49,937 bases of DNA. Source: an uncultured bacterium (GTDB taxonomy: Bacteria > Calescibacteriota > Calescibacteriia > Calescibacteriales > Calescibacteriaceae). A model generated the notes under the pieces. It saw only the letters and a list, made by a program, of their open reading frames with translations, did no database searches and was not told the origin of the DNA. Positions 1-49,937 of this stretch are shown here, one piece after another. The stretch is taken from NCBI GenBank assembly GCA_938036315.1, contig CALHPK010000025.1:1-49937 (forward strand). The letters run 5' to 3'. Position numbers and translations under genes: made by a program. Every line of letters begins with the position of its first letter. Positions within the stretch are counted from its first letter, which is position 1.

Positions 1-14
1 CAGAAAAAATTAAA

Positions 15-66
15 AATGCAAAAATCAAAAAATTTTTTATAATGCAAAAATCAAAAAACTTTTTAT
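15..66. repeat. 26-bp tandem duplication
   Basis: Two head-to-tail 26-bp copies (15-40 and 41-66) differ at a single base. They are A/T-rich with an A-run followed by a T-run. They lie in the gene-free first 170 bases, upstream of the cysH promoter. No coding potential is seen in 1-170. Similar short duplications occur in other gaps of this window. Confidence 0.9.
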
Positions 67-130
67 CAACCCTCAGCCTAACACAAACACAATAAAACAA
101 ACTCATCCCAACTACTCAAAAATACTGAGA

Positions 131-165
131 TTTACAAAATATAGAATAAAATCGCTATACATAAT
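131..165 (+). promoter_or_regulatory. putative cysH promoter, near-leaderless
   Basis: A TTTACA hexamer (131-136) is followed by overlapping -10-like hexamers TATACA (156-161) and CATAAT (160-165). The ATG at 171 begins five bases after the second hexamer and has no Shine-Dalgarno, so transcription would start at or within a few bases of the start codon. The background is very AT-rich, so chance matches are possible. Confidence 0.4.
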
Positions 166-170
166 AGATT

Positions 171-914
171 ATGAGTACAGCTGAAAAAATAGAGGAAAGA
201 AAACTCGCTCTTTCGGCAGACGAGATAAATAGGTGGGCAGAAAAACTTGAGAATGAATCCAGCGAAAATATAATAAGGTGGGCGTGTGAAAAATTCGGCA
301 ATAAGCTAGCAATTGCCTGCTCGCTTGGAGCAGAAGATATGGTAATCATGGACATTGCAGTAAAAATAAAGCCAGATGTCCACTTCCTTTTCCTAGACAC
401 TGAATTTCACTTTCAAGATACCCTCGATCTTCTAAACAAAGCAAAGCAAAAGTATAAAGCTAACATAATCTCAGTAAAGTCAGAATATACCCCGCAAGAG
501 CAAGCTCAAAAATTCGGTCCCCAGCTTTTCTTCACAGACCCAAACCTGTGCTGTACATTACGAAAAGTTGTACCCCTGCGCGGAGCCCTATCGAACTATG
601 TAGCCTGGATAACTGGAATAAGAAGGGAGCAAGCCCCTACACGAAGAAATGCTAAAGTAGTAGAAGAGGACAAAGTCTTTGGACTCGTGAAAATAAACCC
701 CTTAGTCAGATGGACATGGTCAGACGTCTGGGATTACATCAAGAAAAACTCAGTCCCCTATAACAGGTTACATGATATGGGATATCCATCCATCGGATGT
801 GCCCCCTGCACACAACCAGTTCGCCCAGGGCAAGACCTAAGAGCGGGCAGATGGACAGGAACAGAAAAGACAGAATGTGGACTCCACTCTCCAGATGATG
901 TGAAAAAGGTCTAA
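171..914 (+). CDS. cysH: Assimilatory APS reductase (4Fe-4S type)
   Basis: Predicted to reduce adenylyl sulfate to sulfite in cytoplasmic sulfate assimilation. The 247-residue protein has the PP-loop segment SLGAEDMV (51-58) and the LDTEFHF motif near 75-81. The cysteine set of the [4Fe-4S] APS-reducing branch is complete: the pair C127-C128, the GCAPC pair C210/C213, and the catalytic ECGLH cysteine C236. In this family the CC...CxxC set separates APS-type enzymes from cluster-free PAPS reductases. There is no thioredoxin domain, so an external reductant is expected. The gene stands alone: sulfurylase and sulfite reductase are not in the window, but a cysteine synthase is at 42.6 kb. It converges on nrdJ. 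Confidence 0.93.
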   Translation: MSTAEKIEERKLALSADEINRWAEKLENESSENIIRWACEKFGNKLAIACSLGAEDMVIMDIAVKIKPDVHFLFLDTEFHFQDTLDLLNKAKQKYKANIISVKSEYTPQEQAQKFGPQLFFTDPNLCCTLRKVVPLRGALSNYVAWITGIRREQAPTRRNAKVVEEDKVFGLVKINPLVRWTWSDVWDYIKKNSVPYNRLHDMGYPSIGCAPCTQPVRPGQDLRAGRWTGTEKTECGLHSPDDVKKV

Positions 915-938
915 CCACTTTACAATACAAAAATCCGC

Positions 939-1002
939 CTGTCCTTAGTAATCCTTTTATACGAATCTCCCAACAGAACCATTCCTTGCTTTCAAAGGAC
1001 AG
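939..1002. other. Inverted repeat between convergent cysH and nrdJ ends
   Basis: Perfect 8-bp arms CTGTCCTT (939-946) and AAGGACAG (995-1002) flank a 48-bp loop. The right arm abuts the nrdJ stop codon. It could act as a weak bidirectional terminator, but the long loop and lack of a U-tract make this uncertain. Confidence 0.3.
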
Positions 1003-4000
1003 CTACTTTATGAGTGCTCCGCAAGAATTACAAACTGAATAAGAATTCTTCCTCCGCATAGCACCACCACAGTCTGGACACTCAGAGGGGAGAATATCTT
1101 GTATAGATATAGAGTCTTTAGACTCAGCTTCTGATTCAGTAATCAAAACTCCTTCTCGAGAGCCTTCCCTGTAGACTGTTATGCCTTTACACCCTTCTTC
1201 CCAGGCAAGTTCATATATCTTACCTATCTCCTCCACAGTAGTATTTTTGGGTAAATTAACAGTAGAGGATATTGAAGAATCTATGTGCTTTTGGATTGTA
1301 CCCTGAATCTTAACTCTCATCTTAGGCTCTATTTGGTGTGCTGTTACAAAAAAGTCAGGAAGATCTCGCTCATCCTTCCCTCCTGTTATCTCTAAATATA
1401 AAGCAACAAGAGGATGAAATACTTTAAAAGTCTCTTTGGATAACGACTCAGATCTCCTTATGTAAGAGAGTGCAAAAATTGGCTCAATCCCCCCCGTGGT
1501 TCCAGCAAGAATTGCACCTGAGCCAACAGGAGGTATAGTCAGAAGACATGAATTTCTTAACCCCTGAGCAACTATTTTTTCTTTCACATTATCTTTGACC
1601 CCCTTTAGGAACGGCTGATCAAGATGTTTATCTACCCTGAAAGCAGGAAATGAACCTTTTTCTCTGGCTATCTCTGAACTTTCATCATAGGCAATATTCT
1701 TTATGAATTCAAAGAGCTTATCCATCATATAGATTGCATCAGATGAATCATATTTCAGCATAAGTTCAACAAGCATATCACCAAGGCCGGTAGCACCAAG
1801 CCCAACTCTTCTTGAATACAAAGAAGCTTCAGACTGCATCTTCAAAGGATGACGGGGAGCAGAATAATCAAGGACATTATCCAAAAACCTTATAGCTATC
1901 CTTATAATTCTTTCAAGCTCAATCAGATCTGGATGGGCCATTCCGTATCTCTCTGCATACTCAATAGCTCCCTTGGTCCCCTTTTTATCGAATTCTTTCC
2001 AGAACCTTTCAACATCGATTTCTTTCTTAAATGGATTTTTGACAAGACGAGCCAGATTTATGTTCCCAAGATTGCAACAGCCATAATCCTCAAGCATCTG
2101 CTCAGAGCAGGGATTACATCCTTTGACAGCCATCTTCTCATCATACTCCGTAGGAGAAAATCTTTTAGCGGTATCCCAGAAGATCACTCCTGGTTCAGCC
2201 GAAGACCAGGCACGACGGATAAGTCTCTGCCACAGTTCCCTTGCCCTTATTTTCATCTCAATTCTTCGCACCTTCTCTGATTCGAACCACAAGGTAAAAA
2301 CTCCATCGGATTTAACAGCTTTCATTAGTTTGTCAGATACTTTCACAGATATATTGGCATACCTTACATTAATTCTCAGGGGATCATCCTTTACATCTAT
2401 AAAATCAAATACATCCGGATGTCTATCTTCTATAGTTATCATCAATGCTCCACGACGCCCGCTATTTGAAACATAAAAACCCTCAGCACAGAATTTATGT
2501 TCATCCTCTACCTCTATATCATAAGCTTCTTCATCTCCCGAAAACTCTATTTTTTCTATCTTTTGGAAAAAAAGGAGATCTTGTTCAATCTTGACTCCTC
2601 CATCAGGCCAGATATTGCCAAGGTACCAAGAATCTACCATCAAGTGAGAGGGAACATCTAAATAACCACTTATATTGGTTCTGCCAATAGCATCTTTACG
2701 AGTCTTCAAGATATACTCCCGAATCCTCAGAGAAAATCTCCCGATTATATTCGTAAACCGCTCAATAAACTCATCATCAACTACAGAGACCGAAAAGATT
2801 TTGTTATAATTTTGAGAAATTCCTGATGCACGGAAAATAGAGGCTACTCCTAATCTCAAAAGATTCCTATGCAGATCTTTTCCCAAGCGTTCTGACACTG
2901 CATTGAAACAATATTTGCTATCTAAGATATTTCCAACAGCATCAAACAATCCCGCAATAAATGAGCAAATATTCTCATCTGGTGAATTTTCTATACCGCT
3001 CAATATCCTATCATCCAAAGCAAAATTAGATTTCAAGAAAGAGCAAATAACCAAGGATTGAATTTCTAACCTGCATATATTCCCATCGATTTTCTCAACA
3101 GGAACAATTCCAAAAAGTTCTTTAGTAACCTTCAACAAATTATTTTTAATTTTGATGTGATCTTTTCTATTTAAGGAGAAGATAAAGTTAATTTTCCCAT
3201 CACTTTCTAAAGAGCCGGCCCCTGAGAAAAATCCAAGCCAGTATGCTAATCTGGTATCTAAAATTTTAGGTTGCTTTACTGAACATCTCCCATATTCTAA
3301 TCTACCAGTTTCATTTGTACTTGTAGCTTTAAGCTTCGGGTAGGTTTTTACATCTGTGCCACAACCTACTATCATAGTTACTTTATCACCTTCTTTGAAC
3401 TCTCCCAAGGGCTTGAGCTTAAAGTTTTCGTCCAGAAATTTATGATCTTTTGAAGCTGTAATAGTGTAACCGTAATTCGTTGTAACTTTGTAAAGCTTGG
3501 TTTTTCTCTTTTCAAAAACATAGGAAACTTTCTTCCATCCTTTGTTAGTCCATACCTTATCTCCGACTTTTATATCTTCAATATTTTTCCAGCCTTCAGA
3601 TGTAAGAACTTGAGTTCCTTTCGCAAGACACTGACCGATAGTTCCTGTAACTTTTGAAAATAGATCCATAAAAGATACTGCACCGGTTGAATAGATAGCG
3701 GAATTATTTACAGGACTTCCTTTAGGACGGAGGATAGATATATCAGTATTGTGTATGACAGATAGTCCCCCAACACCGGCGAAGTAATTATTATTTTTCT
3801 CAACTGTGAGGTCGCAAAATTCTTCATCTACATTTACTGCTTTTTGAATATTTTCAACTTGAACTAAACTCAGACAAAGCTCTCTATATTTTAAAACAGT
3901 GTAATATAAATCGATTGATTTATTTGTATTTTCGGAAATCAAAGCATCTATGATCTTCTCAAATTCTTGCTTACCGATATAATCTGATGATAGAATTTTT

Positions 4001-5367
4001 TCTATATCTTTGTTGTTAGTTAAATTGCTCAGGATGAATTTTTTGATGAATTTCGGTACATAAACATAGTTTTGCTCAGCATTATTTAGTATATCTTGTA
4101 TGTTCAAGGCTTTTTGATTATGCTTCATATACTTTGATACTTTTAGAATGAATTCAGATGATTTTATTCTTATTCTGTAGGAGCTATTTGCGTGATGGTT
4201 TTGATCTGGAGCTTCCAGGATATCTGCATATCCGCCTAATATGGATATCAGAAGTTTTAGATCGTACGCCAGGGATTTATCTGATATGTAGATTTCGATA
4301 CCTGAATTTGTAACTTTCCCAGCGGAGTCTACAACACCAGCGATGAAAGCAATCTGTGTTTCGTAAGATGAGGAAAAGATCCACTCAGGCAATTTTACAG
4401 CGCCCAGCTCTAAAGTAGCATTACTTACTATATCCACATAATTTGCATCTTCCCTATACGAATATGAATGATTTATGTTTTTCCATTGATGTACATCATA
4501 AGGTACAGCCGTTTGGATTCCCATCCCAGTAGTCTTGTAGGCATACCGGGATTGTAAAGATGAGTAATTGATTTTTTTCTTTGTCTTAGCTTCGATAGAA
4601 TGCATATCAGATATATAAGCTCCCGCAATCCACCCTAACTCAGGATTGTGATACATTACATTGATGGGGAAATTATGAATTTTTGGAGTTCTGAGCATCA
4701 TATCTCCGATTCCCACTTCCTCAGCAGGAACATACACAAATTTTCCATCTCTAAACACCAGGGTAGGATGCCATCTTGATGTAACAAGTTCTGTACCATC
4801 TTTCAACTTCACTTTAACATTATCTTCCTTTTTCACAATAACTCTATGGGTTTTGATTACCTTTCTAAACTCGATCTCGTGAAGTTTGGGATCAAAGGAT
4901 AAAACCTCTTCTCCTTCTAGAACTTTTTCGATGTTTTTCAATCCACTTCTGGTTACTACGTAGTGGTCTTTTGCAACACAACCTACCCCACCACCGAAAG
5001 AATAAGTTCTTGCCATTTCTTTTGCGCATTCAAATATTCCTTCTATTGAATCTTCTTTTATAGGTATGTAATAGCAATTCAGTAGGGTTGACCTTCTTGG
5101 GTTTCCAGCTCCGAACATAATTCTTCCACCAGGAACAAACTTAAAATTCTCAAGTATTGAGTAGAACTTCGCTTCCCAATCTTGCCTTTTCTCTGGAAGC
5201 TCAACAGAAGCTATCTCACGTGCAACCCTTTTCCACATCTCAGGGGGGATTTTCTCAACAACATTTCCATCATAATCACGAAGAGCGTATTTTTCATAAA
5301 AAACCCTTGCCCTAAGTTCGTCGCCGTTAAACCACCTTAATGTCTCTTCTGGGATCTTCATTTCCAT
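1003..5367 (-). CDS. nrdJ: Class II (B12-dependent) ribonucleotide reductase with two inteins
   Basis: Adenosylcobalamin-dependent ribonucleotide reductase, which makes deoxyribonucleotides without oxygen. The 1454-residue precursor contains two in-frame inteins (residues 130-540 and 580-968). Removing them leaves a 654-residue enzyme. Extein landmarks are the redox cysteine C98 (LNCYY), the glycine-rich FGGGVG at the first insertion site, the radical-site motif NPCSE (1085-1089) and a C-terminal zinc-type tail with CxxC pairs 1430/1433 and 1446/1449. Long NrdJ proteins usually carry a TSCPD domain before such a tail. It is missing here, and a separate TSCPD protein is encoded at 35.2-35.9 kb. 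The ATG at 5367 has a good RBS (AGGTG, 5376-5380, spacing 8). No B12 riboswitch-like element was recognised upstream. Confidence 0.95.
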   Translation of the reverse strand: MEMKIPEETLRWFNGDELRARVFYEKYALRDYDGNVVEKIPPEMWKRVAREIASVELPEKRQDWEAKFYSILENFKFVPGGRIMFGAGNPRRSTLLNCYYIPIKEDSIEGIFECAKEMARTYSFGGGVGCVAKDHYVVTRSGLKNIEKVLEGEEVLSFDPKLHEIEFRKVIKTHRVIVKKEDNVKVKLKDGTELVTSRWHPTLVFRDGKFVYVPAEEVGIGDMMLRTPKIHNFPINVMYHNPELGWIAGAYISDMHSIEAKTKKKINYSSLQSRYAYKTTGMGIQTAVPYDVHQWKNINHSYSYREDANYVDIVSNATLELGAVKLPEWIFSSSYETQIAFIAGVVDSAGKVTNSGIEIYISDKSLAYDLKLLISILGGYADILEAPDQNHHANSSYRIRIKSSEFILKVSKYMKHNQKALNIQDILNNAEQNYVYVPKFIKKFILSNLTNNKDIEKILSSDYIGKQEFEKIIDALISENTNKSIDLYYTVLKYRELCLSLVQVENIQKAVNVDEEFCDLTVEKNNNYFAGVGGLSVIHNTDISILRPKGSPVNNSAIYSTGAVSFMDLFSKVTGTIGQCLAKGTQVLTSEGWKNIEDIKVGDKVWTNKGWKKVSYVFEKRKTKLYKVTTNYGYTITASKDHKFLDENFKLKPLGEFKEGDKVTMIVGCGTDVKTYPKLKATSTNETGRLEYGRCSVKQPKILDTRLAYWLGFFSGAGSLESDGKINFIFSLNRKDHIKIKNNLLKVTKELFGIVPVEKIDGNICRLEIQSLVICSFLKSNFALDDRILSGIENSPDENICSFIAGLFDAVGNILDSKYCFNAVSERLGKDLHRNLLRLGVASIFRASGISQNYNKIFSVSVVDDEFIERFTNIIGRFSLRIREYILKTRKDAIGRTNISGYLDVPSHLMVDSWYLGNIWPDGGVKIEQDLLFFQKIEKIEFSGDEEAYDIEVEDEHKFCAEGFYVSNSGRRGALMITIEDRHPDVFDFIDVKDDPLRINVRYANISVKVSDKLMKAVKSDGVFTLWFESEKVRRIEMKIRARELWQRLIRRAWSSAEPGVIFWDTAKRFSPTEYDEKMAVKGCNPCSEQMLEDYGCCNLGNINLARLVKNPFKKEIDVERFWKEFDKKGTKGAIEYAERYGMAHPDLIELERIIRIAIRFLDNVLDYSAPRHPLKMQSEASLYSRRVGLGATGLGDMLVELMLKYDSSDAIYMMDKLFEFIKNIAYDESSEIAREKGSFPAFRVDKHLDQPFLKGVKDNVKEKIVAQGLRNSCLLTIPPVGSGAILAGTTGGIEPIFALSYIRRSESLSKETFKVFHPLVALYLEITGGKDERDLPDFFVTAHQIEPKMRVKIQGTIQKHIDSSISSTVNLPKNTTVEEIGKIYELAWEEGCKGITVYREGSREGVLITESEAESKDSISIQDILPSECPDCGGAMRRKNSYSVCNSCGALIK
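2464..3630 (-). mobile_element. Intein 2 of NrdJ (residues 580-968)
   Basis: A 389-residue in-frame insertion starts at Cys580 after TGTIGQ and ends YVSN (Asn968). The C-extein resumes at Ser969 (SGRRGALM). Block A (CLAKGTQVLTSEG), SxxH (S639/H642) and a block F with His957 are seen. The penultimate residue is Ser967 rather than the usual His. LAGLIDADG motif 1, WLGFFSGAG (710-718), has Ser715 instead of the catalytic Asp. Motif 2, IAGLFDAVG (804-812), keeps Asp809. Splicing is presumably functional because NrdJ needs it; the endonuclease is probably dead. Confidence 0.9.
3748..4980 (-). mobile_element. Intein 1 of NrdJ (residues 130-540)
   Basis: A 411-residue in-frame insertion starts at Cys130, right after FGGGVG, and ends VIHN (Asn540). 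The +1 residue of the C-extein is Thr541 (TDISILRPKG). Block A (CVAKDHYVVTRSG), a block B-like SxxH (S197/H200) and a block F/G segment ending in His-Asn are visible. Two degenerate LAGLIDADG motifs occur: WIAGAYISD (246-254), with Ile252 in place of the first catalytic Asp, and FIAGVVDSAG (341-350), which keeps Asp347. Splicing looks intact. The homing nuclease is probably inactive. Confidence 0.92.
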
Positions 5368-5543
5368 AGGATTTTCACCTCTCTTTTTTAGAAAATTCTT
5401 TTACTTTATCTTGAAAAAATGTTCATATTATTTTAATTAATTGCTACAACATTCTGATGTTCTTTTCAACACATTTCAACATCCAAATCCTCCTGTGTAC
5501 CAATTTGTAAACGTGCATCTGCATACTAGCATAAATACCGACC

Positions 5544-6089
5544 TTAGTATTTTAAAATACTCAAGACCTTTATATTTTCTTTTTCCAATTCTTTTCTTCC
5601 TTCAAGAGATGTAAGTTCTATGAGAAACAAAGCTCCGATAACATTTCCACCAAGTTCTCTTACAAGCTTAGCTGTTGCCACAGCAGTTCCGCCAGTTGCT
5701 ATGAGGTCATCTATAACGACTACTTTTTCTCCCTTTGATATGGCATCTATATGTATCTCACAGGTTGCAGTTCCGTATTCAAGTCCATACGAGTATGACA
5801 AAGTTTCATACGGTAATTTACCTTCTTTCCTTACCATAACAAAGCCTTTATTTAGAGTATACGCAACAGCAGAACCTAGTATAAAACCTCGGGACTCTAT
5901 GCTTGCAACTTTATCGAAATTATCTCCTAATTCGTTTGTTATCAAATTACACATAAGATCTATAGCTGTTTTGAAGGCTTTGGCGTCCTGCAGGACTGGA
6001 GTGATATCGTAAAATAAAATTCCCTTCTTAGGGAAATCAGGAACCCGCCTTATTTTTTGTTCAAGGAATTTTAACAATTCCGATTCCAT
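5544..6089 (-). CDS. apt: Adenine phosphoribosyltransferase
   Basis: Converts adenine and PRPP to AMP (purine salvage, cytoplasm). The 181-residue length is normal for the family. The N-terminus carries the typical PDFPKKGILFYDITP stretch (17-31). The PRPP-binding loop VVVIDDLIATGGTA spans about 123-136. The gene lies 176 bp upstream of nrdJ on the same strand. It would recycle adenine released by nucleosidases. No Shine-Dalgarno is evident, and a 14-bp palindrome sits just upstream. The last codons form a perfect 16-bp palindrome (5546-5561). Confidence 0.95.
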   Translation of the reverse strand: MESELLKFLEQKIRRVPDFPKKGILFYDITPVLQDAKAFKTAIDLMCNLITNELGDNFDKVASIESRGFILGSAVAYTLNKGFVMVRKEGKLPYETLSYSYGLEYGTATCEIHIDAISKGEKVVVIDDLIATGGTAVATAKLVRELGGNVIGALFLIELTSLEGRKELEKENIKVLSILKY

Positions 6090-6108
6090 AATTTAGGATT
6101 TTTTACTT

Positions 6109-6122
6109 ATAACTTAAGTTAT
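6109..6122. promoter_or_regulatory. 14-bp palindrome upstream of apt
   Basis: Perfect palindrome ATAACTTAAGTTAT, 20-33 bp upstream of the apt start. It overlaps a -10-like TATAAG (6106-6111, minus strand). Its position fits an operator, but no regulator can be named. Confidence 0.35.
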
Positions 6123-6191
6123 CAAAAATCAGAAATTTTTTACAAACTAACAAATCACGAACTACTCAAATTTTTTGGAAATCAGGAGATT

Positions 6192-7226
6192 TTAGTCATC
6201 CCTGATTCTCCTGAAATTTAGAATTGCTTCTTGGATCCTCCCAATATCAAACGCAATGTTCATAGTCCAGAATACAAAGGGTATAAACAAAAGGACTGGG
6301 AAATTTACCGCATTACTCAGCTCAATGGTCTTTATCTTTGCTTTCAAATCCAAGATTTTTTTACTGAGTTTGAAAAAGTATAAGATATAGAATATAGAAC
6401 ATAAAAGCAATGGTAAAAATAACGATATAATAGATGAAGAAATACAGATTGCAATGAATAGAAAAAATTTATGTATAAAAAAATCTGTCATTGGGATTTT
6501 GTGCTTTTTAAAGATTTGCATTCTCCCTCTACCATATCTTCTCATCCACTCAAAGATCTCAAAGATACTATCACGAGTGTGGTGGTAGGCCAATGCTGAC
6601 GGAGTAAAAATAAATTTTTTCCAAGGATACTTTTTTTTTATTCTTATGGACAAGTCCATATCTTCACATCCGAAATTCAAAGTTTCATCGAACATAAACT
6701 CTTCGAGGACTTCTTTTTTTGCGATGAAAATTCCAGTATGGAAAAAATTAATCTCGTGTTTTCCTTGAGCAAAAAGCTGATATCCTCCTCCTGGATGAAG
6801 TAAAAGTCCTTGGCACTTTCCCCAGATTGTTTTAGAGCTTTCAGGTAAAACAGCACCCGATACAGCTGCAACATCTGTTTTTTCTATCTCATCTTTTAGG
6901 GCATCGAGCCATCCTTTCTCAAGTCTCATCCCATCATCGACAAAAACAATGTAATTGCCTCTTGCTTCCCTGATTCCTAAATTTCTTTGTGATGACCATT
7001 TAGCCGTGGGATCTGGGTTTTGCACGAGACGGAAATTTCTTATTTTGCCTGCAAATTCTGGAAGAGAGAAATCAAGCTTCCCCGATTTTACGACTATGTA
7101 CTCAAGGTAGCTATTTGGATCTGTTGTTTCGGAAACAGATCTCAAAGTCGTAATTAGTTTGCGCAAATGGTATTGATCATCTACTTTCGTTATTGTTATA
7201 ATGGATGGAGAAATTTCTTTATTCAT
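6192..7226 (-). CDS. Family 2 glycosyltransferase with C-terminal membrane segments
   Basis: A predicted GT-A fold transferase for cell-surface glycan synthesis; donor and acceptor are unknown. In the 344 residues, the nucleotide/metal-binding VDD is at 96-98 after YIVF, and an ED acidic pair occurs in GCEDMDLSIR. Two hydrophobic segments near 254-286 and 308-330 anchor it to the inner membrane, with a basic YGRGRMQIFKKHK stretch before the first. The catalytic part is thus cytoplasmic. It is a single gene without other polysaccharide genes nearby, 43 nt downstream of the 5S rRNA gene on the same strand, so the two may share a transcript. Confidence 0.85.
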   Translation of the reverse strand: MNKEISPSIITITKVDDQYHLRKLITTLRSVSETTDPNSYLEYIVVKSGKLDFSLPEFAGKIRNFRLVQNPDPTAKWSSQRNLGIREARGNYIVFVDDGMRLEKGWLDALKDEIEKTDVAAVSGAVLPESSKTIWGKCQGLLLHPGGGYQLFAQGKHEINFFHTGIFIAKKEVLEEFMFDETLNFGCEDMDLSIRIKKKYPWKKFIFTPSALAYHHTRDSIFEIFEWMRRYGRGRMQIFKKHKIPMTDFFIHKFFLFIAICISSSIISLFLPLLLCSIFYILYFFKLSKKILDLKAKIKTIELSNAVNFPVLLFIPFVFWTMNIAFDIGRIQEAILNFRRIRDD

Positions 7227-7269
7227 AGCTTATGCAGAAAGTCGTGCTAAAAGTAAGAATCAAAGAAGC

Positions 7270-7380
7270 AGGGGGCAACCTACTTTCCCATACCTGTGCG
7301 GGCATAGTATCATAGGCTCTGGGAGGTTTCCAGGTCCTATCTATCATAGTAAGGCTGGTGCCACTCCTAATATGCCCCCC
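7270..7380 (-). rRNA. rrf: 5S ribosomal RNA, divergent and isolated
   Basis: The minus strand folds as a 5S rRNA. Stem I pairs GGGGGGC (7380-7374) with GCCCCCT (7276-7270). Helix II pairs GGAG with CUCC. Helix III pairs CCAG/CCU with AGG/CUGG. Helix IV is AUGCC with GGUAU. The loop-E strand pair AGAGCCUAUGAUACU and GGGAAAGUAGG matches the bacterial consensus (AGCGCCGAUGGUACU and GGGAGAGUAGG) closely. At about 111 nt it is slightly short, and loop C is divergent. No 16S or 23S gene lies beside it. Confidence 0.88.
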
Positions 7381-7504
7381 ACACCTAAAAAAGGTATAAA
7401 CCTTTCAAACTACAAAAATAAATATTTCAGAATCTTTCCATCATCCCCCATCAGATAAACTCAAAACAAAAACCTTCTGATAAAGTAAATGAGTAATGTA
7501 TTAT

Positions 7505-7540
7505 TTTATTATTATTATGTTATTTATTATTATTATGTTA
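7505..7540. repeat. 18-bp tandem duplication
   Basis: Two perfect 18-bp copies (7505-7522 and 7523-7540) of a TTA-rich unit, in the gap between the divergent 5S rRNA and the SpeE-like gene. The rest of the 7381-7667 gap is AT-rich promoter-like DNA, with a short inverted repeat AAAGGT-ataa-ACCTTT at about 7390-7405 just upstream of the 5S gene. Confidence 0.85.
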
Positions 7541-7667
7541 TGTTCAATATAATATTACGGATGTGTACACAATAACAAAATGTAAATTTAGAGTATTTAC
7601 AGGAGTATGAGGATGTATTGCATATGGGCAAGAAATTTAGAAAGAATTAGAATTTTTTAAGCAAAAA

Positions 7668-8450
7668 ATGTTTTTTGATCTTATCTTCAAACAAAAGGGA
7701 GAGATTTTATTCGAAAAAACAACAGAATTTAATGAAATCAAGGTAGTCAGAGAAAAAGATAGGACAAAACTTCTCCTTGATGATTCTGGGAATATTCACT
7801 CATTAATGATAGATGGAAGGGTAACAACCGGTTCTTACTGGGATTTATGCTCCACTCTCCCGATTATATTCGGACCGGTTTGTGATGTAGTAATCTTGGG
7901 AATAGGGGGAGGAAGTATTTCAAGAATCATAAAGGTACTGGATGAGAAAATCAGAATAATCGGAGTTGATATAGATAAAAATGTCATTTACGTAGCAAAA
8001 GAGTTTTTCGCTCCCAGTTGCGACTTATATATTGTCAGTGATTTTAAAAGCTTTATAGATAGCTCAAAAAAAATTTTTGACTGTATAATATTTGATGTAT
8101 TTGAAAATGCCCTATCCCCCCCGGATATATTTAAGACAAACTTCTGGGAGAAAACTTCTACAAAAGTAAGAAAATTCTTTATTGCTAATCTCATTTCATT
8201 ATCTCAGGCGGAAACATTAAAACAAATATCTTTAAAATTTTTTAATTTTTCAAAGATTATAAAATCCCGAGAATCTTCAAATTATATTCTGTTTTGTTCT
8301 AAGGCGGAACCAATGATAAAAAATAACAGAATCAAAGCTTTTGAGGAACTTGTCAAAGCAAAATTAAAAGAGAAAAAGATATCAGAAGAAGATCTTATAA
8401 ACCTGATCTCATTGGCAAACTGTATATACACAAACTCACTCAGTGAATGA
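7668..8450 (+). CDS. Spermidine-synthase-like (SpeE-fold) methyltransferase
   Basis: A Rossmann-fold protein of 260 residues related to polyamine aminopropyltransferases. The nucleotide-binding loop LGIGGGSISR is near 77-86, followed by the acidic VDID at the end of beta 2 and an IIFDVFENA segment where true spermidine synthases have a catalytic Asp region (often DSSDP). That site is altered here, so the donor and acceptor cannot be stated and SAM-dependent methyl transfer is equally possible. Residues 200-260 form a charged helical tail. It is the first gene of a four-gene plus-strand run, 85 bp ahead of the BFN-PDZ gene. No Shine-Dalgarno is seen. Confidence 0.7.
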   Translation: MFFDLIFKQKGEILFEKTTEFNEIKVVREKDRTKLLLDDSGNIHSLMIDGRVTTGSYWDLCSTLPIIFGPVCDVVILGIGGGSISRIIKVLDEKIRIIGVDIDKNVIYVAKEFFAPSCDLYIVSDFKSFIDSSKKIFDCIIFDVFENALSPPDIFKTNFWEKTSTKVRKFFIANLISLSQAETLKQISLKFFNFSKIIKSRESSNYILFCSKAEPMIKNNRIKAFEELVKAKLKEKKISEEDLINLISLANCIYTNSLSE

Positions 8451-8535
8451 CACCCATAAAAATAATATTCTCAAGTATTGTACACAATTTCTCTTTTTAC
8501 AGTCATATGATTTATATTTTACTTAATATATTGAT

Positions 8536-9450
8536 ATGGTAAGATTTTTGATATACTCGGCTTTATCTTCTGTGCTGATATGGGGTTCATATGTAAAAAG
8601 TCCGTGTTCTACGGTTGAAAAAGAAATTATCAGAAGATATATAGGAAGCTCTGAAGGGCTGACATACCCTCAGAGTAAAAATGGAAATCAAAGTGAGGTA
8701 GGGACTCAAGTCATAAAAGAAGCTAGTAGAAGTGATGAAGGAGAATTTGAAGTGAACATAAAAGGTGTAGTTTTAGATAAATTAAGTCAAACCCCAGTTG
8801 TTATTTTAACAACCAGAGATGAGGTGAGATTTATTCCCATATGGGTGGGCTTTGGAGAAGCTCAAGCTATAGATATGGAAATAAGAGGGATAACTCCACC
8901 CCGCCCTATGACGCACGATCTTCTCAAGAACATCATCACGATCTTGGGAGCGAAAATTGAAAAAGTCATAATAACCGATATAAAGAACAACACCTATTAC
9001 GCTGAGATAGTGATAAATGATGGGAATAAAACATTTCAGATTGATTCAAGACCTTCGGACGCAATCGCTTTAGCTCTTAGGACAAAAGCACCTATATTTA
9101 TCTCTAAAAAGATATTAGAAGTATCGGTAAAAGTCCCAGAACCACAGAAAGAAGAACTTATATTAGAAAAAGTAGGACTTCTTATACAACAAATAACGCC
9201 AGAACTTGAAGAGTTCTTCAGAACAAAAGGAGTTGTGATTTCTGATGTAAAACCTAAATCCCCAGCCGATGGGAAATTGCAAAGAGGAGATATAATAATA
9301 GCTATCAATGGCAAAAATGTCCAGAATCAAGAAGGAATGAAAATAGTCATTGAAGAAATAAGAAAATCAAAAGAATTAAACATTTCTATATTAAGGCATG
9401 GTAAAATACACCAAGTAAAGATTAAAAGCAAACAGGACAATAAAGATTAA
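8536..9450 (+). CDS. Bifunctional nuclease (DUF151) domain fused to a PDZ domain, exported
   Basis: The 304-residue protein has three parts. Residues 1-25 are hydrophobic and resemble a signal peptide or anchor. Residues about 72-200 form a BFN/DUF151 domain with the typical IPIWVGFGEAQAI and RPSDAIALALR segments. Residues about 215-300 form a PDZ domain (SPADGKLQRGDIIIAINGK). BFN proteins are reported to have nuclease activity in a few organisms, but the in vivo role is unclear. The PDZ domain suggests binding of peptide C-termini, as in envelope proteases. It precedes an archaemetzincin and an NfeD protease, so a proteolysis or envelope-quality role is inferred. A TAATAT hexamer lies 6 nt before the ATG, which has no RBS. 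Confidence 0.85.
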   Translation: MVRFLIYSALSSVLIWGSYVKSPCSTVEKEIIRRYIGSSEGLTYPQSKNGNQSEVGTQVIKEASRSDEGEFEVNIKGVVLDKLSQTPVVILTTRDEVRFIPIWVGFGEAQAIDMEIRGITPPRPMTHDLLKNIITILGAKIEKVIITDIKNNTYYAEIVINDGNKTFQIDSRPSDAIALALRTKAPIFISKKILEVSVKVPEPQKEELILEKVGLLIQQITPELEEFFRTKGVVISDVKPKSPADGKLQRGDIIIAINGKNVQNQEGMKIVIEEIRKSKELNISILRHGKIHQVKIKSKQDNKD

Positions 9451-9478
9451 AGCAAATAAGATAAATCAAGAGCACAAA

Positions 9479-10018
9479 GTGTGGAACAAATCAGTAAAAG
9501 ATGTAGAACTTTTTATACTTGGGGATATTCCGAAAAAAGAGAGAGATTGGGTCATCAAAATTTTAGTTGAGTTAGGTTTCTATGTTAAAGAAAGAGGAAC
9601 AGTACCGATAAAAATAGAGTACTTTTCTCAGCCAAGGAATCAGTATAATTCTGCCCTTTTGCTCAGGGAAGTAGCAAAACTGAGATGGTCTGGGGTGGGA
9701 CTAGGGGTAACAAAAGAAGATATATACTTTGGAAATTTAAACTTTGTATTTGGTATCGCTTCTCCTACAGCTTATGCTTCAGTAATATCTACCTTCAGAC
9801 TTGATCCCTCCTTTTACGGTTCTGCTCCAGATGACGAGTTGTTTTTTCTACGAGTAAAAAAAGAACTAATCCATGAGCTTGGACATATATTTGGCCTACC
9901 TCATTGTCCAGATACAAAATGTGTAATGAGCTTTTCTAATTCAATTCAGGATGTAGATTTCAAATCTCCAAATTTATGTAAGCACTGCACCAGCTTTTTT
10001 AGAAAAAGCTATGCATAA
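9479..10018 (+). CDS. amzA: Archaemetzincin zinc metalloprotease
   Basis: A 179-residue protein with the complete archaemetzincin signature: HELGHIFGLPHC (zinc ligands in HExxHxxGxxH), CVM (Met-turn) and a downstream LCKHC pair that with the other two cysteines forms a second zinc site. The family is widespread in archaea and in vertebrates but sporadic in bacteria, which suggests horizontal transfer in the past. The substrate is unknown. The start is GTG at 9479; a purine-rich AAGAGC lies about 6 nt ahead. Only 28 bp separate it from the BFN-PDZ gene and 30 bp from nfeD, so the three are probably co-transcribed, although nfeD also has a promoter-like hexamer. No signal peptide is seen, so it is cytoplasmic. 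Confidence 0.92.
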   Translation: MWNKSVKDVELFILGDIPKKERDWVIKILVELGFYVKERGTVPIKIEYFSQPRNQYNSALLLREVAKLRWSGVGLGVTKEDIYFGNLNFVFGIASPTAYASVISTFRLDPSFYGSAPDDELFFLRVKKELIHELGHIFGLPHCPDTKCVMSFSNSIQDVDFKSPNLCKHCTSFFRKSYA

Positions 10019-10038
10019 AAAATTACCATTAAATTATC

Positions 10039-10044
10039 TATAAC
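10039..10044 (+). promoter_or_regulatory. -10-like hexamer 4 nt before the nfeD ATG
   Basis: TATAAC ends four bases before the ATG at 10049 and no Shine-Dalgarno is present, consistent with a leaderless transcript starting on the ATG. It lies just after the archaemetzincin stop codon. Confidence 0.4.
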
Positions 10045-10048
10045 GATC

Positions 10049-11608
10049 ATGCATAAAAATTTCTTCATAGCTCAGATTTTGTTCTCTGCATTTACTTTAT
10101 TATTTCCTTTCAAAATGCTTCACCCCAAGAGCGAGAGAATAATAAATTTCCAGATCAACGAGAAGATAAAAGAGATAATAAAAGAAGTAGAGAAAAGTCT
10201 AACTGGGGATGTAGATAAAAAGAGCGAAAGAGAAGAAGAGAAGAAGGGCAAATCAGATAAATCAGATAAAGATAAAAAAGAGTTTGGAAAAGAAAGTTCT
10301 TCAGAAGGCTTTGGGAGACAGAATACTGAGATAAAAGAAGATGTGAAGAGCGGAAAAACAAACCTTCAGATAACCGACACAATTTATATTATCACAGTCG
10401 AGGGTGCAATAAGCCCCCCTATTGCGGACTACATTGTTGATTCAATAAAAGAAGGCGAAAAACGCGGAGCTAAATTGATACTGATCTTACTTGATACCCC
10501 TGGTGGACTCGATACATCCATGAGAAAAATCATTCAGGCTATTCAATCATCTTATGTTCCTATTTGTGTTTATGTTTTTCCAGTTGGAGCACGTGCTGCC
10601 TCAGCTGGGACATTCATAACTTTATCCGCTCATATTGCGGCTATGGCACCTGGCACAAGTATAGGTGCAGCATCCCCTGTTCTTATGGGGGGAGAGAAGA
10701 TGGACGAAAAATTAAGAAAGAAGGTAGAAAATGATGCAGTTGCATATATCAAATCAATAGCTGAAAGACACAAAAGAAATGTGGAGTGGGCAGAAAAGGC
10801 TGTCAGAGAATCGGAAACCCTAACCGCCGAAGAAGCTCTGAGACTAAAAGTGATCGACATAGTAGCAGACAATATTCCGGACTTGATAAAGAAAATAAAC
10901 GGGAAAGTGATTCAGACTCCGATCGGTAGTGTCGTCTTAAACTTCCAAACATATGAGCTGGTCAGGGCAGAACCGAATTTGAAACACAAAATCCTGAAAG
11001 TATTAGCTGATCCAAACATAGCTTACATACTTATGATGATTGGGATATGGGGCATATTTTTTGAGTTAGCAAATCCTGGGGCTATTTTTCCTGGTGTTAT
11101 GGGGGCTATATCTCTTATACTAGGTCTTTACGCTTTGCAAGCTCTTCCTGTGAACTGGGCTGGTCTACTCCTTATCTTACTTGCCATAATTTTATTTCTT
11201 CTTGAGGTTAAAGTTGCCTCATCTGGAATTTTAGCTCTGGCTGGTGTTCTGAGTATGCTGTTAGGATCTCTTATGTTGTTTGAATCCCCGGAGCCATTTT
11301 TAAAAGCTTCATATCAGGCAGTAATTTCTGTTACACTTGCTTCAGCTGCATTTTTTATGTTTGTAGCATACAAAGCAATGCGAGCCCAACTTGCCAAACC
11401 CATGATAGGATTTGAAGCTCTCCTTGATAAAGCTGGAGAAGCCATTACAGATTTTGAAAATGGCACCGGCAAAATATTTATAAACGGTGAAATATGGGAT
11501 GCAAAAACGCAAGATATAAACAGCCAAATAAAAAAAGGTGAAAAAATAAAAGTTATATCACATGAAGGAATTACTCTTATAGTAAAAAAATTATTGGACG
11601 AAAACTGA
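10049..11608 (+). CDS. nfeD: NfeD-family membrane serine protease (ClpP class)
   Basis: An inner-membrane protease with a ClpP-like periplasmic domain, several membrane helices and a C-terminal OB-fold. A signal/anchor covers residues 1-22. Residues about 50-105 are a low-complexity Lys/Glu/Ser/Asp segment not usual for the family. The ClpP-like domain follows (about 112-285), with nucleophile S185 in ARAASAGT and the probable base K235 in AYIKSIAE. Four or so membrane helices occupy about 320-440, and the NfeD OB domain follows to 519. Family members cut hydrophobic regions of stomatin-like partners. No stomatin gene is in the window. The upstream PDZ protein and archaemetzincin hint at a shared membrane-protein quality-control role (inference). 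Confidence 0.92.
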   Translation: MHKNFFIAQILFSAFTLLFPFKMLHPKSERIINFQINEKIKEIIKEVEKSLTGDVDKKSEREEEKKGKSDKSDKDKKEFGKESSSEGFGRQNTEIKEDVKSGKTNLQITDTIYIITVEGAISPPIADYIVDSIKEGEKRGAKLILILLDTPGGLDTSMRKIIQAIQSSYVPICVYVFPVGARAASAGTFITLSAHIAAMAPGTSIGAASPVLMGGEKMDEKLRKKVENDAVAYIKSIAERHKRNVEWAEKAVRESETLTAEEALRLKVIDIVADNIPDLIKKINGKVIQTPIGSVVLNFQTYELVRAEPNLKHKILKVLADPNIAYILMMIGIWGIFFELANPGAIFPGVMGAISLILGLYALQALPVNWAGLLLILLAIILFLLEVKVASSGILALAGVLSMLLGSLMLFESPEPFLKASYQAVISVTLASAAFFMFVAYKAMRAQLAKPMIGFEALLDKAGEAITDFENGTGKIFINGEIWDAKTQDINSQIKKGEKIKVISHEGITLIVKKLLDEN

Positions 11609-11644
11609 AAATAGCAAAGATATAACCTGTAGGTATAAAAGAAG

Positions 11645-12046
11645 TTAATCTTCAGATCGAATGTGAATCTTCCTCTCTTTTATATTTACGTAAATTTCTT
11701 CCTTACTTCTCCCAAAACCCCAGAAGGTAAATTTCACACTCTCTACTCCAGATTCAAACTTTACCACAACCTTAGAATCTGTAACAGAACTTTCAGGTAT
11801 GATTTCACACTTATTATCGATGCAGATCTGAATCTTAGTAAAATTCTCTGCAGTTACTACCAAACTACCTTCATCGAACTTCAAATCTTTCACAATGAGC
11901 TTTGGAGGATAAAATCCCTTTATTCCCTTTGAAGCACATGATAGGAGCAAACACAGAATTCCCACAGTGTAAGGAAACACAATAGCCACTATCTCTACAA
12001 TTATCTTTTTCTTGAAAAATATTCCCCTATCACATTTATACTCCAT
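11645..12046 (-). CDS. Small putative lipoprotein, function unknown
   Basis: Not recognised. 133 residues with a hydrophobic N-terminal stretch ending in a lipobox-like LLSC, then a beta-rich C-terminal region containing two more cysteines (ICIDNKC), suggesting a small exported beta-domain on a lipid anchor. The ATG at 12046 lies 46 bp inside the dppC-like gene. GTG codons about 20-30 bp further downstream are also possible and would give a more typical signal peptide. Overlap and strand imply co-expression with the permease. It converges on nfeD with a 36-bp gap. Confidence 0.6.
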   Translation of the reverse strand: MEYKCDRGIFFKKKIIVEIVAIVFPYTVGILCLLLSCASKGIKGFYPPKLIVKDLKFDEGSLVVTAENFTKIQICIDNKCEIIPESSVTDSKVVVKFESGVESVKFTFWGFGRSKEEIYVNIKERKIHIRSED

Positions 12047-12813
12047 ACAAGGAGTATAATAAAGATCGAGGGGATTATGATAAATCTTGGATATATAGAT
12101 ATTGCTCTAAAGCCTTCCTCAGCCAGAACTCCCAGGGAAGACGATGGGGGTTTCAATCCCAAACCAATAAACGATAAACCTGATTCGGTAAGTATAGCGA
12201 CAGGGATCCGTAGCACAAGCATAGTCATAACCGCAGGAATAAGATGTGGTAAAACATGCTTTAGTAGTATATTTACTGTTGGAACTCCAAGAACAATTGC
12301 TGACTCAACGAATTCAGAATTTCTTATTTTTATAACTTCTCCTCTTATTACTCTGGCAACAGAAAGCCAAGCCCCCAGAGCTATGGCTAAACTTATAGAT
12401 AACTCCCCTCTCCCCACAACCAAAGATATGAGAACTATCAAAATAATTTCAGGTATGGCTATAAAAAAATCAATAAAACGCATAATCAGTACATCGATGA
12501 TTCCCCCGAACCATCCTGAAGTCATTCCCACCACCGTTCCAAAAATAGTCGCTAAAATTGCTGAGATCAGTCCAACTCGCAAAGATACACCAAGTCCGTA
12601 CGAAACCCGAGCCAGTACATCTCTACCCAGCTCATCGGTCCCAAACAGATGCTCCCACGAAAAAGATATGAGGACCTTCTCTGGGAACTGCTCATAGTAG
12701 GTATATGGTAAAAGAGGATAGCTGGCAGCAAAGACGAAAAGAGAAAATAAAACTAAAAATGCAAACCTAACATCACTGGGAAAATTTCTGAGATTTTTAA
12801 TAATTCTTCTCAT
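12001..12813 (-). CDS. ABC peptide/nickel transporter permease, DppC/OppC type
   Basis: An inner-membrane permease of the binding-protein-dependent peptide/nickel ABC family. The 270 residues include the DELGRDVLARVSYG motif near the N-terminus typical of DppC/OppC, about six hydrophobic helices, and the EAA loop (ESAIVLGVPTVNILLKHVLP) that docks the ATPase. It ends in the family's GLSFIGLGLKPP segment. The usual partners (binding protein, DppB permease, DppD/F ATPases) are absent from this window. Either they are encoded elsewhere or the gene is an orphan. It overlaps the small lipoprotein gene that follows it. Confidence 0.88.
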   Translation of the reverse strand: MRRIIKNLRNFPSDVRFAFLVLFSLFVFAASYPLLPYTYYEQFPEKVLISFSWEHLFGTDELGRDVLARVSYGLGVSLRVGLISAILATIFGTVVGMTSGWFGGIIDVLIMRFIDFFIAIPEIILIVLISLVVGRGELSISLAIALGAWLSVARVIRGEVIKIRNSEFVESAIVLGVPTVNILLKHVLPHLIPAVMTMLVLRIPVAILTESGLSFIGLGLKPPSSSLGVLAEEGFRAISIYPRFIIIPSIFIILLVWSINVIGEYFSRKR

Positions 12814-12932
12814 TTTCTCTTTACGTTTTACTACATTTTACTTCATTATCTGTTGCTTTATTCTTTATCCTAATTTTTATGGCACCTTACTGATAATTTG
12901 AACTTCTAAGATCTAAGCTTACCTTCTGACTT

Positions 12933-13484
12933 TCATTCGGTTATCTTTTCAGTTGTAAACTTCTTTATCTTCGCATGCTTCCAACAGCGTGGGGATAAAC
13001 CAATTTTTTTACACAAAAGATCTAAGAACTCCTCTGGCGACATGACTCCGAACTCCGTTGCAACATCAGGAAGTAAAACCCCTCCTTTACCCCTTGTCTC
13101 TATTATAATGCCATGTTTTCCAAGTTCAATTTCATTTATACTTTCCACATCCTCCGGATCTGATAAAATAGATATTTCAATTTTTATCTCGCCTAATTCA
13201 TCCTTACTAACAGGTGCAAAACGTGGATCATTCATAGCGGAAAATACAGAAAATTTCTGAACTTGAATCCACAGTTCATCTTTGGTGAAAGTTCCTATAC
13301 AACCGCGAAGTTCTTTCCCTTTTCTCAAGGTAACAAAAACACCACACTTTCTGGTTATGAACTCAATTTCATCCTTGCCGAAATCTGAAAAATTCGGTTT
13401 TTCTATCCTTAGTTCGCCTTCCTCCAGAGCTGTAAATATGGCTTTCCTTGAAAGCTCAAGAATGAATCTTTCAATATTTCTCAT
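12933..13484 (-). CDS. AMMECR1 family protein
   Basis: 183 residues with the near-invariant LRGCIGT motif (about 59-65) and the conserved NDPRFAPV and GVLLPDVA blocks. This marks the AMMECR1 family, found in archaea, eukaryotes and some bacteria. The biochemical function is not settled. In many genomes it neighbours MEMO-like and radical SAM genes, neither of which is present here. The ATG overlaps the TetR stop codon (ATGA, 13481-13484), so the two are translationally coupled. A role in a pathway under that regulator is inferred. Confidence 0.92.
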   Translation of the reverse strand: MRNIERFILELSRKAIFTALEEGELRIEKPNFSDFGKDEIEFITRKCGVFVTLRKGKELRGCIGTFTKDELWIQVQKFSVFSAMNDPRFAPVSKDELGEIKIEISILSDPEDVESINEIELGKHGIIIETRGKGGVLLPDVATEFGVMSPEEFLDLLCKKIGLSPRCWKHAKIKKFTTEKITE

Positions 13485-14161
13485 TCTAGAAATTTTTTAT
13501 TCTTCATTAATTTTCTATATTTATCTGAAAGAAGTCCAAAGAAAAAAATATCGGTAAGATGGTCAAGCCTTTTTTGAAGCATTTTTTTACTTAGAGGATT
13601 CTTTATGAATGGTTCAAGAACAGGTTCGAGGATGAAATAAAGGATTATAGCTCCAGATAAGGTTATCGAAAGCTGGACTGGGTCTATATCTTTCCTCAGA
13701 GCTCCTTCCTTTTCTCCTTTTCTGATTATCTTAAAACCAAAATCAAGAAGACGAGGAACATATGTTTCGGCCAATTTTCTTATTGGTAGGTTTTCATCTA
13801 AGATTTCCCTTATCAGGATTCTTATGTATTCACGATCTGTGGCTATAAACTCCATTATCCTTCTGAGAAAATTTTCCGAATCCTTGATGAGATTTCCTGA
13901 TGAGAAAGAAATTTGAAAGATTTTAGATATTTCATTCATAGCTTGATCTATAAGCTCGTTGTATATTTCTTGCTTGCTACCAAAGTAATGGTATAATGAA
14001 GCTTTTTTTATCCTCACCTTCTCAGCTATCTCGTCCATACTTGCTCCTGCGAAGCCTTTTGTAGAGAAGAGTCTCTTTGCTATCTTTAATATTTTATTCC
14101 GAGTTTTTTCACCCTTTAAACTTCTCCTTGTACGCAACTTTGAGTTCGGATATCTATACAC
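13481..14161 (-). CDS. TetR family transcriptional regulator
   Basis: 226 residues. The N-terminal helix-turn-helix (about 19-65) has the usual TetR pattern: TRNKILKIAKRLFSTKGF, then MDEIAEKV and the recognition helix ASLYHYFGSK. The C-terminal ligand domain is not specific. The start is GTG at 14161 without a clear RBS. It is coupled to AMMECR1 by a 4-bp overlap and follows dnaK on the same strand with a 42-bp gap. The ligand and targets are unknown. The palindrome at 39420-39438 is one conceivable TetR-type site in the window, but nothing links the two. Confidence 0.9.
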   Translation of the reverse strand: MYRYPNSKLRTRRSLKGEKTRNKILKIAKRLFSTKGFAGASMDEIAEKVRIKKASLYHYFGSKQEIYNELIDQAMNEISKIFQISFSSGNLIKDSENFLRRIMEFIATDREYIRILIREILDENLPIRKLAETYVPRLLDFGFKIIRKGEKEGALRKDIDPVQLSITLSGAIILYFILEPVLEPFIKNPLSKKMLQKRLDHLTDIFFFGLLSDKYRKLMKNKKFLE

Positions 14162-14203
14162 AGAGAGATTTTAAAAATGTATCGAGGGGGATTAAAAAAT
14201 TAA

Positions 14204-16111
14204 TTATTTCTTCCATTCAGCATCAACTACATCACTTCCCGCAGTTCCTCCCTTCCCATCTGTACCTTGGTCTGCTCCCCCGGCTCCGGTTCCCTTTGAT
14301 TGCTGAGAATATATGAACTCTGATAATTTTGCTAACGCCTTTTCGACTTCGGATATGGTACCTTTCACTTCGTTTATATCCATCGAATTTTTAAATATCT
14401 CTTTAGCTTTTTGAATAACTTTTTCTGCATCGGAAATAAAATCAGAAGGTATCTTATCTTTATAATCGCGCAGGAATTTTTCAAGCTGATAGGTAATTGA
14501 ATCAAGTTTATTTTTCTGCTGTGCTAACTCCAACTTTCTCTTATCTTCTTCTTCGTAGCGCTTTGCATCTTCAATCATTCTATCTATTTCATCTTTGCTC
14601 AGATTAGTAGATCCTTCTATTCTTATTGATGCTTGCTTTCCTGTAGCCAGCTCTTTAGCATACACCGTTAGGATACCATTGACATCAATATCAAGTGTGA
14701 CCTCTATCTTTGGAATGCCTCTGGGAGCTGGTGGAATTCCTTCAAGATAAAATCTCCCAAGAGATCTATTATCTTTTGCCAAAGGTCTTTCTCCCTGAAG
14801 TATGTGCACCTCAACGACAGTTTGATTATCTTCTGCTGTTGTGAATATCTCGCTTTTCTTAATTGGAATCGTAGTATTTCTCTCTATAATTTTTGTAAAA
14901 ACTCCTCCGAATGTTTCAACTCCTAAAGAAATTGGGATGACATCAAGGAGAAGGATATCCTTAGCTGTTCCGAGGATTATCCCGGCCTGCACTGCTGCTC
15001 CAACAGCAACAACCTCATCTGGATTTATTCCTCTCATAGGTTCCTTCCCAAACAAGTTTTTGATCTCCTCTTGAATTCTGGGTATTCTAGTTGATCCACC
15101 GACCAGAATAACTTCATCTATATCTTTGAGCTTGAAGCCCCCATCTTTTATGACTTTTTCAACAATCTCGAGAGTTCTTGTTATGTATCTTTCTATCATC
15201 CTTTCAAACTGTGATCTTGTAATTTTTTTCACAAGGTGTTTTGGTCCAGTAGCATCGGCTGATATGAATGGTAAATTTATTTCTGTTTCAAGCTTTGATG
15301 AAAGCTCTTTTTTGGCATTCTCAGCTGCTTCTTTCAATCTCTGCAATGCAATTTTATCCCGTGATAGATCTATTCCTGTTTCACGCCTAAACTCATCAAT
15401 CAACCAGTTTATAATTTCTTGATCAAAATCGTCTCCACCAAGATGTGTATCGCCCCCTGTGGATTTTACTTCTATGACTTCATCGCCGACTTCCAGGACA
15501 GAAATGTCAAACGTACCACCACCAAGGTCATATACGGCTATTCTTGCCTTCTTTTTAGTTTCAAATCCATAGGCGAGTGCTGCAGCTGTTGGTTCATTTA
15601 TGATACGTAGCACGTTAAGCCCGGCTATTGTTCCGGCATCCTTTGTTGCTTGTCTTTGCGCATCATTAAAATAGGCAGGAACAGTTATTACAACATCTGT
15701 AATCTGCTCATTAAGATACGCAGAGGCATCCTTAACAAGTTTTTTTAGTATAAAGGCAGAAATTTCTGGAGGAGAAAATTCCTTCTTTGCATTTGGAATA
15801 TAAACTCTGGCGTCATTATGAGGTCCTCTGACAACTTGATATGGAACTCTTTTAGCTTCTTCCTGCGCTTCTTCATAACTCCTACCCATAAACCTCTTTA
15901 TCGAATAGACTGTGTTCTCAGCATTCACGATCGCTTGCCTTTTTGCAGGTATCCCAACTATAACCTCATTTTCTTTAGTCCATGCTACAACAGACGGAAC
16001 AGTATTGGGACCCTCAGCAGAAGGGATAACTTTCACATCAGATCCCTCCATTGTTGCAATCACCGAATTAGTTGTACCCAAATCAATTCCTATCGGTCTT
16101 TTCTTTGACAT
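14204..16111 (-). CDS. dnaK: Chaperone DnaK (Hsp70)
   Basis: An ATP-dependent Hsp70 chaperone of 635 residues, the usual length. The N-terminal phosphate-1 loop is [10 protein letters not shown]. The ATPase signature [10 protein letters not shown] and the [11 protein letters not shown] motif are present. The substrate-binding domain and a Gly-rich C-terminal tail follow. The strong RBS GGGAGGT (16119-16125) lies 7 nt before the ATG. A TATAAT at 16143-16148 (minus strand) is a good -10 for a roughly 25-nt leader. No CIRCE element is found, and grpE, dnaJ and hrcA are not adjacent, so it is regulated separately from the common hrcA-grpE-dnaK-dnaJ arrangement. Confidence 0.97.
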
Positions 16112-16142
16112 AGCTTCTACCTCCCTGAAGACAAAAAAGGGA

Positions 16143-16148
16143 ATTATA
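16143..16148 (-). promoter_or_regulatory. -10 element of the dnaK promoter
   Basis: Consensus TATAAT on the minus strand, 31 bp upstream of the dnaK ATG, leaving a leader of about 25 nt that contains the GGGAGGT RBS. The -35 region (CTTAAA) is a poor match to the vegetative consensus. Confidence 0.45.
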
Positions 16149-16231
16149 AAGACTTATAATATAAATTTAAGAGCTAAAACTTCCTAAATATCAAAAAGAA
16201 TCACTAAACCAATCTTTGAGCTCTTACTAAC

Positions 16232-16978
16232 TTAAAGAGCCCCGAATACAAAAGCGCATATAGATAAAGACCCCAAAGTGATAACAAGGACTATCACAAA
16301 ATTGATATAACTTAATCCTAAAATCATTGACAGCAAAAAAGAATTGCTAACTAAAATTGTGAACAGAATATACTTGACTGGATTTTCCATTGGTTTTTCC
16401 ATCCTCCCCTTCACCGTAAGCTCATAGAGTGTATCTTTCCCAATCTTTACATCCCCAGATTCCTCCCTTTTATCTAAAATCCTACCTTTAAGTGACAATT
16501 TACTTATTTCAAATTTTCTTTCCCCATCTTTTTCCTCCTTCCTTCTGGCAAAAATAATCTGATCATCTTCGACGATAACAATCTCCTTTTTCTGGTCACC
16601 TTTCAATAACTTAAGCCTTAGTTTCATATATGTTGAGAGAGTTCCCAGACAGAAAAAATTTAGAAAGGAAAAAACAAACACTGATGGGATAAAGTAGTAA
16701 GCTATCAATTTTCCTTTCGAGAAACCAAAAGTTTCCAGCTGATTTATCATCTGCTTTCTTTCCCTAAAGAATCTCAATGAAGACACTGGCAGAGTTAGAA
16801 TAAATATCTCTGGAAGATAGCCGAACATGCTAGTTGCAAATACAGAAAGCAAATTACTACCTTTTCTTTCAATATAATCAAGTAATTCGATTTGTGATAT
16901 GACGAAAGAGAAAAACAGAGAAAGGATAAATGAAATGAAAAAAATTTTCCTTATAGAATACTTAATTAATGAAAACAT
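16232..16978 (-). CDS. LptF/LptG-like permease family protein, short form
   Basis: About 248 residues when started at the ATG at 16978, one base after the upstream stop, with RBS GGAGGAA (16989-16995) inside the previous gene. A longer frame reaches 17035 but lacks this support. The N-terminal half resembles YjgP/YjgQ (LptF/G): a membrane helix, a second hydrophobic segment near PVSSLRFFRERKQM, then QLETFGFSKGKLIAYY, which matches the family's L-A-G-I-S coupling-helix region. A short periplasmic-type beta region and two C-terminal helices follow. Typical LptF/G are about 350-390 residues, so the jellyroll domain is reduced. A role in lipid transport to the outer leaflet is inferred. Confidence 0.6.
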   Translation of the reverse strand: MFSLIKYSIRKIFFISFILSLFFSFVISQIELLDYIERKGSNLLSVFATSMFGYLPEIFILTLPVSSLRFFRERKQMINQLETFGFSKGKLIAYYFIPSVFVFSFLNFFCLGTLSTYMKLRLKLLKGDQKKEIVIVEDDQIIFARRKEEKDGERKFEISKLSLKGRILDKREESGDVKIGKDTLYELTVKGRMEKPMENPVKYILFTILVSNSFLLSMILGLSYINFVIVLVITLGSLSICAFVFGAL

Positions 16979-16979
16979 C

Positions 16980-17807
16980 TCAACTAAGTTCCTCCATGAG
17001 CAAGATAGCATCATATTCCAGTAATGGACTCTCACAAATTAATATGCCTTCTGCGCCGCTTTTTTTGAGTGCCAGAGCCAACCCTTTGTAATCAAAGTTA
17101 GACTCTCTGAAGTTCAGATGCTTAATTTCCCCCTTACTTCCAAACTCTATACCCTCTATATGACAATGGAGATCCTTCAAAGCTTGATCCCCGAGTTCTT
17201 TCCATAGCTTTTCAAGAACTTTACTCCATCCATCGTAACCATTGATTTCCCCCTTGCTCCTTGAGTATATGTGCGCAAAATCTATACACATTTTAAGTCC
17301 ATCAACTTGTTTGCAGAGCCTTATCAATTCATCTAATGACCCAAATTGGAAAACCTTCCCTGCAGTTTCTGGTCTTAATTCAGCTGTGTATCCCCTCTCT
17401 CTGGAAATATTAAATATTTTTTCGATTGATTTTTTAACCATGCTAAAGACTGTATCTGAGTTTTGATTCATATAGTATGCTGGATGGAATGCGACACTCT
17501 TAACTCCAGATGCACTGGCAATCTTTAGTGTATGAAGCAAAATTTTTTCTGAAATCTCGACTTTATCAGGGTTACCCAGATTTATATAGTAAGGTGCATG
17601 AGCTGTAAGAATAACATTAAAATCTTGGCTGTATTTTTTCACAGCTTTAGCCTCAGTTTCATCAAGGTATATTCTCTCTACAAATTCGAGCTCCATAGCC
17701 TGCAGACCCAATCCTCTGATAGTTCTTATCCCCGCCAATGTCGGAGTCTCTCCATTTTTTGCCTGCGTACTATGAGGGATACCGGCTGTCCCAACCTTGA
17801 AACGCAT
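16980..17807 (-). CDS. Endonuclease IV / xylose-isomerase-like TIM-barrel protein
   Basis: A TIM-barrel protein of the AP endonuclease 2 family. Likely metal ligands are seen in order: HAPYY, HPAYY, the Glu of AELRPETAG, DFAH, HCHIEG and the final CESP glutamate. This set matches deoxyribonuclease IV-type enzymes, which cut DNA at abasic sites with a trinuclear zinc centre. A sugar isomerase/epimerase relative remains possible. The start is ATG 17807: a TTG one codon earlier is less likely. A TAAAAT hexamer lies 6 nt before this ATG and no RBS is seen. It is followed at once by the LptF/G-like gene. Confidence 0.8.
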   Translation of the reverse strand: MRFKVGTAGIPHSTQAKNGETPTLAGIRTIRGLGLQAMELEFVERIYLDETEAKAVKKYSQDFNVILTAHAPYYINLGNPDKVEISEKILLHTLKIASASGVKSVAFHPAYYMNQNSDTVFSMVKKSIEKIFNISRERGYTAELRPETAGKVFQFGSLDELIRLCKQVDGLKMCIDFAHIYSRSKGEINGYDGWSKVLEKLWKELGDQALKDLHCHIEGIEFGSKGEIKHLNFRESNFDYKGLALALKKSGAEGILICESPLLEYDAILLMEELS

Positions 17808-17867
17808 CAATATATTTTAACTCAATTTTATAGATTTTGCTACCTTCTCTTTTCTTTCGATGGGAAA

Positions 17868-18815
17868 TTATATCAAATCTTTGATAAAAAGAGTGATGAC
17901 AGAAACAAGGAGGAGAATAAATGCTGAAAGATTCAGGAGCTTCAGAGCATCTTTTATCTTTTCTTCATCGGATGGGAGATCAAAATTACCTATAGAGTAA
18001 AATCCGATCTTTTCAAGTTTTATTTTCAATGCTCCAGCAAAAAGACATATAGGGATGTATGAATTTGGACTTGGGGTAACTCCTCTGAAATCCCTCAAGG
18101 TTCTAAGAGCTTCCTTTCCACCCATACCAAGCAAAACTGCTGATATAGTTATAAAGAATATAGATAGTCGGGCTGGGATCAAGTTCATAAAGTCATCTAG
18201 TTTTGCAGCAAAGAAACCACGCCATATATACTTTTCATTTTTATATCCAATGATAGCATCAAGAGTATTCACTACTCTGTATAGTATAGCTCCTTCAATT
18301 CCAGCAACAACGAAGAAGAAAAAAGGAGAAAGTACACTATCTACAAAGTTTTCAGCAATGCTTTCTACAGTAGCCGAGATAAGATGGGGTTTATCAAGAT
18401 TTTCTGTATTTCTACTTACAATTTTTGAAGTCTCACTTTTAGCCCCCGGAATGTTGTCCCTTTTCAAATTAGAAAACACTGCTTTCGCGTGCTCATTCAT
18501 CGAGCGGATAGCAAAAGTAGATTTAAGGAAAAACACAGAGATTAGAAATTCAGCCACCACTTTCAGACTATAAAAATCTTTAAATAGTAATTCTGCAACT
18601 TTCTTTATAGCAAGGAAGGCACCTAAGAAAATTAAGATTCCTAAAATAACCAGGAAACCGCCAAACGCAAGCTCAAATATCTTTCCCCTTTTATCAACGC
18701 GAACATCTACTTTCTCAACAAGCTTACCAGTTATGGCAACAGGATGGAAGGACAACTTAGGTTCTCCCAACAAAATATCCCATAGGAATGCAGATATAAG
18801 AAGCAGGACCTCCAC
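17868..18815 (-). CDS. cbiB: Adenosylcobinamide-phosphate synthase
   Basis: A membrane enzyme joining aminopropanol phosphate to adenosylcobyric acid, a late step in cobamide assembly. The 315 residues have several hydrophobic helices and the family-typical starts WDILLGEPKLSFHPV and GAILYRVVNTLDAIIGYKN. Its product would feed the B12-dependent NrdJ encoded in this window. The start is GTG at 18815, 13 nt after mtnP. No other cobalamin genes are nearby, so the remaining pathway is elsewhere or only salvage is done. Confidence 0.93.
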   Translation of the reverse strand: MEVLLLISAFLWDILLGEPKLSFHPVAITGKLVEKVDVRVDKRGKIFELAFGGFLVILGILIFLGAFLAIKKVAELLFKDFYSLKVVAEFLISVFFLKSTFAIRSMNEHAKAVFSNLKRDNIPGAKSETSKIVSRNTENLDKPHLISATVESIAENFVDSVLSPFFFFVVAGIEGAILYRVVNTLDAIIGYKNEKYIWRGFFAAKLDDFMNLIPARLSIFFITISAVLLGMGGKEALRTLRDFRGVTPSPNSYIPICLFAGALKIKLEKIGFYSIGNFDLPSDEEKIKDALKLLNLSAFILLLVSVITLFIKDLI

Positions 18816-18828
18816 CTGATAACAGAAA

Positions 18829-19680
18829 TTACTTCAAATATCTACCTATAATAGGCTTAAGTTTTTCTTTAATTTCGTCTGGTATATTTTCAGGTGCAGT
18901 TACTATTGAATTTTCAAGTGCATTTTTGCAGTTACATTTTCTTTCTGCAGGAATTCTTCTAAGGAACAGCTTTATAATCTTCTTTGCTTTTTCGATATTT
19001 TTTTTGAGATTTTCAATGACCATTTGGGCAGTCACAATTTCTTCTGACTCGTACCAGCAATCGTAATCTGTTGGGAAAGCCAAAGTTCCATAGCAAATTT
19101 CCGCCTCCCTTGCAAGATAAGCCTCGGGTAGATTTGTCATACCTATAACATCCACTCCGATCTGTCTCCAGAGATGACTCATAGCTCTTGATGAGAATTG
19201 AGGACCTTCTATACATATGTATGTTCCACCTTTGTGAGTAACAACTCCTGCATCCACTGAAGATTGATACAGAATCTGGAAAATTTCTGGGCACACTGGC
19301 TCGGCAAACCCGACATGAGCGACTATTCCATCTTCAAAGAATGTTCTTTTTCTCGAAACTGTCATGTCAATGAATTGGGACACTATCACAGCATCCCCTG
19401 GTCTTATATGCTCTCTCATACTACCTACTGCTGAAACGCTAACTATTCTTTCAACGCCTAAAACTTTTAATGCATATATATTTGCTCTGAAATTTATCTG
19501 ATGTGGAGGGATGGTATGCTTCCGTCCGTGTCGTGGTAGAAATGCAACCTTTTTTGCTTCCAACTCTCCGATAACGATTTTATCGGAAGGGTCCCCAAAA
19601 GGAGTCTTTATCTCCTTTTCTTCCTCTATCTTTAATCCTTCAATGGAATAAAGACCAGTTCCACCTATTATTCCAATCAT
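18829..19680 (-). CDS. mtnP: S-methyl-5'-thioadenosine phosphorylase
   Basis: Phosphorolyses methylthioadenosine to adenine and methylthioribose phosphate. 283 residues. The N-terminus [15 protein letters not shown] holds the phosphate-binding loop. [19 protein letters not shown] and [11 protein letters not shown] are family signatures, and [15 protein letters not shown] forms the base and sugar pocket. The adenine released can be recovered by Apt, encoded in this window. Upstream, a perfect TTGACA (19711-19716, minus strand) and AATAAT (19685-19690) precede the ATG by 4 nt, though their 20-bp spacing is long. Confidence 0.95.
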
Positions 19681-19788
19681 AGCTATTATTCTTCTTTAAA
19701 TTGAGAGATTTGTCAAATTTTCAAAATCAGAATGAATGAAAAATGCAGAAAAAGACATTCAATTATACATTATAACTAAATTTATCAG

Positions 19789-20631
19789 ATGTGGTCAAGG
19801 CAAAATGACGGACAGGATATCGAAAAAATAAAGCTCACAGATGAGATGATAATAAGATATTCTCGTCAGATAATTCTTGAGGAAGTAGGTGGGAAGGGGC
19901 AGAAAAAACTTTTAGCATCCAAAGTTTTCGTAGCTGGTGCTGGTGGGCTTGGGGTTCCTATCTCCCTTTATCTAGCCGGGGCAGGAATTGGCAAAATAGC
20001 AGTAGCAGACTTTGACAAAGTCGACCTATCTAATCTACAAAGACAAGTCATCTATTCAACTGATGACATAGGCAAACCAAAAGCAGAAATAATAGGAGAG
20101 AAATTGAGAAGACTTAATCCAGACATCAATGTTGTAACAATAAATGAAAAAATATCAGCTACGAACGTGATGGATCTGATAAAAGATTACGACATAGTGG
20201 TTGATGGCTCTGACAACTTTGCAACGAGGTACGCGATTTCAGATGCATGCGTCATCTTAGGGAAACCATATATATATGGAAGCATTCTAAGATTTGAAGG
20301 GCAAGTTTCAACATTCATAGGAGGAGAAGGACCTTGCTACCGATGTTTATATCCCTCTGCTCCCCCTGCTGGAGTTATTCCATCTTGTCAAGAAGCAGGA
20401 GTCTTGGGCGTACTCCCTGGGATAATAGGACTTCTACAGGCAAATGAAGTCTTAAAGCTTATATTGGGTATAGGAGAACCTTTGATAGGAAAACTTCTTA
20501 CGTTTGATGCTCTGACATCAACCTTTGGCATTTACAGATTTAGGAAAAGGAAAGATTGTCCAGCATGCGGAGAGAATCCGACCATAAAAACACCAGAGGA
20601 TATTCAGGAGCACTGCTCACTGCTGGCATAA
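19789..20631 (+). CDS. MoeB/ThiF-type E1-like adenylyltransferase
   Basis: Activates a ubiquitin-like sulfur carrier (MoaD or ThiS) by C-terminal adenylation. The 280 residues carry the nucleotide loop GAGGLG (50-55), the RQVIY segment with its conserved Arg, a structural zinc site made of C183/C186 and C257/C260 (CYRC and CPAC) and the candidate catalytic C200. The N-terminal TDEMIIRYSRQIIL is typical of MoeB and ThiF. Whether it serves molybdopterin or thiamin synthesis cannot be told, since no carrier gene is adjacent. TATAAC at 19771-19776 would give a leader of only about 6 nt. It converges on proB (21-bp gap). Confidence 0.9.
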   Translation: MWSRQNDGQDIEKIKLTDEMIIRYSRQIILEEVGGKGQKKLLASKVFVAGAGGLGVPISLYLAGAGIGKIAVADFDKVDLSNLQRQVIYSTDDIGKPKAEIIGEKLRRLNPDINVVTINEKISATNVMDLIKDYDIVVDGSDNFATRYAISDACVILGKPYIYGSILRFEGQVSTFIGGEGPCYRCLYPSAPPAGVIPSCQEAGVLGVLPGIIGLLQANEVLKLILGIGEPLIGKLLTFDALTSTFGIYRFRKRKDCPACGENPTIKTPEDIQEHCSLLA

Positions 20632-20652
20632 ATTTCAAAATATAGCAGTATA

Positions 20653-21750
20653 TTATCCATCTATTTTGAGGAACATATTATCTCGGTGTATAACCTCATC
20701 TTCTTTTTTATAACCAAGAATTCCGTAGATATCAGAGGTTTTTCTACCTTTTATAAGATTTATCTCAACGGCTGAGTAATTCGTAATGCCTCTTGCAAAT
20801 GCCTTTCCATTACACACAATCTCAACAAGATCCCCCCTGATAAAATCCCCTTTTACACTTATGATTCCTGATGGGAGAAGACTTTTCCCAGAGAGGATCG
20901 CTTTGTATGCACCTGAATCAACCTCTACTGTTCCCTTATTTCTCAATATACTTCCTATCCATATTTTTTTTCTTTTATACCTTTTATCTGGAATAACTTT
21001 TGTTCCGGGATTTTCTCCATTCAACACCTTTTCTACATTCTCTGGATTTTTGCCGTTTATAACATATCCCTCCACACCAAAATCACTGACTATCTTCAAC
21101 GCTGAAATTTTTGAGCTTACACCACCTGCAAATACTTTCTTTTTTACTCCCAGCTTTTCAGCGTCCAATATTTTGACTTCTTTTAAAAATTTCTGAGGAT
21201 GAATAACCTTTATCACATTCATATTTTCATCTATTATCCCGTCAACATCAGTAGCCACTATGAATTTCTGAGCGGATAGGACTATGGATAGGTAAGCAGA
21301 TAAAAAATCATTATCTCCAAGCCTTATCTCCTCGGTTGATATAGTATCATTTTCATTCACAATCGGAATTACTGGGATTTTAAGGAGCTCTTGGAATACA
21401 CCCTTTATGCTATCCATCCTCTTCTGCGATTCGAAATCTTCATGAGTAAGTAAGATCTGAGCAGTTTTGAATCCGAAGCGAGAAAAATGCTCATTCCATA
21501 CGGACATAAGTTTTGGCTGCCCAACGGCGCACAGAGCCTGTATCCTTCTTATCTCTCTGAAAAAGCTTTTAACTCCCAACTCCATCATTCCTAGCAGAAT
21601 TGCTCCTGAGGAGACAATAACAATTCTATTTTCACTTCTGTTCTTGTTAATCCACTGAGATACAGCCCTACATATCCCCTCGATTACTTCTTCTGAGACT
21701 TTCTCCTCTCCTCTGAGGACACTGGAGCCAATTTTCAAAACGACAAGCAT
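20653..21750 (-). CDS. proB: Glutamate 5-kinase with PUA domain
   Basis: Phosphorylates glutamate in the first step of proline synthesis. It has an amino-acid kinase domain: VLKIGSSVL at the N-terminus, IVSSGAILLG, and the NENDT and GDND motifs in the middle. A C-terminal PUA domain (about residues 270-365) follows, as in the long ProB form. The start chosen is ATG 21750 (MLVVLKIGSS), which matches where the family begins. A TTG four codons upstream also keeps the frame open. proA is not adjacent. A TATAAT at 21839-21844 (minus strand) could drive it with a long leader. Confidence 0.95.
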   Translation of the reverse strand: MLVVLKIGSSVLRGEEKVSEEVIEGICRAVSQWINKNRSENRIVIVSSGAILLGMMELGVKSFFREIRRIQALCAVGQPKLMSVWNEHFSRFGFKTAQILLTHEDFESQKRMDSIKGVFQELLKIPVIPIVNENDTISTEEIRLGDNDFLSAYLSIVLSAQKFIVATDVDGIIDENMNVIKVIHPQKFLKEVKILDAEKLGVKKKVFAGGVSSKISALKIVSDFGVEGYVINGKNPENVEKVLNGENPGTKVIPDKRYKRKKIWIGSILRNKGTVEVDSGAYKAILSGKSLLPSGIISVKGDFIRGDLVEIVCNGKAFARGITNYSAVEINLIKGRKTSDIYGILGYKKEDEVIHRDNMFLKIDG

Positions 21751-21884
21751 TTTACATATCAAGCTATTTGCATACTAAAGATTCCTTCGATGATTTAACT
21801 TTCAGATTTCTTTCCCGTCCCTTCATAGATTAATATAGATTATAGATAATACTTTTTTGTCTTGTATTTGCTTTTGTGTGAATG

Positions 21885-21993
21885 TGCAAAAATTTTAGCT
21901 TTTGCATAATGGATAGCAGTCGGATCTGCCTTTACTTGTAGGAGACTGAACCTTTTTGCTAAGAGCAAAACTTTTACCTAAAAACAAGGTAAA
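21885..21993 (-). other. Cluster of inverted repeats between the acylase gene and proB
   Basis: Four inverted repeats lie in about 110 bp. TTTACCT/AGGTAAA (21973-21993) overlaps the acylase stop codon. TTTTGCT-aag-AGCAAAA is at 21954-21970. CAGTC/GACTG pairs 21917-21921 with 21944-21948. TGCAAAA/TTTTGCA is at 21885-21906. None has a classical U-tract on the minus strand. This could be a structured 3' end, a processing region or a small RNA. Confidence 0.4.
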
Positions 21994-24853
21994 CTTCTTT
22001 ATTCCTACAATACAAAGGTGCATGATAATTTCCAGAAATTAATCTCTCAAAATCATCTTCGAGTTCGGAGAAGATAATGTTGAATAATGATTCCTTATCG
22101 GGAACTTTTGGTAAGAATTCCGGGGGAATAGCACAGTAACCTTGGGTAATACCCTTCAACCACTCTCTAGCACAGGCCCATGCCTCATTCATTGTTGAAA
22201 AATACGGAGAATCAGGATCATCAGCTACTCCTCCTGGTATCACGAAGTGAATGCGAGTTCCAGTAGGTTTTGCTTCACAAATATATTTCATTGTTTGCTG
22301 ATCTCCTGATTGCCTAAAAGCTACAAAATCTTCAGTATGATCAGGCTGAAGGAAAACCGGGTTGACACTTCCACCTTCTCCAGTTGATAGTTTTATCATA
22401 TTTATGCCAGATGCATAAACTAGCAGAGAGCCTCCACTTTTTCTGAAATATTTACTCCCCTTATATTTTGGCTCGAACTCTTCTGAACCCGGGAAATCCA
22501 CGATATATTCAAATCTTTTTCCAGCAAAGTCACCCAAAACACAATTTTTAAAATCACCACCTTTGCATAGATTTGAATTCTCTAAAAGGTACGATGCAGT
22601 ATCAGAAAGAGCCCTTAAAAATTCATCACGAGGACATAAATCATCCCCCAAAACTAACTTTCTCATATCATCTTTGGGAACATCCTTATTAACACAAATA
22701 TCACCCCACTTTCCAGAGATAACAGGGTAAACAAATCTATAACTTGCATTTTCAGAAGATATAAGAGAAAAAAGAAGGGCAAACAATGAAGGAGAAATAC
22801 TATCATATATACCTGTAACTAAACTTTGGAATTCAGTTCCTTTAAGAGAAACATCGAGAATATTCTTAAATTTGTATGATAAATAATTTTTTATAAAATT
22901 GTTCCAAACGGTATCAGCCAGAAACTTCTTAAAAACCATCTCGAATAAAAGTGCTCCCTGAGAATTCACATCAGAGTAAAGATCCCATAGTTTAAGTCTC
23001 TCGAGAATATAAAGCATAACTTGCTGGATGGTTTGGGGTACTGGGAAATCCCTGATATCATTTTCAGAAACTATAGAGAAAAATATAGGAAGGAACGTTT
23101 TCGCAGGTCCAGAGAAAACATCGTTAACTATCCATGCAGCAGTAACCTTGTCTATAAACCCTCTATTTTGTTCAATCATAGAGGAAATACGCCAAGCCCG
23201 AAAGCCAATATCATATAATGGACCGAGGTAAAATCTCTCATTCAAAGGGTTGTTATCGAACACTTGTCCAACAATATCATTATTAGCAGTTACGATGTAA
23301 CCTGAGTCAGGGTTTACTGCTCTGGGGTTAAAATCATTGGGAACAAACCCGATCCAAAACAGTTTCGTTGATAAGTCGGGCAGATAAGGTTTAACCTCAG
23401 CAGGTCTTAAAGGTATCTCCCCAGCCGGGAAATATCCTATATTCCCCAAAATATCGGCGACAATAAAATTCTGAATTCCAGCTTGAAAAAATTGATAATA
23501 CTTCATTGCGGAGAAGATATCCCGAGCCTCGGTCAAGAAATAAAAGGCAGCAATCTCACTAGTTGGCTTGTACCCGGTCCAAATCAAAGCTATGCCCATA
23601 TCCTGCGAAAAATTAGGATACATAAGGATTCTCTTGAGAATATCAGATGCAATCTTACCTATGCCCTCCTGCGGAGTTCCTAAAATAGAAGGAATAATAG
23701 AGAAAAAACCATCAAGATTTCCATGATCCAGAACAAATCCTAAATTTGGAATTTGTAAAAATCTGATCCTCTCTGATTTTAATTCCCCACCAGATCTGTA
23801 GAGAATTTCCTCTTCCACAACATTTGCTTCAAACCACTTTGACCCCATCTGGACAAAAAATCTACCGTTCTCCTCCTTTATAGGCACGAATAAAATGTCC
23901 ACAGAATCAATCAAAGTTGTAGTAACTCCCCAACAGATGTTATCATTAGCACCAACTAGTGCAATAGGAATTGATGGGAAAGTAAAACCTTTAACAGAAT
24001 ATTCAGGAGATCTTATTGAAAATGGGAAAAACGTAGACGGCGATGAAACAGAAAGATGAGGATCATTTTCCAAAATTGGATACCCGACAGATGTCATTGT
24101 AGGGGAAATGACAAAGTTATTAGAGTTGAGTGGGAAATTCAGAATGTTGTGGAACTGGAATATAGCCTTATCTGAGCCCAGAGGACTTATACGAGTTTTA
24201 GGGAAGTCAGGGACTACTCTAACCTTTTCTACAGCTGACAAGCTAAACTTTTCTTCAAAATTTTCTCCGAGCATAAGTTGCATAAGTTTAGTTGCTAGAT
24301 CTATGAAACCCCCGCCTGATAGATCAAAAGATCTTTTCTTTCCTATAGCGATAATATCTTTAAAGGCAAAATATTCAGGTTCAACACCTAAAATTTGATA
24401 CTGCTTGGGAATTCTGGCACGAATTCCGCCCCATTCTCTGCCTGCCTTAGCATCATCTATGTATCTATTTATCCCGGAAATAAAAGCCTGAACCTTGCGA
24501 GTTATCCCAATATTCTGAAACATCTCAACTGTATCTTCTGCGACTTTCTTAATTCCAAGCGCTCTTTGCACTATATCTTGAGTTAGAGCATCTGGGAAAA
24601 TCTCGGCAAGACGTCCCATCGCCTCTCTTCTGCTCATATCCATCTGAAAGAGCCTAAAATGAGCTTGAAGATATCCGAAAACATAAAATGCATCAAGTTC
24701 GTTTTCAGCAAATATGTGAGGGACTCCACATCTATCTAACACAACTTGCACAGGAGCAGAGAGGTTATATTCGCGCTGAACCTCATCGGTTTTCACACAG
24801 CCGGCGCATAATACAGAAAACAGCACAACAATAAATACAACTCCAAATTTCAT
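21974..24853 (-). CDS. Penicillin acylase family (S45) lipoprotein
   Basis: An Ntn-hydrolase precursor of the penicillin/aculeacin acylase family, which hydrolyses amides such as acyl-homoserine lactones or beta-lactam side chains. The substrate is unknown. The start chosen is ATG 24853, since MKFGVVFIVVLFSVLCAGC is a lipoprotein signal (lipidated Cys 19 from this start), while an extended -10 lies over the upstream ATG at 24898. The alpha-chain motif GVPHIFAENELDAFYVFGY follows the signal. The autocatalytic Asn-Ser pair in LNSNNFVIS (Ser 244 from this start) makes the new N-terminus of the beta chain, and GYPILENDPHL follows it. At about 959 residues it is somewhat longer than typical (750-850). 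It is probably on the periplasmic side. Confidence 0.88.
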   Translation of the reverse strand: MKFGVVFIVVLFSVLCAGCVKTDEVQREYNLSAPVQVVLDRCGVPHIFAENELDAFYVFGYLQAHFRLFQMDMSRREAMGRLAEIFPDALTQDIVQRALGIKKVAEDTVEMFQNIGITRKVQAFISGINRYIDDAKAGREWGGIRARIPKQYQILGVEPEYFAFKDIIAIGKKRSFDLSGGGFIDLATKLMQLMLGENFEEKFSLSAVEKVRVVPDFPKTRISPLGSDKAIFQFHNILNFPLNSNNFVISPTMTSVGYPILENDPHLSVSSPSTFFPFSIRSPEYSVKGFTFPSIPIALVGANDNICWGVTTTLIDSVDILFVPIKEENGRFFVQMGSKWFEANVVEEEILYRSGGELKSERIRFLQIPNLGFVLDHGNLDGFFSIIPSILGTPQEGIGKIASDILKRILMYPNFSQDMGIALIWTGYKPTSEIAAFYFLTEARDIFSAMKYYQFFQAGIQNFIVADILGNIGYFPAGEIPLRPAEVKPYLPDLSTKLFWIGFVPNDFNPRAVNPDSGYIVTANNDIVGQVFDNNPLNERFYLGPLYDIGFRAWRISSMIEQNRGFIDKVTAAWIVNDVFSGPAKTFLPIFFSIVSENDIRDFPVPQTIQQVMLYILERLKLWDLYSDVNSQGALLFEMVFKKFLADTVWNNFIKNYLSYKFKNILDVSLKGTEFQSLVTGIYDSISPSLFALLFSLISSENASYRFVYPVISGKWGDICVNKDVPKDDMRKLVLGDDLCPRDEFLRALSDTASYLLENSNLCKGGDFKNCVLGDFAGKRFEYIVDFPGSEEFEPKYKGSKYFRKSGGSLLVYASGINMIKLSTGEGGSVNPVFLQPDHTEDFVAFRQSGDQQTMKYICEAKPTGTRIHFVIPGGVADDPDSPYFSTMNEAWACAREWLKGITQGYCAIPPEFLPKVPDKESLFNIIFSELEDDFERLISGNYHAPLYCRNKEVYLVFR

Positions 24854-24883
24854 ATTGTAAATTTTACTAATCATATAAAATAA

Positions 24884-24892
24884 ATTATAGCA
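24884..24892 (-). promoter_or_regulatory. Extended -10 promoter of the acylase gene
   Basis: TGCTATAAT on the minus strand is a perfect extended -10 (TGnTATAAT). Its predicted start point near 24877 rules out the upstream ATG at 24898 and supports translation from 24853 (or 24874). No clear -35 hexamer is seen, as expected for extended -10 promoters. Confidence 0.6.
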
Positions 24893-24946
24893 AACCAAAA
24901 TCTTGAGAACTTACATCTACATCACTTAATAAAAACTGACCAAACG

Positions 24947-24961
24947 TTCAAAAATTTTGAA
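24947..24961. promoter_or_regulatory. 15-bp inverted repeat in the accC promoter region
   Basis: TTCAAAA-a-TTTTGAA, a perfect inverted repeat around one central base. It ends 10 bp upstream of the -10-like TATAGA of accC, where a -35 or operator would sit. The regulator is unknown. Confidence 0.35.
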
Positions 24962-24971
24962 AAATCATAGC

Positions 24972-24977
24972 TATAGA
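24972..24977 (+). promoter_or_regulatory. -10-like hexamer 4 nt before the accC ATG
   Basis: TATAGA ends four bases before the ATG at 24982, and no Shine-Dalgarno is found. This fits a leaderless accC transcript. Confidence 0.4.
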
Positions 24978-24981
24978 TAGA

Positions 24982-26373
24982 ATGGACAAAAATAAAGTTA
25001 TGTTAGAGATAAAGAAAATTCTCATAGCAAATAGAGGCGAAATAGCAAGGAGAGTTATATATTCTGCAAGAAAACTCGGTAAAAAAACCGTTGCCATCTA
25101 TTCAGAAGCTGATAGAGACTTACCGTTCGTTGAAGAAGCGGATGAGGCAATATGCATAGGTGAGCCTCACCCACTCAAAAGCTATCTAAATATCTCAACA
25201 ATAATTGATGTAGCAAAAAAAGTAAAAGCTGACGCAATCCATCCCGGATATGGCTTTCTATCTGAAAGAAAAGAGTTTGTAAAAGCATGTGAGGATGCCG
25301 GAATAATATTCATTGGTCCCACAGCACAGAGTATGGAAATTATGGGAGATAAAGCTTCAGCCAGAGCATTCGCAAAAAGTGTGAAAGTACCAATTCCACC
25401 CGGAACTGAGATTCTGAACTCTTTAGAAGAGATTCAAAGAATTTTAAACGAGTTTTCCTTCCCCATTCTTATAAAAGCTTCAGCCGGAGGAGGTGGGATA
25501 GGAATGGTAAAAGTTGAAAAACCTGAAGATTTACCGCGAGCATTTGAGCAAGCTAAATCCAGAGCAAAATCTGCGTTCGGAGATGACAGAGTTTACATAG
25601 AAAAATATCTTGAATCTCCACACCACATAGAAATTCAAGTCCTTGGCGATGGGAAAGGGGGAATTACAACTTTTCCAGAAAGAGAATGCTCCGTTCAGCG
25701 AAGACACCAAAAAGTTATAGAAGAATCACCTTCCACCTTTGTTGACAGCGACTTAAGAGATAAAATCAGAAATGCAGCCCGGAAAATTTTATCAGAACTC
25801 AAATATAAGAACGCTGGAACAGTTGAATTTGTTGTTGATAAAGATAAAAATTTTTATTTTCTTGAAGTAAATACACGTCTGCAAGTTGAACATCCAGTAA
25901 CAGAAGGAATAACCGGATTTGACCTTGTTGAGTGGCAAATAAGAATCGCAGAAGGAGAATCACTACCAAAAGAAGATGATATCAGAATCTCCGGATGGGC
26001 AATAGAGTCCAGAATATATGCCGAAGACCCCCTGAACTTCTTACCTTCACCAGGTGAAATAAAAGAATTAAAGGAACCTCAGTGCACAAAATTTTTTTGG
26101 GACTCATCTAATGTAAGACTTGATATAGGGTACAAAAAGGGGAACAAAATTACACCTTTTTACGATCCGCTTATTGCAAAACTTATAACTAGGGGAAAAG
26201 ATCGTGAAGAAGCAATACAGAATATGCTAAAAGCATTGGACGAACTTACAATAGAAGGACCAAAAAATAATATCCCTTTTTTGAAATCTGCTATCAATTC
26301 CTCACTCTTCCGAGAAGGTGGATATGATACAAACTTTATTCCGCTCCTCCGTCAACAGTCAAAGCAACAATAG
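24982..26373 (+). CDS. accC: Biotin carboxylase (acetyl-CoA carboxylase subunit)
   Basis: Carboxylates biotin with ATP and bicarbonate for malonyl-CoA synthesis. It is 463 residues. It has the N-terminal domain start KKILIANRGEIARRV, the ATP-grasp domain with the glycine loop SAGGGGIGM, the ECSVQRRHQK segment and the FLEVNTRLQVEHPVTE active-site strand, and the biotin carboxylase C-terminal domain. The biotin carrier (accB) and the carboxyltransferase subunits are not adjacent. It could therefore serve acetyl-CoA carboxylase or another biotin enzyme such as pyruvate carboxylase. Its last 38 bases overlap the end of a convergent gene. Confidence 0.95.
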   Translation: MDKNKVMLEIKKILIANRGEIARRVIYSARKLGKKTVAIYSEADRDLPFVEEADEAICIGEPHPLKSYLNISTIIDVAKKVKADAIHPGYGFLSERKEFVKACEDAGIIFIGPTAQSMEIMGDKASARAFAKSVKVPIPPGTEILNSLEEIQRILNEFSFPILIKASAGGGGIGMVKVEKPEDLPRAFEQAKSRAKSAFGDDRVYIEKYLESPHHIEIQVLGDGKGGITTFPERECSVQRRHQKVIEESPSTFVDSDLRDKIRNAARKILSELKYKNAGTVEFVVDKDKNFYFLEVNTRLQVEHPVTEGITGFDLVEWQIRIAEGESLPKEDDIRISGWAIESRIYAEDPLNFLPSPGEIKELKEPQCTKFFWDSSNVRLDIGYKKGNKITPFYDPLIAKLITRGKDREEAIQNMLKALDELTIEGPKNNIPFLKSAINSSLFREGGYDTNFIPLLRQQSKQQ

Positions 26374-27934
26374 GCAGGTCTACAAAAAGCTTGCTTTTCA
26401 CCTTTTCCCCAGAACTGCAAATATCCCATTTTTGAGCTTTAACCACCTCATACCTGTACCAGCTACCTGTTGGATAACATCCAAAAAAACTACAGGTTTC
26501 CCCCGGAGCGTACATATCTAGTATGGCTTCACCATAGCATGAACACTCAGATTGAAGCTTGATCTGCGCTCTAAATCTCTCCTCTCTACTCTCAATGGTA
26601 CCTGAAATCGCCTTACTACCCACCCTCGGAATACTGCACCCATCCTGAAAAGATACATCCCTAAGATCAATGATAACATCCCTTTGCTCCTGACCTTTTT
26701 TCTCTACAATTGTGATACCACCCATCCCATCCACGGTGAATTTTCCTTTAGCAGGTTGTGCCAGAGTAACATTGTAATCATACCATCTTGCAGAAGCTTC
26801 GTCATCTAACATTACTACAGATTCCACCATATATGTTGCTGCAGACTTGTTATATTGCGCTGATCTTTGTATTTTCTTCCATTTCTGAGCTTTGAGCCAA
26901 AGGGATGTGATTCCATCTTGGAAATCAAACGACATTCCCCAATCTTTCCATAAGTATTTTTCTCCTTTATTGAGAATCAAAGAATAGAAAAAGTCCGCAG
27001 AATATGTCAAATTTTTCTGCATTACTATAATGTTGGAGGAAAATTTGAATTCTTCTTCTCCATTATTTGCCACCACAGTCCCTGAGACCACATACTGTAG
27101 ACTGCCATTTGAAATAGTGAGATTCTTAACTTCAAATGAAATCGCGTCAAGACTTTGAGAGTGTAAAAATTTTCCAGATGATAAACTTAAATTATCTTCA
27201 AAGTCCAGAAGGTAATCAAAGTAAGCTTCAAATTCTGATTTTCCCTCATTTTCCCTCCAAGATATGTTCCCCGAAAGTACTTTGCTCCACTCCTGATCTA
27301 ATTTATGCAACTTTAAAAATCCTGTTAAATTTATTTGAGAAAGAGAAGAGAAAACGTATGCAGTTCCGGAAACCAAATAGTCCCCCAACTTACATCCCAC
27401 AAATTGAGTTTCTCCGCATAAAAATTCTGCTTCATCTGCGGAACAATATTCAGGAACTTTTAACTTTCCTTCGTTTTTGCAGTTCAGAAGCCATCGAGGA
27501 CTTATACTCTTTATCAGATCTTTGTACTTTTCTACAGTACTAGCGGACTCAGCTAAAAGAGAATTCATATTCCTAAAAGTAAGAGTAATTTTTGGAGAAA
27601 CAAGATCGGTTGCAACATTATCGGAGCTTATTTTTTGAGCTATCTCTTTTATTGAGGGAGAGAGAGCCTGAGGAAATTTCGGGAAGACCGATGTAATTCC
27701 GGACTGCAGAGCTATCTCAAGCTCAGATGTAGAGGATTCAAGCAGGTTTGGGGAAAATTCCTTTTCTGAGATAAAAGCAAAACTTCCGGCAATTTCTTCA
27801 ATTGCTGAGGTAGCCTTGGCTTTCAGAGTTTCATCTAAGGAGTTTATATCAACCGGCTGGGGTCCTGAACTTTTCCTTCCCCCACAGCCAAAAGTAAATA
27901 TCACAAGAAAAAGTAAAAATACAGACCTCCGCAT
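26336..27934 (-). CDS. Large lipoprotein of unknown function
   Basis: Not recognised. 532 residues begin with a lipoprotein signal, MRRSVFLLFLVIFTFGCGG, with the lipidated Cys at 17. The mature part is rich in beta strands and Ser/Thr. It has scattered cysteines, including a CSCYGE and a CSFFGC cluster near the C-terminus, suggesting disulfides in the envelope. It starts 2 nt after the PhoD gene, so the two are one operon. Its final 38 bases overlap accC on the opposite strand. Confidence 0.75.
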   Translation of the reverse strand: MRRSVFLLFLVIFTFGCGGRKSSGPQPVDINSLDETLKAKATSAIEEIAGSFAFISEKEFSPNLLESSTSELEIALQSGITSVFPKFPQALSPSIKEIAQKISSDNVATDLVSPKITLTFRNMNSLLAESASTVEKYKDLIKSISPRWLLNCKNEGKLKVPEYCSADEAEFLCGETQFVGCKLGDYLVSGTAYVFSSLSQINLTGFLKLHKLDQEWSKVLSGNISWRENEGKSEFEAYFDYLLDFEDNLSLSSGKFLHSQSLDAISFEVKNLTISNGSLQYVVSGTVVANNGEEEFKFSSNIIVMQKNLTYSADFFYSLILNKGEKYLWKDWGMSFDFQDGITSLWLKAQKWKKIQRSAQYNKSAATYMVESVVMLDDEASARWYDYNVTLAQPAKGKFTVDGMGGITIVEKKGQEQRDVIIDLRDVSFQDGCSIPRVGSKAISGTIESREERFRAQIKLQSECSCYGEAILDMYAPGETCSFFGCYPTGSWYRYEVVKAQKWDICSSGEKVKSKLFVDLPIVALTVDGGAE

Positions 27935-27936
27935 AT

Positions 27937-29664
27937 TTATGTGCTCGCTGGAGTAATATCTTCAATTATATTTTTATCCTTTTTTACTCTAAATTTTTTA
28001 AGAAGGATTTTCTGTGTTCTCTGGACTATGGGATCCTCAATAGATGAGACTCGCCAAAATTCAACGATAGATTCTTCAGGTGTTAATTCACATATAGCAT
28101 ATCCATGATAGTGGGAGTTAAAAAACTTAAGATTTTGATTCATCTTAATAATTGTATTTTCAATATTCTCTAGTGTTTTTTCGTCAACCCTCAGAAGCGA
28201 ACCAAGATTAGATGATGTTATAGATGTACCTGTAAACTCAACACCAACCCGTTCAGAATTTATATCATCAAAATTTCTATATAACTCCCCAGCAACGTAT
28301 GTATGTAGATCGCCAGTGATAACAAAGTAGTTTTTGATATTCTTTTCTACTATGAAATCGAAAATCTTCTGTCTCTCTCCGGAGTATCCATCCCATTGGT
28401 CTAGATTAAGAAAACTTAATCTGCCATCATTCGTCTTTCCAAGGATCATTCTACTGATACAAACTTCGTTTCCGTGAATTTTCCAGATTACCCCGCCTTT
28501 TTCGGCATCTTCGAGCTGTTTTTTGAACCAATCAAGCTGCTCATCGCCAAGCATACTTGTCTGATAAATCCCCTCGCAAACTGATGCCAGATATCTCTGC
28601 CCTACAGTTCCCTCCCCACAAGGATGGGGAGATCTATATAATCTCTCATCTGTGAGTATCAAAGTTGCAAGATTACCAAAAGAAAAGCTTCTATAAATTT
28701 TGATCTGCTTTTTATAATCTTCTTCCTTTGGATCAAAGTATACATCAGCAGGCATATATTCAAACCACACCTGGGAAGCTTCTAATCTTCTTTTTATTTG
28801 ACAATCTTGACCGTAAACCTGCTTACCATTGTCTGGAGAGAGGCAGGAGGCGGCATCGTTTGCATACTCGTGATCATCCCAGATTATGTAAAATGGGAAT
28901 CGCTCGTGAGCTAACTGTAAGTAAAAGTCAGATCTGTAAATTTTATAAAGTGTACGGTAATCATCCAAAGTTAAAGCGACATTGTATGGTGGGAGTTTTA
29001 TTTTTCTCAGCTGAGCGTACTGAAACGTTGCCTCGCCAGCCGTCTCATATATATAATCTCCAAGATGGACCACAAAGTCGATATCTTCCTGTGCGAGATG
29101 ATACCAGCTTGAGTAGAACCCGTTAGTGTAATCCTGACACGAGACAAATGCAAAGCGGATCCTATCAGGTGAACTTGGCAAAGTTTTAAACGTTCCAATA
29201 GGGGATGAAATATCATCCTTCAAGAATCTATAGTAATATCTCTCTGCTGGAGAGAGATTTTTTACTTTTACTCTCAGAGTATAGTCTGACTGAGCAGAGG
29301 GAGTAAGCACATCCTGATAGATCACATTCTCAAAGTTTTCGTCTTTAGCAATTTGATACAATATGGGAGACGGGTCGGAGTTTGTTCTTGTCCAAATTAC
29401 AGCGGAATTTTGTGTCACATCTCCACTTGCAACGGATTGAGGGAAAAGTTCCCGTGATATCTCAAAAGTTTTCCCAGATTTTGAACTGCTACAGGATGAA
29501 CCTACAACGGAAGACCCTACACTTAACACTCCAATAGGGAAAAATCGCAACAACCAGAAAGATCCTGTAGCTTTCATAAGAAGAATCAGAGATTCCCTCT
29601 TGCTCCGATCTATTATATCTCTAAGTTTTTCGGTTGGCATACTGAATGAATTATAATCATCCAT
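27937..29664 (-). CDS. PhoD-like alkaline phosphatase / phosphodiesterase
   Basis: A calcium/iron-type PhoD phosphoesterase that releases phosphate from organic esters in the envelope. In 575 residues, the N-terminal fibronectin-like part includes VASGDVTQNSAVIWTR. The metal-binding metallophosphatase motifs follow: FVSCQD, HLGDYIYE, IWDDHE and the late TGDLHTY. The N-terminus lacks a clean twin-arginine motif (DRSKRES precedes the hydrophobic stretch), although PhoD is usually Tat-exported, and a VGSSC lipobox-like site follows. The start could instead be the ATG at 29640, which lies 9 nt after a perfect TATAAT. It is in an operon with the lipoprotein. Confidence 0.88.
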   Translation of the reverse strand: MDDYNSFSMPTEKLRDIIDRSKRESLILLMKATGSFWLLRFFPIGVLSVGSSVVGSSCSSSKSGKTFEISRELFPQSVASGDVTQNSAVIWTRTNSDPSPILYQIAKDENFENVIYQDVLTPSAQSDYTLRVKVKNLSPAERYYYRFLKDDISSPIGTFKTLPSSPDRIRFAFVSCQDYTNGFYSSWYHLAQEDIDFVVHLGDYIYETAGEATFQYAQLRKIKLPPYNVALTLDDYRTLYKIYRSDFYLQLAHERFPFYIIWDDHEYANDAASCLSPDNGKQVYGQDCQIKRRLEASQVWFEYMPADVYFDPKEEDYKKQIKIYRSFSFGNLATLILTDERLYRSPHPCGEGTVGQRYLASVCEGIYQTSMLGDEQLDWFKKQLEDAEKGGVIWKIHGNEVCISRMILGKTNDGRLSFLNLDQWDGYSGERQKIFDFIVEKNIKNYFVITGDLHTYVAGELYRNFDDINSERVGVEFTGTSITSSNLGSLLRVDEKTLENIENTIIKMNQNLKFFNSHYHGYAICELTPEESIVEFWRVSSIEDPIVQRTQKILLKKFRVKKDKNIIEDITPAST

Positions 29665-29718
29665 CTTTGATGTGTTTTGATCATTAATAATTTTTTGGTT
29701 GGATTTTGTTTGCTTTAT

Positions 29719-30366
29719 TTACTCGGTTTTGGATGCTATTTTTGTTTTTCCGGCAAGAACTTTTTGTCCGATCTCAACCGAAAATTTGTAATTTTCAGGA
29801 ATATATAGATCAACTCTTGAGCCGAGATATATCATGCCAATCCTTTCAGCTCTTGCAACTCTGTCGCCTACCTTTTTGAATGTTTTTATCCTACGTGCTA
29901 TTGCTCCTGCAATTTGAACTAGTATAAAGTTGTCTTTGCCATTTCTTATGTGCCACAAAACACGAGAATTCAATTCTGATTTTTCGAGAAAAGCCCTCTC
30001 AAAACCCCCAGATTTTCTCACTATATTAACTACCTCGCCAGAAACAGGGGATCTATTCACATGAACATCGAGCGGACTCATAAATATGGCAATTCTCCTC
30101 ATCTTTTTTCCTCTCAATTCTTGAAACTCAAAGTCACCAGGGATTATAACTTCATCTTTTAAGAATACCTTACCATCTGCTGGAGAAATCAAATCAGATT
30201 CATTCTTAGATTCTGGAATCCTTTCTGGATCTCTAAAAAAGTTAAGGAGAAAAGCTCCAAAGACAAAAAAAGGTATAGCTAATACCCAAAGAGAAAATAA
30301 AGCAATTATGATTCCTAAAAATACCGAAATAAAGATAGGAATAATCCCTTCTTTCCTGATCCTCAT
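29719..30366 (-). CDS. psd: Phosphatidylserine decarboxylase, small archaeal-type
   Basis: Makes phosphatidylethanolamine from phosphatidylserine using a pyruvoyl group. From the ATG at 30366 it is 215 residues, the size of the short family form. A GTG at 30420 inside the upstream gene would add 18 residues. Two membrane segments near the N-terminus precede NFFRDPERIP and the SPADGKV signature. VHVNRSP is conserved. The LGSR site near the C-terminus is the self-cleavage point that turns its Ser into the pyruvoyl group. The upstream methyltransferase ends 8 nt before the ATG. Confidence 0.93.
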   Translation of the reverse strand: MRIRKEGIIPIFISVFLGIIIALFSLWVLAIPFFVFGAFLLNFFRDPERIPESKNESDLISPADGKVFLKDEVIIPGDFEFQELRGKKMRRIAIFMSPLDVHVNRSPVSGEVVNIVRKSGGFERAFLEKSELNSRVLWHIRNGKDNFILVQIAGAIARRIKTFKKVGDRVARAERIGMIYLGSRVDLYIPENYKFSVEIGQKVLAGKTKIASKTE

Positions 30367-30374
30367 AATCAGCT

Positions 30375-31031
30375 TTATGTTTTCAATACTTCCTTTTTGA
30401 ATAATCCATATATAAACCACTGCAGTTTTTTCCCGGTCTCAACAAATTCAACAGGTTTTAGAAATCTAAACTCGCTCTCAAGCAATTTTTTCGTAAAAAA
30501 TCTATCATAATGTTTTCTGTGATAAATAAAATCTCTTCTTCTTTTCTCATCAGGAGTGTGCTTAAATTTCTTACTGAAGACGGAGATCAGGAAGTATCCA
30601 CCATTCTTCAAGATATTTCTGATTTCTTTTTTGTACCTACCTGTGTCCCTTTTTCTTATGTGATGAAAAACTCCAAAATCAATAATTATATCTGCAGTAT
30701 TGGATTTTATGGGGGAGAAGAAAACATCAGCTTGACAAAGAAGAACTTCTCTGAAATTTTTAACTTTGTTCTTAGCTGTTACTAAAGCCTCCATAATTAT
30801 GTCAAAACCAATAACTTTTGAAGCTGGGAAGATTCTCTTCAGAAGTACTGTATTTCTCCCTTCACCACATCCTACATCGACACACACAGGAGAAAAACTA
30901 AGATCCTTTTTGATTTTACGCAAAAATCTAGCAAAAACTCTATCTGGAGTGTCTGAAGGCCATGGAGTATTACCAGAAAGATATTTTTCTCTGTAGAATT
31001 CTACATCTACGCGAAACTTTTCTCGTTTCAT
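30375..31031 (-). CDS. Class I SAM-dependent methyltransferase
   Basis: 218 residues with motif I VCVDVGCGEGRNT, acidic motif II FD at strand 2, and DIIIDFGVFHHI at motif IV. The N-terminal FYREKYLSGNTPWPSDTPD resembles TehB/thiopurine-type methyltransferases. The substrate is unknown. Its position just ahead of phosphatidylserine decarboxylase raises the possibility of phospholipid (PE) methylation, but the motifs do not settle this. Confidence 0.8.
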   Translation of the reverse strand: MKREKFRVDVEFYREKYLSGNTPWPSDTPDRVFARFLRKIKKDLSFSPVCVDVGCGEGRNTVLLKRIFPASKVIGFDIIMEALVTAKNKVKNFREVLLCQADVFFSPIKSNTADIIIDFGVFHHIRKRDTGRYKKEIRNILKNGGYFLISVFSKKFKHTPDEKRRRDFIYHRKHYDRFFTKKLLESEFRFLKPVEFVETGKKLQWFIYGLFKKEVLKT

Positions 31032-31037
31032 ATATTG

Positions 31038-31541
31038 TCAAGATTTTCTCTTCAATCCGAAGAAAACTACGGGAATCCAATTTTCGAGTTTCACTGGAGG
31101 GAATTCGAGAAACATAATTCCTATTATCTGATCTTTACTTTCTTTGTTCACAAATCTTATCTCGTCTCGTATGAAGGAAATAGGTGGGAGATTTTTCTTT
31201 GAGTAGTCGAGCTCAATGGAAAAATTGTCGTCAAGACGAGATTTTACTTTTTTGACATGAAACTTTAAGGATTTCAAGGGACCCAATATGTTTATACCCT
31301 CCATTTGCTCACCTTTTATGAAGAATTCCTTTCCTTTCCAGATTTTGCTCCAAGTTGCTTTCACAACAAAGTTGCCTAAACTCAGAAGTTTTTTTGAAAC
31401 TGGTAGCTTCTCGACAAACGGTAAAAACACCCCATCCCACTTTCCGACAAGATCGGAAAACTCCGGACACTGCCCCTGCAGGAAAATTTTCTCAAGTTCC
31501 TCAGGACTTTTTTCATACCCTACACTGAAAAATTCAGCCAT
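31038..31541 (-). CDS. Conserved-looking protein, function unknown
   Basis: Not firmly recognised. 167 residues, no signal peptide, mixed alpha/beta with a VGKWDGVFLP segment near residue 33 that weakly recalls GXWXG-type lipocalin-like proteins. It ends near-basic (GLKRKS). It heads the methyltransferase-psd operon with only 6 nt to the next gene, so a membrane-lipid role is conceivable. The ATG at 31541 has GGAG one base upstream, too close for an RBS. A TATTAA lies 9 nt upstream. Confidence 0.6.
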   Translation of the reverse strand: MAEFFSVGYEKSPEELEKIFLQGQCPEFSDLVGKWDGVFLPFVEKLPVSKKLLSLGNFVVKATWSKIWKGKEFFIKGEQMEGINILGPLKSLKFHVKKVKSRLDDNFSIELDYSKKNLPPISFIRDEIRFVNKESKDQIIGIMFLEFPPVKLENWIPVVFFGLKRKS

Positions 31542-31693
31542 ACTCCAAAATTAATAGCAAGCAAATATAAAACCCAATTTACTCTAAATTTTTGCTCATC
31601 TGACAAATGACAAAAATTAAAGGATAAAAACATCTCAGAGAAGGTATAACGTCACATCAGAAGAGAAATCTTAGAATTTGAATATAAAATTTT

Positions 31694-31719
31694 CTTTTAA
31701 CTTATACTTTTAACTTATA
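31694..31719. repeat. 13-bp tandem duplication in the sppA promoter
   Basis: Two perfect copies of CTTTTAACTTATA (31694-31706 and 31707-31719) run into the -10-like TATATA (31716-31721). The duplication therefore spans the -35 to -10 region of sppA and could double a regulator site or move the promoter. Confidence 0.85.
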
Positions 31720-31721
31720 TA
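31716..31721 (+). promoter_or_regulatory. -10-like hexamer 6 nt before the sppA ATG
   Basis: TATATA ends six bases before the ATG at 31728. There is no Shine-Dalgarno, so a leaderless transcript is likely. Confidence 0.4.
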
Positions 31722-31727
31722 GAAATT

Positions 31728-32702
31728 ATGAAAGTTTTGGGAAAAGCTTTTGGCATGAAATTAATAACGGCAGTTTATTTACTTACAACAGCTTGCATAG
31801 TAAATATTCCTCTAACTCCAAAGCTCGGCGAGCTTAGAGAGATAACTGTTCTTGGGGAGGGTAAGGACAAGATTCTGATTGTAAATATATCTGGTGTCAT
31901 CTCATGGGAAAGAATAAACGGTAGACTTTTCGGGCCATCAGAAGCATCAATAGTATCGAGAATAAAAGAGGAACTTGAGAAGGCAGAAAAGGACGAACAA
32001 ATAAAAGCTATCGTATTTAAGGTTGACTCCCCTGGTGGACTGGTCTCAGCTTCAGAAGCCATATACAATGAAATCAAGAGATTTAAAGAGAGAAAAAAAG
32101 TTCCTCTGGTAGCATATATCTCAACCTTAGGAGTTTCAGGATCATACTATGTAATAACTCCCTGTGATATTATCATAGCTAGTCCTGCATCTCTTGTCGG
32201 ATCAATAGGAGTATATATGCTTAAACCGAATATTGAAAAACTTTCAGAGAAGGTAGGAATAGAGTTTGAAGTTATAAAAGGGGGGAAGCATAAAGATTCT
32301 TTACTCTTTCATAGAAAGATGACAGACGAGGAGAAGCAAAAATATCAGAAAATCATCGATTACTACTATTCAAAGTTTAAGGAGAAAGTTATAGAAGGTA
32401 GAGGTAGCAAGCTAAAAAAAGACATAGATGAAATAGCTGATGGAAGTGCTTTCTCCCCAGCTGAAGCCTTGGAAATAGGTCTTATTGATGGAATCGGGAA
32501 TATATATTCAGCTATTGATGACGCAGCTAAATTTGCAAAAACCCAAAATTGGAAAGCTATAGTATACGCAAGAGAAGGACAACAGGTTCCAACCATCTGG
32601 GCTGAAACCTATGTAAAAGAAGATCTACAAAATTCTATACAAAAACTACTACTCAAAGAAAAACCACTCATTCTCTACATCTATCCCCTTGGAGATATAT
32701 AG
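31728..32702 (+). CDS. sppA: Signal peptide peptidase SppA (S49), lipoprotein form
   Basis: A membrane-associated serine/lysine protease that degrades cleaved signal peptides. It is 324 residues, the short one-domain form. An N-terminal signal ends LTTAC, a lipobox, so it may be lipid-anchored rather than held by a helix. FKVDSPGGLV is the family strand. The nucleophile Ser lies in LGVSGSYYV, and the general-base Lys in VIKGGKHKDS. It stands alone on the plus strand, converging on asd with a 66-bp gap. It is the second S49-type protease in the window, after NfeD. Confidence 0.92.
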   Translation: MKVLGKAFGMKLITAVYLLTTACIVNIPLTPKLGELREITVLGEGKDKILIVNISGVISWERINGRLFGPSEASIVSRIKEELEKAEKDEQIKAIVFKVDSPGGLVSASEAIYNEIKRFKERKKVPLVAYISTLGVSGSYYVITPCDIIIASPASLVGSIGVYMLKPNIEKLSEKVGIEFEVIKGGKHKDSLLFHRKMTDEEKQKYQKIIDYYYSKFKEKVIEGRGSKLKKDIDEIADGSAFSPAEALEIGLIDGIGNIYSAIDDAAKFAKTQNWKAIVYAREGQQVPTIWAETYVKEDLQNSIQKLLLKEKPLILYIYPLGDI

Positions 32703-32713
32703 CGGTTATATAC

Positions 32714-32742
32714 AGCTTCTGATTTTTTTCTAACCAGAAGTT
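32714..32742. terminator. Hairpin between convergent sppA and asd
   Basis: AGCTTCTG (32714-32721) pairs with CAGAAGTT (32735-32742) with one G-T wobble, around a T-rich loop. It sits between the two stop codons, so it may terminate both genes. No clean U-tract follows. Confidence 0.4.
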
Positions 32743-32768
32743 ATACTAATTTATCTTTTCAAGCAATT

Positions 32769-33779
32769 TTATTTGCCGCTATTTCCTTTTTTGATAAGGA
32801 GCTCTGCTATCTGAACTGCATTTAGAGCAGCTCCCTTCCTCAAGTTATCAGCAACTATCCAAATAGCCAGATCTCCGGTCTCGGTTTTTCGTATTCTCCC
32901 TACAAAAACTTTATCAGTGGAAGCCACCTCTTTCGGTGTTGGATAAACATCATCCTTTGTGTTGTTCTGAACCTCTACTCCTTCTGCCTGCCTCAATGTA
33001 TACTCGACTTCCTTGACATCAAAATCTTTTTCGAGCTCAGCATAACAAACTTCAGAATGAGATACATAGACAGGAACCCTGACACATGTGGCACTTACTT
33101 TTATATCTGCCTCCATTATCTTTTTTGTTTCATTTACCATCTTCATCTCCTCCTCAGTATGGTCCCCATCGAGAACTTTGCCTATACGCGGGATAAGATT
33201 AAAACCTATAGGCTTTGGGAACACTCCCGGAACTATATCTTTGAATTCAAAGTGAGCAAGAGTACTTGCGGTGAGCTCATCTACCGCCCTCTTACCAGCT
33301 CCCGAAACAGACTGATATGTAGCAACCCTAATTTTCTTGACCCCAAATCTACTATGAAGTGGTTTAAGCACTACAACAAGCTGAATAGTTGAACAATTTG
33401 GATTCGCAATTATACCCTTTTTGACATCATAAATTCTGTGAGGATTTACCTCCGGAACTATTAGAGGAACTTCAGGATCCATCCTCCAACGTGACGAATT
33501 ATCTATAACCACTGCACCATACTTTGCAAAAATAGGAGCAAATATCCCACTAACAGTAGAACCAGCTGAGAATAGGGCTATATCTATATCTTTGAAATCC
33601 CCAGATTCCCTCAGAGCCTCAACTTTTATACTCTCACCATTGAAATCCAAAATCTGACCTTCAGATCTATCTGATGCAAATAATCTTAGCTTCCTTACGG
33701 GAAACTTCCTACTCTCAAGAGTGGATAACATCTCCCGACCGACAAGTCCTGTAGCCCCAACTACTGCTACGGAATACAT
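32769..33779 (-). CDS. asd: Aspartate-semialdehyde dehydrogenase
   Basis: Reduces aspartyl phosphate to the semialdehyde, the branch point to Lys/DAP, Met and Thr. It has 336 residues, normal length. It has the NADP loop VGATGLVGREM at the start, the catalytic Cys in ANPNCSTIQ, the SVSGAGKRAVDEL segment and the substrate-binding DGDHTEEE region. With thrC in the window it supplies threonine synthesis. The ATG at 33779 lacks an RBS. It is the last gene of the mutS-to-asd minus-strand run. Confidence 0.96.
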   Translation of the reverse strand: MYSVAVVGATGLVGREMLSTLESRKFPVRKLRLFASDRSEGQILDFNGESIKVEALRESGDFKDIDIALFSAGSTVSGIFAPIFAKYGAVVIDNSSRWRMDPEVPLIVPEVNPHRIYDVKKGIIANPNCSTIQLVVVLKPLHSRFGVKKIRVATYQSVSGAGKRAVDELTASTLAHFEFKDIVPGVFPKPIGFNLIPRIGKVLDGDHTEEEMKMVNETKKIMEADIKVSATCVRVPVYVSHSEVCYAELEKDFDVKEVEYTLRQAEGVEVQNNTKDDVYPTPKEVASTDKVFVGRIRKTETGDLAIWIVADNLRKGAALNAVQIAELLIKKGNSGK

Positions 33780-33820
33780 ATGAAATGAATTTAACGATAC
33801 AAATTACATAAATGTTATTT

Positions 33821-33856
33821 TTGAATTTTACTGACCTCTTGAATTTTACTGACCTC
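33821..33856. repeat. 18-bp tandem duplication
   Basis: Two perfect 18-bp copies (33821-33838 and 33839-33856) beginning TTGAATTTTACTGA. They lie in the 97-bp gap between asd and the transglutaminase-like gene. Confidence 0.9.
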
Positions 33857-33876
33857 TTTTACTAACCCCCCCAGGA

Positions 33877-35241
33877 TTATTTCCAGCTATCAAAAGAAAT
33901 CTGTATTTTCCCGACATACTCTAAAACTTTTACCCATTCTGAAACACTTCCAACCCCTAACCTTATCCTTAGAATATCCGCAGGGAATAATCCCCACGTT
34001 GGATCAAACTCCACCCACTTTTTCCCATCAAAAGCTTCAACCCATGCATGGAAGAAAAAGAATCCGGAATCGTAGACCAGACCGAACACAACACGAGATG
34101 GTATTCCCAGCGCTCTCAGGATAGCAACAGCTAATATTGAATGTTCATTGCAATCTCCCTCCCTTGTGCGCAGAGCTTCCAGAGCAGATGGCATTCCCAA
34201 AACCGATGTTTTTTTCAAATTTCTGTATAACCAATCAGAAACTGCTTTCATAGTAGCAATCGGATCTTGAGGATCTTTAGATCTCACTCCCTGCTTTATT
34301 TTCTTGGCAATTTCCCTGATTTCGGAAGAATCAGCCTCTATCAATGGCTCCGAAACCAAAGCATCTTCAAAATTGCGCTTGTCTGTAATATACCCTTTTT
34401 TCAACTTGATCAAAGTAACTTCTCCTTTCCTTTCCGCAATCTGTACCGGAGGGAAACTCGGGATATCAACATCACCTTTTACATAAATTTTTGCCTCATT
34501 TATCTTTGTCCGAAGGGAAGAAGCAGGTGCTTTTCCATCAGCCTTAACTGATGTTGAAATTATTATGTCAACCTGAGCAAATTCGGAATGTAAAGCTTTC
34601 TTCTGTGATGATGCCAAAATGAGAATCCCACTGCCACTTTCCTCTTTTAAAAAGTTCCCGTCTCTATCAAAGTAAATAAACGATTTTAACCCGGCAAAAT
34701 CTTTTAAAAATTTAAGGTAATCATTACTTTTCTCAACCAAGATTATTCTGAGGTGGTCAAGCCGTAGGACAGATGGATCGAAATAATTAAGTAAAATACT
34801 CTCAGGTACACTTTTCGACTTCACAGCCTCACTGATTACGAAAATATAAGATGAGCCGGTGAATATCTCCGAGGAGCCTATCTTAAACGTTTTTCTTCCC
34901 ACTTCCCCCACCTGAACTTCAAGATTATCCTTATTTCTGGACGCAATGACACTAGTCTTTGAATCACCGCTTTCCATAGTAAACCTTAGTGTTTCAAATT
35001 CCCAGTTTTTACCTGGGATCCAGTCAAGATAGGTCTTAACTTCTCTCTCTAAACCCATAGCTTTCAGTTTCATGTATGCTATTTCCTCCACTTTCTTTTC
35101 AGGGGATTTGATCTTTATGACAGAATAGCCAATTTTACCTCCTTTGAACTCTATTTCGCTCCATATTTCGCTGGCGTGAAGCCATGCTACATCAACAGTA
35201 ATCAGTAATAAGTACAGATACAGTGAAGCGATTCGAATCAT
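33877..35241 (-). CDS. Exported transglutaminase-like domain protein
   Basis: About 454 residues from the ATG at 35241, two bases after the upstream stop. That start gives a clean signal peptide (MIRIASLYLYLLLITVDVAW). A longer frame reaches 35328 without support. The long middle part is beta-rich and unrecognised. The C-terminal transglutaminase-like domain has the Cys of EGDCNEHS, the His of FFHAWVEA and the Asp of FDPTWG, the Cys-His-Asp triad of this superfamily. Bacterial members are often envelope proteases or hydrolases. The target is unknown. It is coupled to the TSCPD gene. Confidence 0.85.
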   Translation of the reverse strand: MIRIASLYLYLLLITVDVAWLHASEIWSEIEFKGGKIGYSVIKIKSPEKKVEEIAYMKLKAMGLEREVKTYLDWIPGKNWEFETLRFTMESGDSKTSVIASRNKDNLEVQVGEVGRKTFKIGSSEIFTGSSYIFVISEAVKSKSVPESILLNYFDPSVLRLDHLRIILVEKSNDYLKFLKDFAGLKSFIYFDRDGNFLKEESGSGILILASSQKKALHSEFAQVDIIISTSVKADGKAPASSLRTKINEAKIYVKGDVDIPSFPPVQIAERKGEVTLIKLKKGYITDKRNFEDALVSEPLIEADSSEIREIAKKIKQGVRSKDPQDPIATMKAVSDWLYRNLKKTSVLGMPSALEALRTREGDCNEHSILAVAILRALGIPSRVVFGLVYDSGFFFFHAWVEAFDGKKWVEFDPTWGLFPADILRIRLGVGSVSEWVKVLEYVGKIQISFDSWK

Positions 35242-35243
35242 AG

Positions 35244-35912
35244 CTACGAACACTTTGTATATCCGCAGTTCATACATAAGTAACAACCTTCTTGAAAAGC
35301 AAGTGATCTTGAGTGACACTTTGGGCATATTGATAGTAAATTGGAATCTTCATCCTGACTATCTATTTTCTGTGCCGGATTTCTATCTTTTTGAGTTGAC
35401 CCTCCACATCTTTTAGCTTTCTGCAATCCCAAGTTACTATCATCTACGATTTCTTTTTTGCTTACTGCTGATTCACTGTTTGACTCCAAAGCAAAGCTTT
35501 CTTTATCTGAGATTATATTTTTTTTTGAATTGTTGGACACCTTAATAGTATCTGGAGTATTTTTTAAAGATAGGGCAAATTTTATAGCTTTAGATATTCC
35601 ATCTGGTATTGATGATACGGTAAAATTTTTGCCGTTGATCTTATTCCAGGAAATTTCTTCTGTTTTTATATTTTCTAGGGTTTCTGCGATATCCTCTGGT
35701 GGAACTCCTTTCTGTAAGGCTAAGGATATGACCCTACCCAGGGCTTCGGCACAGGCTCTAACTTCTGAACCCGGCTTTGACACAACTACGAATATTTCCT
35801 TCATTTGGGCTTCGAAGAAATTTATCGTGATAAACATTGAACCATGAGGAGTCTTAATCTTTGTAGTTATACCCCTCATTGAAAACGGCCTTTCAAAATC
35901 TTTAGTACCCAT
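35244..35912 (-). CDS. Free-standing TSCPD-domain / zinc-ribbon protein (NrdJ C-terminal module)
   Basis: 222 residues. The first part, from FERPFSMRGITTKIKTP, through VVVSKPGSEVRACAEALGR to LQKGVPPEDIAETL, matches the TSCPD domain at the C-terminus of long class II ribonucleotide reductases. A disordered Ser/Asn/Lys-rich linker follows (about 125-190). A zinc ribbon at the C-terminus, CPKC...CYLCMNCGYTKC, matches the cysteine-rich NrdJ tail. The NrdJ at 1-5.4 kb lacks a TSCPD domain but keeps its own CxxC tail. This protein may therefore act in trans on NrdJ or as an accessory regulator (inference). It follows nusB with a 172-bp gap and is coupled to the transglutaminase-like gene. Confidence 0.8.
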   Translation of the reverse strand: MGTKDFERPFSMRGITTKIKTPHGSMFITINFFEAQMKEIFVVVSKPGSEVRACAEALGRVISLALQKGVPPEDIAETLENIKTEEISWNKINGKNFTVSSIPDGISKAIKFALSLKNTPDTIKVSNNSKKNIISDKESFALESNSESAVSKKEIVDDSNLGLQKAKRCGGSTQKDRNPAQKIDSQDEDSNLLSICPKCHSRSLAFQEGCYLCMNCGYTKCS

Positions 35913-36084
35913 AAGTTAAAAATAAGATTTTAACAAATCGAGAGTAACATTTTTGAGATTTTATTTTTAACGCATCTTTCGATTGATCGATTTGTTTATA
36001 ATTGCAAAACTATGTCTTACAAAATGTATCTTACAAAATCTTAAAATGAGTGAGCATTAGTTGTTCACCATCACAAGATCTATT

Positions 36085-36507
36085 TTATTCTGGCTTGCTT
36101 TTACTCTCTACTATCTTTTTGGCATTGATTATCACAGCCTTTATAAATCTATAGGAATTAGTTGTAGAATATCTGCGAGATAATCTCACCGCTTTTCCTA
36201 ATACTTCGTTGATATCTTTGCCCATAAGAAGTTCTGAAACAGCAACCCTTAGAATGTCCCTTTCGACTGGAATAATAGATTCGATCTTCTTTCTGAAGTT
36301 TGTAGCCTCTTCTATAATTTTATCAATATTTTCTTTCTGAGAAACAAAAGTGTTGACGATTGGATTAGGATCTTTGTGGAAATTTCCCCAAAATTCCATC
36401 TCAAAAATTTTCAGAAAGGCTTCCTCGCTCTCGTCCTGAGGGATAATTCCTTCGATATCCTCCGCTTTTATGGAATTCCCACCTTTTTTATCTCTTGGAT
36501 TTTTCAT
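36085..36507 (-). CDS. nusB: NusB-like transcription antitermination factor
   Basis: 140 residues. The C-terminal half carries the conserved NusB pattern: VERDILRVAVSELL, then NEVLGKAVRLSRRYSTTNSYRFIKAVI. NusB binds boxA RNA with NusE and promotes rRNA transcription. The first 30 residues (MKNPRDKKGGN...) are charged and low-complexity, and their coding sequence is part of a threefold degenerate repeat that reaches upstream. The start at 36507 is therefore not certain: the frame is open further upstream. It lies 113 bp after mutS. Confidence 0.8.
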   Translation of the reverse strand: MKNPRDKKGGNSIKAEDIEGIIPQDESEEAFLKIFEMEFWGNFHKDPNPIVNTFVSQKENIDKIIEEATNFRKKIESIIPVERDILRVAVSELLMGKDINEVLGKAVRLSRRYSTTNSYRFIKAVIINAKKIVESKSKPE

Positions 36508-36597
36508 TTTTACGAGATCTTCTCCATTTTTATCTTTCAGATTTTCTAATTTTTTTCTTTTACCTTAGATTCTTTATTGTCTTTCAGATTTTTCATT
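36507..36597 (-). repeat. Degenerate three-copy repeat at the nusB 5' end
   Basis: Minus-strand copies resembling ATGAAAAATCTGAAAGA occur at about 36596, 36548 and 36507. The last is the nusB start. The first copy begins with its own ATG 24 bp after mutS and encodes a 16-codon peptide (MKNLKDNKESKVKEKN) before a stop. The second copy is in the nusB frame. Confidence 0.5.
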
Positions 36598-36620
36598 ACA
36601 CTCTTGCCCCGAATTTTCTT

Positions 36621-39155
36621 TTACTCGGCCATTTTTTTAAGTTCCGAGAGGATGGTTAACGCCTCGACTGGGGTAATTTTATTTATATCAACTTTTTTAA
36701 GTTCCCTCCTTATAGGGTCTTGCTTAATAGAGCTAGCTCCGAATATGGAGAGCTGGAATGGGGTATTAGCAATTTTCTTGATCACTTCTCCTATTTTTCC
36801 CTGTTCCATTGCGATTAAGATTTTTTCTGCTTTCTCTATTATCTCATATGGAATTCCAGCAAGGCGAGCCACATCAATTCCCCATGATCTCCCAGCTGCG
36901 CCTTTTTTTATCCTTCTTACAAAAACAAGATTTCCACCAATTTTTTCTGCAGAAAAATGCATATTCCTGACACCATCAAGGTTGTCTTCAAGGAACGAGA
37001 GTTCATGAAAATGAGTTGCAAAAAGACATCTACTACCTTTTCTATTTATGTATTCCGCGGTAGCCCATGCTATACATATTCCATCGAAGGTTGAAGTTCC
37101 CCTTCCAACCTCATCTAAAATCACAAATGATCTTTCGGTCATCCCCTTCAATATCTGCGAAAGCTCTTCCATCTCAACAAAAAATGTGCTTCTCCCTCGA
37201 GCTATATCATCTGAAGCCCCTGTTCTGAAAAATATTTTGTCAATAAGTCCTATTTTTGCTTCTTTTGCTGGGACGAATGATCCTATATGTGCTAGCAATC
37301 CGATCAAAGCACACTGTTTTAGAAAAACCGATTTTCCAGCCATATTAGGTCCCGTAATTATCCACATAAAGTTTTCCTCATCCAGCTCACACGAATTCGG
37401 GACGAAAGATTCAAATTTTTCTCTAAGGAGAATCTCAAGAGACGGATGCCTTCCATCTTTAACGTAGAAGATTTTGTCATCGGTTATCTCGGGTCTCACC
37501 CAATCGTACAAATATGCACACTTTGCAAAACTCACAAGGACATCCAAGAATCCTATAGCCCTTGAAGCTTCGAGAATTTTTCCAATATACTTTTGTATTC
37601 TCTCCAGAAATTCGGAATACACCTTCTCATTCAATTTCCTTTCCATCTCAGAAGCTCCTTCAATTTCAATTCCTATCTTATCAAGCTCTTCTGTGGTAAA
37701 TCTTTCAGCACTGGAGAGTGTTTGCTTCCTTATATAATATGGGGGGACTTTATCAGCATGAACTTTTGAAACCTCTATGTAATAGCCGAAAACCTGATTG
37801 TATCCTACTTTCAGCGGGATATTAGCTTTTTGCTTTTCTCTATCCTCAAACTCTTTGAGAATTCTCTCTGAGTTCTCTTTTATTCTTCTTATTCTGTCGA
37901 GTTCTTCATCTACTCCATCTTTTATAGCACCGTCAGAAGCTTTAAAAGGCGGATCGTCAACTATACATCTTTCAACTTCGTATACAAAATCTGTAAGATC
38001 TGGGATAGAATCATAAATTGTTCTGATAAGTTTTGCTGAGTAATCACTTAGTAGATTCTTAATCTTGGTAATTTTAATGACAGAATTCTTCAGAGCAACG
38101 ACTTCTTTTGGATTGGCGATTTTTCTCAAAACTCTAATAGATAACCTCTCAATGTCTGAGATACCCTCAAGATCTAGTTTTTCCCATCCCTTTTTTAAAA
38201 ATAACTCTTCAACTGCATCTAACCTCAGGAGAATTTCGTCTTTACTACAGAGTGGATTCTGCAAAAGATTTTTCAATTTTCTTTTCCCCATAGGTGTTTC
38301 TGTCTTATCTAAAACCCAAAGTAAACTTCCCTTTTTTCCTTCGTAAGTCTTAAAGACCTCGATATTCTCGAAGGTTCTTGTATCTATAGATAGAACTTTT
38401 TTAACGGATTCGATTTCTGGTACTCCGAGCCTGACATCAATATCTTTTATATTGTTTTTGATATATCTTACAATAGCGGTAAAACTTGAAATTATCTCAT
38501 CAGGGAGATGGAGCATTTTCTCAAAATCCTGTTGATCTGAAAAATAATTTCTGATTTCTTCTTCGGCTTCCTTTTTTGTTGGTATATCAATTTTTGTGAA
38601 CTTGAATTCAGGGAATTCGTTGGACTCTCCCAAGATTTCCTTAGGAGAGAGTTTTTTTATTGTCTCTGCGAGCTCAAATTGATCGGCAAAGATTCTGGCT
38701 TTTATCTCACCTGTTGTTATATCAGCCCATAGCAAAGAATTTTTATTTATAACTGCAATATAGTTATTTTCATCGGGGGATACAAAACTCAGTTCTGTAA
38801 CGAGTCCGGGGGTTATAACTCTTACGACTCCTCTTTTGATAATCTTTTTTGCTTTTGATGCGTCCTCAAGTTGCTCGCATATTGCAACTTTAAAGCCCTC
38901 TTTAACGAGTTTTATTATATAATTTTCTGCAGCGTGATGAGGGAAGCCAGCCATTGGAACTTGTTTATCTCGTGATGTCAAAACTATATCAAGAATACGA
39001 GAAGCAACAACAGCGTCTTCATAAAACATCTCATAGAAATCTCCCATCCTAAAAAGTAAGATACAATCTGGATACTCTGCTTTGATCTTAAGATATTGTT
39101 CTATAGCTGGTGTAACTCTCTGTTCCCTCCCCTGCTCCATAACCTTTTTGAACAC
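36621..39155 (-). CDS. mutS: DNA mismatch repair protein MutS
   Basis: Recognises mismatches and recruits MutL. It is 844 residues, normal for MutS1. The N-terminal mismatch-binding Phe-X-Glu lies in GDFYEMFYEDA. Connector, lever and clamp domains follow. The C-terminal ATPase has the Walker A GPNMAGKS, DEVGRGTSTFDG (Walker B) and the FATHFHEL motif. The start could be GTG 39155 or the ATG at 39140 (MEQGREQ), which better matches the family and has AAAAAGG just ahead. mutL is not adjacent. It is the first gene of the run to asd. Confidence 0.96.
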   Translation of the reverse strand: MFKKVMEQGREQRVTPAIEQYLKIKAEYPDCILLFRMGDFYEMFYEDAVVASRILDIVLTSRDKQVPMAGFPHHAAENYIIKLVKEGFKVAICEQLEDASKAKKIIKRGVVRVITPGLVTELSFVSPDENNYIAVINKNSLLWADITTGEIKARIFADQFELAETIKKLSPKEILGESNEFPEFKFTKIDIPTKKEAEEEIRNYFSDQQDFEKMLHLPDEIISSFTAIVRYIKNNIKDIDVRLGVPEIESVKKVLSIDTRTFENIEVFKTYEGKKGSLLWVLDKTETPMGKRKLKNLLQNPLCSKDEILLRLDAVEELFLKKGWEKLDLEGISDIERLSIRVLRKIANPKEVVALKNSVIKITKIKNLLSDYSAKLIRTIYDSIPDLTDFVYEVERCIVDDPPFKASDGAIKDGVDEELDRIRRIKENSERILKEFEDREKQKANIPLKVGYNQVFGYYIEVSKVHADKVPPYYIRKQTLSSAERFTTEELDKIGIEIEGASEMERKLNEKVYSEFLERIQKYIGKILEASRAIGFLDVLVSFAKCAYLYDWVRPEITDDKIFYVKDGRHPSLEILLREKFESFVPNSCELDEENFMWIITGPNMAGKSVFLKQCALIGLLAHIGSFVPAKEAKIGLIDKIFFRTGASDDIARGRSTFFVEMEELSQILKGMTERSFVILDEVGRGTSTFDGICIAWATAEYINRKGSRCLFATHFHELSFLEDNLDGVRNMHFSAEKIGGNLVFVRRIKKGAAGRSWGIDVARLAGIPYEIIEKAEKILIAMEQGKIGEVIKKIANTPFQLSIFGASSIKQDPIRRELKKVDINKITPVEALTILSELKKMAE

Positions 39156-39418
39156 ATTAAGATATTTACATCTCCTCTTTCAACTACCTATTATTATCAA
39201 TAATCAATTATTATCCTTCTTTCATTGCCGATAATCAATATTCTTATTAATTTATTATTTTTAATTATATCCTGATTTCATTGATATAAAAAACTCGGCT
39301 TTCGCTTACAACACCGGTACCAAAGAATCAAAAATCTTGGAAGAATCCAAAATCCTCAAAGCCTTTGCAACTCACACATAATAAATAAAAACCTGAGATG
39401 ACTAAATTTTTGCGAAAA

Positions 39419-39447
39419 TTGTAAAGTTAAAATTTACACTTTATATT
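39419..39447 (+). promoter_or_regulatory. Promoter of the LLM-ADH-ACAD operon
   Basis: TTGTAA (39419-39424), 17-bp spacer, TATATT (39442-39447). The ATG at 39451 is only 3 nt further, and a second in-frame ATG is at 39457. Transcription would start on or between these codons, so the mRNA would be leaderless. Confidence 0.55.
39420..39438. promoter_or_regulatory. 19-bp palindromic operator
   Basis: TGTAAA-N7-TTTACA is a perfect inverted repeat lying over the -35 and spacer of the operon promoter. Its symmetry and place fit a dimeric repressor. The regulator is not identified. Confidence 0.5.
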
Positions 39448-39450
39448 ATT

Positions 39451-40518
39451 ATGATTATGAAAATTGGATTGTTTTACCTTTTTGAAACTCTGGGAGAAAA
39501 ATCACCAGGGCAAGCATATAAAGAGGCAGTAGAAGAAGCGGTATATGGAGAAAAGCTCGGATTTGATGCAATATGCCCAGCAGAACACCACTTTGCTGAA
39601 CACTATGGAATAATGCCAGATGTTATAGACTTTCTTGGATGGGTTGCCCCCAAGACAAAAAAGATTAAGTTGTGGCCACTAGTAATTGTTGCCCCCTTGA
39701 ATGAGCCTATAAGACTTGCTGAACGTATTGCTATGCTTGACCAGTTTTCTGACGGAAGAGTTATCTTCTCTGTTGGCTCTGGGTACAGAGCATATGAGTT
39801 TACCCCCTTTGGTTTCGACATCAGAAACAACTGGAAAATGATGAGAGAAATAATTGAGTTCTGTGTGAGAGCATGGAAAAATGGGAAAATCTCATTTGAA
39901 GGCGAATTCATCAAGGTAAAAGATACAGAGATACAGCCTAAACCAATCCAGAAACCTCATCCTCCAGTGTACATAACAACAGCCAGAGATGATCAGGTCA
40001 AGTGGGCAGCTGAGAGAGGCTTCTACATAATCCCAGCCGCAGGATTTTCTCCATACGAACTTTCACATGTCTACAATCTATATGACAAAACGGCGCAAGA
40101 AATGGGATTTCCTAAAATGGAAAATAAAATATTTTTCAAATGGATATATGTTGATCGAAGTGACAAAAGAGCCCGTGAATTTGCAGAAAAAGTCTTTATG
40201 AAAACTATCATGGCATTTATGTACGGCGGTGAGCACCTGTACAAACACCTTCTCACAAAATTAAAAGAGAGCTGGCCTCCGGAAAGAGAAAATGAATTCA
40301 AAGAAGGAGATATCACATTTGAGAATCTAACCGGGAATCCCTACTATACCCCGCTTGCATGGGGAGATCCTAAAAGGGTTATAGATACTCTATCTATATG
40401 CAAAAACGCTGGCGCCAACTTCTTCATAGGTGGATTCAATATGGGAGCTATGCCAACCGAGTATGTCAAAAGGTCCATGAAGCTATTTGCAGAAAAAGTA
40501 CTTCCAGCTTTAGCTTAA
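39451..40518 (+). CDS. LLM class flavin-dependent oxidoreductase
   Basis: A luciferase-like (bacterial luciferase alpha/beta family) TIM-barrel flavoprotein of 355 residues. Key segments are CPAEHHFAEHYGIMPD near 50, a WPLVIVAPLNEPIRLAERIAMLDQ stretch cut here to its recognisable core ILDQ-like LAERIAMLDQ, SVGSGYRAYEF, and FIGGFNMG near the end. Such enzymes use reduced FMN or F420 to oxidise aldehydes, alkanes or sulfonates. The substrate is unknown. It is first in an operon with an alcohol dehydrogenase (12-bp gap) and an acyl-CoA dehydrogenase-like gene (9-bp gap), which suggests breakdown of an alcohol or fatty-type compound. Confidence 0.88.
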   Translation: MIMKIGLFYLFETLGEKSPGQAYKEAVEEAVYGEKLGFDAICPAEHHFAEHYGIMPDVIDFLGWVAPKTKKIKLWPLVIVAPLNEPIRLAERIAMLDQFSDGRVIFSVGSGYRAYEFTPFGFDIRNNWKMMREIIEFCVRAWKNGKISFEGEFIKVKDTEIQPKPIQKPHPPVYITTARDDQVKWAAERGFYIIPAAGFSPYELSHVYNLYDKTAQEMGFPKMENKIFFKWIYVDRSDKRAREFAEKVFMKTIMAFMYGGEHLYKHLLTKLKESWPPERENEFKEGDITFENLTGNPYYTPLAWGDPKRVIDTLSICKNAGANFFIGGFNMGAMPTEYVKRSMKLFAEKVLPALA

Positions 40519-40530
40519 AATATACCCAAA

Positions 40531-41625
40531 ATGAAAGGGAAAATCGCCATACTAAAAGAAATAGGCAAACCTCTGGAAATTGTGGAGAGAGAAGTCCCAG
40601 AACCTCAAGATGGAGAAGTTGTCTTAAAAGTTCTAAGGACAAACATCTGTGGTTCTGATATTCATATGATCACGGGTGAGGCTTTCAGAGCCTTCGGAGG
40701 GTTGTTTTTCCCAATAGTCCCAGGACACGAATTTATAGGAAGGATCGAAAAACTTGGCAAAGGAGTGAATAGGGATTCAATAGGAAATCCAATCTCAGAA
40801 GGAGATATAGTTTCTCCTGTATATTTTAAAAGCTGTGGGCACTGCTACGCCTGCTCGCGTGGGAGAGAGAATGTGTGCCTTGAGAGCTTAATGTCTGTCC
40901 TCCGCAATGCCGAGAAACCACCCTATTTTGTCGGAAGCTTTTCCGATTTTTATGTAGTACGCGCTGGACAAAAATTTTACAAACTCCCTAATGATATCCC
41001 AATCGATATCACATCAGCCATAAATTGCGCCCTATCACAGGTAATCTTCGGGCTAAAAGAAATAGGCATAGAGTACGGAGACTCAGTTGCAATCCAAGGA
41101 GCAGGAGGACTTGGACTTTTAGCCACAGCAGTAGCAAAGGATATGGGAGCTGAAAAAGTAATAGTAATTGATGCGATCGAAAATAGATTAAGTATGGCTA
41201 AGGAGTTCGGAGCGGACGAAGTCATAAAGCTCGATGGTGATTTCAGAGAAAGAATAGCAAAAGTGAAAGATATAACAGGTGGAGGGGCAGATGTTGTAAT
41301 CGAACTGGCTGGCAATGCTTCAGCAGTGCGAGAAGGAGTAAAATATCTAAAAAGAGGAGGAAAATATCTCATCATGGGAGCAATAAATCCAAAACAGAAG
41401 TTTGAAGCTGACCCCTCAGTATGGATAGGAGAAAATATAAGCTTAAAAGGAGTATCTCTCTATCTTCCACACACCATAACCTTGGCAATAAATTTCTTGA
41501 GAAGAAAGAAGAATCAAATCCCATTCTCAAAAATGTTCGGAAAATTTGAATTTGAAAATATAAATGAAGCTGTAAGATCAGCTTTAGATAAAATTTATCC
41601 GAGGGTTCAAATAAAATTTGATTAA
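40531..41625 (+). CDS. Zinc-dependent alcohol dehydrogenase (MDR)
   Basis: A medium-chain dehydrogenase of 364 residues. The catalytic zinc site uses the Cys in NICGSDIH and the GHEFIG histidine. The structural zinc lobe is complete (CGHCYACSRGRENVC). The NAD(P) Rossmann domain starts at GAGGLGLLATAVAKDMG, followed by VIDA. Members oxidise diverse alcohols and polyols. The specific substrate cannot be told. It is the middle gene of the three-gene operon. Confidence 0.93.
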   Translation: MKGKIAILKEIGKPLEIVEREVPEPQDGEVVLKVLRTNICGSDIHMITGEAFRAFGGLFFPIVPGHEFIGRIEKLGKGVNRDSIGNPISEGDIVSPVYFKSCGHCYACSRGRENVCLESLMSVLRNAEKPPYFVGSFSDFYVVRAGQKFYKLPNDIPIDITSAINCALSQVIFGLKEIGIEYGDSVAIQGAGGLGLLATAVAKDMGAEKVIVIDAIENRLSMAKEFGADEVIKLDGDFRERIAKVKDITGGGADVVIELAGNASAVREGVKYLKRGGKYLIMGAINPKQKFEADPSVWIGENISLKGVSLYLPHTITLAINFLRRKKNQIPFSKMFGKFEFENINEAVRSALDKIYPRVQIKFD

Positions 41626-41634
41626 GATACCACC

Positions 41635-42669
41635 ATGATAAGTTTTGAAATATCTGAAGAAGAAAAATTGATAGCGGAAACGTCGGAAAGTTTCGCTCGT
41701 GTCCTACGTGACAACATGCGAAAATGGGAAAAAGAAGGATTATCTCAAGATATAGTGTCGAAGCACAGAGAACTTGGATTCACATTCATAGATGTTCCAG
41801 AAGAACTTGGCGGACATAATCTTGGTTTTTTCAGCAAAGTCCTTTCTCTTCAGAAACTTTCCGCAGGATGTGCTTCTGCAACCTTGTTCTTAGAACTTCC
41901 AGCTATCTCGCTACACCTTATAGCAAATGGCAATATGTCAGAGTCTCAGAAGGTCAAATACAAAGAAGAAATTCTACAAAATCCACTGGGTATATACATT
42001 GATTTTGATGAGAGTTTTTCTGTTTCTGCGTCGGAAACTATATCTGGAAAGGCATCATGTGTACTTGGCAAGGATATTAAAAAATTTGCTCTTGTCAGAA
42101 AAGAAAATGTCTATATTTTCGACGATTTTGAGATCATCCCTAAAAAACCTCTCGCTCTTGATGCTGTCGGGGTAAATGAAATAATTCTCAACAGCAAAAA
42201 AGCCTGCGACTCATTTAAATTAAAAGATGAAGGTAAATTATTCATATCAATACTGAGATTATACCTTTCTGCAATTTTGTGCGGTATACTGAGAGCATCA
42301 TTTGAGTATGCAAGTAAGTATGCAATGGAAAGAGAAGCATTCGGGAAAAAAATAGCTCATCACCAAGGATTAACCTTTATTCTGTCCGATTTCTCCATAG
42401 CAACATCAGCATCTGAACTTTACACCTGGCAAGGAGCTTGGGCAATAGATACCCATCAGGAGAACTTCTTCCACACAATAGCCGATATATTCTCCTTTGT
42501 GTCGGAGAACAGCGAAAAATTTACAGTATGGGGAGTCCAGATTCTCGGAGGGCATGGATTCGTAAAGGATCACCCTGTAGAAAAATGGATGAGGGAAGCC
42601 AAAGCTATTTCTCTTCTTTTCGGAGGGAAACATCAAACCAACATTGATTCATTTTTTCCCCCATCTTAG
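41635..42669 (+). CDS. Acyl-CoA dehydrogenase-like protein, catalytic Glu missing
   Basis: 344 residues of the acyl-CoA dehydrogenase fold. The C-terminal region has EREAFGKKIAHHQ and QILGGHGFVKDHPVEKWMREAK, both family signatures. Where the family has YEGT with the catalytic Glu, this protein reads LFGG. The alternative isovaleryl-CoA dehydrogenase-type glutamate is not evident either. It may use another base or have lost the activity. It is also shorter than the usual 380 residues. The gene ends in a 21-bp overlap with the convergent cysK. Confidence 0.82.
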   Translation: MISFEISEEEKLIAETSESFARVLRDNMRKWEKEGLSQDIVSKHRELGFTFIDVPEELGGHNLGFFSKVLSLQKLSAGCASATLFLELPAISLHLIANGNMSESQKVKYKEEILQNPLGIYIDFDESFSVSASETISGKASCVLGKDIKKFALVRKENVYIFDDFEIIPKKPLALDAVGVNEIILNSKKACDSFKLKDEGKLFISILRLYLSAILCGILRASFEYASKYAMEREAFGKKIAHHQGLTFILSDFSIATSASELYTWQGAWAIDTHQENFFHTIADIFSFVSENSEKFTVWGVQILGGHGFVKDHPVEKWMREAKAISLLFGGKHQTNIDSFFPPS

Positions 42670-43674
42670 GCTCGCAATAATTTCAGCAAACTTCTTGTCT
42701 TCCCAGACACGCGATGAGAAGTATCTATCTCCAGAATCTGGCAAAATCGCAACTATATTATATTCTCTCTTTGAATCAGGCAGATACTTTTTTGCAATAA
42801 TTCCACAGGCTACTATAGCGGCTCCGGAAGAAGGTCCGACAAATAGTCCTTCCAAGACAGCCAACATTCTGCACATCTGATATGCATCTTCTGTTTTTAC
42901 TCTGATATGAATATCTGGGAAATTGACATCAAATATTTTCGGTATGAAGTTGTATTTTGTGTTTCGCAATCCTTCAAGACCATGCAGAGGTTCCTCCGGC
43001 TCAACCGCAACTATCTTGATATTAGGATTAAGCTCCTTTAGCCTTTTGCCAGCACCCATTATCGTTCCCCCAGTTCCAACCCCAGCGACAAAAAAGTCCA
43101 CTTTCCCACCTGAATCACGCCAGATTTCGACTGCGGTAGTATAGTAATGCGCTCGTGGATTTGCCTCATTAGAATATTGATCGGGCTTGAAATATCTATC
43201 AGGATCGCTTTCAAAAATCCTCTGACATTCCAACATAGCACCATCAGACCCCTCAAGAGGATTTGTAAGAACTAGCTCTGCTCCAAGAATTGAAAGAATC
43301 TTCAATCTTTCAAAAGAGGCGTTTGCTGGAACACACAGCTTAACCTTTATCCCCAAAACAGCCGAAATCATAGCGTAGGCAATACCTGTATTTCCAGATG
43401 TAGAGTCAAGAATAATTTTATCATATGTGAGCTTACCTGAAATTATACCATCCTCTATCATAAAAAGAGCAGCTCTGTCTTTTACCGATCCCCCAGGGTT
43501 CAGCCCCTCAAGTTTCCCCCAAATATTCACACCTTTGGGAAGACCTAAGAATTCTGATATTTTCGAAAGCTTTATAAAAGGAGTATTCCCTATAGCTGAC
43601 AGAATTGAGTTTTTCTTAACTTCTCTGAAAACTTCGAGCAGCGAATCGTTCACCCCTGTTTTTTCCCCTTTCAC
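42649..43674 (-). CDS. cysK: O-acetylserine sulfhydrylase (cysteine synthase family)
   Basis: A PLP enzyme of 341 residues that makes cysteine from O-acetylserine (or a related substrate such as O-phosphoserine) and sulfide. The PLP lysine is in NPGGSVKDRA, the STSGNTGIA loop binds substrate, and GVGTGGTIMGAGKRL binds the PLP phosphate. Its ATG overlaps the thrC stop (ATGA, 43671-43674), so the two are coupled. Cystathionine beta-synthase is a relative that cannot be excluded. It would use sulfide from the cysH pathway. Confidence 0.92.
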   Translation of the reverse strand: MKGEKTGVNDSLLEVFREVKKNSILSAIGNTPFIKLSKISEFLGLPKGVNIWGKLEGLNPGGSVKDRAALFMIEDGIISGKLTYDKIILDSTSGNTGIAYAMISAVLGIKVKLCVPANASFERLKILSILGAELVLTNPLEGSDGAMLECQRIFESDPDRYFKPDQYSNEANPRAHYYTTAVEIWRDSGGKVDFFVAGVGTGGTIMGAGKRLKELNPNIKIVAVEPEEPLHGLEGLRNTKYNFIPKIFDVNFPDIHIRVKTEDAYQMCRMLAVLEGLFVGPSSGAAIVACGIIAKKYLPDSKREYNIVAILPDSGDRYFSSRVWEDKKFAEIIASLRWGKK

Positions 43675-44936
43675 TTGAATTGCTCTAATTTATCTTTGTA
43701 GATATCCTCAAAACTTTCAATAGTAGGGTGGATGACCTTGATTGGGGGAACATGCTCTGCGAGAGCTTCTTGAGTTTTAAGTCCATTTCCTGTCAATGCA
43801 ATGAGTACGCTTTCCTTCTTAGATATTTTGCCTGATTCAAGTAGGCGTAAAAATGCGCCAAAGGTGACCCCACCAGCAGTCTCAGTGAATATTCCTTCTT
43901 TTTCTGCCAAGATTTTTATTGCTTCGATTATTTCGGTATCCGACGGAGTTTCTGCATAGCCACCCGATTCTTTTATAACTTTTACAGCGTAGTATCCATC
44001 AGGAGGATTTCCTATAGCGAGCGACTTTGCTATAGTCTTTGGATTTTTGACCGGGGTGAAAATTGTTAATCCTTTTTTGACGGCATCAGCAATTGGAGCA
44101 CATCCTTCGGGCTGAGCCCCGTGAAGTCTTGTATAAACCTCTTTCAGAAGCCCTTTCATCTCAAATTCTTTGAACGCCTTCCATATTTTTGTGATAAGAG
44201 AACCTCCAGCCATAGGAACAACTACGTGATCGGGCAACCTGAACCCCAACTGCTCAGCAATCTCAAACCCGTAAGTCTTTGAACCCTCAGAGTAAAAAGG
44301 TCTTATATTTATATTGACGAATGCTATCTTGTACTTTTCTGAAATTTCCGCACACAATCTATTTACCTCGTCATAACTTCCCTTTATGCCTATAACTTCA
44401 GCACCATAGATTGATGATGCCAGAACCTTTGTTGGCTCAAGGTCGTAGGGGATAAATATAAAAGCCTTCACACCATAAATTCTTGCTATTGAGGCTACAG
44501 AATTTGCAAGATTACCTGTGGAGGCGCAAGCCACGGCATTGAATCCAAAATCCTTAGCCTTCTTGACCGCAATGGCAACAACTCTATCTTTGAAAGATAA
44601 TGTCGGGAAGTTTACACCATCGTTTTTAATCCAAATCTCGCTCATTCCCAGATACTTTTCGAGATTCTTAGCTCTAAAAAGAGGAGTAAAACCAACATCA
44701 TACGGCAAAACCTCGCCCTCCACTGGAAGGAATTCTCTATACCTCCACATATTTGGTTTTCTTGACCTAAAATTAGCTTTAGAGATCTTTATCTTTTCGT
44801 AATCGTAATCGACCTCCAGGGGACCGAAGCAGACTTCACAGATGTGCATCGGCATAAGTTGATACTCGCGCTTACACTCTCTACACTTCAAACACTTGAT
44901 GTAAGAAGAATTTTTCCCTTTGCTACTTCCTCTCAT
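43671..44936 (-). CDS. thrC: Threonine synthase with N-terminal zinc ribbon
   Basis: Converts O-phosphohomoserine to threonine with PLP. An N-terminal zinc-ribbon (CLKCRECKREY and CEVCFG) is typical of the archaeal/short threonine synthase branch. The PLP lysine is in PTLSFKDRVVA, and ASTGNLANSVA is the substrate loop. I chose ATG 44936 (MRGSSKG, 421 residues). An in-frame TTG at 44960 would add eight residues. Translationally coupled to cysK and 42 nt after ispD. Confidence 0.93.
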   Translation of the reverse strand: MRGSSKGKNSSYIKCLKCRECKREYQLMPMHICEVCFGPLEVDYDYEKIKISKANFRSRKPNMWRYREFLPVEGEVLPYDVGFTPLFRAKNLEKYLGMSEIWIKNDGVNFPTLSFKDRVVAIAVKKAKDFGFNAVACASTGNLANSVASIARIYGVKAFIFIPYDLEPTKVLASSIYGAEVIGIKGSYDEVNRLCAEISEKYKIAFVNINIRPFYSEGSKTYGFEIAEQLGFRLPDHVVVPMAGGSLITKIWKAFKEFEMKGLLKEVYTRLHGAQPEGCAPIADAVKKGLTIFTPVKNPKTIAKSLAIGNPPDGYYAVKVIKESGGYAETPSDTEIIEAIKILAEKEGIFTETAGGVTFGAFLRLLESGKISKKESVLIALTGNGLKTQEALAEHVPPIKVIHPTIESFEDIYKDKLEQFK

Positions 44937-44978
44937 CTTTTCTAAATTTTTACATAGCAAAATCTCATTTGATAATTT

Positions 44979-45758
44979 TCATAAAGTCTTGAAGAGCATT
45001 TTATTGCTTTTTTTCGATTTTAGAATAAGTTTGACAAATTCAAGATCGGACGGAAAAGTTATCTTTATATTTTCCCTTTCTCCAGCTATGCCATAAAGCT
45101 TCTTTTTGTATTTGAAAAGAATTCCAGCCAAATCTGTAAAATCAGTCAACTCCGCCTTCCCTTCAACACTAATTATAGTATCATATACGGAACTAACTCT
45201 AAACACCTGAGGAGTTTGAATAAGCGCAACTTTTTCTCTTTTTAACTCATCCACAAAGACAGATACTTTCAAATTTTCCGCATATACTTCAGCAATTCTT
45301 ACTGTATCTACAGGAGTTATAAAAGGTACGATTCCATCTGCTCCTGTATTTTTCATCAGCTCGATCATATCCTCAAGAAGCTTTATGGAGAATAACGGGC
45401 GAGCTCCATCATGCTCTATCAATATGTGATCGTTAGAAATTCCGAATTCTTTTATCATTTTATCAAAGCATATTCTAAAAGACTCCCATCTGGTTTCACC
45501 TCCGTACAGAATGTAAAAGCGTGTATTCGGGTATTCTGACCTATATTTTGCAACAATCTTTTCAGCAACACAAAGAATGTTCTGACTATTCTTCGGAACA
45601 GCAATGAAGACAGCGTCAACACCAAAGATTAAGAATTTTTCTATTGAATAATCGATTACTTTTTTTCCGCAAAGATTGACAAAGCATTTAGAAATTGTTC
45701 TGGATTTTCCGCTAAATCTTTCTCCTTTCCCAGCCGCAAGTATTATTGCAAAGACCAT
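44979..45758 (-). CDS. ispD: 2-C-methyl-D-erythritol 4-phosphate cytidylyltransferase
   Basis: Third step of the MEP isoprenoid pathway. 259 residues. The N-terminal ILAAGKGERFSG is the CTP-binding loop (LAAG-G-R), and the central IEHDGARPLFS and the Thr-rich VDTVR segment match the family. The MEP pathway supports a bacterial assignment. A consensus TATAAT (45762-45767, minus strand) lies 3 nt before the ATG with no RBS: the clearest leaderless candidate here. Confidence 0.94.
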   Translation of the reverse strand: MVFAIILAAGKGERFSGKSRTISKCFVNLCGKKVIDYSIEKFLIFGVDAVFIAVPKNSQNILCVAEKIVAKYRSEYPNTRFYILYGGETRWESFRICFDKMIKEFGISNDHILIEHDGARPLFSIKLLEDMIELMKNTGADGIVPFITPVDTVRIAEVYAENLKVSVFVDELKREKVALIQTPQVFRVSSVYDTIISVEGKAELTDFTDLAGILFKYKKKLYGIAGERENIKITFPSDLEFVKLILKSKKSNKMLFKTL

Positions 45759-45761
45759 CTC

Positions 45762-45767
45762 ATTATA
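45762..45767 (-). promoter_or_regulatory. Consensus -10 three bases before the ispD ATG
   Basis: TATAAT on the minus strand, with a TTGCTA -35-like hexamer 16 bp upstream. A start point 6-7 nt downstream would fall on the ATG. Confidence 0.5.
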
Positions 45768-45846
45768 CTATTCATTACACATATAGCAAAAATCTATACG
45801 CATAGTAAAATTTATGTGCATATATATGTTTTGTGGTTCAGAACCT

Positions 45847-46689
45847 TTATAGTTCAGAGAGCTTATCTTGTTTTTTGTAGAAGAATAATCCATCCATAAA
45901 GATTGGCTCAAATATAGCTGTTATCGCCCTTATTCTCTCAGCAGGACCAAGGACTAAAAAGCCTCCATCATTTAGGATAGTCCAGAAAATCTGGGCTAAC
46001 TTATCTCTCGAATCATCATCAAAGTATATTATCACATTTTTGCAGACTATAAAGTCAAATTTACCGAGAAGTTTCATCCTGAAATTATCTATAAGGTTTA
46101 CCTTCTCGAAGGTAACGTTTTTTTTGACTATATCTTTTATTTTCCAAGTTGACTCATCGATTTGGTCAAAATATTTTTGGATAAAATAAGGAGGAACACC
46201 ACGCAGAGGATACGATGAATACAATCCTTCTTTTGCTCTTTCGATAAAGTTCGCATTTATATCAACACCAACAATTTTATAAGGTATAGATGGGATCTTT
46301 TCAAGCATATATATAGATAAGGTATATGCTTCCTCACCTGTAGCACATCCAGCTGATAAAATATTCAGACTTTTCACACCCTTCCCCACATAAGGCTTGA
46401 CAATCTTATCAAAGAGCAAATCAAACTGCACTTTATCTCTGAAAAACTGAGTCTCACCAATGGTTATAACATTCATAAGTTCCCATAATTCCTTCTGAGA
46501 TGAATCTCTCAAAAGGTGCATATACTCCCGAGGCTCAACTCCAAGCTGTCCTAACCTTATTTTCAATTTGTAGCTTAAAAGGTACATCTTTGAATCCTCA
46601 ATATATATCCCGGTATTTTTCCAAATTATTTCTCTTATTTCCTTGAGCTCTTCCCCAGAAAAGCCAACTTGCACGTCATAAACTTTCAT
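45847..46689 (-). CDS. cheR: CheR-type protein methyltransferase
   Basis: A SAM-dependent glutamate methyltransferase of chemoreceptors. The 280 residues contain an N-terminal helical CheR domain and the methyltransferase domain with SAGCATGEEAYTLSIY as motif I and the FDFIVCKNVIIYF segment. No other chemotaxis gene (cheA, cheB, receptor) is in the window, so it may act on a distant system. A promoter with TAAACA (46726-46731) and TATAAT (46703-46708) at 17-bp spacing gives a leader of only about 7 nt. Confidence 0.92.
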   Translation of the reverse strand: MKVYDVQVGFSGEELKEIREIIWKNTGIYIEDSKMYLLSYKLKIRLGQLGVEPREYMHLLRDSSQKELWELMNVITIGETQFFRDKVQFDLLFDKIVKPYVGKGVKSLNILSAGCATGEEAYTLSIYMLEKIPSIPYKIVGVDINANFIERAKEGLYSSYPLRGVPPYFIQKYFDQIDESTWKIKDIVKKNVTFEKVNLIDNFRMKLLGKFDFIVCKNVIIYFDDDSRDKLAQIFWTILNDGGFLVLGPAERIRAITAIFEPIFMDGLFFYKKQDKLSEL

Positions 46690-47000
46690 CTTATTTTACT
46701 CTATTATATACTTTAATCCTCGCCTTGTTTATTATGATTTATATATTTAATTAACAATAATTATCTCATCTACTTAATCAATAAACATCATTTTAATAAT
46801 TTTCAGAAATTGAAAAAAATATAGAGAGCATCAATTACACAATAAATAGCAACTACTGCTACAATAAAAGCTGACTTCACAAAGCCAAATCAGTTCAATC
46901 AATTAATAATTCAGCTGAACAAATTAAATAAATATAGCTAAATAATAATATGAAACTATCCACAGTGATTTATCTTGAATAAAATTTGATTAATGAATCA
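46690..47000. other. AT-rich gap between divergent cheR and mlaE
   Basis: A 311-bp gap without coding potential. It holds the cheR promoter at its left end and many A/T runs. A single DnaA-box-like CTATCCACA occurs at 46956-46964, one mismatch from consensus. I see no RNA gene. Not enough for an origin. Confidence 0.5.
46703..46731 (-). promoter_or_regulatory. cheR promoter
   Basis: TAAACA (-35), 17-bp spacer, TATAAT (-10). The start point would be about 7 nt before the ATG at 46689, too short a leader for a normal RBS. Confidence 0.5.
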
Positions 47001-47750
47001 ATGATAAAGTTGATAGAGAGAATTTTAGAGTATGAGAAAAATTTTGTATCAAGCTTATTTGGAAAAATATTCTTCAGGGAGATATTAACAAATTCTGGTA
47101 GGTTTATTCGGATGATGGCTCTCCCCACACTTTTTGTGAATTTCCTGTTCTGCATTGTAATTACATTTCATGGATGGGAAGCGGTAAGCCTATTTGGAGC
47201 CCAAAAATTCCTTCCAGCTGCGTCAATCCTAGTGATGATAAGAGAAGGAATCCCCGTACTGAATGCAATGGCTACAATAGCAATCCCCGCAAATGCAATA
47301 TCTGCAGAAATAGCTCTTATGAAACTCAGAGGAGAATTTATCTACCTTGAGACAATAGGTATATCCCCCTTCAGATTTGCAATCTTTCCAAAAGTAATTG
47401 CTATAACTTTTGTAAGTATTCTATTCTTTTTTATCTCAACATTAGTATCAATACTTGCGGTCTTTATTGATATTGTTAAGATAAAAGGGGTAGCAGAAGG
47501 AATATTCAATGAAAACGTGTGGGGATTGATAAATCTACAAGATCTATTTGGCGGATTTATAAAATCACTAATATTTGGACTGATTATAGGACAGATATCA
47601 ACATATCTTGGATATTATGCCAAGGAATCAGCAGAGGGAGTCGGCAGAGCTTCGTCACTATCGGTTATCATCTCATCAATAGTGTTTATCATCACAAATG
47701 TGATTCTATCGATGATACTATTCGGAGGATTAACAGTTGAACTGCGATGA
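47001..47750 (+). CDS. mlaE: MlaE-family lipid transport permease
   Basis: The inner-membrane permease of an MCE/Mla-type phospholipid transporter of diderm bacteria. About 249 residues from ATG 47001; an in-frame TTG at 46986 would add five. It has five or six hydrophobic helices and the family coupling segment EIALMKLRGEFIYLETIGIS followed by PFRFAIFPKVIAI. The ATPase (MlaF) and the MCE protein (MlaD) are not next to it. It ends 2 bp from the convergent aminotransferase stop. Confidence 0.88.
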   Translation: MIKLIERILEYEKNFVSSLFGKIFFREILTNSGRFIRMMALPTLFVNFLFCIVITFHGWEAVSLFGAQKFLPAASILVMIREGIPVLNAMATIAIPANAISAEIALMKLRGEFIYLETIGISPFRFAIFPKVIAITFVSILFFFISTLVSILAVFIDIVKIKGVAEGIFNENVWGLINLQDLFGGFIKSLIFGLIIGQISTYLGYYAKESAEGVGRASSLSVIISSIVFIITNVILSMILFGGLTVELR

Positions 47751-47768
47751 CATTACTGCGATGACATT
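47741..47768. repeat. 14-bp tandem duplication across two stop codons
   Basis: Two perfect copies of ACTGCGATGACATT (47741-47754 and 47755-47768). The first contains the mlaE stop TGA. The junction creates the TAA stop of the convergent aminotransferase gene. Confidence 0.9.
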
Positions 47769-48595
47769 TTAGTACTGTACATCTGTTCTAATTTTTGAAG
47801 TTCCATTTTCAAAAAATAAGATATAGAATCTTTATTATATCGGAAATTCTTCACCTCTGAATCAAAAGCGAATTTCTCAACAATACCAATTCCCAAAACT
47901 GAACCAGTTATAAAAAGCTCATCGGCCAAACAAATCTCATAGGGAGTAGCTGCTGATTCACGAAAATCAATCCTATGCTCAGAACATAAATGAATAACCT
48001 TTTTCCTTGTTATACCTTCAAGAATCGGGAAGGTAGAAGGGGGGGAAAAGACAGTACCATCTTTGACCCAAAAGAAGTTCGATCTTGAACCTTCCGCTAC
48101 AAATCCATTGTAAAGAAAAATCACCTCATCAAAGCCTTCTCTTTCTGCTCTCTCACGTAGAACAACATTTTCAAAATAGCTTATCGGCTTGAGACCCGCT
48201 GAAAAACCCTTCGGATTCCTTTCATACGGAAGCACCTTGATTGAAAGATTATCTCTGCTACGATTAGAATAAGGGTAATCATCAACATAGAAAAACAGGG
48301 AAAAATTAAGGTCTTTCTCCACGAGAAAAATACGCATCATTCCGAGTTTCTTTCCGGAACCGGAGGAGGCCTCAAAAGAATATCGAATGAGACTACTCGC
48401 TTCAGGTGCTACTCCCCACACTTTCAGAGAAGATTTTACCATTCTGTCCACATGCTCTTCAACAAAAATAGGAACACCATTAATTATCTTCATAGTCTCG
48501 AAAAGACCAACTCCAGAAAAAAGCCGAAGTGAAATATCTATGTCAACAGAACTGATCTCCAATAGCTTTTTATCCTTAACATAATATAAAACCAT
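47753..48595 (-). CDS. Class IV aminotransferase (branched-chain / aminodeoxychorismate lyase type)
   Basis: A PLP enzyme of fold type IV, 280 residues from ATG 48595. A TTG at 48655 would add 20 residues that the family lacks. Features are GLFETMKIINGVPIFVEEH with its conserved Arg-binding region, the FDEVIFLYNGFVAEGSRSNFF block and the PILEGITRK segment. The family includes branched-chain aminotransferase, D-amino-acid aminotransferase and PabC. These cannot be separated from motifs alone. It converges on mlaE. Confidence 0.88.
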   Translation of the reverse strand: MVLYYVKDKKLLEISSVDIDISLRLFSGVGLFETMKIINGVPIFVEEHVDRMVKSSLKVWGVAPEASSLIRYSFEASSGSGKKLGMMRIFLVEKDLNFSLFFYVDDYPYSNRSRDNLSIKVLPYERNPKGFSAGLKPISYFENVVLRERAEREGFDEVIFLYNGFVAEGSRSNFFWVKDGTVFSPPSTFPILEGITRKKVIHLCSEHRIDFRESAATPYEICLADELFITGSVLGIGIVEKFAFDSEVKNFRYNKDSISYFLKMELQKLEQMYSTKMSSQ

Positions 48596-48670
48596 TTCTG
48601 AAAAGTTTATCCTACTATATAGAATTTGCAAATTTGCTATCAGATTTCCAAACAAAATATGCTATCTTTT

Positions 48671-48702
48671 CTTAAAAAATCAAATCTGACAGTTATTCAG
48701 AT
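48671..48702 (-). terminator. Putative intrinsic terminator after the RCC1 gene
   Basis: On the minus strand ATCTGA pairs with TCAGAT around a 7-nt loop (48684-48702). It is followed by TTGATTTTTT. It lies 11 bases past the stop codon of the RCC1-repeat gene. Confidence 0.5.
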
Positions 48703-48712
48703 ATATGATTAT

Positions 48713-49937
48713 TCATAAAGTCCTTTTCTTCCTCTTTCGCAAAAGCAAAACCAAAGGCAAAGCAAAGATAAAGATAAGGTAGCCAAAACCAGAAACCGAG
48801 CAACCAAATTTTGAAGTAAGTTCTTGATCTTGATCTGAAGTGAATTCAGTTTGATCAGTTTGAGATGTGCCAAAGTACTGCGGAGCTCCACCGCTTCCGC
48901 CTCCCCCACTTCCCGACAAAACTCTAACTGGATACTCCTTCCACCCCGCTGTCCCGTCTCCTAACTGACCGTAGTTATTTCTCCCCCAGCACCAAAGGGA
49001 GTTATCTTGTTTTATTGCACAGGTGTGAGAATCCCCCAAAGAGACTTGTGAGACCCCTGTCATTATCTGCACTGGGGTGCTTTTCCCTATATTTGTCCCA
49101 TTTCCTAACTGTCCATACCAATTAGCCCCCCAGCACCAGAGAGAGTTATCTTGTTTTATCGCACAGGTGTGATACTTCCCCAAAGAGACTTGTGAGCCCC
49201 CTTGTGTTATCTGCACTGGGGTGTTCTTGCTTGTATTTGTCCCATCTCCTAACTGTCCGGACCCATTAGCCCCCCAGCACCAGAGAGAACCATCTGTCTT
49301 CACAGCACAGGTGTGCCACCCTCCCAAAGAGACTTGTGAAACACCTGTCATTATCTGCACTGGAGTGTTCTTGCTTGTATTTGTCCCATCTCCTAGCTGA
49401 CCGTATTCATTATACCCCCAGCACCAGAGAGAGCCATCTGTCTTTACAGCACAGGTGTGATTACCTCCCAAAGAGACTTGTGAGACCTCTTGTGTTATCT
49501 GCCTCGGGGTGTTCCTATTTGCATTTGTCCCATCTCCTAACTGACCGTAGTTATTTCTCCCCCAGCACCAAAGGGAACCATCTGTCTTTACAGCACAGGT
49601 GTGAGAATCCCCCAAAGAGACTTGTGAAACACCTTGTGTTATCTGCACTGGAGTATTCTTGTTTGTCCAACTCCCATCTCCTAACTGTCCGTAGTTATTT
49701 CTCCCCCAGCACCAGAGAGAGTTATCTGTCTTTACAGCACAAGTGTGCCACACTCCCAAGTAAACTTGTGAGACCCCCTGCGTTATCTGCACTGGAGTGT
49801 TCTTGTTTATATTTGTCCCATCTCCTAACTGTCCATGCCCATTATAACCCCAGCACCAGAGAGAGTTATCTGTCTTTACAGCACAGGTGTGAGAATCCCC
49901 CAAAGAGACTTGTGAAACACCTTGTGTTATCTGCACT
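48713..49937 (-). CDS. RCC1-repeat surface protein with Cys-containing C-terminal sorting tail (partial)
   Basis: The 5' end lies outside the window. The visible 407 residues hold seven 48-residue RCC1-type repeats, each with HTCA(V/I)K and SLWCWG motifs and a GQLGDGT-like end. The two cysteines per repeat suggest a disulfide per blade of an exported beta-propeller. After the repeats come a Gly-rich linker and a Thr/Gln/Asp-rich segment. The end, GCSVSGFGYLIFIFALP then a hydrophobic stretch and RKRKKR, is like the MYXO-CTERM/Synerg-CTERM sorting tails: Cys, membrane helix, basic cluster. This implies processing and surface anchoring. The family is common in large bacterial surface proteins. 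The binding partner is unknown. Confidence 0.88.
   Translation of the reverse strand, partial: VQITQGVSQVSLGDSHTCAVKTDNSLWCWGYNGHGQLGDGTNINKNTPVQITQGVSQVYLGVWHTCAVKTDNSLWCWGRNNYGQLGDGSWTNKNTPVQITQGVSQVSLGDSHTCAVKTDGSLWCWGRNNYGQLGDGTNANRNTPRQITQEVSQVSLGGNHTCAVKTDGSLWCWGYNEYGQLGDGTNTSKNTPVQIMTGVSQVSLGGWHTCAVKTDGSLWCWGANGSGQLGDGTNTSKNTPVQITQGGSQVSLGKYHTCAIKQDNSLWCWGANWYGQLGNGTNIGKSTPVQIMTGVSQVSLGDSHTCAIKQDNSLWCWGRNNYGQLGDGTAGWKEYPVRVLSGSGGGGSGGAPQYFGTSQTDQTEFTSDQDQELTSKFGCSVSGFGYLIFIFALPLVLLLRKRKKRTL
48917..49937. repeat. Seven 144-bp direct repeats (RCC1 units)
   Basis: DNA repeats with an exact 144-bp period, for example the sequence AGGTGTG recurring at 49021, 49165, 49309 and so on. They are coding repeats with high nucleotide similarity between units, so unit number may change by recombination. 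They continue past the window edge. Confidence 0.9.

Follow-up and report, generated by a model that had tools for sequence, protein, structure and literature searches.

A ribonucleotide reductase gene that is interrupted twice raises the question of how a working enzyme can come from it, and of whether the elements that interrupt it can still move. Such a gene lies in the window, by which we mean the whole 49,937-nucleotide stretch analyzed here (contig CALHPK010000025.1, from an uncultured bacterium of the Calescibacteriaceae). Our preferred reading, which we hold at a probability of roughly 0.9, is that a single reductase precursor contains two independent class 1 inteins that excise themselves and whose endonucleases have lost catalytic acids, with the predicted consequence that they can no longer home.

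The sequence-only reading had placed an NrdJ frame with two inteins at positions 1003-5367, and this is borne out, on the minus strand: one frame of 1454 residues runs from an ATG at 5367 to 1003 without a single internal stop (Table 1). As had been claimed, Cys is the first and Asn the last residue of each insert, and removal of their 411 and 389 residues does leave a 654-residue enzyme, whose computed mass of 74.2 kDa lies close to the predicted figure of about 73 kDa. The score against the NrdJ_Z model TIGR02504 (curated cut-off, 400 bits) increases from 473.1 bits for the unspliced to 518.6 bits for the spliced protein, and the C-extein carries the NPCxE active-site motif. Judged by its match to TIGR02504, the host protein is a class II ribonucleotide reductase, NrdJ.

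Table 1. Positions in the window of the nrdJ precursor, its exteins and inteins, and the motifs discussed in the text (a slash marks an insertion point here and below)
Feature	Positions	Strand	Description
nrdJ precursor ORF	1003..5367	-	1454 aa
N-extein	4981..5367	-	aa 1-129, C-terminal ...TYSFGGGVG
Intein 1	3748..4980	-	aa 130-540, 411 aa, CVAKDHYV...VIHN, +1 Thr
Middle extein	3631..3747	-	aa 541-579, 39 aa, TDISILRPKG...TGTIGQ
Intein 2	2464..3630	-	aa 580-968, 389 aa, CLAKGTQV...YVSN, +1 Ser, penultimate Ser
C-extein	1003..2463	-	aa 969-1454 and stop, SGRRGALM...; NPCSEQ active-site motif, C-terminal four-Cys motif
Intein 1 LAGLIDADG motif 1 (block C)	4603..4629	-	IAGAYISDM, acid retained
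Intein 1 LAGLIDADG motif 2 (block E)	4318..4344	-	IAGVVDSAG, acid lost
Intein 2 LAGLIDADG motif 1 (block C)	3214..3240	-	WLGFFSGAG, acid lost
Intein 2 LAGLIDADG motif 2 (block E)	2932..2958	-	IAGLFDAVG, acid lost
Intein 1 block B	4765..4782	-	TSRWHP
Intein 1 blocks F/G	3748..3816	-	CDLTVEKNNNYFAGVGGLSVIHN
Intein 2 block B	3442..3456	-	ASKDH
Intein 2 blocks F/G	2464..2523	-	YDIEVEDEHKFCAEGFYVSN

The inserts are not chance interruptions, because Pfam recognizes intein and endonuclease domains inside them (Intein_splicing, 4.6e-24; LAGLIDADG_3, 7e-13; Hom_end, 3.7e-5), both segments matching Hint/intein domains, and because nrdJ is uninterrupted and colinear in four genomes from the same family. 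These intein-free homologs, a search for which had been proposed, encode 652-677 residues that align with the window protein residue by residue through both junctions; the NrdJ parts themselves are conserved, the two long extein segments being 73-82% identical to the relatives. Junction 1 reads SFGGGVG/TDISILRPKG in the window and (F or Y)GGGVG/IDITILRPKG in the relatives, and junction 2 reads TGTIGQ/SGRRGALM and TGTIGQ/(S or A)GRRGALM, respectively. The description of both sites as highly conserved spots holds for the surrounding stretches, whose mean column entropy is within the lowest 7% of the protein, but not for the +1 residues themselves: the Thr of site 1 is replaced by Ile in all four close relatives, and the Ser of site 2 by Ala in three of the four. 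Given the colinear empty sites, the inserts were either gained in the lineage of the window or precisely lost in the others. The idea that Thr+1 at site 1 was created by the arrival of the intein is weakened by the occurrence of GGGVGTD in two intein-free genes, L010 and L034, in the latter across a frameshift; QSGRRGA, for its part, is found in eight viral NrdJ frames. The nearest named nrdJ genes come from MAGs labeled Armatimonadetes SKYB36 (57%) and WOR-3 (51%), and in locus L082 apt lies directly upstream of nrdJ, as it does in the window. In the WOR-3 locus L034, nrdJ is broken into two frames exactly at the site 1 GGG (around 3360-3385); the contig has low coverage and the break lies within a run rich in G, an error of sequencing being the probable cause and a scar a possible one.

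Both inteins retain Cys1, the block B His, the block F Asp, the terminal Asn, and a hydroxyl-bearing +1 residue; in block F, intein 1 has Asn at a position where His is frequent, and intein 2 keeps the His. By these residues both inserts are class 1 inteins, and splicing can be predicted from them. We posit that Cys1 of each intein would attack the preceding peptide bond, that the N-extein would be handed to Thr+1 (intein 1) or Ser+1 (intein 2), and that the terminal Asn would cyclize, leaving the three extein pieces joined as one NrdJ. Splicing could nevertheless be slow or partial, because intein 2, which ends in SN/S where intein 1 ends in HN/T, is without the penultimate His, and because, at the third position ahead of the block B His, both inteins have Ser instead of Thr. 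Structure prediction without an alignment gave mean pLDDT values of 31.5 and 40.1 for the two inteins, too poor to use.

A LAGLIDADG active site requires one acid per motif, and two motifs, blocks C and E, are recognizable in each intein. When the catalytic acid is scored at position 8 of the motif in an alignment of 19 inteins, the block C acid is kept in 18, the sole exception being intein 2, and the block E acid in 15, with losses in both window inteins and two others. Identity of intein 1 to its homologs is 0.33 in the Hint part and 0.15-0.19 in the endonuclease part, whereas a reference pair of inteins from the same site (G041 and G690) is nearly even, at 0.29 and 0.28; for intein 2 the corresponding values are 0.24-0.33 and 0.19-0.23, a modest excess of divergence, several other reference pairs also being lower in the endonuclease than in the Hint part. 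The window inteins are short (intein 1 has 411 residues against 462-472 in site-1 reductase inteins, and intein 2 has 389 against 431-463 in gyrA inteins) and form the two longest terminal branches in the tree, 2.56 and 2.23 against a median of 0.51. Both homing endonucleases look dead, the failure to cleave DNA being predicted from these losses. A precedent is the PhoVMA intein, in which the splicing domain is kept and the endonuclease, having lost the active-site Asp of both block C and block E, is degenerated and does not cleave; the host gene there is VMA, and the inactivity was shown by experiment, while that of the window inteins is judged from sequence (PMC8966425). The simplest reading is that, as described for PhoVMA (PMC8966425), selection was relaxed on homing and continued on splicing: both inteins would once have been homing elements with LAGLIDADG endonucleases, would have lost catalytic acids since, and would thereby have lost the ability to home.

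As to where the inteins came from, intein 1 groups with the site-1 reductase inteins of two bacteria (G041 and G186) and a presumed archaeon (G690), with tree support of 100/99, sharing with them host gene, loop, and clade as well as a TSxWHP form of block B combined with the block F Asn; against a site-1 model built without it, intein 1 is the top non-member at 89.8 bits, the next scoring 66.8. The three site-1 inteins differ in having their catalytic acids and in being inserted at KSGGG/TGFSFSRLRP, two residues upstream of the intein 1 point, GGGVG/TDIS, in a gap-free alignment. The NrdJ subfamily of the window has Val in place of the Thr of the GGG/T site. It is possible, and we offer it tentatively, that intein 1 belongs to the GGG/T lineage and that its insertion point was displaced two codons further on, to a usable Thr; if so, an intein changed its place inside a single loop with reading frame and ability to splice both preserved. 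Another homolog is PI-PfuI, the RIR1 intein of Pyrococcus furiosus (PDB 1dq3), which aligns with residues 26-411 of intein 1 (E 2.7e-10) and shares the TSxWHP block B, the Asn for His in block F, and a two-residue-longer ...NYxAGxxGxxxVHN end. PI-PfuI, however, is an active endonuclease, in contrast to intein 1 with its lost block E acid, and its insertion point, which we take from the recognition sequence to be GGG/TGLN, differs from GGGVG/T.

Intein 2, at TIGQ/SGRRG, occupies the same NrdJ loop as inteins at QGG/TRRG (G170 and G737) and QGG/KRRG (G690); it is offset by one or two residues depending on gap placement, since the NrdJ subfamily of the window has one residue fewer there, and a small shift of a similar kind near QGG/TRRG may have occurred. 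The site-2 inteins keep the penultimate His, and intein 2 is not clearly grouped with them: it falls in no supported tree group, and several gyrA and site-3 inteins outscore it on the site-2 model, where it reaches 112 bits. Among the genomes compared, G690 carries three NrdJ inteins and G170 two. The presumed archaeal precursor in G690 (L136, minus strand, 2070 aa) has its inteins at aa 250-721, 765-1214, and about 1326-1732, at GGG/T, QGG/K, and NPC/C; after the terminal HN of the second comes a Lys, which is unable to serve as the usual +1 nucleophile, and the third ends in HQ. An NPC-site NrdJ intein in G015 (L070, minus strand, aa about 305-719) ends in Asp (FPVLD/C) and is without the block E acid.

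Several other explanations deserve weight beside this account. That a larger reductase simply has these inserts as normal domains, or that they are an artifact of assembly, is hardly credible: the inserts are known from one genome only, and the contig belongs to an incomplete, multi-contig assembly, but each insert has Hint blocks at both ends, the intein-free relatives join the same extein sequences directly, homologous inteins occupy the same NrdJ loops in other genomes, and the single open frame has host-like codon usage. The resemblance of intein codon usage to that of the host and neighboring genes also fits a long residence of the inteins, and it leaves a recent foreign origin, which we considered, unsupported. 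Alternatively, intein 1 could splice and intein 2 fail, a last step slowed by the missing penultimate His leading to precursor accumulation or to conditional splicing that limits reductase output. This too is unlikely, even though intein 2 has Ser at the penultimate position, where all but one of the 16 further aligned inteins ending in Asn have His, and reversion to His helps some natural inteins, while harming others (PMC4031507). About 5% of functional inteins have another penultimate residue (PMC4031507), so splicing of intein 2 is to be expected, if perhaps at a slower rate; its remaining splicing residues are intact, and loss of splicing would probably be lethal in a genome in which no other reductase was found.

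It is also distinctly improbable that either endonuclease, or the pair, remains able to cleave and home with unusual residues standing in for the missing acids. Each LAGLIDADG domain does still span several hundred residues and is recognized by Pfam, and intein 1 retains its block C acid; yet, with an acid needed in each motif, intein 2 has neither and intein 1 is short of one, the divergence of intein 1 is concentrated in its endonuclease part, and no close copies of either intein were found elsewhere.

Two self-excising inteins with decayed endonucleases would sit in a gene on which the cell appears to rely. A search of the 85%-complete genome turned up no second large reductase subunit, class III NrdD, or NrdB, which suggests that the cell depends on the splicing of both inteins, probably as an essential step, although at this completeness a further reductase may lie in the part not recovered. 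The inteins would persist because their loss requires an exact deletion in the apparently sole reductase of the cell. In the four intein-free relatives (G001-G004; loci L088-L091) we noted weak ribonucleotide reductase small-subunit-like proteins, which may be R2-like oxidases rather than NrdB; none were found in the genome of the window, nor was a 16S gene. Elsewhere in the window, the ORF at 8536-9450 resembles HtrA-type proteases in its C-terminal part (aa 212-303), the match being to their PDZ region.

The viral contigs searched contained no close relatives of the inteins, and phage and plasmid searches returned only distant intein matches, or none. Viral NrdJ loci do carry inserts at the NPC site (L192, L193, L195, L196, L198, and L199), and among them sites 1 and 2 are without inserts. 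The plus-strand NrdJ frame of a further viral contig (L179) contains a long insert, aa about 121-534, near residue 97 (NCYY motif), with weak similarity to intein 2.

Multiply invaded reductases are already known: the listings of several alleles, rir1-g, rir1-l, and rir1-m, include Thermus thermophilus HB8 and an uncultured Chloroflexi bacterium, whose rir1/nrdJ genes thus likewise have more than one intein (PMC4071816). The window gene holds a clear, if fairly ordinary, example of a familiar type of genetic parasite. What the present analysis adds to the sequence-only reading are the degenerate endonucleases, the sites offset from the common reductase intein sites, and the lack of the penultimate His in intein 2; of these, the decay of the endonucleases and the offset location add useful detail to a known category rather than creating a new one. 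The locus offers a clear view of a late stage of the homing cycle, in which two inteins in an apparently essential gene have kept their splicing parts while their endonucleases decay, and for which close intein-free relatives are available for testing. Taken with the Ile at +1 in the close intein-free relatives, the offset of two residues shown by intein 1 offers a modest starting point for understanding how inteins come to shift their position and to be entrenched.
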